Shown one piece after another: positions 1-64,000 of a DNA stretch of 64,000 nucleotides. Position 1 is the first letter of the stretch, and every line of letters starts with the position of its first letter. The position numbers were made by a program, and so were the translations under genes. Where the stretch lies: contig JAILNI010000030.1 of NCBI GenBank assembly GCA_024691765.1, positions 1 to 64,000 of the forward strand. The letters run 5' to 3'. Source of the DNA: Bacteroidales bacterium (GTDB taxonomy: Bacteria > Bacteroidota > Bacteroidia > Bacteroidales > UBA932). The notes below the pieces were generated by a model that was given only the letters and a program-made list of their open reading frames with translations, had not been told where the DNA came from and did not search any database.

Positions 1-2604
1 GGTCATCGCGAACTCCTCGTCGGTGGGGCCTTCGGCGGCCATGTCGGCGACTATCTTCTGAGCGGTGGTCACAAGGGTGTCACAGAGTTCAGGCTTGCAG
101 GCGAACATCACCTCCAGCAGGCCCTGCTCCTTGGGAAGGTCGCTCAGGCTGGTGGGAGAGCTGGCGCCGTAGGTGCCGCCAATCTCTTCGCGGAGCGTGG
201 TGGTGTTGCGAATGTCAAGTATGTAGCTCAGAGCGTCAAGGGCCGCTTCGTTGGCAGCGGTATACTTCATTGGCGCGGTGTAGAGTATGATGGCGGTGCA
301 TAGGGGAGTCTCCATTTTGGTGGGGCTTGCAACCCTCACTTCACCCTTCACGTAATCTTCCTTCGGATCCACCCATGCGAGTTTCTTTCCGCCCTTCTTG
401 ATTCCGCCTATGTACTTCTCAACCAGGGGCTTGATCTCCTCGGGCTTGAAGTCGCCGACGATTATGAGCTTGAGGCCCTTGGTGCCGCTGAAGAGCTTCT
501 GGTAGTACTTCCTGAAGACATCCATCGAAGCCTTTTCGAGAGTCTCGAAGCTGAGCATCTGCTTGCGGGGATTGTTGCCGTAAGCGGTCTCGTAAAATCC
601 TTTCTGGAGCTTGTACTGGGGATTCTCGATTATGCCGGGCAGCATGCTCTTGAGCTTCTCAACGCCCACATTGTACTCTTCGGCGTCGAAGCGGGGCTGC
701 TCGTAGCAGAGGTACATGAGTTGGAACGCGGTCTCGAGGTCCTTCTTCGTGGAAGTGGCGGAAAGGCCGTTCGTCAGCTGGCCGAGATAGGGCTGGAAAC
801 TGATGTTCTTGCCTGTGAGCATCTTCTTGGTCTGGCTGCCTGTGAAGCCCGCTATACCAGCGTTCTGATAGAACAGGCCGGTCACGCTTTCGTTGAAGGA
901 CGCGAGGTCGGCGTCGGCAATGAGGCTGCGTCCGCCTTCACGCCAGAGGTTCATGCGTATCTGGTCCTTGGTGTATTCGGTGGGCAGAAGGGTCACTTCC
1001 ACTCCGTTCTTGAGGGTCCATACGGTAGAGCCGTACATGCCGGGAGCGCTCTTCTTTACCGCAGAGCCCTTGAGGGCGGCTCCGTTCATGAATTCGGAGG
1101 CAATCTCTTCGCCTTCGAGGGGCTTGATATCGGAAGCCTTGACCTCGGCTATGATGTCGAGGAGCTGCTTTTCCGTGGGGATGAAGGCGCCTTCCTTGGC
1201 GGGGCCGTTGAACAGCATCACGAAGTTCTCCTCGGTGAAGAGCGACGGGATGATCTGGTTGAGCATAGCCGCGTTCATCTGGCCGAGCAGGGCGTCGTCG
1301 ATCTGCTTCTCGAAGCTGGGTTCGAAGTAAGGCTTGCAGTCGAAGAAGTTGGAAAGCAGGCGGCGGATGAATTCAGGATTCTTGCGGGTTGCAGCTTTCT
1401 CAACTGCCGCCTCGTTTGCGGAGACAATCTGGGCCTTGGCGCGCTCGTACTCGGCGTCGGTCACGCCGTAGCGGCGCAGGCGTTCGATTTCGGTGCAGTA
1501 TGCGCGGAAACCGTCAAGAATGTTGTCGTCGCGAAGCGTAACATCAGCTCCGACGGCGTCGATGGCGTCGTAAATGAGATTATACAGATACAGGCTGCCG
1601 CGGATGTAGGGGGCACCGGTCTTGGACGTGATGTCGTCGAAGCGCTCGTACATGATGCTGCCGATGAGGTTCTTTATCAGTGAGTTCATCTCACCCATGA
1701 CGGTGGCGTTGTACTCTTCGGGGTCGGCGGGGCTCTTCCAGATCATCTCGACGGATGCGCTGGTGAGTTCGGGGTCGGTAATGATTCCGACTACCGGTTC
1801 TGCATTGGCCGGGAACTCGATCTGCGGCTCCGGCGCGGGGTTCTCGCAGGTGGGGATGCGGCCGAAGTACTCGGCAATCTTGGCTTCGATGTGGTCGGGA
1901 TCGATGTCACCTACCACTATGACGGCCTGCCTGTCGGGATGGTACCATGTGGCGTAGAAGTTGTCGATGGACTCCTTCTTGAAACTCTTGAGGTTCTCCT
2001 CGCTGCCGATGAGGGTGCAGGTGGCGTACTTGGTGTTGCCGAAATAGTAGGGGAGACTGGCCTCGAAGGTACGCCAGTCGGCGTTGCGGCGGCTGCGGCG
2101 CTCTTCAATGATGACCGGGCGCTCGAGGTCGAGTTCGCTCTGCTCGTTGAGTACGTAATGGGCGTACTCGCTCAGGATGAGCAGGCAGCTGTCGGCTACG
2201 CTCTCACGATCGACGGGGATATTGTTGAGCATGTACTGCGTCTCTTCAAAGCCTGTGGATGCGTTAATGTTGCGGCCGAACTCGGCGCCAATGCTCTGCA
2301 GATAATTGAGTATGCCCTTGCCGGGGAAGCACTCGGTGCCGTTGAAGCACATGTGTTCGAGGAAGTGGGCGAGACCGTCCTGGTCGGGGGTCTCGAAAAT
2401 GCCGCCGGCCTTGGTGGCCAGATAGAACTCAGCCCTGTGTTCGGGAAGTGCGTTCTTGCGGATGTAATAAGTGAGCCCGTTGTCGAGCTTTCCTACCTTG
2501 ACGGCAGGATCGTTGGGGAGAGGCTGCAGCATGGGATTCTGCTGCTGGGCGCTCAGGCTGAGCGACGCAAACGCTGCGGCGATCAGGATTACGATTCTTT
2601 TCAT
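1..2604 (-). CDS. M16 (insulinase/pitrilysin) family metallopeptidase, 3' end outside window
   Basis: Reverse-strand reading from ATG at 2604: MKRIVILIAAAFASLSLSAQQQNP signal peptide, then HFLEHMCFNGT (HxxEH zinc motif); open to window edge. Confidence 0.9.
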   Translation of the reverse strand, partial: MKRIVILIAAAFASLSLSAQQQNPMLQPLPNDPAVKVGKLDNGLTYYIRKNALPEHRAEFYLATKAGGIFETPDQDGLAHFLEHMCFNGTECFPGKGILNYLQSIGAEFGRNINASTGFEETQYMLNNIPVDRESVADSCLLILSEYAHYVLNEQSELDLERPVIIEERRSRRNADWRTFEASLPYYFGNTKYATCTLIGSEENLKSFKKESIDNFYATWYHPDRQAVIVVGDIDPDHIEAKIAEYFGRIPTCENPAPEPQIEFPANAEPVVGIITDPELTSASVEMIWKSPADPEEYNATVMGEMNSLIKNLIGSIMYERFDDITSKTGAPYIRGSLYLYNLIYDAIDAVGADVTLRDDNILDGFRAYCTEIERLRRYGVTDAEYERAKAQIVSANEAAVEKAATRKNPEFIRRLLSNFFDCKPYFEPSFEKQIDDALLGQMNAAMLNQIIPSLFTEENFVMLFNGPAKEGAFIPTEKQLLDIIAEVKASDIKPLEGEEIASEFMNGAALKGSAVKKSAPGMYGSTVWTLKNGVEVTLLPTEYTKDQIRMNLWREGGRSLIADADLASFNESVTGLFYQNAGIAGFTGSQTKKMLTGKNISFQPYLGQLTNGLSATSTKKDLETAFQLMYLCYEQPRFDAEEYNVGVEKLKSMLPGIIENPQYKLQKGFYETAYGNNPRKQMLSFETLEKASMDVFRKYYQKLFSGTKGLKLIIVGDFKPEEIKPLVEKYIGGIKKGGKKLAWVDPKEDYVKGEVRVASPTKMETPLCTAIILYTAPMKYTAANEAALDALSYILDIRNTTTLREEIGGTYGASSPTSLSDLPKEQGLLEVMFACKPELCDTLVTTAQKIVADMAAEGPTDEEFAMT

Positions 2605-2605
2605 G

Positions 2606-3412
2606 CTATTTGACATTGTTGTATAAAGATTCTATCTGTTCCGCCAGGGAGAGCATCTGAGGCAGGTTCTCCACTTCGAGACGGCGGCCGGTTATGCTGC
2701 CGCGCGATTCCACCATGTAGAGCCTGGGAGTCGAGATGACCCCGTAGAGACGGAGGTAGTCGCTCTCCACTTCCGGATCCCAGAGGTGAATGAGCTTGAT
2801 ATTGCGGTTCTTAAGTTTAAAACTTCTGCGGAAGGCCTTCCATGCGGCCTTGTCCTGGCCGGAGTAAACCGCGTAAAAGTCGAGGGGGATGCGAGTTTCG
2901 CCGTCGAGCACCCCGGGCAGTACTTTCGCCTCGAGGGTGCATTTGGAGCAGGAGGTGTCGTAGAACCACAGAAGCGCGGTCCGGCCGGGGCGGGGAACCG
3001 TGAGCTTCCCGCCGCAGGGTTTGCGCAGTGTAACGACCGGCGCCTGCATGCCAAGGAGCGAACTGCGGTTGAAATCCGCGAAAAGTTTGGCGTCCATCTC
3101 TTCGAACTCGCTGCGGAAGGCAGTCTTGCCGGCTGCGAACCAGTTGTCGTAGATATGTATGGCTACGGCTTCCTCACCCATCAGGGGCGAGGCTTTGTAG
3201 TAGTCGAAGAGCCACAGGGCTATGTGCTGCCGGGTAAGGGAGTCGCGTGCGGCCCCTATCATATAATCCGTTTCGGCGGTCTTGCTCTCCGTCTCCTCGC
3301 GCTGAATGCTCGTCACATACACGCCCATAAGGCTGTCGAGCTGCGCGTAATCCTGGGCGGCAAGCGTCCAGGACAGGAGAAGCAGGGTTATGACCGGAAA
3401 CAGTTTACGCAT
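2606..3412 (-). CDS. secreted thioredoxin-like (TlpA-type) protein
   Basis: Signal peptide; 'ALLWFYDTSCSKCTLEAKVLPG' CxxC thioredoxin-like motif. Confidence 0.7.
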   Translation of the reverse strand: MRKLFPVITLLLLSWTLAAQDYAQLDSLMGVYVTSIQREETESKTAETDYMIGAARDSLTRQHIALWLFDYYKASPLMGEEAVAIHIYDNWFAAGKTAFRSEFEEMDAKLFADFNRSSLLGMQAPVVTLRKPCGGKLTVPRPGRTALLWFYDTSCSKCTLEAKVLPGVLDGETRIPLDFYAVYSGQDKAAWKAFRRSFKLKNRNIKLIHLWDPEVESDYLRLYGVISTPRLYMVESRGSITGRRLEVENLPQMLSLAEQIESLYNNVK

Positions 3413-3878
3413 CGAATTCGGGAAGTTTTACGCCGTCCGGCATGAACATGGACGTGTCGCCACCGTGGCGTATGATGTCGCGCACCGCGCTGGACGATAT
3501 GTGGGAATACTCCTGGGCGGTTGGGATGATGATCGTGTCGATCTCGGGGTAGAGCCTGCGGTTGGCGTCGGCTATGCTCTGTTCGGCCTCGAAGTCGAGA
3601 AAGTTGCGTACTCCGCGGACTATGTGCCGTATGCCGAGCTGGCGGCAGATTTCAATGGTGAGTCCGTCGTAACTGATAATCCGTACGCCCTTCATGCCCT
3701 TTGTTGCCTGGGCGATGATGTCCTTTTTCTGTTCTATGCTGAAAAAACCGGTTTTGTCCTGGTTTACGCCTATTGCTACGACCACTTCGTCGAATATGCC
3801 CAGGGCCCTGCGGAGTATGTCCAGATGACCGGAGGTAAAGGGGTCGAAAGAGCCCGGGAAAAGTGCTACAGTTGCCAT
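3405..3878 (-). CDS. coaD: phosphopantetheine adenylyltransferase
   Basis: MATVALFPGSFDPFTSGHLDILRRAL; 157 aa; HxGH-type nucleotidyltransferase. Confidence 0.95.
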   Translation of the reverse strand: MATVALFPGSFDPFTSGHLDILRRALGIFDEVVVAIGVNQDKTGFFSIEQKKDIIAQATKGMKGVRIISYDGLTIEICRQLGIRHIVRGVRNFLDFEAEQSIADANRRLYPEIDTIIIPTAQEYSHISSSAVRDIIRHGGDTSMFMPDGVKLPEFDA

Positions 3879-4530
3879 TCTATGGGTGTTTTGCCCTTAA
3901 AGGTAAGAAAACTATTCGCTTTTGAGAAATGTTTGCATCCAAAAAACGCGCCGCGCGCGAGCGGGCTCGGGTGCGCCGCCTGCAGGACAAGGTGTTTTTC
4001 GGGATTGATGAGGGCTGCCTTCTCGCGGGCGAAATTCCCCCACAGCATAAACACCACTCCGTCGCAGTTGTCTGAGACATAGCGTATTACCGCATCGGTG
4101 AATTGCTCCCAACCGATGTTGCGGTGGGAGGCCGCCTGCCCTGCGCGCACTGTGAGGATGGAGTTCAGCAGCAGCACTCCCTGTCTTGCCCAGGGTTCGA
4201 GGTTGGGGCTGCCGCTCATGCTTATGCCCAGGTCGGAGGAAATCTCCTTGAAGATATTCACGAGCGACGGGGGCGCAGGCACTCCGTCGGGAACGGAAAA
4301 GCTCAGGCCCATGGCCTGTCCGGGATTGTGGTAGGGATCCTGCCCGAGTATCACTACCTTTACCCTGTCCACCGGAGTGAGTTCGAAGGCCCTGAAAATG
4401 CTGCTTCCCCTGGGGTATATTACGGTTCCGGCCGCCTTTTCTTCGTGCAGACGGCTGACAAGCCCTGCAAAGTAGGGCTTCTCGAACTCACTCTGCAGGG
4501 CCTGTTTCCAGCTTTGTTCTATGTTTACGT

Positions 4531-4534
<4 letters not shown>
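3866..4534 (-). CDS. ung: uracil-DNA glycosylase
   Basis: VKVVILGQDPYHNPGQAMGLSFSVP; AAHPSPLARGAFFG. Confidence 0.96.
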
Positions 4535-6936
<2,402 letters not shown>

Positions 6937-7048
6937 GTTTCTGTCAAAATGTCAGTAAAAACGGACATAATTATCCATAAGGATATATTGTCAAGTCCCG
7001 TGCCACAAAAAACTGCATGCAGATGTTTGATTATTAAAAAATTATCCA

Positions 7049-7056
7049 TATTTTTG
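7049..7056 (+). promoter_or_regulatory. Bacteroidota -7 box TATTTTTG for HU gene
   Basis: TAnnTTTG match 45 nt upstream of ATG 7102. Confidence 0.5.
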
Positions 7057-7101
7057 CAATCCGAAAAAACGGAATACCAAATATTTTAAACCAACAATAC
7101 T

Positions 7102-7377
7102 ATGACAAAAGCAGACATCGTGAACGAAATCGCAAGGGAAACCGGTCTTGAAAAGAATCAGGTACTCGCGGTAGTAGAGGCATTTATGGAAAACGTTAAA
7201 GGATCCCTCACAAAGGGTGAACCCGTATATCTCCGCGGCTTCGGCAGCTTCATCATCAAGCATCGCGCCACCAAGGCGGCCCGCAATATCACTGCCAAGA
7301 CCACCATCGTTATCCCCGAGCACGATATCCCGGCCTTCAAGCCCGCGAAGTCGTTCATTGCTGAACTCAAGAAATAA
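7102..7377 (+). CDS. HU/IHF family DNA-binding protein
   Basis: MTKADIVNEIARETGL...VYLRGFGSFIIKHRATKAARNI...IPAFKPAKSF. Confidence 0.95.
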   Translation: MTKADIVNEIARETGLEKNQVLAVVEAFMENVKGSLTKGEPVYLRGFGSFIIKHRATKAARNITAKTTIVIPEHDIPAFKPAKSFIAELKK

Positions 7378-7388
7378 ATCTTACGTAT

Positions 7389-7478
7389 ATGCCAAGCGGA
7401 AAGAAGAGAAAGAGACATAAGATGTCTACGCACAAACGCAAGAAGCGTTTGCGCCTCAACAGACACAAGAAGAAGTAA
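7389..7478 (+). CDS. 29-aa AURKAIP1/COX24 (mS38-like) domain mini-protein
   Basis: Not in ORF track; reads MPSGKKRKRHKMSTHKRKKRLRLNRHKKK*; 11 nt after HU stop. Confidence 0.8.
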   Translation: MPSGKKRKRHKMSTHKRKKRLRLNRHKKK

Positions 7479-7492
7479 TATTCTCAAGTCGA

Positions 7493-7533
7493 AAGAGGCT
7501 CGTACGGGGGATCCGGCGGGCCTCTTGTTTTAA
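7493..7533 (+). terminator. hairpin AAGAGGC...GCCTCTT + TGTTTT between the HU operon and rng (terminator/attenuator-like)
   Basis: 7-bp perfect stem 7493-7499/7520-7526 followed by T-rich tract. Confidence 0.55.
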
Positions 7534-7544
7534 ATTATCAACCA

Positions 7545-9110
7545 ATGGAAGAAGCGAAAGCAAAGGAGAAGGACCTTGTAGTGGACGTGTCGTCCTCGGA
7601 AGTCCGGATAGCCCTCATGGAGGACCACCGGCTCATCGAGTACAACCACGAATCCTCGCAGGGCCACTGCTTTTCGGTGGGGGACGTCTATCTCGGAAGA
7701 GTGAAGAAGATCCTCCCGAGCCTCAACGCTGCTTTCGTGGATATCGGTGACAGCAAGGAAGCGTTCATCCATTATCTGGACCTGGGACTGTTTTTCTCCG
7801 CCTTCGACGAGTTCGTGCGCGACTGCAATCCCAACCGCAACCTCCGCGGAATGTATTCGGGCATAAAGCTCGGCAAACCGCTCGAGAAAGAGGGCCGCAT
7901 AGAGGATCACCTCAAGCCGGGGCAGATGATAGTGGCGCAGATAGTCAAGGAACCGATTTCCACAAAGGGCTCCAGGCTTACCGCGGAAATCTCATTGGCA
8001 GGACGCAACATCGTACTGTTGCCATTCGCAGACAAGGTGAGCATCTCCCAGAAGATATCTTCAAGGGAGGAAAAGCGCCGGCTCGAAACCCTGGTGAAGA
8101 GCATACTGCCCCGCAACTACGGAGCTATCATCCGCACCGCCGCAGAAGGCAAGAACGCCTCCGTGCTGGTGGCCGAAACCAAATCCCTGATAGAGAAATG
8201 GGAAGGTTCATGGAAGAAGATAGCCGGAAGCAAAGGGGTCCAGCTCCTCTTTACCGAGTATTCCAAAACCACCACAGTCCTGAGGGACCTGCTAAACGAT
8301 TCCTTCACCGGAATCCATGTCAACGACGCCAAGACGGCCGATGAAATACGCAGGTACATCTCCCTCATCCTGCCCGAGCAGGAGAAAATCGTCCATCTCT
8401 ACGAGGGTCGCGAGCCCATTTTCGACCATTTCGAGGTCACGCGGCAGCTCAAGAGCTCTTTCGGGAAGGTCGTTCCCATGAAACAGGGGGCCTACCTCGT
8501 GATAGAGAGCACCGAAGCCCTCAACGTAGTGGACGTCAACAGCGGTATCAGGGCAAAGACCACCGACCAGGAGGAAAACACCTTCGAGGTGAACAAGCTC
8601 GCCGCGGAAGAGATAGCGCGTCAGCTGAGGCTGCGCGACATGGGTGGAATAATCATAGTCGACTTCATCGACATGGATTCGGCCGAGCACCGGAACGCCC
8701 TGCACAAGTACATGCAGGACCTCATGGCTTCCGACAGGGCCAAGCACAACGTGCTGACCCTCACCAAGTTCGCGCTCATGCAGATAACCCGTCAGCGCAT
8801 CCGCCCCGTCACGCAGATCGACACCACTGAAAAGTGTCCGCTCTGCCATGGCACGGGCAAGATCACCAGCACCGTGGTTGTCGACGAGCAGGTGGAACGC
8901 CAGCTCGCGTATTATGTCCAGGACAAGGGCATACGCAATCTCACCCTGCGGACCAGCCCCATCCTCGGCGCGTACCTTTCGCGCGGATGGAATTCCTACA
9001 TCTCGAAATGGCGCCGCAAGTACAGATGCAAACTCAGGCTCGTGGAATCCACGGCCAACAGCATCCTGCAGTATGAATTTCTAAACTCTGAAGGAGAGGT
9101 GCTCGACTAG
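7545..9110 (+). CDS. rng: ribonuclease E/G family protein
   Basis: S1-like GDVYLGRVKKILPSLNAAFVDIG; VVDVNSGIRAK; GGIIIVDFIDM; CPLCHGTGKI Zn-link. Confidence 0.96.
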   Translation: MEEAKAKEKDLVVDVSSSEVRIALMEDHRLIEYNHESSQGHCFSVGDVYLGRVKKILPSLNAAFVDIGDSKEAFIHYLDLGLFFSAFDEFVRDCNPNRNLRGMYSGIKLGKPLEKEGRIEDHLKPGQMIVAQIVKEPISTKGSRLTAEISLAGRNIVLLPFADKVSISQKISSREEKRRLETLVKSILPRNYGAIIRTAAEGKNASVLVAETKSLIEKWEGSWKKIAGSKGVQLLFTEYSKTTTVLRDLLNDSFTGIHVNDAKTADEIRRYISLILPEQEKIVHLYEGREPIFDHFEVTRQLKSSFGKVVPMKQGAYLVIESTEALNVVDVNSGIRAKTTDQEENTFEVNKLAAEEIARQLRLRDMGGIIIVDFIDMDSAEHRNALHKYMQDLMASDRAKHNVLTLTKFALMQITRQRIRPVTQIDTTEKCPLCHGTGKITSTVVVDEQVERQLAYYVQDKGIRNLTLRTSPILGAYLSRGWNSYISKWRRKYRCKLRLVESTANSILQYEFLNSEGEVLD

Positions 9111-9123
9111 GGCACCTCTTTTT
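9095..9123 (+). terminator. intrinsic terminator overlapping rng stop codon
   Basis: AGAGGTGC-TCGACTAGG-GCACCTCT followed by TTTT. Confidence 0.85.
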
Positions 9124-10126
9124 ATTTAAGGTAGGAGTCCTCTTCGGCGCGGGGTTCGACGAGGGTCTCGACAAGGAGGGTGCCCGGGGCGAGGGGAGCG
9201 AGGATGAAATCCTGGCACTCGGCGGGGACGAGGACCGTTTCGCCTGCCTTTGCCGTGAGGGGAGATGCGCCGCCGTTCCAGTCGGGGGGCAGCTGTACCG
9301 AGAATTCGCCTTTGATGCAGCTGTAAGCTACGCAGGAGTTGCCTTCTCCTGCAGATATCTTGATGGGATCGTCCAGGGAGATGATTGCGGCTGAGAACTG
9401 CGGCAGCGCTGCCATGCGGGAAACGTTCGCCGGGTCGCCTTCGCGGCGGCCTTCAAGGCTGTACCCGAGCAGGCCTTCGGAAGGGAAGCGGCTCAGGCTG
9501 AGGAAGTCGAGGGCTTCCACAAGGCCGAGGCCGAAATCGTCGCCGTCCGAGAGGGCATCCCAATTGCAGAGCCTGAAATCCAGGGCGCTGGATTCGCTGA
9601 TTTCCAGAATCCTTGCCTTGCCGAAGATGGCATGGGGCACGCCCGGAGGGATGTGGAAGTAGGCGCCGGCTTTGACGGGGGCCTGGTTGAGAAGACCCTC
9701 CACGCTGCCGTCGGCGCAGGCATCCATGAATGCGGAAACCGGGGTGTCGCGTTTCAGCCCAAGAAGGATTTTTGCTCCCGCTTCGGCGTCCAGCACATAC
9801 CACAGCTTCTCTTTCCCAAGGGAATCATAGCGCTCGGCGGCAAGCTCGTCCGCAGGACAGGCCGTGAGGGGCATGCGTCCGTTGACATTTAAAGTCTTGA
9901 TGCAGAAGGGGAACTGCTTTCCGTACCATTCGAAAACCCCGTCGCCGGAAATGCGGTCGAGGTAGGTCTCCATCATTTCGTCCATGAGATTGCCGGCCAG
10001 CCAGCCGTCGCGTACGGGCGTATCCCTCCAGCCAAGGTCGGCAAGGGCCCATTCTTCAGTTCCCCACGGATACTTGTCTTCGAGTTTGCAGAGCCTGAAC
10101 GGCACGAGCTTTTTTTCTTCTTCCAT
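9122..10126 (-). CDS. class I mannose-6-phosphate isomerase-like cupin
   Basis: YFHIPPGVPHAIF...ILEISESSALDFRLCNWD; start taken at MEEEKKLVPF. Confidence 0.85.
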   Translation of the reverse strand: MEEEKKLVPFRLCKLEDKYPWGTEEWALADLGWRDTPVRDGWLAGNLMDEMMETYLDRISGDGVFEWYGKQFPFCIKTLNVNGRMPLTACPADELAAERYDSLGKEKLWYVLDAEAGAKILLGLKRDTPVSAFMDACADGSVEGLLNQAPVKAGAYFHIPPGVPHAIFGKARILEISESSALDFRLCNWDALSDGDDFGLGLVEALDFLSLSRFPSEGLLGYSLEGRREGDPANVSRMAALPQFSAAIISLDDPIKISAGEGNSCVAYSCIKGEFSVQLPPDWNGGASPLTAKAGETVLVPAECQDFILAPLAPGTLLVETLVEPRAEEDSYLK

Positions 10127-10518
10127 TATTCGTCTTCGCTGATTGAAATTGCATCCCACATCGCCTCCAGGGTGCGGCGGTCCTTTTTGGTGGGACGTCC
10201 CGCCCCCCTGTCACGCACTACGAAGAAGGTCTCCGCCGGGGCGTGGAACTTGTCGAGTTCGCTCTGCGGAGTGGTGTTCTCTGCATAATCCGGCACCAGG
10301 GCTGCTCCGACGCGGTGGCTGAGGGCCTGGATTACACGGAAACTGAGCACTGCGGGCCCTTTCCGGACGGAGATGCTGTCGCCCGGCTTAACCTGCTTGG
10401 AGGGCTTGGCATTCACTCCGTTGATTTGGACCTTATTGCCCTGGCAGGCATCCGCCGCCTCGGTGCGGGTCTTGAAAACCCTTATGCACCAAAGGTATTT
10501 GTCTATTCGCTCTTCCAT
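10126..10518 (-). CDS. S4-domain RNA-binding protein (HslR/RqcP-like)
   Basis: MEERIDKYLWCIRVFKTRTEAADACQGNKVQINGVNAKPSKQVKPGDSI. Confidence 0.9.
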   Translation of the reverse strand: MEERIDKYLWCIRVFKTRTEAADACQGNKVQINGVNAKPSKQVKPGDSISVRKGPAVLSFRVIQALSHRVGAALVPDYAENTTPQSELDKFHAPAETFFVVRDRGAGRPTKKDRRTLEAMWDAISISEDE

Positions 10519-11087
10519 GTGTTGAGATAAAGGGCGTGGGCGACTTCCGCTGCCTTCTCGGGTCGTATGGCCTTGACGATCTCCAGGGCGAAACTCAGCG
10601 CATGTCCGGCGCTCCTTCCTGTGATGATACGTCCGCTGCGTATGGCAGGACGTGGTTCAAACCTGGCTCCGGCGGCTTCCAGAAGGCCTTCGAAACCGTC
10701 GAAACAGGTTACCGTGGCACCGGAGATTCCCCTCAGCTGGCTGAGCACGGTGCCCGGAGCGGCACAGATCGCAGCCACGCTTCCGCCGGCATCGTAATGC
10801 TCCTGCATCAACCTGATAAGGGGCTTGCAGGCTGCGAGCGTCCTGCTGCCCGGCATGCCGCCAGGGAAGATGAGAATGTCTTTTTCGGTGGTGCCTTCAT
10901 GGTTTATGTTCATGAACGGAAGGCCGAAATCCACGCTTACGGTGATTCCGTGTGAAGATGTGGCGAAGGGGTTGTCTTCCAAGCCTATCAGCTGGCTCTT
11001 AAGCCCAGCCCTGCGCAGCACGTCGTTGGTTCCGAGGGCTTCCACATCCTCGAAGCCGTCTGCAAGAAAAATATATATTCCTTTCAT
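10503..11087 (-). CDS. DJ-1/PfpI family protein
   Basis: MKGIYIFLADGFEDVEALGTNDVLRRAG...VAAICAAPGTVL. Confidence 0.9.
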   Translation of the reverse strand: MKGIYIFLADGFEDVEALGTNDVLRRAGLKSQLIGLEDNPFATSSHGITVSVDFGLPFMNINHEGTTEKDILIFPGGMPGSRTLAACKPLIRLMQEHYDAGGSVAAICAAPGTVLSQLRGISGATVTCFDGFEGLLEAAGARFEPRPAIRSGRIITGRSAGHALSFALEIVKAIRPEKAAEVAHALYLNTWKSE

Positions 11088-11088
11088 A

Positions 11089-12210
11089 TTATTTTCTCAC
11101 TATCACGCGCTCGATGCGGCGCGGAACGGAAGTGAATATTTCATAGGGAATGGTTCCGAGAATCGAAGCGAGTTCGCCTATGGTGGGCTCGGCGCCGAAG
11201 ATAGTCACGGTGTCTCCCACTTCGCAGGGGATGCCGGTGACGTCTATCATGCACATGTCCATGCATATATTGCCTATGGTGGGGGCCCTGAATCCGTTCA
11301 CACTGAACGAGGCCGCTCCGTTCCCAAGGTGCCTGTTGAGCCCGTCGGCATAGCCGCAGGGGATGGTCGCTATGGTGGTGCCGCCCACCGCTATGTGCCC
11401 GTGGCGGCCGTAGCCTATGGTGCCGTCGGCCGGCTCCAGCTTCTTAATCTGCAGCACCTTGACCTTAAGCGAGGCTACGGGGTCCAGATGCACGTCGGGC
11501 AGGGCGCTGATGCCGTATATGCCTATGCCCAGGCGAACCATGTCGAACTGGTACTGGGGGAAACGCTCTATACCGGCTGAATTCAGTATGTGGCGCATGG
11601 GTTTGTACCCGAGGGTTTGCTCTATGGCGTTGGCGCCGCGGGTGAAAAGCCCTATCTGTCCGAGAGTGAAGGAGTCCTGTGCCGGGTCTTCGGCCGCGGC
11701 GAGGTGGGAGAAGCACGATACCACCTTCACGTAAGGGCAGGCCGCCAGATAGTTGCAGAGTCCGGGAATCTCGCCCTGCATGAAACCGAGCCGGTGCATT
11801 CCGGTGTCGAGTTTTATGTGTATGGGGAAGTCGCGTATCCCTTCGGCCTCGAGAACTTCCACCAGCGCCTTGAGCGAAGATATGTTCGGAATGGAGGGCT
11901 CGAGACGGTACCTTATCATCTCCCGGAAGAAATCGGTCCCCGCAGTGAGGACCATAATCGGCATCGATATACCGGCTTTGCGGAGTTCGATGCCTTCCAC
12001 CGGCAGGGCCACGGCCAGGTAATCGGCCCCGGCCGCCTGCATCAGTCCGGCGAATTCCACCGCCCCGTGCCCGTACGCATTGGCCTTTACCAGCACCAGC
12101 AGGCGGGTGTCGGGCTCAAGCAGCGAACGGAAATACCTGTAGTTCCGCTGTGCGGCAGGCAGGCTCAGTTCGAGGCGTGAAAAATCGTCGTTTCCCATTA
12201 CAATCTGCAA
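11089..12210 (-). CDS. alr: alanine racemase
   Basis: LVLVKANAYGHGAVEF (PLP lysine), IKLDTGMHRLGF, GYADGLNRHLGN, NICMDMCMIDVT. Confidence 0.95.
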   Translation of the reverse strand: MQIVMGNDDFSRLELSLPAAQRNYRYFRSLLEPDTRLLVLVKANAYGHGAVEFAGLMQAAGADYLAVALPVEGIELRKAGISMPIMVLTAGTDFFREMIRYRLEPSIPNISSLKALVEVLEAEGIRDFPIHIKLDTGMHRLGFMQGEIPGLCNYLAACPYVKVVSCFSHLAAAEDPAQDSFTLGQIGLFTRGANAIEQTLGYKPMRHILNSAGIERFPQYQFDMVRLGIGIYGISALPDVHLDPVASLKVKVLQIKKLEPADGTIGYGRHGHIAVGGTTIATIPCGYADGLNRHLGNGAASFSVNGFRAPTIGNICMDMCMIDVTGIPCEVGDTVTIFGAEPTIGELASILGTIPYEIFTSVPRRIERVIVRK

Positions 12211-12230
12211 AATTAATCAATTCCGGGGAA

Positions 12231-15032
12231 TTAATCCACCGGCACGAGGGTGTCGTCCGGTACGTACCAGATGAAGCCGCGCACCTCCCTGAACCCAAGA
12301 CTGCGGCAAAGACGCATGTAGCGACGCACCTGGAAGGCATACCTGTCGTCCTGCGCGCCGAACTTGTAGTCCACCACCGTGGCCCTGTCGCCGTCCACCA
12401 CCACCCTGTCCGGCCTGTATTCCCGTCCGTCGGCATCGAAGATGGCGGCTTCGTTCATACCTCCGCCACGGAAGAATTCGGGATGTGAGGCAATCCTGTC
12501 GCCGAGCAGTTTGAGCGCCTCGGCTGCATGGTCGGCATCGAGCCTTCCGTCCAGAAGCGCGTCCTTAACGGCGCCGGGAAGGTCTTCGGGAGTCTTTACC
12601 GCGGAAAGTATACCGTGGAGCACTATTCCGCTGCGGCGCACCGATGCATCCATCCCCGTCACTCCTTCCGGCCCGAAGAAGTCGGCGGCCTCTTCCGAAA
12701 CGCCCAGCCTGCCGCCAAGCGGTATGGTAACGTATACTGAAGGGAAGGGTTCTCCGTCCTTCGAAGGCCTGCGGTGAAGCTTTGAAAAGTCGTATTGCTC
12801 GCCGCGCACGGTCTCGGAAAGCCCTCCGCAGAAATCCCAGAGCAGTTGCGAGAAGTCCTTGCAGTCGCCCTCCGTATGGCTTTGCGGAGGATTGCAGGCG
12901 ATAATATGCAGGTTGCAGCGTGCCCTGGTCAGGGCGACGTAGAACACGTTCATGTTGTCTACCATCTGCATGCGGCGTTCCTCTTCGTAATAAGGAGCGA
13001 AAAGCGTATCGGAGGTGTTCCCGTTGAGCTCCACCGAGTAAATTCCGGTAACGGCCGGGTCGAACGGCGTACCGGCGGCATCCAGCCAGCACCAGCGCTC
13101 GCAGCGCTTGTAGTACAGGACCCTTTCCGCGAAGGGGAAGATGAGCCAGGGGAATTCAAGCCCCTTGGCCTTGTGTATGGTGAGTACGGTTATGGCGTCG
13201 GAGTTGTTGGGGGAGCTGATGCAGCGCTTGTCGCCGTCCCAGTACTGCAGGAACCAGCGGAGGTTGTCGCCGTTCACTTCCGTCCACTCGCGCAGATAGT
13301 CCATGAAGGACTCTATGAAGAGGGTCTCGTCGCGGAAGATGTCGGGGTGGGCCGCCCGAAGCTGCCGGAGTATGTCTTCGCAGAGGTCTACAAGGGAGTG
13401 GTATTCGGTCGGCATCTCCACTCCGGCGTCGGCAGCCACGAAGGAGCCGATGGCGTCGGAGGGGTTCTCGAGGCATTCCAGAAGGCTGAGGAGTTTGCGT
13501 ACAGTGAAGGAGGAACTGATGCGCAGCGAATCATCGGATACGACTGGCATCCCGCGGGACAGCAGTTCCGCGGCCACTTCGCCGCCTTCCGCGTTGCCGC
13601 GTACCAAAACAGCGATGTCGCCGTAGCGGGCTCCGGCCTTGCGGGCTTCCTCCACCGATTCGACCACGCGGACGATCTCGTCTGCTTTGTCGCAGAAACT
13701 CACCTGCACTCGGCCGGGCTGGGGATCGTGGGTGCGGGCTTCCTGACAAACGTCCGAATAAAGGTCTTCCAGGCCGTTCTGCCTTGCCGCATAGCTGAAG
13801 AAATCGTTGTTGAAGGCCACTATTTCCCTGCAGCTTCGGAAATTCTGCTGCCGTGAACTGACTTCCGCCCGTGGGAACTCGTCCCGCACCTTCTCCGCGA
13901 GGAGCCTCCAGTCGGAATCCCTCCAGCGGTAGATGCTCTGCTTCACGTCGCCGACAATGAGGGAATCGTGCCCTGCGGAATCGCTTTCGCGAAGCAGGGG
14001 CAGGAAGTTCTGCCACTGTACGTTCGAAGTGTCCTGGAACTCGTCCAGAAGGAAGTGTTCGTAACGGACGCCGAGTTTTTCGTAAACGAAGGGGGCGTCG
14101 CTGCCGGCGATGATGCGCCCGAGCAGGGAGTTGCCGTCGTCGAGGCAGAGCACGCCGCGTTCCTTGAGAAGAGCTTCGAACTGCGAGAAGAACTCCCGTG
14201 CGAGGCCAAGGCTGAAAACCTGCGGTTCCAGCACCAGCGCCGTGCGGTAAATGATGTACGGCCTGCCGAACAAATCCATGAAAGGAGTGCCCGCAGCAGC
14301 CTTTTCCAGCGATTTCTGCGGCCTTTCTATGCGTTTGAACCGGACGACCCGGGTATATGATTCCCGCTGTTTGTCCTCGTTCTTCTTTCCGTATTCGGGC
14401 AGGGCCTCCGCCGCTGCCTTGACCTTAGCCGTGAAATCCTTTATAATACTGCGGCAGGACTCCCGTATTGCGACAAGCCTTTCGCGACCGAACTCTTCGT
14501 CATCTATGCCGTGAAGCCGGCGCAGGGCGCTGCGCTCCTCGCTCTTCAGGCGTTTTCCCATCTCGTGAAGGCTGTTCTCCACGTTTGGACTGTCTCCGGC
14601 TTCGAGTTTGTCGGAAACGTTTTCACGCAGCCAGCCGAGTATCTCCTCCTGGGCCTGTTCGCCGGTGAGGGAATCGAGTATGCGGTCCATGGCCTCGCCA
14701 ATGAGGGAATCCCTGTCCAGTTCCACCTGGTAATCCGCCACCTGGCCTATCTCGCGTGCGAAAGCCTTCAGGGCACGCTGGAAGAAACGGTCTATGGTGC
14801 TTACCGAGAAAGCGCTGTAGTCGTGAAGTATCCTGGTGAGCTTTTGCCGCGAAGCGGGGTCGGCGGCAAGGTACTCGAGTATCCTCTCCTTCATTTCCGC
14901 GGTGGCCTTGTTGGTGAAGGTCACGGCCAGGATGTGACGGTACGAAAGCTCGTCCTTCAGAAGGTCGATGTAGGTGTGGGCGAGTGTGTAGGTCTTGCCC
15001 GACCCGGCCGAGGCTTTGTTCACTTTCATCAT
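12231..15032 (-). CDS. UvrD/REP helicase-nuclease (AddA/RecB-like)
   Basis: MKVNKASAGSGKTYTLAHTYI; LAVTFTNKATAEMKERIL; C-terminal RPDRVVVDGDRATVVDYKFG nuclease motif. Confidence 0.92.
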   Translation of the reverse strand: MMKVNKASAGSGKTYTLAHTYIDLLKDELSYRHILAVTFTNKATAEMKERILEYLAADPASRQKLTRILHDYSAFSVSTIDRFFQRALKAFAREIGQVADYQVELDRDSLIGEAMDRILDSLTGEQAQEEILGWLRENVSDKLEAGDSPNVENSLHEMGKRLKSEERSALRRLHGIDDEEFGRERLVAIRESCRSIIKDFTAKVKAAAEALPEYGKKNEDKQRESYTRVVRFKRIERPQKSLEKAAAGTPFMDLFGRPYIIYRTALVLEPQVFSLGLAREFFSQFEALLKERGVLCLDDGNSLLGRIIAGSDAPFVYEKLGVRYEHFLLDEFQDTSNVQWQNFLPLLRESDSAGHDSLIVGDVKQSIYRWRDSDWRLLAEKVRDEFPRAEVSSRQQNFRSCREIVAFNNDFFSYAARQNGLEDLYSDVCQEARTHDPQPGRVQVSFCDKADEIVRVVESVEEARKAGARYGDIAVLVRGNAEGGEVAAELLSRGMPVVSDDSLRISSSFTVRKLLSLLECLENPSDAIGSFVAADAGVEMPTEYHSLVDLCEDILRQLRAAHPDIFRDETLFIESFMDYLREWTEVNGDNLRWFLQYWDGDKRCISSPNNSDAITVLTIHKAKGLEFPWLIFPFAERVLYYKRCERWCWLDAAGTPFDPAVTGIYSVELNGNTSDTLFAPYYEEERRMQMVDNMNVFYVALTRARCNLHIIACNPPQSHTEGDCKDFSQLLWDFCGGLSETVRGEQYDFSKLHRRPSKDGEPFPSVYVTIPLGGRLGVSEEAADFFGPEGVTGMDASVRRSGIVLHGILSAVKTPEDLPGAVKDALLDGRLDADHAAEALKLLGDRIASHPEFFRGGGMNEAAIFDADGREYRPDRVVVDGDRATVVDYKFGAQDDRYAFQVRRYMRLCRSLGFREVRGFIWYVPDDTLVPVD

Positions 15033-17851
15033 CTTCCGCAGATCTTTTTGAAGTCACACCATTCGCAGGTCTTCGCATCGGAAGTGCGCTGCCACGGCTG
15101 GGAAAGGTCCCTCATGGAGCCGAGAGTCTCGAGCAGCCTCGGTTCAAGGGCTTCGGCGAAAGCCTTGCAGGGGAGGGTGTTGCGCACCCCTTCGGTGAAG
15201 AGTTTCCGTGCGGGATAGACACTGTTCAGCAGCACCCGTCCGCCCCTTTCAGGCTCCATCATCCTGTCGTAGAGATACATCTGAAGCGCTATCCCCGGCC
15301 GTTTGGAATTGTCCTTCCCGAAGAGGGCGTCCACCGCTTTCACGGCGTTGGCCTCGGTCACTTCGAGCTCTTCGTCAGAAACATGCCCGCTCTTGTAGTC
15401 CACCACCCTAATGGTGCCCGGCGCGAAACTGTCGATTCGGTCGATGAAGCCCACGAATTCGAATCCCCCTATGGAAGTGCGGCGGAACTTCTCCAGACCG
15501 AGTATGCGGAAAGACGGAACTCCTTCTTTTTCAAGCAGTTCGAGGTCCTTTTCGAGTATGCGGCGCACGTACTTGCAGAGTATCTCCTCGTAGACCAGGT
15601 TGCGCCCGGTAACCTCGGGGGCGCCGAGCTGTAGCTTTATGCGCATGCGCACCTGCTCCCTTATGACGGCCTCGTTGCCGCGTTCCAGGAGTTTTTCAAG
15701 GTAGCCGCGGCTCACGCTCTCCAGGGCCTGCAGTTTCTTTTCGTCCGCTTCGTCCGGATTGGAAGAGTAGAGCGCGTGCATGGCGGCATGCAGGACGCTT
15801 CCCAGCATGCCGGCATCGAGGTTTTCGTCAACCTCCTCGGGCTTTCCGAGCCCCTTTATTGCGGAATAGTAGAAGGACGCCTGGCAGGAAAGGTAGTTCC
15901 GGATCGAGGATGCGCTCAGGTGGAAGCCCTCCTCCTCCATCTTCCTCAGGTCCTCTTCGGTCTTGGGAATGCTGTCGGCAATGCTGAGGCCGCCTACCGG
16001 ACAGGATGCGAGATGACGTTTGACATCGAAGCCGTAGAGCAGTTCGAGCTGCTTTATGAAGCGGCTTTCTTCCCCGGAGCGTATGCCCTCGGTGCGCGAG
16101 TCGAACACCAGCCAGACTTTGCCGGCCCTCTGGATGAGGCGGTAGAAGTAATACGCCCATATGGCATCCTGGTATTCGTATGTGGGCAGCCCGAAGCCTT
16201 TACGGAGTTCCGGGGGGATGAAGGAAGACGCCACCGACCTGCGCGGGAAGACTCCTTCGTTGCAGGAAAGTATGACGAGGTTATCGAAATCCAGGGCGCG
16301 GGTTTCCAGGGGGCCCATTATCTGCATTCCGCGCAGGGGCTCACCCTTGAAGGGGACGGCTTCGGCAGAGAGCAGCTGGCCGTAGAGCCGCCACCAGGTC
16401 TTTTCACTGACCGGCGGGTTCAACTCGCGCAGCCTTGTGAGTACCTTCCAGGAGTGCATCGCGAATTCGAGCTCCATGGCGCGCGAGGATTTCCCACGGA
16501 ACGCTTCGGCAAGCAGCAGGATAATCTTTTCCAGATACTTTCCGTTGTCTTCAGCTTTCCGGAAAACAGCTTCCAGAAGCGGCCCGGAGGTGAATTCTTC
16601 GGAAGGGATATAGAACTTCGCGGCTGCCTTTATGGCTTCGCACCTTTCCGATTCTTCCTCGGTGAGGGCGCTCTTGAAAACGCCGTTGGAGAATATGGCC
16701 CAGACCTGCCTGTGGTAGAAAGCCGCGCCGGAAGGAGTATCCCGCAGACTCTGCTGCAATGCTCCGAGCAGTCCCAGCAGGGCCATCCATTCGCTGCCCC
16801 TCACCGGGTAGCCCATGGTGACGTTAATGTCCTGAATCTCTTCAGGTATGCTGTTGAGTACGGGTACCAGCAGCCCCTCGTCGGGAAGCACTATGGCTGT
16901 GCCTGTACCGTGGGGGCCTCCGCATCGGGAAAGGATTTCCGGGAGCTGTTTTGCCTGGCCTACCGACGAAGGGACGCTGAGCACGTGCACTTCAGGCCTG
17001 GAGATCTGTGCGGTATCGGGCGGTAGCGCCTGACCGAAAACTTCCACGTTGCGGGCCATGAAAAGCGACGACTTGTTCTGCGGGTCGCGGATCTCTTCGC
17101 TGGAGAAATCCCAGCAGAACTCGGCTACGCCGGCTTTTTTCATCGCAAGCAGCAGTTTCTTCTCGCACTCGTTCAGGGCGTTAAGGCCGGTGAACACGAA
17201 TTTCGTATCCGCTTCGAAACGCTCTGCAAGTATGTCCGTTACGCTCTCGCCTGAAAGCCTGTCTGCAAGGGCACGGTAGATGCCCCCTTCGTATGAAAGG
17301 CCCTCTTCAGAGAGTTTTTGGTTGAAGGATCTGTAAAGCGGCAGGAGTATGTTCCAGATGTGCAGGAAATCCCGTTTCACCGGAGTGTCGGAACGGAAAT
17401 GCCCGAGGAACTCCTTCACCGCTGCCTCCTGGTCGGGGCTGAGGAAACTGAGGTCCTGCATGCCCTTGAATTCCTCCACGTTCTTCCAGAGTTTCTCCGG
17501 GTCGGCCAGGTACTTGTCCACGTCGTCGAAATCTCCCAGCATCACTCCTCCCCAGTAGAGGAAGTCGTCGAGAGGCTCGGGATTGGGGACGAGCGCGGAG
17601 TAGCACTCATGAAGGAGCAGCAGCTGTTTGATGCGGTCGGCCCTGTGGCTGCCGGTAACGCGGGCGAAGAAGTCGTTCATGGTGAAGCAGTCCGGCGACA
17701 GCGTCACCCGGCCCTGCCTCGCCACCACTTCGCCGAGATACTTCTTGAAGAACCCGGTGGCCCTGCGGTTGGGAAATACAAAACACAGGCGGTCCCCGTC
17801 GGAGGCGCCTGCGTAATAGTGTTCCGCTACCTGCCTGAGAAACTCCTTCAT
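15029..17851 (-). CDS. AddB-like PD-(D/E)XK nuclease subunit
   Basis: Overlaps addA-like by ATGA; GFIDRIDSFAPGTIRVVDYKSGH; C-terminal CEWCDFKKICG Cys cluster. Confidence 0.88.
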   Translation of the reverse strand: MKEFLRQVAEHYYAGASDGDRLCFVFPNRRATGFFKKYLGEVVARQGRVTLSPDCFTMNDFFARVTGSHRADRIKQLLLLHECYSALVPNPEPLDDFLYWGGVMLGDFDDVDKYLADPEKLWKNVEEFKGMQDLSFLSPDQEAAVKEFLGHFRSDTPVKRDFLHIWNILLPLYRSFNQKLSEEGLSYEGGIYRALADRLSGESVTDILAERFEADTKFVFTGLNALNECEKKLLLAMKKAGVAEFCWDFSSEEIRDPQNKSSLFMARNVEVFGQALPPDTAQISRPEVHVLSVPSSVGQAKQLPEILSRCGGPHGTGTAIVLPDEGLLVPVLNSIPEEIQDINVTMGYPVRGSEWMALLGLLGALQQSLRDTPSGAAFYHRQVWAIFSNGVFKSALTEEESERCEAIKAAAKFYIPSEEFTSGPLLEAVFRKAEDNGKYLEKIILLLAEAFRGKSSRAMELEFAMHSWKVLTRLRELNPPVSEKTWWRLYGQLLSAEAVPFKGEPLRGMQIMGPLETRALDFDNLVILSCNEGVFPRRSVASSFIPPELRKGFGLPTYEYQDAIWAYYFYRLIQRAGKVWLVFDSRTEGIRSGEESRFIKQLELLYGFDVKRHLASCPVGGLSIADSIPKTEEDLRKMEEEGFHLSASSIRNYLSCQASFYYSAIKGLGKPEEVDENLDAGMLGSVLHAAMHALYSSNPDEADEKKLQALESVSRGYLEKLLERGNEAVIREQVRMRIKLQLGAPEVTGRNLVYEEILCKYVRRILEKDLELLEKEGVPSFRILGLEKFRRTSIGGFEFVGFIDRIDSFAPGTIRVVDYKSGHVSDEELEVTEANAVKAVDALFGKDNSKRPGIALQMYLYDRMMEPERGGRVLLNSVYPARKLFTEGVRNTLPCKAFAEALEPRLLETLGSMRDLSQPWQRTSDAKTCEWCDFKKICGR

Positions 17852-18354
17852 CGCAGGTCGGTTATTATCCAGTCTTTACCGAGGGAAGAGGTGTCGAAGG
17901 AGAAGGCTGCTGGATCTTCCGCTTCGGAGCTTCTCCTGATTCCGTCCGCCCTTAAGTCTATGTCCAGTCCCTGGGCTGCGCTCACCAGCGAGCAGCTTAG
18001 GGACTCTCCGTCGAAACTGTGGATATGTATCACGTCGGCGAACTCCTCCAGACGGGCCAGGGGAGAGACGCTTCCGTCGGTGATGACGACTTCCTTTCCG
18101 GCCCTGTCGACCGTCCATACGGTTTTGCCGTCGCACCAGGTCTCGGCTCCGGAGTCGGACAGACGGTAGCAGTTCCCCGAAATGAGCGCGGTGCCGCCGC
18201 CGTTCACGGGGAAGTCTCCCTTGGCGATATAGCTGTAACTGCAGCTGACGGAGCCGCTGCCGCGGAAGAGGGCTATCAGGTCGCGCGCCGAAACCTGCCC
18301 CCATGACGAGATGCACAGTAGCGCGGCTGCGGTTATGGCGACTGCCTTTTTCAT
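17848..18354 (-). CDS. LolA-like outer-membrane lipoprotein carrier protein
   Basis: MKKAVAITAAALLCISSWGQVSARDLIALFRGSGSVSCSYSYIAKGDFPV...WTVD; start trimmed to MKKAV. Confidence 0.65.
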   Translation of the reverse strand: MKKAVAITAAALLCISSWGQVSARDLIALFRGSGSVSCSYSYIAKGDFPVNGGGTALISGNCYRLSDSGAETWCDGKTVWTVDRAGKEVVITDGSVSPLARLEEFADVIHIHSFDGESLSCSLVSAAQGLDIDLRADGIRRSSEAEDPAAFSFDTSSLGKDWIITDLR

Positions 18355-20756
18355 TTGAGTCCGTCCAGTATGGTCTGAAGGTCTTCCATGGTGGATACAA
18401 GAACCGTGCGAGGCTTGCTGCCCTCCTGAGGAGAAACGATTCCGGCCTTTTCCAGCTGGTCCATTACGCGCCCGGCCTTGGCATAACCCATGCCCAGCCT
18501 GCGCTGCAGGTCGGAGGTGCTGCCCCTCTGGGTGCTCACCACCAGCTGCGCCGCCTCCACGAAGCGGTCGTCCAGTTCGCCCACGTCGCCCACTCCGCCG
18601 CTTTCGCCCTTGTCGGACACGTCGGGCAGGTAGTACGGGGTGTTGTAGCTCTTCTTGTAGCCTTCCTGCTCCCCGATGAAGTCGGTTATAGAGTCGATTT
18701 CCTCTCCGCTGACGTAGCCGCACTGTATGCGTTCGGTGTCGAGCCCTGCGCTCCAGAGCATGTCGCCGCGGCCTATCAGCTTCTCCGCACCGGGGGCGTC
18801 GAGTATGGTCATGGAGTCCACCCTGGAAGCTACGCGGAATGCGATACGCATCGGGAAGTTGCTCTTGATGAGGCCAGATATCACGTCCACCGAAGGCCTC
18901 TGGGTTGCGAGAATCACATGTATGCCCGCGGCGCGGCCCTTCTGGGCGAGTCGTATGATGGAGTTGGTTATGCTCTTGGATGCCGCCCTTGCTTCGGGAC
19001 TGCCTCCTATGGTCATGGTGAGGTCGGCATATTCATCGACCACCGTTACCAGGTAGGGGAGGAACCTGTGGCCCTTTTCCGGGTTGAGCTTGCGGGCTTT
19101 GAACTTCTCGTTGTAGAGGGTGAGTTTGTTGACGCCTGCCGCGCTGAGGAGCTTGTAGCGTTCGTCCATTTCGGTGCAGAGGCTGCGGAGTATCTTCTCG
19201 GCGTCGGTGGGGCTCTTGACGATGGCCTTCGCCTTTTCTTCCTCTTCGTCGCCGGCGGTGGGAAGCACGGCCAGATAATGGTGCAGCAGGCTGTTGTACG
19301 CGCTGAATTCCACCATCTTCGGGTCGATGAAGACGAACTTCAGCTCCGACGGATGCTTGCTGTAGAGGAGCGAAGAGATGATGACGTTGAGGCCCACGCT
19401 CTTTCCCTGCTTGGTCGCGCCCGCGACCAGCAGATGCGGGGCGTCGGCCAGGTCGAATACCTTCACTTCCTGGGTGATGGTGTAGCCTATGGCGACAGGC
19501 AGTTCGTACTTGCTGTTGCGGAAACTGTCGCTGTTGAGCAGGTTCTTCAGCGGAACTATGCTGGGGGTGTCGTTAGCCACCTCGATGCCGACGGAGTCTG
19601 ACAGGGTGACCACGCGGACGCCACGGGCCTTGAGGCTAAGGGCTATGTCTTCCTGGAGTTTCTTGATTTCGGAAATCTTGACTCCGGGGGCGGGGTTGAC
19701 CTTGTAGAGGGTTACCGTGGGGCCGATGATGGCCTGCACGTCGGTTACTTCGATGCGGTAGGTCTGCAGGGCCGCGCGTATCTTGTTGTTGTTGCGGTTG
19801 AGCTCGTCGCTGCCCACCTCGCGCTTGCCGGAGGCATGGCTCTCCAGAAGCTCTATGCTGGGGAACTTGTACCAGGGCAGGCCCTCGGGCGGGTCCATGC
19901 GGTTGTCTATGGGTTTGAGTTCCCTGACCTCGGCGTCGAGGGTGTCGTCGGTGACGACCGTAATCTCAATCTCACCGTTTCCTGCCGGGGTTTCAGCGGG
20001 AGCGTCGGAAGATTCGGCCGCGGAGCCGGCATCGCCGTCTTCGGGTTCGCTTTCGTTTTCTGCGGGCTCGGGGAATACAGGTTCCGTGAAGGTCTTCTCC
20101 GGCTTCTTCTCTTCTGGTTCGGCCTTTTCAGCTACGGCCCTGGCGCTTTCGGGGGATTTCTCCCGGTTCAGGAGTTCGTATACCCAGTCAGTGAATCTGC
20201 GGGAAGAGAAGAACAGGTATGCCAGGAGCAGGATTACCGCCAGGATGGGGGTGACGACCGGTCCCATGAGTTCGGTCGACCAGCGGAATATCTGGGCGCC
20301 GAATTCGCCGCCGAGACCGCCTCCGAAGGCGTTTTCCATGCCTGCGAACCCGCCTGCGCAACCGAGGATTATGGATGAGACGAAGGCGCCGAAGACCGCC
20401 ACGAGGGTGGTCTTGAGCAGCGAATACTGCCAGCGGCCGGCGATGAGACGGGCGCTGACGGCGCCGAGTATCACCAGCAGCGCGAAACTGCCGAGTCCGA
20501 AGAGCCTGCATACCAGCAGGAGGCCCATGCGGTAGCCGAGCTTGCCCGCGGCGTTGCCCGCCTTCGCCCCGCCCATGAGGGCCGGGTCGCTTAGCAGCGA
20601 CATGTCTTCTTTCCAGTGGAAAAGATACGATACGGTGCTTATAAGCACGAAAACGGCGAGGGCCGCGACCAGCAGGCCGATTATCTTCACGGCCACCGAG
20701 CGCTCACGGTCGTCCCATTTCCGCCAGAAGGCCAGGTTGTCCCAGAATTTCCTCAT
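18351..20756 (-). CDS. ftsK: DNA translocase FtsK/SpoIIIE
   Basis: N-terminal TM segments; HLLVAGATKQGKSVGLNVIISSLL; C-terminal winged helix (LQRRLGMGYAKAGRVMDQLEKAGIV). Confidence 0.97.
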   Translation of the reverse strand: MRKFWDNLAFWRKWDDRERSVAVKIIGLLVAALAVFVLISTVSYLFHWKEDMSLLSDPALMGGAKAGNAAGKLGYRMGLLLVCRLFGLGSFALLVILGAVSARLIAGRWQYSLLKTTLVAVFGAFVSSIILGCAGGFAGMENAFGGGLGGEFGAQIFRWSTELMGPVVTPILAVILLLAYLFFSSRRFTDWVYELLNREKSPESARAVAEKAEPEEKKPEKTFTEPVFPEPAENESEPEDGDAGSAAESSDAPAETPAGNGEIEITVVTDDTLDAEVRELKPIDNRMDPPEGLPWYKFPSIELLESHASGKREVGSDELNRNNNKIRAALQTYRIEVTDVQAIIGPTVTLYKVNPAPGVKISEIKKLQEDIALSLKARGVRVVTLSDSVGIEVANDTPSIVPLKNLLNSDSFRNSKYELPVAIGYTITQEVKVFDLADAPHLLVAGATKQGKSVGLNVIISSLLYSKHPSELKFVFIDPKMVEFSAYNSLLHHYLAVLPTAGDEEEEKAKAIVKSPTDAEKILRSLCTEMDERYKLLSAAGVNKLTLYNEKFKARKLNPEKGHRFLPYLVTVVDEYADLTMTIGGSPEARAASKSITNSIIRLAQKGRAAGIHVILATQRPSVDVISGLIKSNFPMRIAFRVASRVDSMTILDAPGAEKLIGRGDMLWSAGLDTERIQCGYVSGEEIDSITDFIGEQEGYKKSYNTPYYLPDVSDKGESGGVGDVGELDDRFVEAAQLVVSTQRGSTSDLQRRLGMGYAKAGRVMDQLEKAGIVSPQEGSKPRTVLVSTMEDLQTILDGLK

Positions 20757-21403
20757 TTGCCCTTGTTCTTGCGGTATTTGCGGTTACGGTTCTTCTTGCC
20801 GCCGCCCTGCTGGCCCTGTCCGGGACGGGCGAAGACGGCATCCTGCGACACTTTGCCCAGTTCTATCCCTTCGGGAACGTGGATCCTGCCGCCGGAAAGC
20901 TTCTCGATATCGGAGAATATGGTGGCGTCCGCTACGGAATCCTTGTTCCAGATGAGGTACTGAGTGCGCATGTATATCGCCAGGTTGCGGATGAGGGCGG
21001 TCTTGGTCTCGCCCTCAGGCTGCTCGCATATCAGGTCTATGATGCGCTCTATGTTGCGCCCGTAGTGCATGGCCTTGATCGGGCTGCCCTTCATGGGGAG
21101 GGGAACAGGTTTGGTTTCCATCTCTTCCTTCACGGGCGCGGGCCACGGGGAGTCGATGTCGAGATTGTACCCGGCTATCATATAGAGGTGGTCCCAGAGC
21201 TTGCGCTCCCAGTTTTCCTGCTGGCGCACCTGGGGATTGAGGATTTCCATGGTCTTCACGACCGCCCTGGCCTGCTCGCTGCGCTTGGCGCGGTCGGGTA
21301 TGGTTTGGAGATACTCCGCCATCGCCAGGACGCCGCGGCCGTATTCCGGCATGGCAAGCGGCTCGCGTTCGGTATTGTATTGGAGATTTACAGTGTCTTT
21401 CAT
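20753..21403 (-). CDS. DUF4290 family protein
   Basis: MKDTVNLQYNTEREPLAMPEYGRGVLAMAEYLQTIPDRAKR. Confidence 0.85.
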   Translation of the reverse strand: MKDTVNLQYNTEREPLAMPEYGRGVLAMAEYLQTIPDRAKRSEQARAVVKTMEILNPQVRQQENWERKLWDHLYMIAGYNLDIDSPWPAPVKEEMETKPVPLPMKGSPIKAMHYGRNIERIIDLICEQPEGETKTALIRNLAIYMRTQYLIWNKDSVADATIFSDIEKLSGGRIHVPEGIELGKVSQDAVFARPGQGQQGGGKKNRNRKYRKNKGK

Positions 21404-21409
21404 ATCGCA

Positions 21410-21417
21410 CAAAGATA
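21410..21417 (-). promoter_or_regulatory. -7 box TATCTTTG, 6 nt before ATG 21403
   Basis: CAAAGATA on + strand. Confidence 0.65.
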
Positions 21418-21440
21418 ATGAAAAAATCCCGCAAAAACAC

Positions 21441-21448
21441 TATCTTTG
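21441..21448 (+). promoter_or_regulatory. -7 box TATCTTTG, 7 nt before ATG 21456
   Basis: Exact TAnnTTTG. Confidence 0.65.
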
Positions 21449-21455
21449 CACCGTT

Positions 21456-22331
21456 ATGACAAAAAGCTACAGGGTAGCAGGACACGTTTTCTCCTTCGAC
21501 ATTCCGGAGGCGCATCCGCTGTGGTCCCGCACAGGTCAGTACGAGCCTTTCGAACTGCCCTCCGCGGAAGCCTCCGTCTTTACGGTAGAGCTGGTGGAAA
21601 GCCTTCCCGAAATCTCCATGGAAAGGATTTACGGGGGAGACGAGGAGCCTGGCCAGCCTGTAGTGCTGCTTTATCACGGCGCGGATGGCTGGGCCTTTGA
21701 GATGGCTCCCTGCACCGGAATGCCGGTCTGCGGAAGGGTCTTTGCCGACGAGGGTTTCACCCACGCCAGGCTGCAGGTCCTGCGTCCGTCCGAAGCCCTG
21801 TTCGCGCTAAACAACACCGCGATGCTGATGTTCGCCTTCCGCACTGCCGGGCTGGACACCCTTGAAATGCACGCATCCGTCATAGTCAACGGCGGAAAGG
21901 CATATCTCTGGCTCGCAAAGAGCGGTACGGGCAAAAGCACCCATTCCCGTCTCTGGCTGGAGAACATTCCCGGAAGCCGCCTGCTGAACGACGACAACCC
22001 CGTCGTCCGGGTAATGGAAGACGGGCACGTGGAGGTGTTCGGCACCCCGTGGAGCGGCAAGACTCCATGCTATAAAAACGAGCACTGCCCGGCCGGCGCT
22101 TTCTCCGAAATAGTACGGAGCGCCGACAACCGCATAAGCCGTAAGGGCAATCTCGAAGCCTACGTGCTCCTGTGGTCTTCCTGTTCCGGCCTCAAGTGCT
22201 ATCCCGGCATGGCCGACGCCCTGCACTCCACTTTCGAAAAGGTGGTGGCTGCCGTTCCCTGTTTCACCCTGGAATGCAGGCCCGACGCCGATGCGGCCCG
22301 GGTGTCTTCCGAAACCCTGCTTTCCCTGTGA
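21456..22331 (+). CDS. HPr-kinase-like P-loop protein (RiPP/PqqD-cluster associated type)
   Basis: MTKSYRVAGHVFSFDIP...YLWLAKSGTGKSTHSRLWLENIPGSRLLNDDNPVV...GTPWSGKTPCYKN. Confidence 0.8.
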   Translation: MTKSYRVAGHVFSFDIPEAHPLWSRTGQYEPFELPSAEASVFTVELVESLPEISMERIYGGDEEPGQPVVLLYHGADGWAFEMAPCTGMPVCGRVFADEGFTHARLQVLRPSEALFALNNTAMLMFAFRTAGLDTLEMHASVIVNGGKAYLWLAKSGTGKSTHSRLWLENIPGSRLLNDDNPVVRVMEDGHVEVFGTPWSGKTPCYKNEHCPAGAFSEIVRSADNRISRKGNLEAYVLLWSSCSGLKCYPGMADALHSTFEKVVAAVPCFTLECRPDADAARVSSETLLSL

Positions 22332-22792
22332 GCGCCACCCGCATAACCCTTCCGAACGAAGTGATGCTGGGTTCCGTGAAGGAACTGCTGGCAGAGGGGA
22401 ACTCGGTGGTAATCATGACCAAGGGACTGAGTATGCTGCCTTTCATCGAAGGCAAGCGCGACAGCGTGCTCCTCAGGCGCCTTTCCCCGGTGTGTGTCGG
22501 GGACATAGTCCTCGCGGAAATCGGTCCGGGGCATTACGTCCTGCACAGGGTGATTTCCGTTGAAGGGGAGAATGTGACGCTCAGGGGCGACGGCAACCTC
22601 CGCGGGGAGGAGCATTGCAGTCTTCAGGCCGTCGCGGGCACCGTGACAGCCATACAGAGGGAAGGGCGTGCCGACGTGGATCCACGGAGCGCAAGGCAGA
22701 TGAGGCGCTGGCGCCGCTGGGCCTCGTTTCCCTACGCTGTGCGACGCTACTATCTTGCAATTTACAGACGAATAAAAAGGATAACCATATGA
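22328..22792 (+). CDS. S24/S26 family (signal-peptidase-like) serine peptidase
   Basis: GTG start overlapping kinase stop (GTGA); MTKGLSMLPFIEGKRD, GDIVLAEI, HYVLHRVI, LRGDGN. Confidence 0.8.
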   Translation: MSATRITLPNEVMLGSVKELLAEGNSVVIMTKGLSMLPFIEGKRDSVLLRRLSPVCVGDIVLAEIGPGHYVLHRVISVEGENVTLRGDGNLRGEEHCSLQAVAGTVTAIQREGRADVDPRSARQMRRWRRWASFPYAVRRYYLAIYRRIKRITI

Positions 22793-23058
22793 GAATCAAG
22801 GAAGGATTCAAGCTCCGCACCATGCTGGGCGAGCACATAGTCACAGGGGAATACCCCATGCAGGTGAACTTCAACAAGATGGTCTCCCTCAACGAGACCG
22901 CTGCCTATCTCTGGGAGAAGGTCCAGGGCAAGGACTTCACCGAAGCCGACCTTGCGAAGCTTCTTCTCGACGAGTACGAAGTGGACGAGGCCACGGCCAA
23001 CAAAGACGCCGCCGCCCTTGCGGCAAAATGGAAGGAAATAGGCCTGATAGAGGGATGA
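22789..23058 (+). CDS. PqqD family protein (RiPP recognition element-like)
   Basis: 89 aa MRIKEGFKLRTMLGEHIVTGEYPMQVNFNKMVSLNETAAYLWEKVQGKDFTEADLAKLLLDEYEVDEATANKD; ATGA overlap with S26 gene. Confidence 0.88.
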   Translation: MRIKEGFKLRTMLGEHIVTGEYPMQVNFNKMVSLNETAAYLWEKVQGKDFTEADLAKLLLDEYEVDEATANKDAAALAAKWKEIGLIEG

Positions 23059-24683
23059 GACCGTTCAGGGACTGTTTGGCCGGGCTTCTTGCCGCACTTC
23101 GCCCGCATAAATGGAGGGTGCTTTTCAGCGCTTTCCTGGGAATCGTGCAGGTAGCACTTTCCCTGGGCTTCGTGTGGTGCAGCAAATACGTGGTCGACCT
23201 GGCGACCGGCGAGACCGAAGGCTCCCTGCTGAAGGGAGTCTGTATCTTCGGAGGCATACTGCTGATGCAGGTCCTGGTCCGCACGGGAGCCCGTTACTGG
23301 GAAGGCTACATGGTGGTGGAGGCCCAGAACATGGGCCGCGCCAGGGTTTTCTCGCGTGTGATGCGCGGGATATGGGAAGGAAAGGATCGTTTCCACAGCG
23401 GAGATACGGTGAACCGTCTCGAGGAGGATGTGCGCGTGGTGGTGGACTTCATCTGCGTGTCCCTTCCCGGAGTCGTGGTAACCCTCTGCCAGCTGGTCGC
23501 GGCCTGCGTCTTCCTCTTCGCCCTGTCGCCCCAGCTCGGCTGGATACTTGTCTTCATCATGCCCGTCGCGGTAGTCGGGAGCCGTCTTTTCTTCCGTAAA
23601 CTGCGTTCCCTTACCGGCGACATTCGCCGTGGCGACAGCCTTGTCCAGGCCCATATGCAGGAGAATATCCAGCACCGTATAGTGGTCCGTACAATGGGCA
23701 GCACCGAGGACACCCTCGACCAGTTGGACGAACTGCAGGACGATGTGAGAAAGGGTACGCTCAAGCGCCTCGGATATGCCGCGTTCTCGCGGACAATCAT
23801 GCAGCTCGGATTCATGATGGGGTACGGAGCCGCCTTCGTTTGGAGCGTCTACGGAATAAGCAAAGGGACGGTTACCTACGGTCTCATGACTGCCTTCCTG
23901 CAGCTTGTCGGCCAGGTGCAGCGCCCCGTAGCAGAGCTCGCGGGGCAGATTCCCGCCTTCATCCGGGCCCTCTCAAGCGAAGACAGGCTGATGGATCTTG
24001 CCGAACAGACCCAGGAGAGGGAGGAGGCCGACGTCTGGCTCGACGGTGCACCCGGAATCCGGGTGGAAGGTCTTTCCTACAGGTACCCCGGAGCCAGGAA
24101 GTACGTTTTCGAGAACTTCAGCTTCGATTTCCGTCCGGGCACCATGACCGCTATACTCGGCCCGACCGGGGGCGGAAAGAGCACCCTGATAAGGATAATG
24201 CTCAATCTCCTCAAGCCGACTTCCGGAAGCGTTACCCTCTATGATCCTCCGACCCCGTCGGGGCCCGGAACTCTCTGCAATTTCATGTATGTTCCACAGG
24301 GGAATTCACTCATGAGCGGAAGCATAAGGCAGAACCTGAAACTGGCCGCGCCCGGTGCAAGCGACGAAGAACTGCTTGAGGCCCTCCACGATGCTTCGGC
24401 CGATTTCGTGAGGGACCTCCCGCAGGGGCTGGACACCCTCTGTGCCGAAGTGGGGCAGGGACTCAGCGAAGGCCAGGCCCAGAGGATAGCCATAGCCCGC
24501 GCCCTGCTGCGTCCGGGAGGCATACTCGTGCTGGACGAGGCCACGAGCGCGCTCGACCCCGCCACGGAAAAGGAACTTCTCGGTAATCTCGCCCGCAAAT
24601 ACCGCGGCCGCAAGACCATACTCTGTATTACCCACAGGCCGGCAGCCACCGAATATGCCGACGAGACTCTCAAAATGGCTTGA
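23055..24683 (+). CDS. ABC exporter, fused permease-ATPase
   Basis: Six-TM permease; GPTGGGKSTLIRI; LSEGQAQRIAIARALLRPGGILVLDEATSALD; ATGA overlap with pqqD. Confidence 0.93.
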   Translation: MRPFRDCLAGLLAALRPHKWRVLFSAFLGIVQVALSLGFVWCSKYVVDLATGETEGSLLKGVCIFGGILLMQVLVRTGARYWEGYMVVEAQNMGRARVFSRVMRGIWEGKDRFHSGDTVNRLEEDVRVVVDFICVSLPGVVVTLCQLVAACVFLFALSPQLGWILVFIMPVAVVGSRLFFRKLRSLTGDIRRGDSLVQAHMQENIQHRIVVRTMGSTEDTLDQLDELQDDVRKGTLKRLGYAAFSRTIMQLGFMMGYGAAFVWSVYGISKGTVTYGLMTAFLQLVGQVQRPVAELAGQIPAFIRALSSEDRLMDLAEQTQEREEADVWLDGAPGIRVEGLSYRYPGARKYVFENFSFDFRPGTMTAILGPTGGGKSTLIRIMLNLLKPTSGSVTLYDPPTPSGPGTLCNFMYVPQGNSLMSGSIRQNLKLAAPGASDEELLEALHDASADFVRDLPQGLDTLCAEVGQGLSEGQAQRIAIARALLRPGGILVLDEATSALDPATEKELLGNLARKYRGRKTILCITHRPAATEYADETLKMA

Positions 24684-24689
24684 AGTTTG

Positions 24690-24697
24690 TATATTTG
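24690..24697 (+). promoter_or_regulatory. -7 box TATATTTG upstream of lipoprotein gene
   Basis: Exact TAnnTTTG just after ABC stop codon. Confidence 0.55.
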
Positions 24698-24718
24698 CTG
24701 ATGCGACAATTCGATGCG

Positions 24719-25732
24719 ATGAGAATCAGAAACTACATATTTGCGCTCCTTGCCGCCGGAGTCCTTGTGCTTCCTGGCTGCAAGAAGGACGATGACGACG
24801 ACACTCCGTCCATTTACGGCACTATAAAGTTCGACGAGCTTCCCGCGTACGTGCTGAAAGGAGATTCCTTCCACTTCACGGCAACGGGAGCATACCGCGG
24901 CTCAGACAAGACCGACACCCTGGTCGGCTACTATATGTACAATTCGATGACCGCCCTGCGCGATACCATCCGCAAGGAGAATCAGAGCGGCGTGGCTGAG
25001 GGCGATTTCGTCGTGAACAAGGATACCACGGGAACCTTCACTTTCACTATATACGCCTTTGCCAAGGGTTATTACGGAAACAGCGCGTCGTGCACTTTCA
25101 CCGTGGTGAATCCCGTTTTCAACGCCCCGGGGAGTTCCATTACCGGACATCCTTTCGAAATCGGAGTTACGAGTATACTAAACGATGCGCGTGACGGCCG
25201 GCTTTATTATGCCTCCTCAACCGCTTCCGGAGCATGGATGCTCAACAATCTCGCCTGGAACGGAGCGGGCGTTCCTTTCGCCGACGCGGACGCTATGAGC
25301 TACATATCCGGACGTTTCTATTCATGGGAAGAGGCAACGGAGGCCTGCCCGGTCGGTTGGAAACTGCCCTCCGACGCCGATTTCGTCGCGCTTGCTGGCG
25401 CAGGCTCGGCCGGGGAAACCATACCCGGCAAGGCCGGTATGCTCAAGGGCGACGTAAGTTTCAACGGTACGGCGATGTGGCCTTTCACCGATATTTCCGT
25501 AGTCATTACAAACGAAAGCATGTTCACCGCCATGCCGTGGGGTTATATGACCACGTCCGCGGGCATTCACAGTTTCAAATCCGTAAGGAATATGGCGGCT
25601 TTCTGGACCGCGGATTCCGTGGATGCGGACAACGCCCGCGTGAGGTACGTCCTGTCCGACTCCAACGACATCTTCGTCCAGGCTATGGACAAGAAGTCCT
25701 TCGGCGCTTCGGTGCGCTGCATCAAGGAATAA
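24719..25732 (+). CDS. lipoprotein with FISUMP-like C-terminal domain
   Basis: MRIRNYIFALLAAGVLVLPGCKKDDDDD lipobox; ...EEATEACPVGWKLPSDADFVAL...FGASVRCIKE. Confidence 0.75.
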   Translation: MRIRNYIFALLAAGVLVLPGCKKDDDDDTPSIYGTIKFDELPAYVLKGDSFHFTATGAYRGSDKTDTLVGYYMYNSMTALRDTIRKENQSGVAEGDFVVNKDTTGTFTFTIYAFAKGYYGNSASCTFTVVNPVFNAPGSSITGHPFEIGVTSILNDARDGRLYYASSTASGAWMLNNLAWNGAGVPFADADAMSYISGRFYSWEEATEACPVGWKLPSDADFVALAGAGSAGETIPGKAGMLKGDVSFNGTAMWPFTDISVVITNESMFTAMPWGYMTTSAGIHSFKSVRNMAAFWTADSVDADNARVRYVLSDSNDIFVQAMDKKSFGASVRCIKE

Positions 25733-26842
25733 TCACATCGAAGAAACAGTCTCAAGGGAATTCCTGAGGCACATTGCAAGCCAGTCGACAGCCCGCGCCA
25801 GCAGACGCGGGCTCGTTTTTGCCGCTTCCAGCACCGTGCACGCGAGTCCTCCGCTTATGAGCAGGCCTGTAAGCGGAAGGGATATGAGGTTGGAAAGCAG
25901 GAAGTACTTAGGGAAAGTATGGAAGCGCAGCCACACGAGAGGGGCCGTGAAGACCTGGCAGCTCAGCGACATGGCCATGGATTCCCAGGTGCGGCGCACC
26001 GGGTCCCAGCGTCCGCCGCGTCCGTTTAACGGGGGGTACCAGTCCCTGAGTCGCGGGTATATGAGAAATATCCCGAGCATGGCCAGATACGACAGCTGGA
26101 ATCCGGCCGAGAACAACACCGAGGGCCTGGCGCACAACTGTATGAGGAGAGCGGTGCACAGTACCCCTGCCGGTGGCTTCCTGCGTCCCGGGCAGTTCCT
26201 TGCGATTTCGTTGAGGCATATGAAGAGGAAAGCCCTTACAGTCGACGGGCCCGCTCCCGTCATCATGGTATAGAATCCGGACATCAGGACAATAATGCAT
26301 GAACGTATTATCCATGCCGGCCCGGAGTTCCCGAGGAATAGGAATAATTTGCTGAGTATGAGGTAAATGATTCCGAGGTGCAGGCCACTTAGCGCGAGTA
26401 TGTGGGCGGCGCCCGCCTGCCGGAATGACTGCACCGTAGCCCTGTCGAGAAGTTCCCTGCGGCCGGTGATGAGTGCCAGCAGCAGTGCGTTGGTTTCCCG
26501 GTGAGGGAAGGGGATGCGCCTGATGACGGCCGACAGCCGCTCCAGGGCCATTTCCGGCATTCCGTCTGGAAGAACGGGGGAGTTGCTTCCAGCCGGGAGT
26601 GATTGGACGTTCCGTGAACTCCAGGTGAAGGCGCCGAGAAGCAGGAAGAGCAGGGCGGCAAGCCAGGTGCGGTGTCCTTTGCGGAGCGCCATGGCGGCAA
26701 GGCAGCAAGCCGCACCGGCCAGGCACACGGATCCCGCCGCCGGTCCAGCCCCCAGGGCGGCCGCGGCAATGGCTCCGGCGAGGAACGGCACGGAGAGGAC
26801 CACCATGTTCAAGTCTGCCTTCACGGGGGCCGAATATATCAT
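25733..26842 (-). CDS. ComEC/Rec2-type competence domain protein, no C-terminal MBL domain
   Basis: AGAAHILALSGLHLGIIY; MTGAGPSTVRAFLF; SVLFSAGFQLSYLAMLGI; 369 aa. The alternative start MVVLSVPF lies at 26806. Confidence 0.85.
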   Translation of the reverse strand: MIYSAPVKADLNMVVLSVPFLAGAIAAAALGAGPAAGSVCLAGAACCLAAMALRKGHRTWLAALLFLLLGAFTWSSRNVQSLPAGSNSPVLPDGMPEMALERLSAVIRRIPFPHRETNALLLALITGRRELLDRATVQSFRQAGAAHILALSGLHLGIIYLILSKLFLFLGNSGPAWIIRSCIIVLMSGFYTMMTGAGPSTVRAFLFICLNEIARNCPGRRKPPAGVLCTALLIQLCARPSVLFSAGFQLSYLAMLGIFLIYPRLRDWYPPLNGRGGRWDPVRRTWESMAMSLSCQVFTAPLVWLRFHTFPKYFLLSNLISLPLTGLLISGGLACTVLEAAKTSPRLLARAVDWLAMCLRNSLETVSSM

Positions 26843-26934
26843 TCCGTCCGGATTGCAGGGGAGTAAACGGGGGAGTAAAACGCAAAAAAAGATTTTTTGA
26901 AGGCCATAAAGTTTTTATATCGGAAAAAAGGGAT

Positions 26935-26942
26935 TAAATTTG
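26935..26942 (+). promoter_or_regulatory. -7 box TAAATTTG for ackA
   Basis: TAnnTTTG 19 nt upstream of ATG 26962. Confidence 0.55.
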
Positions 26943-26961
26943 TACGATTAAAACCATACCG

Positions 26962-28176
26962 ATGATAATACTCGTAATCAATTGCGGCTCATCTTCCATC
27001 AAGTACAGGCTGATGGACATGAAGAGCGACGATGTCTACGACATCCTGGCCAAAGGCATAGTTGAAAAAATCGGCCTTCCCGACGGCATCAACACTTATG
27101 AACCTGCAGGTAAGGGCAAGATCAGCGTGAACCTTCCCGTTCCGGACCATACGGTCGGAATGCAGCTCATCCTGAACGACCTCGTCAGCCCCGAGCACGG
27201 AGTGCTGGGCAGCTTCGCCGACATCGAGGCGGTAGGCCACCGCATAGTGCAGGGCGCCGATTTCTTCAACGGCAGCGCTCTCGTGAACGACGACGTGCTC
27301 GACAAGATTGAGATCTGCGCCGAATTCGCGCCGCTCCACAACCACGCCCACCTGCTCGGCATTCGCGCCTGCAAGAAAGTGTTGCCCGAGGTCCCACAGG
27401 TAGTCGTGTTCGACACGGCCTTCCATCAGACCATGCCCGAACATGCTTACATGTACGCCCTTCCGTACGAGTATTACAGCAAGTATCACGTCCGCCGTTA
27501 CGGCGCCCACGGAACTTCGCACGACTATGTGTCGCATGAAGGAGCCCGTATCGCCGGTATCGACATCAACAATTCGAAAATCATCACCTGCCACATCGGC
27601 AGCGGTTCTTCCGTTTGCGCCGTGCTGAACGGCAAGTGCGTGGACACTTCAATGGGCTTCACGCCGCTTGAAGGCATGATCATGGGAACGCGCTGCGGCT
27701 GCATCGACGCCAACATCGTTCCCTATATCATGAAGAAGGAGAACCTCACTCCCGACCAGATGACGGACATCATGAACAAGAAGAGCGGCTTCCTCGGCCT
27801 CAGCCAGAAGACCTCCGACGCCCGCGAGCTCGACGCCCTGGCCGAGGGTGGCGACCACAAGGCCAAACTCGTCTTCAAGAAGCTCACTTACGATATCGTC
27901 AAACTCATCGGCGCCTACACGGCCGCCATGGACGGAGTGGACCTGATCGTCTTCACCGCCGGCATAGGCGAACACAATCCGCGCCTGCGCCGCCGCGTCT
28001 GCGAGAATCTCGGCTACCTGGGCGTCAAGATCGACCACGAGGCCAACAAGGCTTCCGGCGTGAACGCCGTCATCTCAGCCCCGGATTCCAAGGTGAAAGT
28101 GGCCCTCATCCCCACGGAAGAGGAACTCATGATAGCCCGCGACACCATGCACATCGTCTCAGCATTATACGAATAA
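26962..28176 (+). CDS. ackA: acetate kinase
   Basis: MIILVINCGSSSIKYRLMDM; VVFDTAFHQTMPEHAYMYALP; HIGSGSSVCAVLNGKCVDTSMGFTPLEG. Confidence 0.96.
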   Translation: MIILVINCGSSSIKYRLMDMKSDDVYDILAKGIVEKIGLPDGINTYEPAGKGKISVNLPVPDHTVGMQLILNDLVSPEHGVLGSFADIEAVGHRIVQGADFFNGSALVNDDVLDKIEICAEFAPLHNHAHLLGIRACKKVLPEVPQVVVFDTAFHQTMPEHAYMYALPYEYYSKYHVRRYGAHGTSHDYVSHEGARIAGIDINNSKIITCHIGSGSSVCAVLNGKCVDTSMGFTPLEGMIMGTRCGCIDANIVPYIMKKENLTPDQMTDIMNKKSGFLGLSQKTSDARELDALAEGGDHKAKLVFKKLTYDIVKLIGAYTAAMDGVDLIVFTAGIGEHNPRLRRRVCENLGYLGVKIDHEANKASGVNAVISAPDSKVKVALIPTEEELMIARDTMHIVSALYE

Positions 28177-28180
28177 CACT

Positions 28181-29092
28181 ATGATAGCAACTTTCAACGA
28201 CCTCTTCGCAGAGCTCAGGGCAAAGAACATCTGCAAAAGACTCGTAGTCGCATGGGGCGTCGACGAGCACTCGATCGAAGCGGCATACAAGGCCGCGGAA
28301 ATGGGCTTCGTAAAGGCAACGCTCGTGGGTGACTCCAAACTCATAGAGGAAGTGTGCAAGGCCCAGGGCTTCGACATGTCGAAATTCGAAATCGTGGACA
28401 ATCCCGTAGAGCTCAAGGCGGTCGCCGAGGCTGTCCGCATGGTCCACGACGGCGAGGGAGACGTGCTCATGAAGGGTCTCTGCAGCACCGACAAGTTCCT
28501 CCGCGCCATACTCAACAAGGATTGCGGCCTGCTGCCCCCGAAGGGCCTGCTCAGCCATGTCGGCGTGATGGAAAACCCGAACTATCCCAAGCTGATGTTC
28601 CTCAGCGACATGGCCGTGATCCCGGCTCCGGATTTCCGCCAGAAGGTGAAGGAGACTGGCTTCATGCTCAACGTGGCACACAGCTTCGGCATCGCCAAGC
28701 CCAAGGTTGCGTTCATATCCGCCACCGAGCAGATGCTCGACAGCATTCCTTCCGCAATCGAGGCCGCAATGCTCGCAAAGATGTGCGACCGCGGACAGAT
28801 AAAGGGATGTGTCGGAGACGGCCCGCTGGCGCTTGACGTCGCCATCGATCCGGAAAGCGTGGCTATCAAGAAGCTTGTCAGCCCCGTGGCAGGCGACGCC
28901 GACTGCATGCTCTTCCCCAACATCGAGAGCGCGAACGTCTTCTGGAAGACCAACTCGAAACTCTGCGGAGGCTCCGTCCGTCAGGCTGGAATACTCGTGG
29001 GCGTTACGGCTCCCTGCGTACTCGCGAGCCGTGCAGATACCGCCGACACCAAGCTTTGCAGCATAGCGACGGCGGTAATGAGTATAGCTTAG
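28181..29092 (+). CDS. phosphate acetyl/butyryltransferase family protein
   Basis: 303 aa following ackA; DVLMKGLCSTDKFLRAIL; DGPLALDVAIDPESVAIK. Confidence 0.88.
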   Translation: MIATFNDLFAELRAKNICKRLVVAWGVDEHSIEAAYKAAEMGFVKATLVGDSKLIEEVCKAQGFDMSKFEIVDNPVELKAVAEAVRMVHDGEGDVLMKGLCSTDKFLRAILNKDCGLLPPKGLLSHVGVMENPNYPKLMFLSDMAVIPAPDFRQKVKETGFMLNVAHSFGIAKPKVAFISATEQMLDSIPSAIEAAMLAKMCDRGQIKGCVGDGPLALDVAIDPESVAIKKLVSPVAGDADCMLFPNIESANVFWKTNSKLCGGSVRQAGILVGVTAPCVLASRADTADTKLCSIATAVMSIA

Positions 29093-29099
29093 GCGGGAA

Positions 29100-30560
29100 C
29101 TATCCTACCACGGGCTTGTATTTCGGAACAAGGCCTTTCATGAGGCTCCATGCCAGCAGATAGGCTATTCCGCAGAAGCAGAATACCACAAAGTAGCCGG
29201 CAGGCTTTCCGCTGAATCCAAGGAAACGGAAAGCCTCGCCTGCGTTTTCGGCATAGGTGAAGAGGTTTCCGGCAACCTTCTGGATTATCATCGAGCCGAC
29301 TCCTCCGGCCATGGCGCCTATTCCCGTTACGGTCGCTATCGCACTCTTCGGGAACATGTCGCCTACGGTGCTGAAGAGGTTGGCGCTCCAGGCCTGATGT
29401 CCTGCGGCAGCGAGGCCTATCAGTATGGCAGGCCACCATGGGGAACTGACTCCAAGGGGCTGGGCAAGCAGGGCGAAAAGCGGGAAGAAGGCGAATATGA
29501 GCATGGCCAGCATGCGCCCGGGGTAGGGGTGCATGCCCCTCTTCTCGACGAAGAGCTTGGGCAGGTAGCCTCCGAAAATGGAGACCACTGTAACTATCGC
29601 GTAGAGCGTAAAGATGAGGGCCTGACCCTTCGGTTCCGTCATCTTGATGCCGAACTGGTTCGTGAAGTAGCTGGGAGCCCAGAAAAGGAAGAACCACCAG
29701 ACTCCGTCGGTGAAGAACTTTCCGACTATGAAACTCCAGGTCTGGCGGAACTTGAAGCACTCCCACAGGCTGAACTTGGGCTCCTTTGCGGCTGCTTCCG
29801 CTGCCGCGGCCTTTTCCGCCGCCTCTGCGGCGCTGTCCTGATGGATATACTCGAGTTCGGCCTCGTTCACATGACTGCTCTTTTCCGGCTTGTCATACAT
29901 GAAAGTCCAGAAGAACATCCAGATGAAGCCTATGCCGCCGATTATGATGAAAGCCCATTCCCAGCCAAGGTTCTTGGCCAGCGGGGGTATGCACAGCGGG
30001 GCTGCAAGCGCGCCTACCGAGGCTCCGGCGTTGAAGATGGAGGTGGCGAAGGCGCGGTCTTTCTTGGGGAAGTATTCTGCGGTAACCTTGATTGCGGCGG
30101 GGAAGTTGCCGGCTTCACCCAGGGCCAGGATTCCGCGGCAGAGCAGGAACAGCCACACGCTTACTGTGGCCACCACGCTCATGGTCTCGCCGGCTACGGC
30201 ACCGGCCTTGAGTGCGGCAACGCTCTCCACTCCGGATACGAGATGCACCGTTCCCCAGCCGCATGCGGCATGCATGACGGCGCCTGCGGACCAGACTCCT
30301 ATGGCGATGAGGTAGCCCTTCTTGGTGCCCATCCAGTCGACGAACTTGCCTGCGAAGAGGCAGAATATGGCGTACAGTATCGAGAACGCGGAGGTTATGG
30401 TACCGTAATCGGCGTCGGTCCAGCCGAATTCGGGCTTGATGAAGCCTTCGTAGGTGAGCGAAAGAACCTGGCGGTCGAGATAATTTACCGTGGTGGCGAA
30501 GAAAAGCAGCGAGCAGAGCCACCAGCGCCAGTTGGTCATGAGTTTTTTCTGAGTGGACAT
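29100..30560 (-). CDS. MFS transporter, hexuronate (ExuT/ACS)-like
   Basis: 12-TM MFS; NYLDRQVLSLTYEGFIKPEFGWTDADYGTI; directly downstream of uxaC. Confidence 0.85.
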   Translation of the reverse strand: MSTQKKLMTNWRWWLCSLLFFATTVNYLDRQVLSLTYEGFIKPEFGWTDADYGTITSAFSILYAIFCLFAGKFVDWMGTKKGYLIAIGVWSAGAVMHAACGWGTVHLVSGVESVAALKAGAVAGETMSVVATVSVWLFLLCRGILALGEAGNFPAAIKVTAEYFPKKDRAFATSIFNAGASVGALAAPLCIPPLAKNLGWEWAFIIIGGIGFIWMFFWTFMYDKPEKSSHVNEAELEYIHQDSAAEAAEKAAAAEAAAKEPKFSLWECFKFRQTWSFIVGKFFTDGVWWFFLFWAPSYFTNQFGIKMTEPKGQALIFTLYAIVTVVSIFGGYLPKLFVEKRGMHPYPGRMLAMLIFAFFPLFALLAQPLGVSSPWWPAILIGLAAAGHQAWSANLFSTVGDMFPKSAIATVTGIGAMAGGVGSMIIQKVAGNLFTYAENAGEAFRFLGFSGKPAGYFVVFCFCGIAYLLAWSLMKGLVPKYKPVVG

Positions 30561-30561
30561 A

Positions 30562-31977
30562 TTAGAAATTGAAATAGTTCTTTGCGTTGTCGTAACAGAT
30601 GTCGCGTACCATATTCTTTATGGTATCCATTTCGCTGACGGGCAGTTTGCCGTCCTCGATGTCGCGGCCGAGCACGTCGCAAAGTATGCGGCGGAAGTAT
30701 TCGTGGCGGGGATAGCTGATGAAGGACCGGGAGTCGGTGAGCATTCCCACGAAACGGCTCAGGAGCCCGAGGGCGCTCAGGGCGTTCAACTGCTTGCGCA
30801 TGCCGTCTTCCTGATCCAGGAACCACCAGGCGGCGCCGAACTGCATCTTTCCGGGGAAGCTGCCGTCGTTGAAGGTGTAGGCCATGGTGGCCAGCACCTC
30901 GTTGTCCTTGGGATTGAGGCAGTAGAGTATGGTCTTGGCGAGTTCTCCTTCGCGCTCCAGGCTGTCCAGGAACTTATGCCCGGCGGCTGCCATGGGAAGG
31001 TCGTGGATGGCGTCGTAACCCGTATCCGGGCCGACGCTTTCGAACATGCGGCTGTTGTTGTTGCGTATGGCGCCTACATGGAACTGCTGGGCCCAGCCCG
31101 ACTTCGCGTCCATCACGGCCACGTCGTGCATGAAGGCGCTGCGGAATTTTTCGAGTTCGGTAGCGGAAGGCTTGCGCCCGAGCAGGACCTTCTTGAATAT
31201 GAGTTCTATTTCAATCTGCTTGTAATCGGCCGCATAGAAGGTCTCCAGGCCATGGTCCGACAGCTTGCACCCCATGGATGCGAAGAAGTCGTGGCGTATC
31301 TTGAGCGCCTCGAGAAGGTCGGCGTAGGAGTCTATCTCCTTGCCTGCGGCTTCGCCAAGTTTCTGAAGGTATTCCCTGTAGGCCTTGGGATTCTCTATGG
31401 CCATGGCCTTGTCGGGCCTCCAGGCCGGAAGGACCTTCGTGCCGAAGGGTTTCCGGGCTATCTGTTTGTGCCAGCGCAGGTCGTCCGCCGGATCGTCCGT
31501 GGTGCAGACTACCTCGACCCCGAACTTGCGGATGAGTGCCTGGCCGCGGAATTCCGGGGTGGCGAGCTTGGCGTTGCACTCCTCGAAAATTTCTCGGGCC
31601 GTCTCCGGCTTGAGTATCTTGTATATCCCGAATACCCTTGCGAGTTCCAGCTGGGTCCAGTGGTAAAGGGGATTGCGCATCAGGCGCGGCATGGTTTCCG
31701 CCCACTTCTCAAAGGTTTCCCAACTGCTCTTCCTGCCTCCCGTAAGATAGTCCTCCGGGACTCCGTTGCCACGCATCTGGCGCCATTTGTAATGGTCTCC
31801 GTAATGGCCGTCCACCAGCCAGAGCTGGGTGATGTCGCGGAACTGTATGTTCTCGGCAATCTGCTGGGGAACGAGATGGCAGTGATAATCGATGATTGGC
31901 ATGCCCTCGGCGGCGTCGTGATAGAGTTCGCGTGCCGCATCCGTGGTGAGCATGAAGTCTGGATGAATGAATTCCAT
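30562..31977 (-). CDS. uxaC: glucuronate/galacturonate isomerase
   Basis: MEFIHPDFMLTTDAARELYHDAAEGMPIIDYHCHLVP...LWLVDGHYGDHYKWRQMRGNGV; start trimmed to MEFIH. Confidence 0.95.
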   Translation of the reverse strand: MEFIHPDFMLTTDAARELYHDAAEGMPIIDYHCHLVPQQIAENIQFRDITQLWLVDGHYGDHYKWRQMRGNGVPEDYLTGGRKSSWETFEKWAETMPRLMRNPLYHWTQLELARVFGIYKILKPETAREIFEECNAKLATPEFRGQALIRKFGVEVVCTTDDPADDLRWHKQIARKPFGTKVLPAWRPDKAMAIENPKAYREYLQKLGEAAGKEIDSYADLLEALKIRHDFFASMGCKLSDHGLETFYAADYKQIEIELIFKKVLLGRKPSATELEKFRSAFMHDVAVMDAKSGWAQQFHVGAIRNNNSRMFESVGPDTGYDAIHDLPMAAAGHKFLDSLEREGELAKTILYCLNPKDNEVLATMAYTFNDGSFPGKMQFGAAWWFLDQEDGMRKQLNALSALGLLSRFVGMLTDSRSFISYPRHEYFRRILCDVLGRDIEDGKLPVSEMDTIKNMVRDICYDNAKNYFNF

Positions 31978-32000
31978 ATGCGGTGATTTGGCTTGTCTTA

Positions 32001-32008
32001 CAAATATA
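32001..32008 (-). promoter_or_regulatory. -7 box TATATTTG for uxaC operon
   Basis: CAAATATA on + strand, 23 nt from ATG 31977. Confidence 0.55.
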
Positions 32009-32021
32009 GGAATAAAAAAAG

Positions 32022-32029
32022 TATCTTTG
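32022..32029 (+). promoter_or_regulatory. -7 box TATCTTTG for pdxB
   Basis: 7 nt before ATG 32037. Confidence 0.6.
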
Positions 32030-32036
32030 CAATGCC

Positions 32037-33164
32037 ATGAAAATAGTTTGTGACGACAAAATACCATTCCTTAAAGGCGTGTTCGAGCCGTACGCGGAAG
32101 TTCTCTACCTCCCTGGAAAAGAAACCCGCCCCGAAACGGTCAGGGACGCGGACGCGCTGATAACCAGGACCCGCACCGTCTGCGACAGGAATCTCCTGGA
32201 AGGTTCCGGCGTGAAGATAATAGCTACAGCCACCATAGGTTACGACCATATCGACACCTCATGGTGCGAATCCGCAGGGATAGAATGGGCGAACGCTCCG
32301 GGATGCAACTCGTCTTCCGTCAGGCAATATGTGACTTCTGTCCTGTGCCGTCTTGTTTCGGAATTCGGACTCCGCTTCGAGAACCTCACCCTCGGGGTGG
32401 TGGGAGTCGGGCATGTGGGCTCCAAGGTCGCGGATGCCGCTTCGGCCCTGGGAATGAAGGTGCTGCTGTGCGACCCCCCGCGGGCCAGGAAGGAAGGGCC
32501 GGAAGGATTCGTGGATTTGGAAGAAATAATAGACAAATCGGATATCATAACCCTTCACGTTCCACTCTCAAAAGAGGGTCCTGATGCCACCTGGCACCTG
32601 TTTGACTCGGAAAGGCTTTCAGAATTGAAACCTTCCCAGATATTCGTAAATTCTTCCAGGGGACCGATCGTGGACAATGCTTCGCTTAAAGAATGCCTGA
32701 AAAGGAAATCCCTGAAGGCAGCGGTTCTGGATGTCTGGGAAAACGAACCGGAAATAGACAGGGAACTGCTGGATTTACTGGCGCTTGCGACTCCCCATAT
32801 CGCAGGATACAGTGCCGACGGAAAAGCCAACGGCACCGCCGCAAGCGTCCGTACTGTGGCCCGAAAGCTGGACCTGCCTCTTGGGAACTGGAGCCCGTCA
32901 GGAATCCCGGCGCCGCGTCAGGCCCTTGATTTCCGCCTGGATGCTGCGGGGAAAACCCCGCAGGAGGTACTCTGCGAGGCGGTGCTGCATACCTACGACG
33001 TTGCGGAAGACGATACCGCGCTCCGCAAAAACCCCGGATCGTTTGAAAAGCTCCGTGGAGATTATCCCGTACGCCGGGAATTTACAGCTTTCCATGTGTC
33101 GCTGGACGGAGGTGCGGAAAAGGCGGCGTCCGCATTGAGAAGGCTTGGGTTCGAAGTGGACTGA
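32037..33164 (+). CDS. pdxB: 4-phosphoerythronate dehydrogenase
   Basis: MKIVCDDKIPFLKGVFEPYAEVLYLPGKE; ATIGYDHIDTSWCESAGIEWANAPGCNSSSV. Confidence 0.93.
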   Translation: MKIVCDDKIPFLKGVFEPYAEVLYLPGKETRPETVRDADALITRTRTVCDRNLLEGSGVKIIATATIGYDHIDTSWCESAGIEWANAPGCNSSSVRQYVTSVLCRLVSEFGLRFENLTLGVVGVGHVGSKVADAASALGMKVLLCDPPRARKEGPEGFVDLEEIIDKSDIITLHVPLSKEGPDATWHLFDSERLSELKPSQIFVNSSRGPIVDNASLKECLKRKSLKAAVLDVWENEPEIDRELLDLLALATPHIAGYSADGKANGTAASVRTVARKLDLPLGNWSPSGIPAPRQALDFRLDAAGKTPQEVLCEAVLHTYDVAEDDTALRKNPGSFEKLRGDYPVRREFTAFHVSLDGGAEKAASALRRLGFEVD

Positions 33165-33216
33165 AAAGCCGCAAAAAAGTGAGGGATTTCCGGGAAAAAT
33201 AACTATATTCGTAACC

Positions 33217-34296
33217 ATGGAAATTTCTCTCAGGCAGGGCTGCAGATACGCCCTTCTCGTTCCCACCAGCATGGGACTCCGCATTACCCCCGAAAACGGC
33301 CAGCCGGTACAGTCCAGCGATGTTTTCCGTCTCCAGGCAACAAGCGCCGAGACCAATGTCGCCAGTGTGCCCTCCTATCTGGGTTTGCCGGTAAAGGTGC
33401 TCACCGCTTTTGTGAAGGGCAATCCCTTCGCCGCTTTCATCAAGGCCAATCTCCGCGCCCGCGGAATGGATTTCGAAGGTCCGGAGCTGGAACAGGGCGG
33501 CCCATGGGGCTACAGGCATCAGATCAACGTCGCCGACAGCGGATACGGCTCTCGCGGGCCGCGCGTCTGGAACGACCGTGCCGGTGAAGTGGGCCGGACC
33601 CTCAGCGTGAAGGATTTTGACCTGGACCGCATCTTCGGGAGCGAGGGAGTGCAGATAGTGCACCTCAGCGGCCTTATCGCCGCCCTCAGCCCCGAAACCG
33701 GCAAATTCTGCCTGGAGATAGCAAGGGCCGCCAAAAAGTACGGCACCCGCATCAGTTTCGACCTCAACTTCAGGGCTTCCTTCTGGGCCGGCCGCGAAAA
33801 GGAACTCCGGAGCATCTTCTCGGAGATATGCTCGATCGCCGACATCCTCATAGGCAATGAGGAGGATTTCCAGCTCTGCCTTGGAATCGACGGCCCCGAG
33901 GCCGGAGGCAAGGAGATAGCCTCCAAGATAGAGGGCTTCAAGGGAATGATAGGGGAGGTACGTAAGCAGTATCCGAACGCGCAGGTGTATGCTACCACCC
34001 TTAGGGAAGTGGTGAATGCCAACGAGCACCGCTGGGGAGCCATAATGCTTGCCGGAGACGAATGGCAGGTGATTGAGCCGCGCCCGATAAGGGTGCTCGA
34101 CCGCATAGGCGGCGGCGATGGTTTCGTGGGTGGCCTTCTCTACGGAATACTCAGGGCTTGGGAGCCGGAAAAATGGGCTCAGTTCGGCTGGGCTACCGGA
34201 GCCCTCGCCACCACAATGCTCACCGATTATGCCCAGCCTGCCGACGAAGAGCAGGTGTGGAGCATATGGAGCGGCAACGCCAGGGTAAAAAGGTAG
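33217..34296 (+). CDS. PfkB family sugar kinase, probable 2-keto-3-deoxygluconate kinase
   Basis: TSMGLRITPENGQPVQSSDVFRLQATSAETNVA; RISFDLNFRASFW; DRIGGGDGFVGGLLYGIL. Confidence 0.82.
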   Translation: MEISLRQGCRYALLVPTSMGLRITPENGQPVQSSDVFRLQATSAETNVASVPSYLGLPVKVLTAFVKGNPFAAFIKANLRARGMDFEGPELEQGGPWGYRHQINVADSGYGSRGPRVWNDRAGEVGRTLSVKDFDLDRIFGSEGVQIVHLSGLIAALSPETGKFCLEIARAAKKYGTRISFDLNFRASFWAGREKELRSIFSEICSIADILIGNEEDFQLCLGIDGPEAGGKEIASKIEGFKGMIGEVRKQYPNAQVYATTLREVVNANEHRWGAIMLAGDEWQVIEPRPIRVLDRIGGGDGFVGGLLYGILRAWEPEKWAQFGWATGALATTMLTDYAQPADEEQVWSIWSGNARVKR

Positions 34297-34311
34297 TCAG
34301 GGCCTGACGTC

Positions 34312-35583
34312 ATGCTCTACTGCGCAATAGGTTCGAAGGATGCCGTCATCACCCCTCAGGAGGTGAAGGATGCCCTTTTCGGCGTGTTCGAAAAACTCGG
34401 CCCAAGGAAGCGCGTGATGGCGATTCCGCCGGACTATACCCGTCTCAACTCGTTTGCAGGCCCCATTACGGCCATGGTGGACGAGTACTACGACGCAAGG
34501 CTTACGGACATCCTTCCAGCCCTTGGCACCCACAGCCCCATGACTCCGGAACAGATAAGCGATATGTTTCCCGGAGTGCCGCAGGACAAGTTCCGCGTCC
34601 ACGACTGGCGGGGCGGGGTCGTTTCGATAGGGGAGGTTCCCGCTTCCTACATAGAGAAAGTTTCGGAGGGAAAACTCCACTACGGCATGCAGGTCCAGGT
34701 GAACCGCCTGCTTCTGGACCCTGGATTCGACGCCATCTTCTCCATAGGCCAGGTAGTTCCTCACGAGGTGATAGGCATGGCGAACTACACCAAGAACATT
34801 TTCGTGGGCACGGGAGGCTCCGACTTCATCAACAAGAGCCATTTCATCGGTTCCGTCTACGGCATGGAACGCATCATGGGAAGGGCCAAGAGCCCGGTCA
34901 GGGACGTCTTCGAGTACGCCCGTACGCACTTCGCCTCCGACATTCCCATCATCTACATACTTACCGTGCGTGCCAAGCAGGACGGGAAGATGGTAACCCG
35001 CGGCCTTTTCGTAGGAGACGACTTCGAATGCTTCCGGAAAGCCGCCGAGCTCTCCCTGGAGACCAACTTCATAATGGTGGAAAAGCCTATCCGCAAATGC
35101 CTTGTCTGGCTGGATCCGGCCGAATTCAAAAGCACCTGGCTGGGGAACAAAGCCGTTTACCGCACGCGCATGGCGCTTGCCGACGGGGCTCAGCTGATTA
35201 TCATGGCTCCGGCCCTCAGGGAATTCGGGGAAGACAAGACCATCGACTCCCTGATTCGCAAATACGGCTACAAGGGAACTCCGCACACGCTTGCAGCTAC
35301 CGAGGCGAACGCAGAACTCAGGGAGAATCTCGGCGCGTCGGCGCACCTTATTCACGGCTCCTCGGAGGGCAGGTTCGAAATAATCTATGCCCCCGGACCG
35401 GAGATGAGCAGGGAGGAGATAGAAAGCGTCGGCTATGGCTATGCCGACCTTGCCGCCCTGGAAGAAAAATACCGTCCTGAATCCCTTAAAGACGGATGGA
35501 ACACCGTTGACGGAGAGGAAATCTATTACATCTCCAACCCGGCGCTCGGGCTTTGGGCCCACAGGGACAGATTTAAGGATTAG
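34312..35583 (+). CDS. LarA-like (lactate racemase superfamily) nickel-pincer racemase/epimerase
   Basis: PDYTRLNS; PALGTHSPMT; QVVPHEVIGMANYTKNIFVGTGG, i.e. LarA-type His/His/Lys pattern. Confidence 0.82.
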   Translation: MLYCAIGSKDAVITPQEVKDALFGVFEKLGPRKRVMAIPPDYTRLNSFAGPITAMVDEYYDARLTDILPALGTHSPMTPEQISDMFPGVPQDKFRVHDWRGGVVSIGEVPASYIEKVSEGKLHYGMQVQVNRLLLDPGFDAIFSIGQVVPHEVIGMANYTKNIFVGTGGSDFINKSHFIGSVYGMERIMGRAKSPVRDVFEYARTHFASDIPIIYILTVRAKQDGKMVTRGLFVGDDFECFRKAAELSLETNFIMVEKPIRKCLVWLDPAEFKSTWLGNKAVYRTRMALADGAQLIIMAPALREFGEDKTIDSLIRKYGYKGTPHTLAATEANAELRENLGASAHLIHGSSEGRFEIIYAPGPEMSREEIESVGYGYADLAALEEKYRPESLKDGWNTVDGEEIYYISNPALGLWAHRDRFKD

Positions 35584-35599
35584 AAAAAACTGAAGAGAT

Positions 35600-37054
35600 A
35601 TGGAAAAAAGTGACATCGGACTTATCGGCCTTGCCGTAATGGGCGAGAACCTTGTCCTTAACATGGAAAGCAAAGGCTTCCGCGTCAGCGTTTTCAACCG
35701 CACGGTGGAAAAAGTGGAGCGGTTCATGGCGGGCCGCGGTGCCGGCAGAAACATCTACGGGGCCTCTTCGCTGGAGGATTTCATAGGCAGCCTCAAGGCT
35801 CCCCGCAAGGTTTTCCTCATGGTGAAGGCCGGGCAGGCCGTCGACGACTTCATAGAGAAACTGATACCGCTTCTGGATAAGGGCGACATCATTATAGACG
35901 GCGGAAACACGCATTTCCCCGATACCGCAAGGCGCACTGCATACGTTGAGAGCAAAGGCCTCCTCTACATAGGCACAGGCGTGTCCGGCGGCGAAGAGGG
36001 TGCCCTCAAGGGTCCCAGCATGATGCCCGGAGGTTCTCCCGCCGCCTGGCCCGCAGTGAAGCCCATTTTCCAGGGTATATGCGCAAAGGTGGAAGGCGGC
36101 GCCCCCTGCTGCGACTGGGTAGGTGAAGGCGGAGCGGGCCATTTCGTGAAGATGGTCCACAACGGAATCGAATACGGCGACATTCAGCTCATATGCGAGT
36201 GTTATTCCATAATGAAGAACCTGCTCGGGATGAGCAATGAAGAAATGCACGCCACCTTCGCCGAATGGAACAGGGGCGACCTGGACAGCTATCTGGTAGA
36301 GATTACACGCGATATTCTTGCAAAGAAAGACGAAAACGGCGCCTATGTGCTGGATTACATACTCGACACCGCAGGCCAGAAGGGAACCGGAAAGTGGACC
36401 GCGATCGCGGCCCTCGACGCCGGAGTACCCCTCACGCTGATAGGGGAGAGCGTATTCGCCCGCAGCCTTTCCGCCCAGAAGGAGGAGAGGGTGGCGGCGT
36501 CGGGGATACTGCGCGGTCCTTCTCCGAAAGCCTATTCCGGCGACCGCAAAGCCTTCCTGGCCGATTTGCAGAAGGCCCTTTTCGCCGCCAAGGTGGTCTC
36601 CTACGCCCAGGGCTACAGCCTGATGAGGGCGGCGGCGAAGGAATACGGCTGGAACCTTAACTACGGCGGCATCGCCCTGATGTGGAGGGGCGGCTGCATC
36701 ATACGCAGCGTCTTCCTCGGCAAGATAAAGGAAGCTTTCGACAAGAACCCCGAAATCGCCAACATCCTGCTGGATCCCTACTTCACCGAAAAGCTTGCGT
36801 CTGCACAGGACGGCTGGCGCAACGTGCTGGCGGAGGCAATAAAGAACGGCATCGCGGTTCCCTGCATGAGCGCGGCGCTCGAATACTACGACGGCTATCG
36901 CAGCGGGAGGCTCCCCGCCAACCTGCTCCAGGCACAGAGAGACTACTTCGGTGCCCATACTTACGAGCGCACGGACCGTCCGCGCGGTGAATTCTTCCAC
37001 ACGAACTGGACAGGAGAAGGCGGCGATACCGTTGCCGGAACCTATAACGCATAA
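35600..37054 (+). CDS. gnd: 6-phosphogluconate dehydrogenase (decarboxylating)
   Basis: DIGLIGLAVMGENLVLNMESKGF; GVSGGEEGALKGPSMMPGG; KMVHNGIEYGDIQLI. Confidence 0.95.
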   Translation: MEKSDIGLIGLAVMGENLVLNMESKGFRVSVFNRTVEKVERFMAGRGAGRNIYGASSLEDFIGSLKAPRKVFLMVKAGQAVDDFIEKLIPLLDKGDIIIDGGNTHFPDTARRTAYVESKGLLYIGTGVSGGEEGALKGPSMMPGGSPAAWPAVKPIFQGICAKVEGGAPCCDWVGEGGAGHFVKMVHNGIEYGDIQLICECYSIMKNLLGMSNEEMHATFAEWNRGDLDSYLVEITRDILAKKDENGAYVLDYILDTAGQKGTGKWTAIAALDAGVPLTLIGESVFARSLSAQKEERVAASGILRGPSPKAYSGDRKAFLADLQKALFAAKVVSYAQGYSLMRAAAKEYGWNLNYGGIALMWRGGCIIRSVFLGKIKEAFDKNPEIANILLDPYFTEKLASAQDGWRNVLAEAIKNGIAVPCMSAALEYYDGYRSGRLPANLLQAQRDYFGAHTYERTDRPRGEFFHTNWTGEGGDTVAGTYNA

Positions 37055-37058
37055 TCTT

Positions 37059-38477
37059 GTGGACGGAAGGAAACAGTTCCTCGCATTCGACTGCGGCGCC
37101 ACCAGCGGCCGCGCCATCCTCGCCACCTTCGAAGGGAGCGGGTTCGGAATGGAAGAAGTATATCGTTTCCCCTCCGAAATGGTGCGTGATGGCGGACGTG
37201 TGTGCTGGAACGTGAACGCCATGTTCCGTCATTTTACGGAGTGCCTTAAGCAACTCGGTGCAAGGGGAGTGAAACTCGTATCCATAGGAATTGACACCTG
37301 GGGGGTCGATTTCGGCTGCATAGGCAGTGACGGCACCCTCACCGGCCTGCCCCGCTGCTACCGCGACCCGTATACCGAGGGCGTCCCGGAAAAGTTCTTC
37401 GGCAGGGTGCCCCGCGAGCGACTCTATGCACGCACGGGCATACAGATAATGGACTTCAATACGGTTTTCCAGCTCTACGCCCAGACCCTGGCGGGAGAGG
37501 AAGCCCTTGCCAAAGCCGAATCCATACTTTTCATGCCGGACCTGCTGTCCTACATGCTTACGGGCAATAAAGTCTGCGAATATACAGACGCCTCCACCTC
37601 CGGCATGATGGACCAGGGCTCGCGCCAGTTCGACAAGGCGCTCCTGGAGGAGGCCGGCATTCGCACGGATTTCCTTCTTCCCATCGTGCAGCCGGGAACC
37701 AGGGTAGGGGTGCTGAAGCCGGAACTCGCCGCCGAAACGGGTCTCGGCCCCGTGCCGGTTATAGCTGTAGCAGGGCACGACACTGCATCTGCGATAGCAG
37801 CCGTGCCGGCAGCGGACGAGCGTTTCGCCTATCTTTCCAGCGGCACCTGGAGCCTTATGGGCATAGAGGTGCCGGGGCCTGTCGTCAACGAAGAATCAGC
37901 CCGCCTGAACTTCACCAACGAGGGCGGCATCGAAGGAACTACAAGGTTCCTCAAGAACATAACGGGAATGTGGCTGCTGGAGCAGTGCCGTGCCGTCTGG
38001 AAGGCTTCCGGCAAGGATTATTCCTATGCTGAGCTGGTGAGGATGGCCATGTCCGAGGCTTCCTCCCCGGGGCGCATCAACCCCGACGACACGCGTTTCG
38101 CGCATCCGGACAATATGGTGCTCGAGATAGAGGCGGCCCTTGGCCCTGACGGCCGGGAAGTGACTGACGCCCAGATTGTTTCCTGTATCTACCATTCGCT
38201 TGCCGACCGTTACGCGGAGGTTCTGGAAATGCTCCGGGGCTTCGCGCCTTTTGAAATCGACAAGCTCCACATAATAGGCGGAGGCAGCGCGAACGAGCTG
38301 CTGAACCAGTGGACGGCCGACGCTACGGGCATCCCGGTGGTGGCGGGCCCGGCGGAAGCCACCGCCATCGGCAATATCATGATGCAGGCAAAGGCCGCCG
38401 GTCTCGTGGCAGACCGCTGGGAGATGCGCCGCATCATAGCCAAAGTTTTCGAAGTAAAAACATTCAATCCGTCATAA
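37059..38477 (+). CDS. rhaB: rhamnulokinase (GTG start)
   Basis: FLAFDCGATSGRAILATFEG; GIDTWGVDFG; YLSSGTWSLMGIE; in rha operon. Confidence 0.9.
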   Translation: MDGRKQFLAFDCGATSGRAILATFEGSGFGMEEVYRFPSEMVRDGGRVCWNVNAMFRHFTECLKQLGARGVKLVSIGIDTWGVDFGCIGSDGTLTGLPRCYRDPYTEGVPEKFFGRVPRERLYARTGIQIMDFNTVFQLYAQTLAGEEALAKAESILFMPDLLSYMLTGNKVCEYTDASTSGMMDQGSRQFDKALLEEAGIRTDFLLPIVQPGTRVGVLKPELAAETGLGPVPVIAVAGHDTASAIAAVPAADERFAYLSSGTWSLMGIEVPGPVVNEESARLNFTNEGGIEGTTRFLKNITGMWLLEQCRAVWKASGKDYSYAELVRMAMSEASSPGRINPDDTRFAHPDNMVLEIEAALGPDGREVTDAQIVSCIYHSLADRYAEVLEMLRGFAPFEIDKLHIIGGGSANELLNQWTADATGIPVVAGPAEATAIGNIMMQAKAAGLVADRWEMRRIIAKVFEVKTFNPS

Positions 38478-38478
38478 A

Positions 38479-39729
38479 ATGAAAGAATCTCAGATCCTTA
38501 AATCATACGAAATCGCGAAGGAGCGCTATGCCGCCCTCGGCGTGGATACCGACAAGGCCGTCGCAATCCTTGAGAAGACCCCCATCTCGCTGCACTGCTG
38601 GCAGACCGACGACGTGGTCGGCTTCGAGCGTAACGAAGCCCTGTCCGGAGGTATACAGACAACCGGCAACTATCCCGGACGCGCCCGCAACATAGATGAG
38701 GTGCGCGCCGACGTCAAGTTCGCGAAGAGCCTGATAGCCGGAAGCCACCGCCTGAATCTTCACGAAATCTACGGAGATTTCAAGGGAAAGTCCGTCGACC
38801 GCGACGAGGTCGGCCCCGAGCATTTCGAGAGCTGGATCCAGTGGGCCCGCGAGAATGACCTGAAGCTCGACTTCAACTCGACGTCCTTCTCCCATCCGAA
38901 AAGCGGCAACCTCAGCCTTTCCAATCCCGATCCGGCAATACGGGCCTTCTGGATTGAGCATACCAAGCGCTGCCGCCGCATAGCCGACGCCATGGGAAAG
39001 GCCCAGAACGACCCCTGCATAATGAACATCTGGGTGCACGACGGCAGCAAGGATCTGACCGTGGAGCGCAAGCGCTACCGCGAGATTTTCGCCGAAAGCC
39101 TGGACGAAATCCTCAAGGAAGACCTTCCGGGCATGAAGACCTGCCTTGAGGCCAAGCTTTTCGGGATTGGCCTTGAGAGCTACACGGTGGGCTCCCACGA
39201 CTTCGTGGCCGGCTACTGCGCCACCCACAAACTGATGTACACCCTCGACACGGGGCACTACGAGATGACGGAAAACGTGTCCGACATGGTCGCCAGCCTG
39301 CTTCTCTTCGTTCCCGAACTGATGCTGCACGTGAGCCGGCCCATACGCTGGGATTCCGACCACGTAACCATCATGAACGACCAGACCCTCGACCTCTTCA
39401 AGGAGATAGTCCGCGCCGACGCCCTGAACCGCGCCCACATAGGGCTCGACTACTTCGACGCCGCAATCAACCGCATAGGAGCTTATGTGATAGGCACCCG
39501 CGCCACGCAGAAATGCCTGCTCAGCGCACTCCTGGAACCCATTGCCAGGCTTCGCGAATACGAAGACGCCGGAAAGGGCTTCCAGCGCCTGGCCCTCCTC
39601 GAAGAGGCGAAGACACTGCCCTTCGGCGCCGTGTTCGATTACTTCAACTACCGCAACGGCGTTCCGGTGGGCGAAGCCTTCATACCCGAAATTGAAAAGT
39701 ACGAGAAAGAAGTGACATCCAAACGATGA
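38479..39729 (+). CDS. rhaA: L-rhamnose isomerase
   Basis: ISLHCWQTDDVVGFE; GNYPGRARNIDEVRADV; NIWVHDGSKD. Confidence 0.96.
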   Translation: MKESQILKSYEIAKERYAALGVDTDKAVAILEKTPISLHCWQTDDVVGFERNEALSGGIQTTGNYPGRARNIDEVRADVKFAKSLIAGSHRLNLHEIYGDFKGKSVDRDEVGPEHFESWIQWARENDLKLDFNSTSFSHPKSGNLSLSNPDPAIRAFWIEHTKRCRRIADAMGKAQNDPCIMNIWVHDGSKDLTVERKRYREIFAESLDEILKEDLPGMKTCLEAKLFGIGLESYTVGSHDFVAGYCATHKLMYTLDTGHYEMTENVSDMVASLLLFVPELMLHVSRPIRWDSDHVTIMNDQTLDLFKEIVRADALNRAHIGLDYFDAAINRIGAYVIGTRATQKCLLSALLEPIARLREYEDAGKGFQRLALLEEAKTLPFGAVFDYFNYRNGVPVGEAFIPEIEKYEKEVTSKR

Positions 39730-40733
39730 AACTGATATTTGGTTTACTGATCATAGCAGTAGGGGCGTTCTGCCAAAGCTCCAGCTATGTTCCCATCAAC
39801 AAGATAAAGAAGTGGAGCTGGGAAAGCTACTGGATAGTCCAGGGCGTATTCGCCTGGCTGCTGTTCCCGCTGCTGGGAGCCCTGCTGGCCGTACCTGAAG
39901 GCGAAAGCCTCTGGGCGCTCTTCACCTCCCATCCCAGGGAAAGCCTCCTCACCATGCTCTTCGGCGCCCTGTGGGGCGTGGGCGGACTAACCTTCGGCCT
40001 GAGCATGCGCTACCTTGGCGTTGCCCTTGGGCAGAGCATAGCCCTGGGCACCTGTTCCGCCCTCGGCGCCATCCTGGGCCCCGTCCTTACCGGCCACGCG
40101 AATGACCTCACGAGTGCCGTCATCATCGGCGTGGTGGTCACGCTCATCGGAATCGCCATCATCGGCGTAGCCGGAGCCATGAAAGCCTCCGCCCTCCCGG
40201 AAGAGGAGAAGAAGAAGGCGGTCAAGGACTTCAACTTCGGCAAGGGTATCTTCGTAGCCCTGTTGGCTGGCCTTATGAGCGCCTGCTTCGCTATCGGCCT
40301 CAGCTTCGGCGCCCCGCTCTCCTGGCCGCAGACCAAAACCATCTTCGCAAGCCTGCCGGCCACGCTGCTCGTTACGGTAGGCGGCTTCCTCACCAACGCC
40401 TGCTACTGCTTCTACCAGAATTGCAGGAACAAGACCTGGGGAGACTACCGTCAGAAGGGCCTCTGGGGCAACAACCTCCTGTTCTGCTGCCTGGCGGGCC
40501 TGCTTTGGTACAGCCAGTTCTTCGGCCTCAGCCTCGGCAAGGGTTTCCTGGCGGATTATCCCGTCCTAATCACCTTCAGCTGGTGCATCCTGATGTCGCT
40601 GAACGTAGTCTTCAGCAACGTATGGGGCATACTGCTCAAGGAGTGGAAGGGTATATCCCGTAAGGCTGTCACCGTCCTTGTGGCCGGCATTATTGTCTTG
40701 ATAATAAGCACATTCCTGCCTCAGTTAATATGA
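39726..40733 (+). CDS. rhaT: L-rhamnose/H+ symporter
   Basis: MKLIFGLLIIAVGAFCQSSSYVPINKIKKWSWESYW; 10 TM. Confidence 0.93.
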   Translation: MKLIFGLLIIAVGAFCQSSSYVPINKIKKWSWESYWIVQGVFAWLLFPLLGALLAVPEGESLWALFTSHPRESLLTMLFGALWGVGGLTFGLSMRYLGVALGQSIALGTCSALGAILGPVLTGHANDLTSAVIIGVVVTLIGIAIIGVAGAMKASALPEEEKKKAVKDFNFGKGIFVALLAGLMSACFAIGLSFGAPLSWPQTKTIFASLPATLLVTVGGFLTNACYCFYQNCRNKTWGDYRQKGLWGNNLLFCCLAGLLWYSQFFGLSLGKGFLADYPVLITFSWCILMSLNVVFSNVWGILLKEWKGISRKAVTVLVAGIIVLIISTFLPQLI

Positions 40734-41539
40734 GTATTCTCGATAACAGACCGGCCCTGAAGGCCGAAATCGACCGCGTGGCGGAAGTGGCGGGCTACCT
40801 GTGGCAGAAAGGCTGGGCCGAACGCAACGGGGGCAACATCACCGTCAACATAAGCGAATTCGCCGATGATGAGATGCGCGCCCTCCCTGCAATCGCCGGA
40901 CCTTTCGAAACAGGAAAGAAGCTTCCTCATCTGGCCGGCTGCTGGTTCTACTGCAAGGGCACGGGAAAACGCATGCGCGACCTGGCCCGCTACCCCATGG
41001 CGAACGGCTCCATAATACGCATAAGCGAAGACTGCGCCCACTACGAGATAGTGGCGGATTCTGCGGTCGCACCCACTTCCGAACTGCCATCGCATCTTGC
41101 CGTGCACGATTATCTGTTGGCGAAGGGCTCTCCCTACAGGGCAAGCCTGCACACCCACCCGATTGAACTGGTGGCACTCACTCACAGCCGCAAGTGGCTT
41201 CAGAAGGACGCGGCTACACGCATGCTCTGGTCGATGATACCGGAGACGAAGGCTTTCTGCCCCCGCGGACTCGGGATGGTGCCGTACATGCTGCCGTCCA
41301 GCGTGGAACTGGCCGATGCGACCATCAGCGCCATTGATGAAGACTACGACGTGGTGATGTGGGAGAAGCACGGCGTCTTCGCGGTGGACGTGGATGTGAT
41401 GGACGCCTTCGACCAGGTGGACGTGCTCAACAAGGCCGCGCAGATTTACATGGCCGCAAAGAGCATGGGCTTCGAGCCCGAAGGCATGAGTGATGCCCAG
41501 ATGAAGGAGATGTCCAAGGCGTTCAACCTTCCCAAATAA
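40730..41539 (+). CDS. rhaD: rhamnulose-1-phosphate aldolase
   Basis: WAERNGGNITVNI; SLHTHPIELVALTH; VVMWEKHGVFAV; class II aldolase. Confidence 0.92.
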   Translation: MSILDNRPALKAEIDRVAEVAGYLWQKGWAERNGGNITVNISEFADDEMRALPAIAGPFETGKKLPHLAGCWFYCKGTGKRMRDLARYPMANGSIIRISEDCAHYEIVADSAVAPTSELPSHLAVHDYLLAKGSPYRASLHTHPIELVALTHSRKWLQKDAATRMLWSMIPETKAFCPRGLGMVPYMLPSSVELADATISAIDEDYDVVMWEKHGVFAVDVDVMDAFDQVDVLNKAAQIYMAAKSMGFEPEGMSDAQMKEMSKAFNLPK

Positions 41540-41556
41540 TTGTCAATCATTATATT

Positions 41557-42699
41557 ATGAAGATAGGTAAGTATTCTTTCGGAATTGGCGACCGTTTCGC
41601 TCGCGAAGGCGTCAACCAGCTCAGGGCCCTCATAGAGGCCGAAGAGCGTTTCGGTGTGCACTTTGTGCCCGTATGGAACAAGTCCAACCGTGAACATCAG
41701 ATCGTGGGCACCCAGCCCGGGGAAACCCGCGCGGAGGCCGATGCGGCCGTAAAGGCTCTCGGCTACAAGGGACAGTATTTCGTGGATGCGGACCACATCA
41801 ACCTTACGAACGTGGACCGTTTCATCGACTCGTCCGATTTCTTCACCATCGACGTGGCCGACTACATAGGCAAGAGCGGCAGCATGGAGGAGCGTTTCCT
41901 TCCCGCAATCAGGGAAGCCGGCCGCATCTACCGTCACATCGCGGAAAAGAAGGGAGCGGACAATTTCGTCACCGAGGTTTCAATGGACGAGGTGGACGTG
42001 GCCCAGACTCCGGAGGAACTCCGCTACATCCTTCGTGAAATTGCAAAGGAGGGGATTCCGGTTCAGACCATAGCCCCCAAGTTCACGGGCCGTTTCAACA
42101 AGGGCGTGGACTATCGCGGCGACCTTTCGCAGTTCGAAAAGGAGTTCGAACAGGACCTGCTGGTGATCAAGGAGGCGGTGCGTGAATACGGGCTTCCGGA
42201 AAACCTCAAGCTCAGCATACACTCCGGTTCCGACAAGTTCAGCATCTATCCAATCATGGGCAGGCTTATACGCAAGCACGACATGGGCATACATATCAAG
42301 ACGGCCGGAACCACATGGCTCGAGGAGAACATAGGCCTTGCCGTAGCCGACCCCGCGGCCCTCGAGCTTGCGAAGAAGATATACGTGAACGCCCTCGGAC
42401 GCATGGACGAACTCACCGTTCCCTACGCCACCGTCATAGATGTGGACGTAACGAAGCTGCCTTCTCCCGAGGAGGTTGCGAAGTGGGATGCCGAGACCTA
42501 CGCCCGCACCATGAGGCACAATCAGGCGGACCCTCTCTACAATCCTTCCTTCCGCCAGCTTATTCACGTGAGCTACAAGATCGCGGCCGAACTCGCTGAT
42601 GAGTTCCTTCCCGCCCTCGAGAAGCATACCGACGTGATAGGGGAGCAGATTACCGCCAACCTCTGCGACCGCCACATAGCCAGACTTTTCAGCAGATAG
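41557..42699 (+). CDS. uxaE: tagaturonate epimerase-type protein
   Basis: YSFGIGDRFAREGVNQL; QYFVDADHINL; TIAPKFTGRFNKGVDYRGD; LSIHSGSDKFSIYP. Confidence 0.88.
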   Translation: MKIGKYSFGIGDRFAREGVNQLRALIEAEERFGVHFVPVWNKSNREHQIVGTQPGETRAEADAAVKALGYKGQYFVDADHINLTNVDRFIDSSDFFTIDVADYIGKSGSMEERFLPAIREAGRIYRHIAEKKGADNFVTEVSMDEVDVAQTPEELRYILREIAKEGIPVQTIAPKFTGRFNKGVDYRGDLSQFEKEFEQDLLVIKEAVREYGLPENLKLSIHSGSDKFSIYPIMGRLIRKHDMGIHIKTAGTTWLEENIGLAVADPAALELAKKIYVNALGRMDELTVPYATVIDVDVTKLPSPEEVAKWDAETYARTMRHNQADPLYNPSFRQLIHVSYKIAAELADEFLPALEKHTDVIGEQITANLCDRHIARLFSR

Positions 42700-42703
42700 C
42701 TTT

Positions 42704-43546
42704 ATGAAATACTCATTCGACGACCTGAAAGGACGCAACTGCGTCATTACCGGAGGCTTCGGAGTTCTGGGCCTCGCACTTACCAAAGGCCTGGCTTCGG
42801 CCGGAGTGAACATAGCCGTAATCTCACGCAAGGCAGGCAGCGATCCGCGTGCCGCCGAAATAGCGAAGGAGTTCGGCGTAAAGTGCATAGGCATTTCCGC
42901 CAGCACTCTCGACAAGGAGGCCCTGGAGGCCGCATGCAGGGAGGTGAACGCCAAACTCGGCCGTATCGACATCCTCATCAACTGCGCCGGAGGCAATTCC
43001 CCCAAGGCGACCTGCCCTGCCGAGCAGATGGCAGCCGACACTCCGCTGTCCGAGAGCTTCTACGGCCTCGACATCGCGGGCTTCAAGGATGTGTTCGACC
43101 TGAACTTTCAGGGAACCATACTGGCCACGATGGTCTTCACCAGGGAAATGGCGTCCGACGGCAAGGGAGGCAGCGTGCTTAACATCTCCAGCATGAACTC
43201 CTACCGTCCGCTTACCAAGATACCGGCCTATTCGGCCGCAAAGGGAGCCATCAACAACTTCACCCAGTGGTACAGCGTTCACGTGGCCCAGCTGGGCATA
43301 CGCTGCAACGCCATCGCCCCCGGTTTCTTCCTTACCGACCAGAACCGCTTCCTGCTCACCGACGAGTCTACCGGAGAACTCAAGCCGCGCGGAAAAAAGA
43401 TAATAGCCAACACCCCGGTCCACCGTTTCGGCGAACCCGACGACCTGGTGGGTACCATGTTGTATCTGCTCAGCGACATTTCCGGCTTCGTAACCGGAGT
43501 GACCATTCCCGTAGACGGCGGTTATTCCGCCTTCGGAGGCGTGTAG
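42704..43546 (+). CDS. SDR family D-mannonate oxidoreductase (fructuronate reductase-like)
   Basis: GGFGVLGLALTKGL; NISSMNSYRPLTKIPAYSAAKGA; NAIAPGFFLTDQNRFLL. Confidence 0.88.
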   Translation: MKYSFDDLKGRNCVITGGFGVLGLALTKGLASAGVNIAVISRKAGSDPRAAEIAKEFGVKCIGISASTLDKEALEAACREVNAKLGRIDILINCAGGNSPKATCPAEQMAADTPLSESFYGLDIAGFKDVFDLNFQGTILATMVFTREMASDGKGGSVLNISSMNSYRPLTKIPAYSAAKGAINNFTQWYSVHVAQLGIRCNAIAPGFFLTDQNRFLLTDESTGELKPRGKKIIANTPVHRFGEPDDLVGTMLYLLSDISGFVTGVTIPVDGGYSAFGGV

Positions 43547-43551
43547 AACGG

Positions 43552-44715
43552 CTATTCAGCCGGATAAATATTGAGGATTATATAATCCCTGAGGTCTTCG
43601 CGCTCGAGTATGTCCCGGGCGCGAAACCATACATGGCCGGATGCATACCAGCAGTCGCGGACCATGTCCACCTGCCGGCCGAACTCCTCCACGTCCTCGA
43701 AGCCCCTGTCCACGCGGCGCCTGTAAAACATGGGGTCGTGCTTGTAAGCCGCGAGACCTATGTAAAGGGGAACTCCGTTCATCACGTTCTGCCATTCCTT
43801 GAGCACTCTCGGGAAAGCGGCGAAATCGCCCCTGCCTATGCTCCAGTAAAGCTGGGGGAGAAGGTAGTCGACGCTGCCTTCGCGAACCCATCTGCGCGGG
43901 TCGGCGTAAAGGCGGCAGGTGTTGGATACGCGCCCCTGGGGCGAAACCCCGAAAACGGCGTCCGGCCTGACCTCATGGGTGGTTTCATGCAGGGTTTTCA
44001 CCACCTTGTCGATATTGCAGAAGCGCCATTCTTCCAGAGACTTTCCTGCGCCGTACGCCGCATAGAGGGTGGAATCGTTCCAGGCTCCCGCTTCGCTCCA
44101 GCCCCGCCTGTCGTCGCGCAGTCCGTCGGGGTAGAAGTAATCGTCGATATGGATGCCGTCCACGTCGTAACGGGTGAGGATTTCCCGCGTGATGTCGGAC
44201 AGGAACTGCACCACTTCGGGGTTGCCAGGGTCCAGATAATCGCGTCCGCCGTAATTGTGAACCCATTCCGGATGCTCATGCTTTACCTGGGTGCGGGCCC
44301 TGTCTGTGGAGTCGGAGAGGCTTACGCGCAGGGGATTTATCCAGGCGTGGATGGCCATGCCGTTGTCGTGCGCTACCCGCACCGCTATGCTCAGCGGGTC
44401 GAAATAGGGAGACATGCCCTCCACTCCCGTCAGCTGCCTGCTCCAGGGAAGGATGTCGGAAGCGTACATCGCATCCATCTCGCTGACCGCCTGGAAATAA
44501 AGGGTGTTGCAGCCCATTGCCGCCAATTCCCTTATGCTGGAGATGAGGTCGCTGCGCTGTACGAAATGCGAACGTTCGCCGCGTGGCCAGTCGAGTCCGC
44601 CCACCGTGGCAAGCCACACCCCGCGCTGCTCCTCGATGACGAGGGAGTCTGCCTGCGCCTTCGCGAAGGGGGAGACCAGAAAGAGTGAGAGCAGTATTGA
44701 CAGGAGCCCCTTCAT
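43552..44715 (-). CDS. secreted GHL10-type (DUF187/YngK-like) glycoside hydrolase
   Basis: QRGVWLATVGGLDWPRG; ELAAMGCNTLYFQA; GMAIHAWINPLRVS; DGIHIDDYFYP. Confidence 0.85.
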   Translation of the reverse strand: MKGLLSILLSLFLVSPFAKAQADSLVIEEQRGVWLATVGGLDWPRGERSHFVQRSDLISSIRELAAMGCNTLYFQAVSEMDAMYASDILPWSRQLTGVEGMSPYFDPLSIAVRVAHDNGMAIHAWINPLRVSLSDSTDRARTQVKHEHPEWVHNYGGRDYLDPGNPEVVQFLSDITREILTRYDVDGIHIDDYFYPDGLRDDRRGWSEAGAWNDSTLYAAYGAGKSLEEWRFCNIDKVVKTLHETTHEVRPDAVFGVSPQGRVSNTCRLYADPRRWVREGSVDYLLPQLYWSIGRGDFAAFPRVLKEWQNVMNGVPLYIGLAAYKHDPMFYRRRVDRGFEDVEEFGRQVDMVRDCWYASGHVWFRARDILEREDLRDYIILNIYPAE

Positions 44716-46143
44716 TTACAGAACCTTTACTTCCAGGGAATCTTCGACTGTGTAGTCGTAGTCTTCGTCATAGATGGTGGCACAGGCCCTGTGGGAATCG
44801 GCATAAAGCCTGGATTCGCCCCGGCGGAGGGTGTCCGTGAACTCCTTGTGATCCGGCGTGAAAACGCTTCCAACCTTGAAGCTGACGCTGTCAGGACCGA
44901 CTTCGGTTATTTCTATGCCCTGCTTCGTCCCGAAGCCGGAATCCCTGTCGATGGCGGCAGCGGAGCCGTAGCTCACGAAGCCTTTGGCGGCGGGGAAGAG
45001 GAAAGTGCCGGTGTGATTGTAATCGAATCCGGAGTGATGTTCCGTGACCAGCATCAATGGGGATTTGAGCGCGGCATCGACCTTAATGGATTCGGGAACG
45101 AGCCTTCCGCCATCCCATTCCCCTTCGAACGACAGCCCGCTTGCGAAAGTGTATTTGCCGTGGCCGGTGACGGGACCTTCGTAGCAGTCGCCGTTGGCAT
45201 ATTCCTTAATGGCCGATCCGGTGAGGTTGCCGTCCACCCATTCGCCCTCGACGCGGTCCTTTCCGTTGGTGAAACTGCCGTCGAAATGATCTTTTACGAG
45301 CACTCCGTGGCCGTGGCGCTTGCCCTCTTTGAATCCACCGGTGTATGTTTCGGTGACAGTGGAGCAATGGATGCCCACCTCGCTGCTGTCTTTGGAAGTG
45401 CCCTGGCCGTGCTGTTTGTCGTCGAACCATTCGCCTTTGTAGTCGTGAACATAACGGCGGCCCCCCTTGCTCATACTGTGATAGTGGCCCTGTCCCTGCC
45501 GCTTGCCGTCCACCCAGGCGCCATCGTATTCGCCCCAGTAGCCGTTGAGCTTGTAGTCCATGTGGCCGTTTCCGTGTGGCAGGCCTTCCGAGTTCACGTC
45601 GCCCTTATATACGTCTCCGTTTTCGAATTTGATGGTTTGCGGGGCTTTGACCGTCTCGCATTTGTGATCCTCGTAGAGTTCGGCGCATTTCTCACTGCCG
45701 AGATTCATTCCCTTTTCCCAGAGTTTTACGGCACCGTTCACGTCGGGGTTGCCGTCCGGAGTCCAGTCACCCTCGTAGAGCATAGTCCCCATCGAAGCGT
45801 AGGCCTCGGTATATCCTGCGTCCACGGCCTCAGTGAATTTCATCCAAGCCTCGGCGTAATTCAGCTCGCACTCGTAGAGTATCATACCGTATTCGTAATG
45901 GCCGAAGGCGACATACTCCGCTAATTCTTCGGGACTGCCGGCCTCCGCGAACCATTCGAAAGCCTTTTCCAGCCAATCTTTTGCAGCGCTCTCATCGCAT
46001 TCTTCGTCGTAATAGTAAGCGGCAAGAGCGACTGCTGCGGGGATGTCTTTCAGGGTGGCGGCTTTCTCGAAAAGCTCTACGGCTTTTTCCATATCTTCTT
46101 CGTAGATACGGTATGCTTCGTTGCGGTATTCTTGGGGACTCAT
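44716..46143 (-). CDS. Sel1/TPR-like N-terminus plus MORN-repeat protein
   Basis: MSPQEYRNEAYRIYEEDMEKAVELFEKAATLKD; repeated Y-x-G-x-W/F-x-x-G-x-x-H/Q-G-x-G units. Confidence 0.8.
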   Translation of the reverse strand: MSPQEYRNEAYRIYEEDMEKAVELFEKAATLKDIPAAVALAAYYYDEECDESAAKDWLEKAFEWFAEAGSPEELAEYVAFGHYEYGMILYECELNYAEAWMKFTEAVDAGYTEAYASMGTMLYEGDWTPDGNPDVNGAVKLWEKGMNLGSEKCAELYEDHKCETVKAPQTIKFENGDVYKGDVNSEGLPHGNGHMDYKLNGYWGEYDGAWVDGKRQGQGHYHSMSKGGRRYVHDYKGEWFDDKQHGQGTSKDSSEVGIHCSTVTETYTGGFKEGKRHGHGVLVKDHFDGSFTNGKDRVEGEWVDGNLTGSAIKEYANGDCYEGPVTGHGKYTFASGLSFEGEWDGGRLVPESIKVDAALKSPLMLVTEHHSGFDYNHTGTFLFPAAKGFVSYGSAAAIDRDSGFGTKQGIEITEVGPDSVSFKVGSVFTPDHKEFTDTLRRGESRLYADSHRACATIYDEDYDYTVEDSLEVKVL

Positions 46144-46150
46144 AAGGATA

Positions 46151-46158
46151 CAAATATA
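46151..46158 (-). promoter_or_regulatory. -7 box TATATTTG, 7 nt before ATG 46143
   Basis: CAAATATA on + strand. Confidence 0.6.
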
Positions 46159-46217
46159 CGTTTTTTTCGTATCTTCATAGTCTATGAAGCGAATACTCAT
46201 TCTTGCCATCCTTGTTG

Positions 46218-46316
46218 TGGCGGCGCAAGTGCCGCGCGAAACTGCGGCTCGAGGAATCCACCGGCAACAGCATCCTGCAGTATGAATTTCTGGACTCCTA
46301 CGGAGAGGCGCTCTAG
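46218..46316 (+). pseudogene. rng 3'-end ghost (WRRKCRAKLRLEESTGNSILQYEFLDSYGEAL*)
   Basis: Aligns to the RNase E/G C-terminus at 9009-9110 (WRRKYRCKLRLVESTANSILQYEFLNSEGEVLD*), about 25/32 identical; upstream in-frame stop; no start codon in that frame. Confidence 0.85.
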
Positions 46317-46334
46317 CGGGGCGCCTCTTTTTTC
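46304..46334 (+). terminator. intrinsic terminator carried with the rng ghost
   Basis: AGAGGCGC-TCTAGCGGG-GCGCCTCT then TTTTTC. Confidence 0.85.
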
Positions 46335-47464
46335 TTTCTGTACTGTGCCGGTGAGACTCCGTAATAATTTTTGAAAACGCGCCCTGCGGCCGATGCCGAT
46401 GCTTCGAACCCGGCTTTCTCCGCAGCCAGATATACGGGAATGTCCCCTTCTTTCAATAGCCGGGCCATGTGGTCGGCCCGGATTTTATTGAGGTAGGAAA
46501 GCATGGTATAGGGTGACATTTCCTTCTTGAACCGGAGTTCGATGCTGCGCCGGGACAGGGGAATGTCCGCGGTTATTTCCTCCAGCGAGATGCCGGAATT
46601 GAACTCCGAATCCATCTTTTCCACGATGCGCCTCACATAAGGGTCGGAAATGTTGTGCCTTGGAGTCGTCCCCCTTTCCACGACATTCAGGGGATGGATG
46701 CTTATTCTCGCCGGCCATATTTTCCCCTGCGAGTGCATTTCCCAGATGGTCTGGCCGAGCAGGTATCCCTGGCTTTCGTAATCCAGATTCACTGAAGACA
46801 GGCCGGGATAGGACAAGTTGCACTGGAATTCGTCGTTGTCCACCCCGAGCAGGGCGACGTCTTCCGGAATGGCGAACTTCAGTTCGTGGCAGTATTCGAC
46901 CAGACGGGAAGCGAGCACGTCGTTGGCCGCGAATATGGCGACGGGTTTCGGGAGCGAAGACAACCACTCCTTGAGGTCTTTCACGTCGTCCCTGTTCTCC
47001 CAGGTCTCAAAACTGAAGGCCCTAGCATCCGCTTCTGCCAGACTCTTGCTGTATCCTTCCCGTCTTTCCCTCGACCAGACCCTGTCGGAGTATCCGAAGA
47101 AGGCATAGTTCACATAGCGGCGCCGGAGGAAAAACTCCGCACCCATCCTGCCGATTTCCTGATAGCTGCCTCCAAGGGAGGGGATGCCCGGGGCATAGTC
47201 TCTTCCGGCCCTCAGCACTACGGGGATTCCCAGCGACTCCACCGTTTCCCTGTCCGCGCCTGCCCAGTTGCCGAAGATGGCGTCGGCCTTGATCTCCCTG
47301 GCCCTTTCGAAGACCTCGTGCCTGCGGGCGGGATTCAAATACAGGGAGGAATCCATGCGGAAATACATCCATCCTCCCACCGTGGCGGCAAAGGACGACA
47401 CTCCCTTGAGAAGACGGCGTTCCGGTTCCCGGGAATAATCACACAGCAGCATCAGTTTGAACAT
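46313..47464 (-). CDS. XylR-type AraC regulator (LacI-like ligand domain + AraC HTH)
   Basis: LLCDYSREPERRLLKGVSSFA...DVALLGVDNDEFQCNLSYPGLSSVNLD...AAEKAGFEASASAAGRVFKNYYGVSPAQYRKK. Confidence 0.92.
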   Translation of the reverse strand: MFKLMLLCDYSREPERRLLKGVSSFAATVGGWMYFRMDSSLYLNPARRHEVFERAREIKADAIFGNWAGADRETVESLGIPVVLRAGRDYAPGIPSLGGSYQEIGRMGAEFFLRRRYVNYAFFGYSDRVWSRERREGYSKSLAEADARAFSFETWENRDDVKDLKEWLSSLPKPVAIFAANDVLASRLVEYCHELKFAIPEDVALLGVDNDEFQCNLSYPGLSSVNLDYESQGYLLGQTIWEMHSQGKIWPARISIHPLNVVERGTTPRHNISDPYVRRIVEKMDSEFNSGISLEEITADIPLSRRSIELRFKKEMSPYTMLSYLNKIRADHMARLLKEGDIPVYLAAEKAGFEASASAAGRVFKNYYGVSPAQYRKKKEAPR

Positions 47465-47469
47465 GTGTG

Positions 47470-47477
47470 CAAAGATA
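47470..47477 (-). promoter_or_regulatory. -7 box TATCTTTG, 5 nt before ATG 47464
   Basis: CAAAGATA on + strand. Confidence 0.6.
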
Positions 47478-47484
47478 AAACAAT

Positions 47485-47527
47485 ATTTCGTTTTTGGTAT
47501 GTTATTATTCGTTATTTTTCGTTTTTT
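47485..47527 (+). promoter_or_regulatory. candidate XylR-type operator: TTCGTT direct repeats
   Basis: TTCGTT at 47487, 47508 and 47518 (spacings 21 and 10 bp) in the divergent regulator/GH intergenic. Confidence 0.45.
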
Positions 47528-47542
47528 AGAGATTTATTGCTT

Positions 47543-47550
47543 TACCTTTG
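47543..47550 (+). promoter_or_regulatory. -7 box TACCTTTG
   Basis: TAnnTTTG 16 nt before ATG 47567. Confidence 0.5.
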
Positions 47551-47566
47551 CGATAACTGGTAACCT

Positions 47567-48958
47567 ATGTCCAAAAAGCAATTCTTAATCCTGTTCATGC
47601 TGGCCTACCTCCCGGTTTCCTGTGCGAGGCAGCAGGGGCGGCTGCTTGGCAGCATCGTCGTTCCCGACCCCATGCCGATGGACAACGACATCACCGTCGG
47701 GTGCGAAACTCTGGACAGGGATTATGCCGACTACGACAGTTACAAGGAGTGGCTGCCGGTATTGGGCATAAGGAAGATACGCCTGCAGGCAGGATGGGCG
47801 AAAACGGAACGCGTCAGGGGAGAATACGATTTTGAGTGGCTGGATGCCATAATAGACGATGCGGTGTCGCGCGGACTGGAGCCATGGCTGCAGACCTCAT
47901 ACGGCAATCCCATATATCCGGGGGGAGGCACCCCGTTCCTGAAGGGCGGATGGCCGGAATCCGAAGAAGCGCTGAGGGCCTGGCACCGCTGGGTGGCCGC
48001 GATGGCCTCCCGTTACAAGGGAAAAGTCCGGGAATGGGAGATTTGGAACGAGCCGGACCTTAACATGTCATTCCGCCGGGACCCGGAACCCTTCGTGGAT
48101 TTTACGCTGGAAACGGCAAGGACCATACGGAGCGTCGATCCGGATGCCCGGATTGCCGCCTTCGCCTGGGCCGGCTGGCGTCCCGCCCTGTTCGGAGCCT
48201 GCATGTCCAGGATTTCGGAGCAGGACGGCCTGGGCCTGATAGACTGGATAACCTACCACTTCTACGAATATCGTCCCGAAGACATGTACCCCAAAGTTGT
48301 GCAGATGCAGGATTCCCTGTCGCGCTGGTCTTCGTCAATCAGCTTGCGTCAGGGAGAGACCGGTGCACCGTCCAAGGGTTATTGCGGGGGCGCGCTGGAC
48401 GAGTGGCCCTGGGATGAGGTTTCGCAGGCGAAATGGGACCTGCGGAGAATGCTCTCCGACAAGGCCCGCGGCATCCCCACGACCGTCTTTTCCATAAGCG
48501 ACATGAATTACGGCGCATCCGATGCCATCGTGAAGAAAAATGTGAAAGGGCTCCTTGAAACTGACTCGGAGAAACAGGTCATACGCCCCAAGGAGGCATT
48601 TTTCGCAGTGCGGAACCTTGTGGCATTGTGGAACGTGCTGGGGGAGAGCGTGCCGCGCAGCGCCGACGTGGACACCCCCGGTTCGTGGTCGGTATATGCC
48701 TTCGGAGCAGGAGACGGGAGGATGTCCTTCGCCTTGTGGGAGGATTCTTCGGTGCCTTCCGGTTCCGCGGAAATGTTTCCGGTCACGCTCAAAGTGCCCC
48801 GGGGCAGCATCCACCGTCCCGTAGCGGTGGACCTGCGCACCGGGAAGGTTTATGCCGTCAGCCGTTCGGTTTCTGCCGACGGTTCCCTGCTGCTCGGAGT
48901 ACCCGCCTATGACAGTCCGGTACTCATAGTACCGAAAAAGAAATTGCATTACAAATAA
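47567..48958 (+). CDS. clan GH-A glycoside hydrolase lipoprotein (GH39/GH5-like)
   Basis: Lipobox LPVSC; VREWEIWNEPDLNM acid/base; LRQGETGAPSKG candidate nucleophile. Confidence 0.8.
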   Translation: MSKKQFLILFMLAYLPVSCARQQGRLLGSIVVPDPMPMDNDITVGCETLDRDYADYDSYKEWLPVLGIRKIRLQAGWAKTERVRGEYDFEWLDAIIDDAVSRGLEPWLQTSYGNPIYPGGGTPFLKGGWPESEEALRAWHRWVAAMASRYKGKVREWEIWNEPDLNMSFRRDPEPFVDFTLETARTIRSVDPDARIAAFAWAGWRPALFGACMSRISEQDGLGLIDWITYHFYEYRPEDMYPKVVQMQDSLSRWSSSISLRQGETGAPSKGYCGGALDEWPWDEVSQAKWDLRRMLSDKARGIPTTVFSISDMNYGASDAIVKKNVKGLLETDSEKQVIRPKEAFFAVRNLVALWNVLGESVPRSADVDTPGSWSVYAFGAGDGRMSFALWEDSSVPSGSAEMFPVTLKVPRGSIHRPVAVDLRTGKVYAVSRSVSADGSLLLGVPAYDSPVLIVPKKKLHYK

Positions 48959-48966
48959 TCCAAGAT

Positions 48967-51900
48967 ATGACATTCAGACCCTACATTCTGCTACAAGTTG
49001 TTGCAGTGCTGCTTGTGATGTTTCCTGCTTATGCCCAGAAAACGAATCTGAGGATGAAGGTTTCGGATGCCTCGGGACCCCTTGCGGGTGCCGTTGTCAT
49101 TGTAAAGGGAACATCCCTTGCCGCTACCGCGGATTCGGAAGGGACCGCCGTCCTTGCCGGTGTCGCGGAAGACGCTGAAATCGAAGTTTCCATGATGGGA
49201 TACGATGCCGTGACAATCCGTCCGCAGGGGCGCAGCATCGTGGAGGTGGTGCTGCAGGAAGAGGCGCAGATGCTGGACGAGGTGGTTTTCATAGGCTACG
49301 GAACCCAGAAAAAGAAAGACCTGACCGGTTCGGTGGTGAGGGCCGACATCGAAACTTTCAAACAGACGACCAACGCCACCATAATGGAATCCCTTCACGG
49401 GACTGTGGCAGGACTGAACGTAGGACAGGTGAACTCGGCCGGAGCCAATCCCGACATTTCCGTGCGCGGACAGATTACGCTCGGGGGCAATACTTCCCCG
49501 CTCATAATCCTTGACGGTATAATCTATTCAGGGCGCATATCAGACATAAATCCCGCAGACATCGAGTCGGTGGACGTGCTCAAGGATGCGAGCAGCAAGG
49601 CCATCTACGGGGCCCAGGCCGCGAACGGCGTACTCATCCTCACCACGCGGTCCGGCTCGCGTGAAACCGCTCCCAGAGTAAGTTACAGCGGAACTTTCGG
49701 AATCAGCGAACCCACCGTGAACACCCGGCTCCTGGGCCGGAACGAGTGGCTGCAGCGCCTGCGCGACGTGGAATATGAAAAGGCATACACCGCCGAGTCC
49801 GGCTACCTCGAAGAGAATCCTGCATGGGACTACACGATGGCGCAGCTGTTCTCGCCCACGCTGGAAGGAATCGCAAACGGTACGGATTTCGACTGGTGGG
49901 AGGCCTGCACGCAGACGGGGCATGTCTTCAAGCATAATGTTTCCGTTTCCGGCGGCTCGCGCACGGCTTCTTACTTCCTCTCCGGCAGCCATTCCGACAT
50001 CACGGGAATAACTATGAACGACTCATACAAGAGGAACACCCTCCGGGCGAACCTTGACATCAACGTGACTTCCTGGCTGAAAACGGGAGCGAACCTCTCT
50101 CTCGCCTTCCTCGACTATTCCGGAGAGAGTCCCGCGATATCTTCCATAAAGGAGATGAACCCGGTGGTGTCGCCGCGCGACGCGGACGGGAATCTTGTGC
50201 GGAACCCCACCGGACAGGCTACCCTGAACCCATTCATATATTCGGAGTCCGACGACATGGAAAAGAAGCACCAGATAAATACCGTGCTTTACGCCGTGCT
50301 GGACTGCCCGTGGATTCAGGGGCTGTCGTACCGCCTGAATTACAACTACCGCCTCAACGCCGCATACGACGCGAATTTCAACTCCGACAAGGCCAATTTC
50401 CTCGGGAGAGGAGAGAAATCATACAAGAACAATTACTACTGGCTGCTGGACAACATAGTGAGCTACAACCGCACTTTCAACTCTCACAATGTCTCGGTGA
50501 CCCTGGTTTACGGCGCCAGTTCCAACAGTCACGACGAGACAGGAGCCGTGGGCACGGGCTACGCAAACGGCATTCTCGGATACAACAGACTGCAGCTGGC
50601 AGAAAACACCCAGGAAATAACGTCTTCCGCATATTCGGAATCCAGCCTGTATCAGGTGGGGCGTCTGTCGTACAACTATGCCGGCAGGTACTTCCTCACC
50701 GCAACGCTCCGCCGCGACGGATTCAGCGGTTTTGCGCAGAACCACAAGTTCGGAATCTTCCCTTCCGTCGGTCTGGGCTGGATGGTCTCGGAAGAGAAGT
50801 TCATGAAGGGCCTGAAATCCCTCGACGAACTCAAGCTGCGGTTGAGTTACGGCAAGACCGGCAACCTCACCGGCAGGTATTCTTCGCTGGCCCAGGTGTC
50901 CGTGTCCAATCCCTACGTGTTCGGCGACGGGGCCTCCACGTCGGTGGGCTATAATGTCACCAGCCTTGCAAGCACCGACCTCAGTTGGGAGACGACCGAC
51001 GAAATCAATGCCGGGCTGGATTTCTCGCTTTGGAGAGGGCGCCTTTCCGGAAACATCGACTGCTACCTTTCCGAAACCCACGACCTGCTGTGGGACATGG
51101 CCGTGCCTTCAGTCACCGGTTTTTCGGAGATCAAGACCAATCTGGGACGTATCCGCAATAGCGGCATCGAGATTATGCTCACCGCCAAACCGGTCGTCAG
51201 CGGCAACTTCGAATGGAGCGTCCAGACGGCATTCTCTGCCAACAAAAACCGGATAGAGACCCTTCTGGGCGAAGACCTTGACGGAGACGGCCGCGAAGAC
51301 GACCTCATCGCCAGCGGCCTGTTCATAGGCCAGCCGATAGGCGCCATCTACAATTATCAGATAGACGGCATGTGGCAGCTCGGAGACGACATTCCTGCCG
51401 GATGGTACCCGGGTACTTACAAAATCCACGATTTCGGCAACACCGGCACTTATGAGATTTCCAAGGAGGACGACCGCGTCATTCTCGGACACAAGGAGCC
51501 TGCGTACAGGCTCGGAATCACCAATACCTTCCGCTACCGCAACGTCTCGTTCTCCTTCATGATCAACACCATACAGGGAGGCCGCGACGGCTACATGGCA
51601 TCCAACTCCGCACCCTACTACACCACCGCGGGCAATGCGCAGAATGCCAACGTGTTCACCTTCGTGGACGTGTGGTCCCCCAGGAACCCGGATGCCGTGT
51701 TCCCGCAGTCATGGCTGTCGCCCCAGGTGGCGGGAACCTTCTACCAGCAGCGGAATTTCGTGAGGCTGCAGGACGTCACCCTGTCGTACCGGCTCGGCCG
51801 CAGGGCGGCGAAGGCCATTGGGGCGCAGAGCCTCTCGGCAAGCCTGTCCGGCAAGAATCTGCTCACGTTCACCAAATGGGTGGGATGGGACCCTGAAATG

Positions 51901-51972
51901 AATCTTGGCGCGGATGCGGTCTCCAAGCCCGTGATGAGGAGCTGGTCCGTGGGCATAGACGTTACATTCTAA
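48967..51972 (+). CDS. SusC/RagA TonB-linked outer membrane protein
   Basis: Carboxypeptidase-like repeat, LDEVVFIGYGTQKKKDLTGSVV, DVLKDASSKAIYGAQAANGVLILTTRSG; 1001 aa. Confidence 0.97.
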   Translation: MTFRPYILLQVVAVLLVMFPAYAQKTNLRMKVSDASGPLAGAVVIVKGTSLAATADSEGTAVLAGVAEDAEIEVSMMGYDAVTIRPQGRSIVEVVLQEEAQMLDEVVFIGYGTQKKKDLTGSVVRADIETFKQTTNATIMESLHGTVAGLNVGQVNSAGANPDISVRGQITLGGNTSPLIILDGIIYSGRISDINPADIESVDVLKDASSKAIYGAQAANGVLILTTRSGSRETAPRVSYSGTFGISEPTVNTRLLGRNEWLQRLRDVEYEKAYTAESGYLEENPAWDYTMAQLFSPTLEGIANGTDFDWWEACTQTGHVFKHNVSVSGGSRTASYFLSGSHSDITGITMNDSYKRNTLRANLDINVTSWLKTGANLSLAFLDYSGESPAISSIKEMNPVVSPRDADGNLVRNPTGQATLNPFIYSESDDMEKKHQINTVLYAVLDCPWIQGLSYRLNYNYRLNAAYDANFNSDKANFLGRGEKSYKNNYYWLLDNIVSYNRTFNSHNVSVTLVYGASSNSHDETGAVGTGYANGILGYNRLQLAENTQEITSSAYSESSLYQVGRLSYNYAGRYFLTATLRRDGFSGFAQNHKFGIFPSVGLGWMVSEEKFMKGLKSLDELKLRLSYGKTGNLTGRYSSLAQVSVSNPYVFGDGASTSVGYNVTSLASTDLSWETTDEINAGLDFSLWRGRLSGNIDCYLSETHDLLWDMAVPSVTGFSEIKTNLGRIRNSGIEIMLTAKPVVSGNFEWSVQTAFSANKNRIETLLGEDLDGDGREDDLIASGLFIGQPIGAIYNYQIDGMWQLGDDIPAGWYPGTYKIHDFGNTGTYEISKEDDRVILGHKEPAYRLGITNTFRYRNVSFSFMINTIQGGRDGYMASNSAPYYTTAGNAQNANVFTFVDVWSPRNPDAVFPQSWLSPQVAGTFYQQRNFVRLQDVTLSYRLGRRAAKAIGAQSLSASLSGKNLLTFTKWVGWDPEMNLGADAVSKPVMRSWSVGIDVTF

Positions 51973-51984
51973 AGGATTACTGCC

Positions 51985-53676
51985 ATGAAAAACAAGATAT
52001 TATACCTGCTTGCGGCAAGCGTTTCCCTGTTCGCCGCGGCCGCGTGCAACGAAGACGATTTCTTGAAAGAGGTGCCGAAGGATTTCATATCGATAGACAA
52101 TGCCTATGTGACGGAATCCGACTATCAGGCGGCGCTTACCGGCCTGTACAACATGGTGCGCTATTATGAATACACCAACGAGGGGCTTCGCTGCATGCTT
52201 GGCACTGACGTGGCATACAATGCCAGGCGGAACAACGACCGAATGGGAAATCTGGTGAACGAGTACAAACCGGAAAATGAGAGGCTTGCATATTACTGGG
52301 ACAACAACTACAAACTGATAAAGAATGCAAATACCATTATTTCCAGGGTAATGGTATCAGACCTTACGGATGCTCAGAAAGAAGAAATTTCTGCCGAAGC
52401 GCGCTTCTTCCGGGCTTTCGGTTATCGGACTCTCGTCTATTATTACGGCGGCGTGCCACTTATAAAAGAGGAAGTTGTAGTGGCCAAGAAGGATTATGTT
52501 CGCGCAGGCAAGGACGAGGTGCTGAGGTTCATGCGGGAAGATTTTGAGTACGCAGCAGCGCATCTTCCGGGTATCGATGCCGTGATGGACGGCAAGTTGT
52601 CCGATCTGGTGGCAAAGCACTATCTTGCAGAGACCTGCATTTCACTGGGCGATTTCGACAATGCGATAAAATGGGCCTCTGATGTTATAGATTCGCCTTC
52701 CACTGGCCTCATGAAGGAACGTTTCGGCTCGCGCATTGCCGACGTTCCTGAAGGAGACGTGTATTTTGACCTTTTCCAGCGGAAAAACCAGAACCGTAAA
52801 AGTGCCGGCAACAAGGAGGCTCTCTGGGTAATCCAATTTGAGGAGGATGTGCCGGGAGGATACACCACAACCGCGAGTGCAGCCTGGAACTATCCCCTTG
52901 AAAGGAACCACTGCCCGGCCACCTACCTCTGCACCGACCCCGACGGCAATACGGCCATGCTGGGAGGGAACGGCAGGTCCGACTTCAACTGTGGCGGGCG
53001 TGGTGTGTCGTTCATGCGCACGACCGACTGGCATCTCAACCAGAACTGGGACGGCTGCTTCGATACCGACATGCGCAATTCTGCCGTGAACATAGTCCGT
53101 ACCGCTGTCTATGACGATCCTAAATCGCCCTGGTTCGGCCAGTCGATCATCAGCGGAGCAAGCATGAGCAGCAATTACAAGTCGCAGGACTGGAGATGGT
53201 ATCCCTGGCTCACCAAGGCCACGTCGCCGGGAGACCATCCGTCAGCCCTCTATGCCGACAAGACTCTCAAGACCCTTACCGCGGCAGCAGGAACCACCTA
53301 CGCCGACCAGTATATGCTCCGGCTTGCGGAAACCTATCTTCTGCGTGCCGAGGCCTACCTTTTCTATGGCCGCAAGGACCTTGCCGCGGCTGACATAAAC
53401 GAGGTGCGCGGCCGCGCCAACGCCACCCCGGTGTCCCAGAGCAAGGTGACTCTCGACTATATCCTGGACGAGAGGGCCCGGGAACTCACGCTCGAAGAGA
53501 GGCGGAAGCTCACCCTTTACCGCACCGGAACCTTCCTCAAGCGCACCAGGAAATACAACGAATATCAGGGAGAACAGATTAAAGACTACATGGCCCTCTT
53601 CCCTATTCCATATTCGTTCATCGAGGCCAATACCGGTGCTCATATAGAACAGAACCCTGGATACACGGAGCAATGA
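51985..53676 (+). CDS. SusD/RagB nutrient-binding lipoprotein
   Basis: LFAAAACNEDDFLKEVPKDFIS; ARFFRAFGYRTLVYYYGGVPLI; LRLAETYLLRAEAYLF. Confidence 0.96.
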   Translation: MKNKILYLLAASVSLFAAAACNEDDFLKEVPKDFISIDNAYVTESDYQAALTGLYNMVRYYEYTNEGLRCMLGTDVAYNARRNNDRMGNLVNEYKPENERLAYYWDNNYKLIKNANTIISRVMVSDLTDAQKEEISAEARFFRAFGYRTLVYYYGGVPLIKEEVVVAKKDYVRAGKDEVLRFMREDFEYAAAHLPGIDAVMDGKLSDLVAKHYLAETCISLGDFDNAIKWASDVIDSPSTGLMKERFGSRIADVPEGDVYFDLFQRKNQNRKSAGNKEALWVIQFEEDVPGGYTTTASAAWNYPLERNHCPATYLCTDPDGNTAMLGGNGRSDFNCGGRGVSFMRTTDWHLNQNWDGCFDTDMRNSAVNIVRTAVYDDPKSPWFGQSIISGASMSSNYKSQDWRWYPWLTKATSPGDHPSALYADKTLKTLTAAAGTTYADQYMLRLAETYLLRAEAYLFYGRKDLAAADINEVRGRANATPVSQSKVTLDYILDERARELTLEERRKLTLYRTGTFLKRTRKYNEYQGEQIKDYMALFPIPYSFIEANTGAHIEQNPGYTEQ

Positions 53677-54641
53677 TGACCCTCGCCCACCTGTTCTTCT
53701 CCGACAAACCGGACATCCGCTGGGACCTGTGCGCCCAGATGGGGGTCCGGGCTGCCGTTGCCAAGCTCGCCCCCGAACTCACCGGCCGGGCTCCGGTATG
53801 GGATTTTGAATCCTTGAAGATGGCGAAGGGGCACTTTGAAGACAGGGGCTTCTCCCTCGTGGCGCTGGAGGGCGACCAGTTTGACATGACGCGCATCAAG
53901 CTGGGGCTTCCCGGCTGGAAGGACGATGTGCGCCTTTACTGCCGCATGCTGGAGAATATGGGCAGGCTCGGAATACGCACCCTCTGCTACAATTTCATGT
54001 ACACGGGCTGGACGCGCACCCGCACTGACATCCGCGCCCGCGGAGGAGCCCTCGTCACCGGCTTCAGCCGGGCGGAGGCGGTGCTCCTGCCGCCTTCGCC
54101 CCATGCTCCCGTGGACGGGGAGCGCATATGGAAGAATTATGAAAGATTCATCGCAGAAGTCATCCCCGCTGCGGAGCATGCGGGAGTGCGGATGGCCCTG
54201 CATCCGGACGACCCTCCGGTGGAGGTGCTGCAGGGCATCGCCCGGACGTTCATCTGCCCGGAAGCCATCGACAGGGCCCTGTCCCTGAACTCCAGCGGAT
54301 GTCACGGGCTCACTTTCTGCCAGGGTACCTTCGCCACCATGGGGGCGGACCTGAAGGAGTACTTCCTTCGCTGGCGCGGGCGCATCCCCTTCATCCACAT
54401 AAGGGATGTGGCCGGCACGGCGGAGGACTTCCGCGAAACCTTTCCGGACGAAGGCCCCTCGGACATCCCCGGCATGCTGGCATTTTACAAGGGCTGCGGT
54501 TTCGACGGAATCGTCCGTTCGGACCACACCCCGGCGATGGCGGGGGACTGCAACTCCACTCCCGGATACAACGCCACCGGCGCCGTATTCGGCACGGGAT
54601 ATCTCATGGGAATAATGGACGCATTGAAAACAGGACGCTGA
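53673..54641 (+). CDS. D-mannonate dehydratase-like (UxuA family)
   Basis: LGIRTLCYNFMYTGWTRTRTDIRARGGALVTGF; RMALHPDDPPVE; GTFATMGADLKEYF; ATGA overlap with susD. Confidence 0.8.
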   Translation: MMTLAHLFFSDKPDIRWDLCAQMGVRAAVAKLAPELTGRAPVWDFESLKMAKGHFEDRGFSLVALEGDQFDMTRIKLGLPGWKDDVRLYCRMLENMGRLGIRTLCYNFMYTGWTRTRTDIRARGGALVTGFSRAEAVLLPPSPHAPVDGERIWKNYERFIAEVIPAAEHAGVRMALHPDDPPVEVLQGIARTFICPEAIDRALSLNSSGCHGLTFCQGTFATMGADLKEYFLRWRGRIPFIHIRDVAGTAEDFRETFPDEGPSDIPGMLAFYKGCGFDGIVRSDHTPAMAGDCNSTPGYNATGAVFGTGYLMGIMDALKTGR

Positions 54642-54642
54642 T

Positions 54643-55938
54643 ATGGACAGACGCAAATTCATAGAACTTTCTTCCCTGTGCGGAGTAGCGCTGCTCCTGG
54701 GATGCAAAAAAACCTCCATGGGAGGGAACACCACCGTTCCGGTCGTGACGAAAAAGACATGGAAAGGCTGGCAGAAAGGGCAGTTCCAGGTGCATTTCAT
54801 CTACACCGGAGTGGCGGAATCGCTGTTCCTCATCTTCCCCGACGGCACCACCATGCTGCTGGACTGCGGCGACCACAACGTGAAGTCTTCCGCCGGAGCG
54901 CAGGCCGTGCCAATACTCCCAGGTGACTATCTCCATGCAGGGGAGTGGATAGCCAGATACGTGAAGAAAGTGAACCCTAACGGAAACGCGGTGGATTACA
55001 TGATGCTTTCGCACTACCACTGCGACCACGCCGGAAGCGAGGTTTGGTATGCCGGCACTGAGACGCATTCCGGGGAACCCTACGTGCTCAGCGGCTTCTC
55101 GCAGGCGGCGCAGCAGCTCGATTTCTCGCGTGCCGTCGACCGGCTCTGGCCCGGATACGACACGCCGCTTCCCATGGTGGACGACGCCAACAAGGTCTTC
55201 TCCCACATGAAGAAATTCTACGATTACATGTCTTCCGAAAGGGGACTGCAGATAGAGAGTTTCAGACTTGGAGCCACAGACCAGATAGTGCCCCTGCATG
55301 GTTCAGTTGATGGTTTCCGGGTGCGGAACGTCTGCGGCAACGGGTATATTTCCCTTCCCGACGGCAGCGTGCAGGACCTCTACGCCGAGTTCAAGGCCAA
55401 TCCTCCGGAATACTTCAACGACAACGGAATGAGTCTCGGGCTGGAGTTCAGTTACGGCCCTTTCCGTTTCTTCACCGCAGGCGATTTCTGTGCCAGCCCT
55501 ACACTCCCTACCGGAGGAAAGCGCAACATAGAAGAGAGCCTTGCCGCCGCCGTGCTGCCATGCGACGTTTCCAAGGTGAACCACCACGGATACCAGTCAA
55601 TGCCTGCAAAACTGGTGTCGGCCCTCCGTTCCCGGGTATGGGTGAGCTGCGTATGGCGGCAGGACCACGACCAGGGCGAAGTGCTCTCCCGCCTCTCCAG
55701 CCGTTCGCTCTATTCAGGCGACCGGCTCATCTGCCCCGGCATATTCACTCCGGAAAGGAGAACCGCCGATGCCGGCAGCAGTTATCTCGACGACATCGCT
55801 CCGGCCTCCTCCACCGGCGGACACATAGTACTCAACGTGGAAGAAGGCGGCGGGAAATACTCCATTACGTACCTGGACGCAAGGGACGAGTCCCTGAGCG
55901 TGCTGAGCACCGCCGAATTTGAAACCTTCGCCAAATGA
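54643..55938 (+). CDS. MBL-fold metallohydrolase lipoprotein with twin-arginine signal
   Basis: MDRRKFIELSSLCGVALLLGCKK; MMLSHYHCDHAGSEVWY (HxHxDH). Confidence 0.85.
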   Translation: MDRRKFIELSSLCGVALLLGCKKTSMGGNTTVPVVTKKTWKGWQKGQFQVHFIYTGVAESLFLIFPDGTTMLLDCGDHNVKSSAGAQAVPILPGDYLHAGEWIARYVKKVNPNGNAVDYMMLSHYHCDHAGSEVWYAGTETHSGEPYVLSGFSQAAQQLDFSRAVDRLWPGYDTPLPMVDDANKVFSHMKKFYDYMSSERGLQIESFRLGATDQIVPLHGSVDGFRVRNVCGNGYISLPDGSVQDLYAEFKANPPEYFNDNGMSLGLEFSYGPFRFFTAGDFCASPTLPTGGKRNIEESLAAAVLPCDVSKVNHHGYQSMPAKLVSALRSRVWVSCVWRQDHDQGEVLSRLSSRSLYSGDRLICPGIFTPERRTADAGSSYLDDIAPASSTGGHIVLNVEEGGGKYSITYLDARDESLSVLSTAEFETFAK

Positions 55939-57617
55939 GTTTCGCCCTTCAGAGCCTGGATTACGCTGCCGTCCTGGTATATGTCCTGCTGATGGCCGTC
56001 ATCGGCGTGATTTTTGGCGCGCTGGTGAAGGACTCCGGCTCCTATTTCAAGGGCAACGGCACGGTGCCCTGGGTGATGGCCGCGGTGACCAACTTCATGG
56101 GGCTCTTCTCCACCTTCGTTTTCGTGGCCTACGCCGGCATCGCCTACGAATACGGACTTGTGTCAGTGACCGTCTTCTGGTGCACGGTGCCGGCCTGCCT
56201 CGTGGGCGCGCTTCTGTTTGCCGGCCGCTGGCGCCGTACGGGAAAGACCACGCCCGTGGAATACCTGGAAGATCGGTACGGTCTCCCGGTGAGGCAGATC
56301 ATGAGCTGGGCGGGACTGGCCATGAGGTTCCTGGACAACATGGTGAGGCTCTATGCGATAGGGGTGTTCATAAGCGCCGTCACCCCGCTGTCCCTGGAGC
56401 TTTCCATAGTGATTGCCGGGCTCGTGATAACGCTTTTCAACCTCTTCGGAGGGATGTGGTCGGTGACGGTGATGAGCACCGTGCAGTTCGTGATACTCAT
56501 ACTGGTGACGCTCGTGCTGCTGCCAGTCTCGCTGCAGGCGGCGGGCGGTTTCTCCGGCATAGCGGAGAACTTCCCCGGGCATCTGGACTGGTTCAACGGG
56601 CCCAAGGGCGCACCGCTGTGGCTGTCGGTCTATTGCATCATGACGGTCATAAAGTACAACGAGAACTGGACCTTCATCCAGAAGTTCTTCTGCGTGAGGG
56701 ACGAGCGTGCGGCACGCCGCAGCGGACTCCTCACGGCGGCGCTCTTCCTGGTATTCACCCCGGTGTTCCTGCTTCCTCCGGTGGCGGGCGCCGTGGTTGT
56801 CCCGGGGCTCGAGAACCCGGAGATGTCCTATGTGGCGCTGGCCTCGCGCCTTCTGCCGGCAGGCATAATGGGAATACTGTTCGCATCCATGTTCGCGGCC
56901 ACCATGTCCTCGCTCAACGCCGAGTACAACGTGATGTCCGCCGTAATCACCCACGATATTTACAAGCGGCTCTTCGAGCCCGGAGCGACCGACGCGCGGC
57001 TGCTCTCGGTGGCGCGGTGGAGCACCCTGCTCACAGGCCTCGTGATGATAGGCGGGGCCATACTCATCCGGGGCCTTGGCGGAGCGTTCGAGGCCAACAA
57101 GCTGTTCACGGGCATAATGGCCATACCGCTCGGCATCCCGCTTATACTGGGCATAGTGTCCAGACGCCCCGGAGGCCCGGCCGCCATGATAACCATAGTG
57201 GCGGGAGTCGTTGCCGGAGTCGTGCTCAACCTCGTCCCTTCCCTCAGCTGGGAAGTCGCCACTCTCATCGAAATCATCCTCTGTCTGGTCCTCTACTATC
57301 TCCCCTGGCCGCAGGGGAGGGACGCCGCCCGGGAGAAAGAACTGGACTCGCTCTTTGAAAAATTGGAGAACCCCATAGCGGAAAAAGATAAAAACGAAAT
57401 CCCGTCCGGATACGGCCGGGCCATTGGAATACTGCTGATTGCTTCCCTGCTGGTGGCGGGACTGCTGTTCTGCGGCATGAGCATCCCCAGTCTGGGGCAG
57501 CGCAGCGGCCTGTGCAGCTTCATTGCGGGCGCAATCTGCCTTGCGGCGGCGCTCCCGCCATTATTCATGCGGAACAAATCAAAAAACAATAAAAACAATG
57601 ATGAAAAATTACTTTAA
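55935..57617 (+). CDS. sodium:solute symporter (SSS) family transporter
   Basis: LDYAAVLVYVLLMAVIGVIFGALVKDSGSYFKGNGTVPWVMAAVTNFMGLFS; multi-TM. Confidence 0.9.
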   Translation: MSFALQSLDYAAVLVYVLLMAVIGVIFGALVKDSGSYFKGNGTVPWVMAAVTNFMGLFSTFVFVAYAGIAYEYGLVSVTVFWCTVPACLVGALLFAGRWRRTGKTTPVEYLEDRYGLPVRQIMSWAGLAMRFLDNMVRLYAIGVFISAVTPLSLELSIVIAGLVITLFNLFGGMWSVTVMSTVQFVILILVTLVLLPVSLQAAGGFSGIAENFPGHLDWFNGPKGAPLWLSVYCIMTVIKYNENWTFIQKFFCVRDERAARRSGLLTAALFLVFTPVFLLPPVAGAVVVPGLENPEMSYVALASRLLPAGIMGILFASMFAATMSSLNAEYNVMSAVITHDIYKRLFEPGATDARLLSVARWSTLLTGLVMIGGAILIRGLGGAFEANKLFTGIMAIPLGIPLILGIVSRRPGGPAAMITIVAGVVAGVVLNLVPSLSWEVATLIEIILCLVLYYLPWPQGRDAAREKELDSLFEKLENPIAEKDKNEIPSGYGRAIGILLIASLLVAGLLFCGMSIPSLGQRSGLCSFIAGAICLAAALPPLFMRNKSKNNKNNDEKLL

Positions 57618-57729
57618 GCCCGAAAGCGAACTGCTCGAAATCGGGCCCGGCACAGTCCTTTGCACCTCCGCACCAGAGGTGGCGGTGACTTCTGAATCGT
57701 TTGACGAACTGGACAATCTTTCAATGTAA
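57598..57729 (+). CDS. 43-aa peptide of unknown function (YxxP...LCTS)
   Basis: MMKNYFKPESELLEIGPGTVLCTSAPEVAVTSESFDELDNLSM; overlaps SSS stop by 20 nt, 6 nt before next ATG. Confidence 0.75.
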   Translation: MMKNYFKPESELLEIGPGTVLCTSAPEVAVTSESFDELDNLSM

Positions 57730-57735
57730 CGTAAT

Positions 57736-60027
57736 ATGAGAACAAGGTTATTTATGGCCATCGCACTCATGGCCGCACTTTCCATCTCCTGCGGAAAGGA
57801 ACAAAAAACGGATAACGGCAGGGACAACCCGAAGCAGACCCCCGGCGGCGAGGAGAAAACCGGTCTGGTCTCCATGACCTTCTCCGCGAGTTTTGATGAT
57901 TCACCGGCAACCGCCGCGGCGCTTTCCGGCAACGACGTGAACTGGGAGTACTCCGACCACATCGCCGTATTCGACGGCGTGGCAAGGCGCGATTTCACCG
58001 TTAAGGAAGGCAGCATCAGCGGCGGCACCGCCACGTTCGAGGGCGAAGTGGACGAGGGTGCCACCTCCTTCATCGCCGTCTATCCCTATTCGGCTTCCAC
58101 GGCCACCCAGCCTTCGGCCGGCAGCATAGAAATCAACTATCCTGCAAGCCAGACGCTTACCACGTCGGCAATGGCGCCGGATGCGATGATATGCGTGGCC
58201 CAGGCCGACAAGGGCTCCGGCCTCTCGTTCAGGAACGTGGCGGCCCGCCTCAAAATCCATATCCCGGGGAGCGACGTGACCGCGGTGACTCTCAGCGGCA
58301 ACAAAACCGAATATTTCGCCGGCTCCGCCTCCGTGAGCACGGCGGGGGAGATTACCAGCACGGGAGATGCCTCTTCGATTACGCTCTATCCTTCGGGAAG
58401 CACCTTCAGCGAGGGAGACTACTATTTCGGGCTCCTTCCCGTGGAATTCACCGAAGGCTTCACCCTGGTCTATGAAAAATCCGGGGGCAAAGCTTTCGTG
58501 GACACCGACAAGGACGTGGAGTTCCTCCGCAACGGTGGAAAGGACGTAACAGCCTCCACGGCCTCTCTTACCTGGGTAGGCCTGCCCATCATGGATGAGG
58601 ATGACCTTAAGGCCTTCGCCGATTACAGCCGTTTCTTCAGCTCTTCCGAGACCGTGCGGATAGGTGCCGACATCGCCCTTACCTCAGCCTGGACTCCCTT
58701 CCCGCTCTGGTGCACCCTGGACGGGCAGAACCACAAGATTACCGGCCTTTCGGTGAGCGCTGAAGAAAATGCCGGCTTCGTGTCCATACTCTATGCCGAT
58801 GCCGCTCTTGAGAACCTGGAGGTTTCCGGCAGCATCTCCCTCACCGGAACCGGCAGTCTTGCTTACGCCGCCCTGGTTGCCGACACCAGGGGCGCCATCA
58901 CCTCAGTGACAAACAGGGTATCAGTGACGCATGAATCTACGGCAACCTGCCCCGTGTATCTGGGCGGCATAGCCGGCCTTCTCTCGAACGGAGGCAGCAT
59001 AAGTTCGTCTTACAACTACGGCGCCGTCGCCCTCAATGGTACGAGCAGTGATGTGTCCTTCATAGGAGGAGTCGTGGGATACATGCAGGCAGGCTGCGGG
59101 AACGTGATCAACACCGATAATCACGGCACCGTCTCCTGCGCCAACACGTATGGCCAGGGTATCGGCGGCATCGCCGGAATGATAAGGGGAGCTAAAATTG
59201 ACGGCTGCACCAATGAAAGCACCGGGGTGATTACAGTATCGAAATGCAAAACCGGCGGCTGGGGCTGCTTTGTCGCAGGCATAGCTGCGTTCATGCAGAA
59301 CAACACCGCTTCAGAGTCGTCGATAGAAAACTGCACCAACAAGGCGGACATCTCCACCGAGGCCCAATGCTGGGGAGTGGCCGGAATAGCCGGAATTACC
59401 CATTACTCAGGCACCGCTGCCTACAAAATCAACGGCTGTACCAACAACGGCGACATAACCTGGACAAAGGGAGGCACCGCCAACGTCTTCTGCGGCGGCA
59501 TACTTGCAATTGCAGAAGGCAACAGCCTCACGGTTTCCGGAAATACCAATAGCGGAGCCGTTGAAATAACAGGTAACCGCACGGCCGACAATGTCATGGA
59601 AGTAGGAGGTATCATCGGAACCGTTTTCAGAAACAATAAGCGTCCCCAAAACGGGGAGGCCAGGACTGTTGAAATCTCTTCCAATACCAACGAAGGCTCG
59701 GTCACTTTCAAGACTACGGGCACAGCAACAGGTGTTGCAGGCGGCATAATAGGCGGCTTCAGCGTAAATGACGGTACCGAGAGTACAGGAACCGCGGTTA
59801 CCGTGAGCGGTAACACCAGCAAGGGAGCCATAGTGAGCACGGGTGCGGTAGGAGGTATTTTTGCTACATGCTACAGCACATGCAAATACCTTACGGTAAC
59901 TGTTACCGGAAGCAAGCTCGGCTGCACGCTCAACGGCGCTGACGCCACTGCTGCAAACGCATCGGTGTACAGCAGCAATGATTCTGCCACCACTACTGTT
60001 TCCGTAAGCGGTACTACTGTTATCTGA
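57736..60027 (+). CDS. fimbrillin-like lipoprotein with C-terminal beta-helix/GLUG-like repeats
   Basis: Lipobox ALSISCGKE; WEYSDHIAVFDGVARRDFTV...YFGLLPVEFTEGFTLVY; repeated GGIAG/GGIIG and VSGNTNxGAV units. Confidence 0.8.
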   Translation: MRTRLFMAIALMAALSISCGKEQKTDNGRDNPKQTPGGEEKTGLVSMTFSASFDDSPATAAALSGNDVNWEYSDHIAVFDGVARRDFTVKEGSISGGTATFEGEVDEGATSFIAVYPYSASTATQPSAGSIEINYPASQTLTTSAMAPDAMICVAQADKGSGLSFRNVAARLKIHIPGSDVTAVTLSGNKTEYFAGSASVSTAGEITSTGDASSITLYPSGSTFSEGDYYFGLLPVEFTEGFTLVYEKSGGKAFVDTDKDVEFLRNGGKDVTASTASLTWVGLPIMDEDDLKAFADYSRFFSSSETVRIGADIALTSAWTPFPLWCTLDGQNHKITGLSVSAEENAGFVSILYADAALENLEVSGSISLTGTGSLAYAALVADTRGAITSVTNRVSVTHESTATCPVYLGGIAGLLSNGGSISSSYNYGAVALNGTSSDVSFIGGVVGYMQAGCGNVINTDNHGTVSCANTYGQGIGGIAGMIRGAKIDGCTNESTGVITVSKCKTGGWGCFVAGIAAFMQNNTASESSIENCTNKADISTEAQCWGVAGIAGITHYSGTAAYKINGCTNNGDITWTKGGTANVFCGGILAIAEGNSLTVSGNTNSGAVEITGNRTADNVMEVGGIIGTVFRNNKRPQNGEARTVEISSNTNEGSVTFKTTGTATGVAGGIIGGFSVNDGTESTGTAVTVSGNTSKGAIVSTGAVGGIFATCYSTCKYLTVTVTGSKLGCTLNGADATAANASVYSSNDSATTTVSVSGTTVI

Positions 60028-61394
60028 TGGCCTGGCCCCGCAAAAACTTCCTTCTGGAAAGCCGCACTGCCCGGGATCTGTATTTCGGGCAGGCGGACTC
60101 CTGTCCGGTGGTGGATTTTCACAATCACCTGTCGGCTGCAGACCTTGCTTCTGGAAGAAAATACAGCGACATAGGGGAACTGTGGGTGCAGGGAGACCCG
60201 TACAAGCACAGGGCCATGCGCATTGCCGGAGTGGATGAAAGGCTCATTTCGGGGGAAGCATCGTCAAGAGAAAAGTTCGACGCATGGTGCTCAGTTTTTC
60301 CCCTTCTTTCCGGCAACCCGCTGCAACATTGGTCCGCAATGGAACTTGCACGCTATTTTGGCGTGGAAGAACTGCCCAGTGCCGGAAATGCGGAGGAGCT
60401 TTGGGAGCGCTGCAATGCCTTCCTCGGAGAAGGTGGATATACCGCTGCGGATATTCTGCGTAAAACCGGTGTGGTGCGCATGAGCACGTCCGATGACCTT
60501 TTGGACGACGTCTCCATCCACAAGAAAGCGTCGCTGGTGTCTGGAATGGATGTCACCCCGTCGCTGCGGGCCGATTCCATACTTTCCCTGAATGGGGAAT
60601 GGCTGGAAAAGCTCCCGGGAGGCAGGCCCAAGGCGCTTGATGATCTGCTTGATGCGATAAAAAAGCGTCTGGACTTCTTCGAGAAATGCGGCTGCCGCCT
60701 CAGCGACCATGCGCTCGACGGAGGGTTCTTCTTCACGCAGACTTCCCGGGAGGTTGCGGCAGCTGTTTTCGGGCGGCTCCGCGAGGCTTCGGAGGTGGAG
60801 AGGATGCAGCTCAGGAATTATCTGCTTGAGTGGCTTGGATGTGAGTATGCCAGGCGCGGATGGGTGATGCAGCTTCATATCGGGGCACAGCGCCTTACAT
60901 CGGCAAGGCTACGCACCATAGCCGGCCCTGCCGGGGGGTATGCCTGTATCGGCAGTGCCGCAGACATGGATTCCCTGTGCAGACTGCTCAATACATTGGA
61001 AAGCAGAGGAACAATGCCCCGGATGATACTCTATTCCCTCTCAGCTTCCGATGCTCAGGCCCTGGCCTCGCTCACCGGATCCTTCTCGGAATCCGGCCGG
61101 CAGAAAATCAAGTACGGGCCGGCATGGTGGTACAATGACCACCTTGCAGGAATAGAGGACAATCTGGAAGTAATTTCGGCTTATTCGCTCTTGTCGGCCT
61201 CGTTGGGCATGACAACAGATTCCCGCTGCCCGCTTTCTTTTGTCCGTCACGAGTATTTCCGGAGGGTGCTGTGCAATTTTGTCGGGAACAGGGTGCAAAG
61301 GGGCCTGCTGCCACCCGACATTGATTTATTGAAAGAAATGATTGGTAACATTTGTTACAGAAATGCAGATGAATGGATATATGGGAGAAGGTAA
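60027..61394 (+). CDS. second, divergent UxaC-like uronate isomerase
   Basis: VVDFHNHLSAADLASGRKYSDIGELWVQGDPYKHRAMRIAGVDERLISGEA; NPLQHWSAMELARYFG. Confidence 0.88.
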   Translation: MAWPRKNFLLESRTARDLYFGQADSCPVVDFHNHLSAADLASGRKYSDIGELWVQGDPYKHRAMRIAGVDERLISGEASSREKFDAWCSVFPLLSGNPLQHWSAMELARYFGVEELPSAGNAEELWERCNAFLGEGGYTAADILRKTGVVRMSTSDDLLDDVSIHKKASLVSGMDVTPSLRADSILSLNGEWLEKLPGGRPKALDDLLDAIKKRLDFFEKCGCRLSDHALDGGFFFTQTSREVAAAVFGRLREASEVERMQLRNYLLEWLGCEYARRGWVMQLHIGAQRLTSARLRTIAGPAGGYACIGSAADMDSLCRLLNTLESRGTMPRMILYSLSASDAQALASLTGSFSESGRQKIKYGPAWWYNDHLAGIEDNLEVISAYSLLSASLGMTTDSRCPLSFVRHEYFRRVLCNFVGNRVQRGLLPPDIDLLKEMIGNICYRNADEWIYGRR

Positions 61395-62214
61395 GACCGT
61401 GGTGGTGACCGGTGCGGGCGGAACGCTGTGCGCCCCGGTAGCCGTCGATTTTGCCTCCCGGGGATACAATGTGGTCCTTATTGGCAGGACCAGGGAAAAA
61501 TTGCAGCGCACCGCAGACATGATCGCCGCCGGAGGGCACGGAAGCATGATTGTCCTGGCCGATGTGCGGGACGAGGCCGCCGTCCGCGATGCCTCCGAGC
61601 GTATCCGGGACCGTTTCGGAGCCTGCGACGTGCTCATCAACGGTGCGGGCGGGAACCAAAGCGCGGCTGTGACCGGAACGGACGAGTTCGATGCCCGGGA
61701 ACTGGAAGACGGTTACCCGGGGCGCGGGTTCTTTTCAATGGACATGTCGGTCTTCCGCGACGTGGTGGAGACGAACATAATGGGCACTGTCATCCCCACG
61801 CGTATTTTTGCGCGCGACATGGCGCACAGGGGCCGGGGATGCATAGTGAATTTTGCATCCATGAATACTTACCGCCCCCTTTCCCGGGTGCCTGCCTACG
61901 CCCTCGCCAAGGCAGGGGTGTCGAACTGGACCCAGTGGGCGGCAGCCTATCTGGCTCCTGCGGGGATACGCATAAATGCGGTGGCCCCGGGGTTTTTCGT
62001 CAATGAGAGGAGCCGGAAAATGCTCACAACACCATCGGGGGAGCTTACCCCGAGGGGAGAACATATCATTCACAACACCCCCATGCACCGTTTCGGCGAG
62101 GCCGAAGAACTCCTCGGGTGCATACGCTGGCTCACGGATGACGATGCCGCCGCTTTTGTCACGGGCATAACCGTCCCGGTCGACGGGGGATTCCTCAGCA
62201 GCGCCGGACTATGA
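61363..62214 (+). CDS. second SDR mannonate/uronate oxidoreductase-like
   Basis: VVVTGAGGTLCAPVAVDFA; FASMNTYRPLSRVPAYALAKAG; NAVAPGFFVNERSRKML, paralogous to 42704-43546; start codon uncertain. Confidence 0.85.
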   Translation: MQMNGYMGEGKTVVVTGAGGTLCAPVAVDFASRGYNVVLIGRTREKLQRTADMIAAGGHGSMIVLADVRDEAAVRDASERIRDRFGACDVLINGAGGNQSAAVTGTDEFDARELEDGYPGRGFFSMDMSVFRDVVETNIMGTVIPTRIFARDMAHRGRGCIVNFASMNTYRPLSRVPAYALAKAGVSNWTQWAAAYLAPAGIRINAVAPGFFVNERSRKMLTTPSGELTPRGEHIIHNTPMHRFGEAEELLGCIRWLTDDDAAAFVTGITVPVDGGFLSSAGL

Positions 62215-62954
62215 GCACGGACGGGTACAGAAAAGAAGTGGGCATGATGAAGCTTGAGAAGCTCATCGCCGCCCGCGAGGGCATCTCCACGAAGTCCTTC
62301 CCCATTCCGGACAAGGAACTGCTGCTGCGCTTCGAGCAGCTTTACCTCGGCGCCGTCAACGACGTCCTGCGTGAGTTCTGCCTGCTCCACCAGGCGCTTC
62401 CCAACCGAATTAAGCCGCTCCGCGAATACCATACGGTCGCAGGCTTTGCCTTCACCGTAAAGAGCGCCCCCAACGCCAAAATCACCGGAGAGATGGAGTT
62501 CCGCACGCAGATGCTGGACTCCCTCGGAGAAGACCATTTCGTGGTGTGGGACACTTCCCGCGACCAGGAAGCCACCCTCTGGGGCGGCGTGATGACCGCC
62601 ACCGCCAAGGGGAAGAAGGTGAAGGCCGCATGCATAGACGGCGGCATCCGTGATACGCACCAGATTCTCGAGGCCGATTTCCCAATTTTTTATGAATACC
62701 GCATCTCCAACGGTTCTCTCGGCCGCTGTCTCATTACCCACTACCAGATTCCCATCGTGATCGGGAATGTGACAATCAAGCCCGGCGACGTGGTGCTGGG
62801 CGACATCGACGGCGTGCTCGTTGTACCGCGCGAAATCGCGTATGAGGTGCTGCTTCGCGCCGAGGAAATCCGGGAGAACGAAAAGAAGATTTTCTCCTGG
62901 GTTAACCAGGGAGAGACCATTCTGGAAATCAAGGAAAAGGGCGGATATTTTTAA
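62211..62954 (+). CDS. RraA-like / HMG-aldolase superfamily protein
   Basis: ATLWGGVMTATAKGKKVKAACIDGGIRDTHQI...IKPGDVVLGDIDGVLVVPREIA. Confidence 0.88.
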   Translation: MSTDGYRKEVGMMKLEKLIAAREGISTKSFPIPDKELLLRFEQLYLGAVNDVLREFCLLHQALPNRIKPLREYHTVAGFAFTVKSAPNAKITGEMEFRTQMLDSLGEDHFVVWDTSRDQEATLWGGVMTATAKGKKVKAACIDGGIRDTHQILEADFPIFYEYRISNGSLGRCLITHYQIPIVIGNVTIKPGDVVLGDIDGVLVVPREIAYEVLLRAEEIRENEKKIFSWVNQGETILEIKEKGGYF

Positions 62955-62965
62955 TCGGGAAGGCT

Positions 62966-63007
62966 ATGGCAAAAGTGATAACGTTCGGAGAGGTGACGCT
63001 CCGCTGA
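62966..63007 (+). pseudogene. 13-codon remnant of a PfkB/KdgK-type kinase (MAKVITFGEVTLR*)
   Basis: Matches the canonical PfkB/KdgK start (KVxTFGExxLRL); in-frame TGA then GH2 promoter. Confidence 0.7.
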
Positions 63008-63032
63008 CGGGCGAATTCTCCGCAAAATTTCG

Positions 63033-63040
63033 TAACTTTG
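63033..63040 (+). promoter_or_regulatory. -7 box TAACTTTG, 6 nt before ATG 63047
   Basis: Exact TAnnTTTG. Confidence 0.65.
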
Positions 63041-63046
63041 GGGGTT

Positions 63047-64000
63047 ATGAAGAAAATCATCACCCTTGCCATCCTTTCGCTTGCGGCCGTTTCGCTTGCA
63101 GCCGCAGCGCGCTGGCAGCCTGTAGGCGACCATATCCGCACCCCCTGGGCCGACGAAGTGTCAGCCAGAAACCCTCTCCCCGAATATCCGCGTCCGCAGA
63201 TGGTGCGCGGCAGCTGGAAGAGCCTGAATGGCCTCTGGAACTATGCAATCACGGCAAAAGACATTGATGAAATGCCCGAAGCGGCGGGAGAGATCCTGGT
63301 GCCGTTCGCTCTGGAATCGTCGCTTAGCGGAGTGGCGGGTCGCCTTACCGACGACGACGCGCTCTGGTACTCGCGGAGTTTCCGCGTGCCCTGCCTGTGG
63401 CACCGCAAAACCGTGCTCCTGCACTTCGACGCGGTGGATTATGCCTGCGAGGTCTGGCTGAACGGGCAGAAGATAGGGGAGCACAAGGGTGGATATACAG
63501 CATTCGAATTCGACATTACCAAATACCTTAAACGGGGCCGGCAGCATCTGGTGCTTAAGGTTCTGGACGGAACGGATAACGGCCTTCAGCCGCGCGGCAA
63601 GCAGGTCATGGATCCGACTGTTGGGAAAATCTGGTATACAGCCGTGTCCGGAATATGGCAGAGCGTATGGATGGAGGCAGTCTCCCCGAAGGGGCATATC
63701 CTCGATTACGATGCCGTCTCGCCTGACCTGAAGAGCGTATGCGTGACTCCATATGCGGAAGGCGCCGAAGATGTTCTGGTTGAGCTTCTGGACGGTAAAA
63801 GGACTGTTGCCGGGGCCGAGGTCAAATCGGGAGAATCAATCATCCTCAGCCCGGCTGACCCCAAACTCTGGAGTCCCGACGAACCCAATCTCTACGGCCT
63901 GAGGCTCACCCTTCTGAAGGACGGCAAAAAGATAGACCGCGTCCAGGGCTATACCGCCATCCGCACCATTTCCAAGGTGGCCGACGAGGATGGACATCTG
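63047..64000 (+). CDS. secreted glycoside hydrolase family 2 protein, 3' end outside window
   Basis: MKKIITLAILSLAAVSLAAAARWQPVG; WYSRSFRVPCLWHRKTVLLHFDAVDYACEVWLNGQKIGEHKGGYTAFEFDIT. Confidence 0.9.
   Translation, partial: MKKIITLAILSLAAVSLAAAARWQPVGDHIRTPWADEVSARNPLPEYPRPQMVRGSWKSLNGLWNYAITAKDIDEMPEAAGEILVPFALESSLSGVAGRLTDDDALWYSRSFRVPCLWHRKTVLLHFDAVDYACEVWLNGQKIGEHKGGYTAFEFDITKYLKRGRQHLVLKVLDGTDNGLQPRGKQVMDPTVGKIWYTAVSGIWQSVWMEAVSPKGHILDYDAVSPDLKSVCVTPYAEGAEDVLVELLDGKRTVAGAEVKSGESIILSPADPKLWSPDEPNLYGLRLTLLKDGKKIDRVQGYTAIRTISKVADEDGHL

Follow-up and report, generated by a model that had tools for sequence, protein, structure and literature searches.

The window, a stretch of 64,000 nucleotides from a gut-type Bacteroidales bacterium, carries a four-gene cassette that very likely modifies and exports RiPPs of the LPP (linear polyphosphorylated peptide) type in a Bacteroidota branch of this class, with multi-copy precursors encoded in trans; the chemistry and the role are inferred. 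Conservation of the gene set, its catalytic and binding residues, the folds of the kinase and the recognition element, a YxxP/Ser peptide family, co-occurrence of this family with the kinase, partial physical linkage and lipoprotein pairing are shown. LPP clusters, published in May 2026, comprise a SpI peptidase, an RRE, an HprK-like kinase, an NTP transferase and an MsbA-like exporter, and LPPs were described there as restricted to Bacillota and of unknown function (Popov et al. 2026, PMC13381572). On the present reading the class extends to Bacteroidota, a dominant gut phylum. Among the open-access papers searched, PMC13381572 is the sole one on LPPs, and none describes them in Bacteroidota; subscription papers were outside the search. 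Such systems would escape cluster-based mining, since none of their precursors has to be encoded close to the enzymes.

The cassette genes K, S, P and A (21456-24683, Table 1) overlap by 4 nt at all three junctions (GTGA, ATGA and ATGA), with ORFs and junctions verified, and lie between DUF4290/ftsK on one side and comEC (PF03772) on the other. All three overlaps, and the DUF4290 and comEC flanks as well, are found again in the closest relative (L031), whose kinase is 76% identical. Dozens of genomes carry the block, so the arrangement is not due to chance. The cassette itself leaves no room for a precursor ORF. A preliminary description made from sequence alone had reported these overlaps, flanks and gene identities, had found no precursor between the genes and had placed the substrate in trans as one option. 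All of this held, and the short ORF it had named as a candidate proved to be a member of a trans-encoded YxxP precursor family that co-occurs with the kinase.

Table 1. Coordinates of the cassette, its neighbours, the precursor locus and their putative functional sites in the window.
Feature	Coordinates	Strand	Basis
DUF4290 gene, flank	20753-21412		PF14123
K, HprK/PEPCK-fold peptide kinase (LppK-like), 291 aa	21456-22331	+	Invariant residues, AlphaFold2, Foldseek, weak profiles
K, P-loop KSGTGKST	21918-21941
S, SipW/Sec11 (ER-type) signal-peptidase-like leader peptidase (LppS-like), GTG start	22328-22792	+	Triad, SEC11A/C profile
S, triad S35	22430-22432
S, triad H73	22544-22546
S, triad D88	22589-22591
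P, discrete PqqD-fold RiPP recognition element (RRE; LppB-like), 89 aa	22789-23058	+	PF05402, model, TfuB1 profile
P, putative YxxP-binding N35	22891-22893
P, putative YxxP-binding Y63
P, putative YxxP-binding D73	23005-23007
A, MsbA-like ABC exporter (permease + ATPase; LppD-like)	23055-24683	+	PF00664, PF00005
F, FISUMP-domain lipoprotein, co-directional neighbour	24719-25732	+	PF09603 3e-18
Transporter gene upstream of precursor	55935-57617
LPP-type precursor MMKNYFKPESELLEIGPGTVLCTSAPEVAVTSESFDELDNLSM, 43 aa	57598-57729	+	Peptide-family profile matches E=7e-12 and 1.1e-7
Precursor, YFKP leader motif	57610-57621
Precursor, candidate acceptor Ser24	57667-57669
Overlap of transporter gene 3' end and precursor, 20 nt	57598-57617
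Partner lipoprotein of precursor, 763 aa, lipobox SISC	57736-60027	+	6 nt gap from precursor

Searches of Pfam, NCBIfam and the PDB with single proteins gave only weak results for the kinase and the peptidase, and profiles and fold comparison were needed for both. The kinase has no Pfam match over the cut-off, and its NCBIfam matches are weak (TIGR04352 at 19.7 bits; ScmC at 17.2 bits vs a cut-off of 125). Its AlphaFold2 model (pLDDT 95.6) shows a PEPCK/HprK fold with Foldseek matches to PEPCK and HprK, and the P-loop, the NDD motif (N178-D180) and other motifs are invariant in an alignment of 31 homologues. As a single sequence, the S24/S26-type peptidase stays below the Pfam cut-off (17.7 bits vs 23.3); its profile matches SEC11A/C at 4e-5, its triad is invariant in 30 of 30 homologues, and it has no evident TM segment. 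Protein P belongs to the PqqD family (PF05402, 2.2e-16). The best structural matches of its model are the lasso RREs TbiB1 and TfuB1 that were solved with leader peptides (TM 0.73-0.75), and its profile matches TfuB1 at 1.4e-7. Among its putative YxxP-binding residues, N35 and D73 are invariant and Y63 is conserved in 34/36, and the same residues occur in the TfuB1 alignment. LppB binds YxxP through contacts that include N33, Y60 and D70 (PMC13381572); the mapping to these was made by motif and spacing, not by superposition or direct alignment with LppB, and binding by the window RRE is inferred. The exporter contains ABC_membrane (PF00664, 2e-28) and ABC_tran (PF00005, 1e-22) domains and no C39 peptidase domain. 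It matches the MsbA profile at 1.9e-64, yet remains under the equivalog cut-off, and the CydC/CydD profiles are also below their cut-offs.

A related-locus search with the kinase as query gave one locus. Conservation was assessed in 150 genomes of the window's family, mostly draft MAGs, with a home-made gene caller, and the set was found as a unit in approximately 40% of them. The kinase is present in 59 and the RRE in 60 of these genomes, with 58 carrying both, 1 the kinase only, 2 the RRE only and 89 neither (p=5e-38); the two are therefore one unit. In 41 loci retrieved together with broad flanking regions, K, S, P and A stay together in shifting order within many unrelated neighbourhoods, and the flanks are not conserved. 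The preliminary description had set neighbourhood conservation as a test beforehand, along with a PqqD model lacking a peptide groove and kinase homologues of unrelated role as grounds for refutation. Conservation as a unit was found, the PqqD model matches lasso RREs with bound leaders, and peptide phosphorylation is the activity described for relatives of the kinase (LppK, paeninodin-type kinases).

An NTP_transf_5 (PF14907) nucleotidyltransferase gene of approximately 374 aa is found close to the kinase in 15 of 41 relatives. Beside the window cassette there is none, and no match in the window's genome exceeds the cut-off; this genome is 92.6% complete with 6.7% contamination, so that the missing gene could be a gap. 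Since the NTP transferase is a tailoring gene, its loss lowers the LPP membership of the window copy, not that of the family of loci. Other Bacteroidota carriers include other Bacteroidia (L087-L091), Prevotella sp. oral taxon 299, with K-S-P plus a trans peptide, and Phocaeicola massiliensis, with peptide-lipoprotein-P-N-A-K-S in one row. The system is testable in the latter because the whole set stands together there. At several loci (L037, L050, L062, L063, L070, L087, L089 and L090) the cassette or kinase sits beside polysaccharide-export genes (Wza/Wzc-like, glycosyltransferases), as reported for LPP in Bacilli; such neighbours are absent around the window cassette.

The search for precursors started from a 52 aa ORF beside the RRE and kinase in a second cassette copy of another genome (G151), and iteration from it gave a peptide family in 14 loci, including the window ORF. 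Members are 35-65 aa long, with invariant Tyr and Pro in YxxP, to which both LPP and lasso RREs bind, a leader consensus of Y-x-x-P...E-x-G-[IF]-[AC]-x-[SA]-S, and acidic, variable C-terminal parts. A Ser is found 19 or 20 residues after the YxxP Tyr in 43 of the 43 peptide genes examined. The window peptide carries the leader motif, the candidate acceptor Ser and an acidic C-terminal part. Pfam and NCBIfam hold no family for YxxP peptides, and one 13-bit match to a cyanobacterial lasso precursor model covers the N-terminal 13 residues of a single peptide (L053). Six peptides are dispersed over the window's genome (contigs C22, which is that of the window, C6, C48, C19, C18 and C11), each paired with a lipoprotein; although the C11 match is only a weak one (E=0.05), that peptide has the YxxP, the Ser and a partner lipoprotein. 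The window precursor lies 33 kb from the cassette, whereas a minority of relatives, P. massiliensis among them, encode the precursor in cis. The window precursor overlaps by 20 nt with the end of the transporter gene that precedes it and may therefore be translationally coupled to this gene.

Peptides and kinase co-occur. With the first profile, 49 of the 150 family genomes have both, 10 the kinase only, 6 the peptide only and 85 neither (p=1e-22). Because the peptide seeds came from cassette loci, circularity was checked by leaving out the 11 seed genomes, and the association persisted (p=1.3e-18). A wider, better profile gave 49, 10, 5 and 86 genomes in the same categories (p=1e-23), with 189 peptides in the 59 kinase genomes vs 5 in the 91 others, each of the five kinase-negative genomes having a single match. 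The kinase-positive and peptide-positive genera are identical (12 of 26). In a phylum sample of 396 genomes, peptides were found in 4 of 5 strong-kinase genomes vs 0 of 391 others, and one genome of this sample that was not a seed source (G509) has five. Physical linkage is also seen outside the seed genomes, with 8 peptide matches within 10 kb of a kinase vs 1.05 expected (approximately 8-fold over chance). The p-values for co-occurrence ignore phylogeny except via the genus and phylum comparisons and are not fully corrected. One genome that is 99% complete, with no detectable kinase or RRE, has a convincing YxxP peptide-lipoprotein pair (G052:C17:11828, L131), which is possibly an orphan or is served by another system.

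A lipoprotein gene directly follows the peptide gene in 36 of 43 cases by strict pattern and in 40 of 43 by eye, against a background of 7% of adjacent genes in the same loci; lipoproteins were recognised by sequence pattern. The two genes often overlap or are 0-70 nt apart. Ten partner lipoproteins were scanned and share no single Pfam domain; Mfa_like_1 (PF13149, fimbrillin) is above cut-off in 2 of the 10 and just below in L091, and otherwise nothing was found. This gene coupling suggests an encounter of the two products in the periplasm or at the surface, where any role of the lipoprotein is inferred, and the constant pairing of precursor and surface lipoprotein points to a role for LPPs. 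A bolder reading, tentative and somewhat less likely than not, is that one trans-acting kinase/protease/exporter cassette serves up to about 11 dispersed precursor-lipoprotein pairs per genome, with the phosphorylated peptides serving fimbrillin-like surface lipoproteins as ligands, as plugs or as partners in maturation; the system would then modify surface display and would not be an antibiotic cluster.

In the proposed mechanism, the RRE would hold small precursors, the window peptide among them, by their YxxP leader, the kinase would phosphorylate the conserved Ser that follows directly on this leader, the SipW-like peptidase would cut the leader off precursor presented by the RRE, and the ABC protein would export the product to the periplasm. 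The exported peptide would probably act with the lipoprotein encoded immediately downstream of its precursor. In Bacillota, LppK polyphosphorylates one core Ser, and LppS (triad S29/H68/D93) removes the leader only with LppB (PMC13381572). As the RRE residues have LppB-like spacing and the peptidase triad is like that of LppS, binding, phosphorylation, cleavage and export are inferred by homology; there is no biochemistry in the Bacteroidota lineage. The earlier proposal of a peptide recognised by PqqD, phosphorylated, exported and clipped by the S26 peptidase is supported by this comparative evidence, with the activity itself inferred; its choice of lasso peptides as the nearest system is changed to LPP.

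The window type has in common with the lpp cluster of Paenibacillus alginolyticus a SipW-like SpI peptidase with an S/H/D triad, a discrete YxxP RRE, an HprK-like kinase and an MsbA-like exporter, and its YxxP precursors, the 43 aa window peptide and five more in the genome, fit the 35-200 aa size of LPP precursors. Further points of likeness are that an NTP transferase is often present, that the core has no macrolactam synthetase and that the genes are often near capsule or exopolysaccharide genes. Unlike the LPP clusters, the Bacteroidota set mostly has trans precursors, several per genome and lipoprotein-paired, and often lacks the NTP transferase. The leader in Bacillota reads YxxPxVLxHQxIxFETxxS, whereas the Bacteroidota peptides have no FET and carry the Ser at +19/+20 rather than +18. 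An in-cluster precursor with the Bacillota consensus is absent in the window, as is an NTP transferase above cut-off. The LPP-type reading must accommodate this missing NTP transferase, the different leader consensus, the 33 kb between precursor and cassette in the window, the 10 kinase-positive genomes without a peptide match, the five kinase-negative genomes with one each, the incomplete phylogenetic correction of the co-occurrence and the lack of biochemistry.

The most durable rival, although unlikely, is that the YxxP peptides are not substrates but small (e.g. translational or regulatory) ORFs before surface lipoproteins, with the co-occurrence being lineage marking. In its favor, the peptides lie directly upstream of lipoprotein genes at the short distances given above, and five genomes carry a peptide without a kinase. 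Against it, conservation is at the amino-acid level and matches the motif bound by this RRE class, no phylum-sample genome beyond the strong-kinase ones has a peptide, the genus sets are identical, and cis linkage to the cassette exceeds chance outside the seed genomes.

A relic or variant lasso-peptide cluster that lost its macrolactam synthetase and B2 protease is very unlikely. Paeninodin-type lasso clusters (PadeK, PsmN) do share the HprK-like kinase, NTP transferase, B1/PqqD RRE and ABC exporter (PMC7533575, PMC13381572), and the RRE resembles TfuB1/TbiB1. However, the window set has a dedicated SipW-like peptidase, conserved with an intact triad, and a YxxP rather than a WxxP leader, and there is no gene decay. 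The B2 transglutaminase-like protease (Transglut_core3, PF13471), whose absence the preliminary description had claimed, has no match at E<=1 in the window's genome. No asparagine-synthetase-like lasso cyclase was identified among the cassette neighbours at the family loci examined; the search was not systematic, and it was not extended to the whole genome because housekeeping AsnB would match.

A third rival, in which the target of the cassette is the neighbouring FISUMP lipoprotein, offered by the preliminary description as the alternative substrate, or another protein instead of small peptides, is very unlikely, and the candidate was rejected. The FISUMP gene follows the cassette at a distance of 35 nt in the window and of 25 nt in L031, but in these two closest relatives alone does it adjoin the cassette; it has no YxxP leader, and the RRE family binds short leader peptides (PMC13381572). 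The lipoprotein is likely not part of the conserved system. Its start is probably ATG 24719, not TTG 24680, as inferred from the lipobox and L031. In one other relative (L055), three genes with a FISUMP domain immediately precede the kinase, and no YxxP peptide was detected there.

Kinase and PqqD-like protein are also shared with SynChlorMet systems (TIGR04249 ScmC and relatives), which differ in that they include radical SAM enzymes and have the kinase either beside these or fused with them; no radical SAM gene is among the named genes flanking the window cassette. Loci of a different phylum branch (family f19, L095-L099) resemble SynChlorMet, with kinase-radical SAM fusions, PqqD, S24/S26, NTP_transf_5-like and ABC genes. 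A further locus (L100) brings together asparagine-synthetase-like genes, two PqqD-like genes, and NTP_transf_5-like, ABC and HprK-like genes, and is probably a lasso-type cluster with a kinase. In Bacillota, plasmid pNP243 of Butyrivibrio fibrisolvens (NZ_CP146964.1, L159) carries an ABC gene, a kinase, a 57 aa YVKP peptide, PqqD and an S24/S26 peptidase, and its K, P and S are homologous to those of the window (4e-18, 7e-12 and 3e-10). It differs in its cis precursor with a Cys-rich C-terminal part and in having no lipoprotein partner, and its neighbours are nucleotidyltransferases and PssD/PssE.
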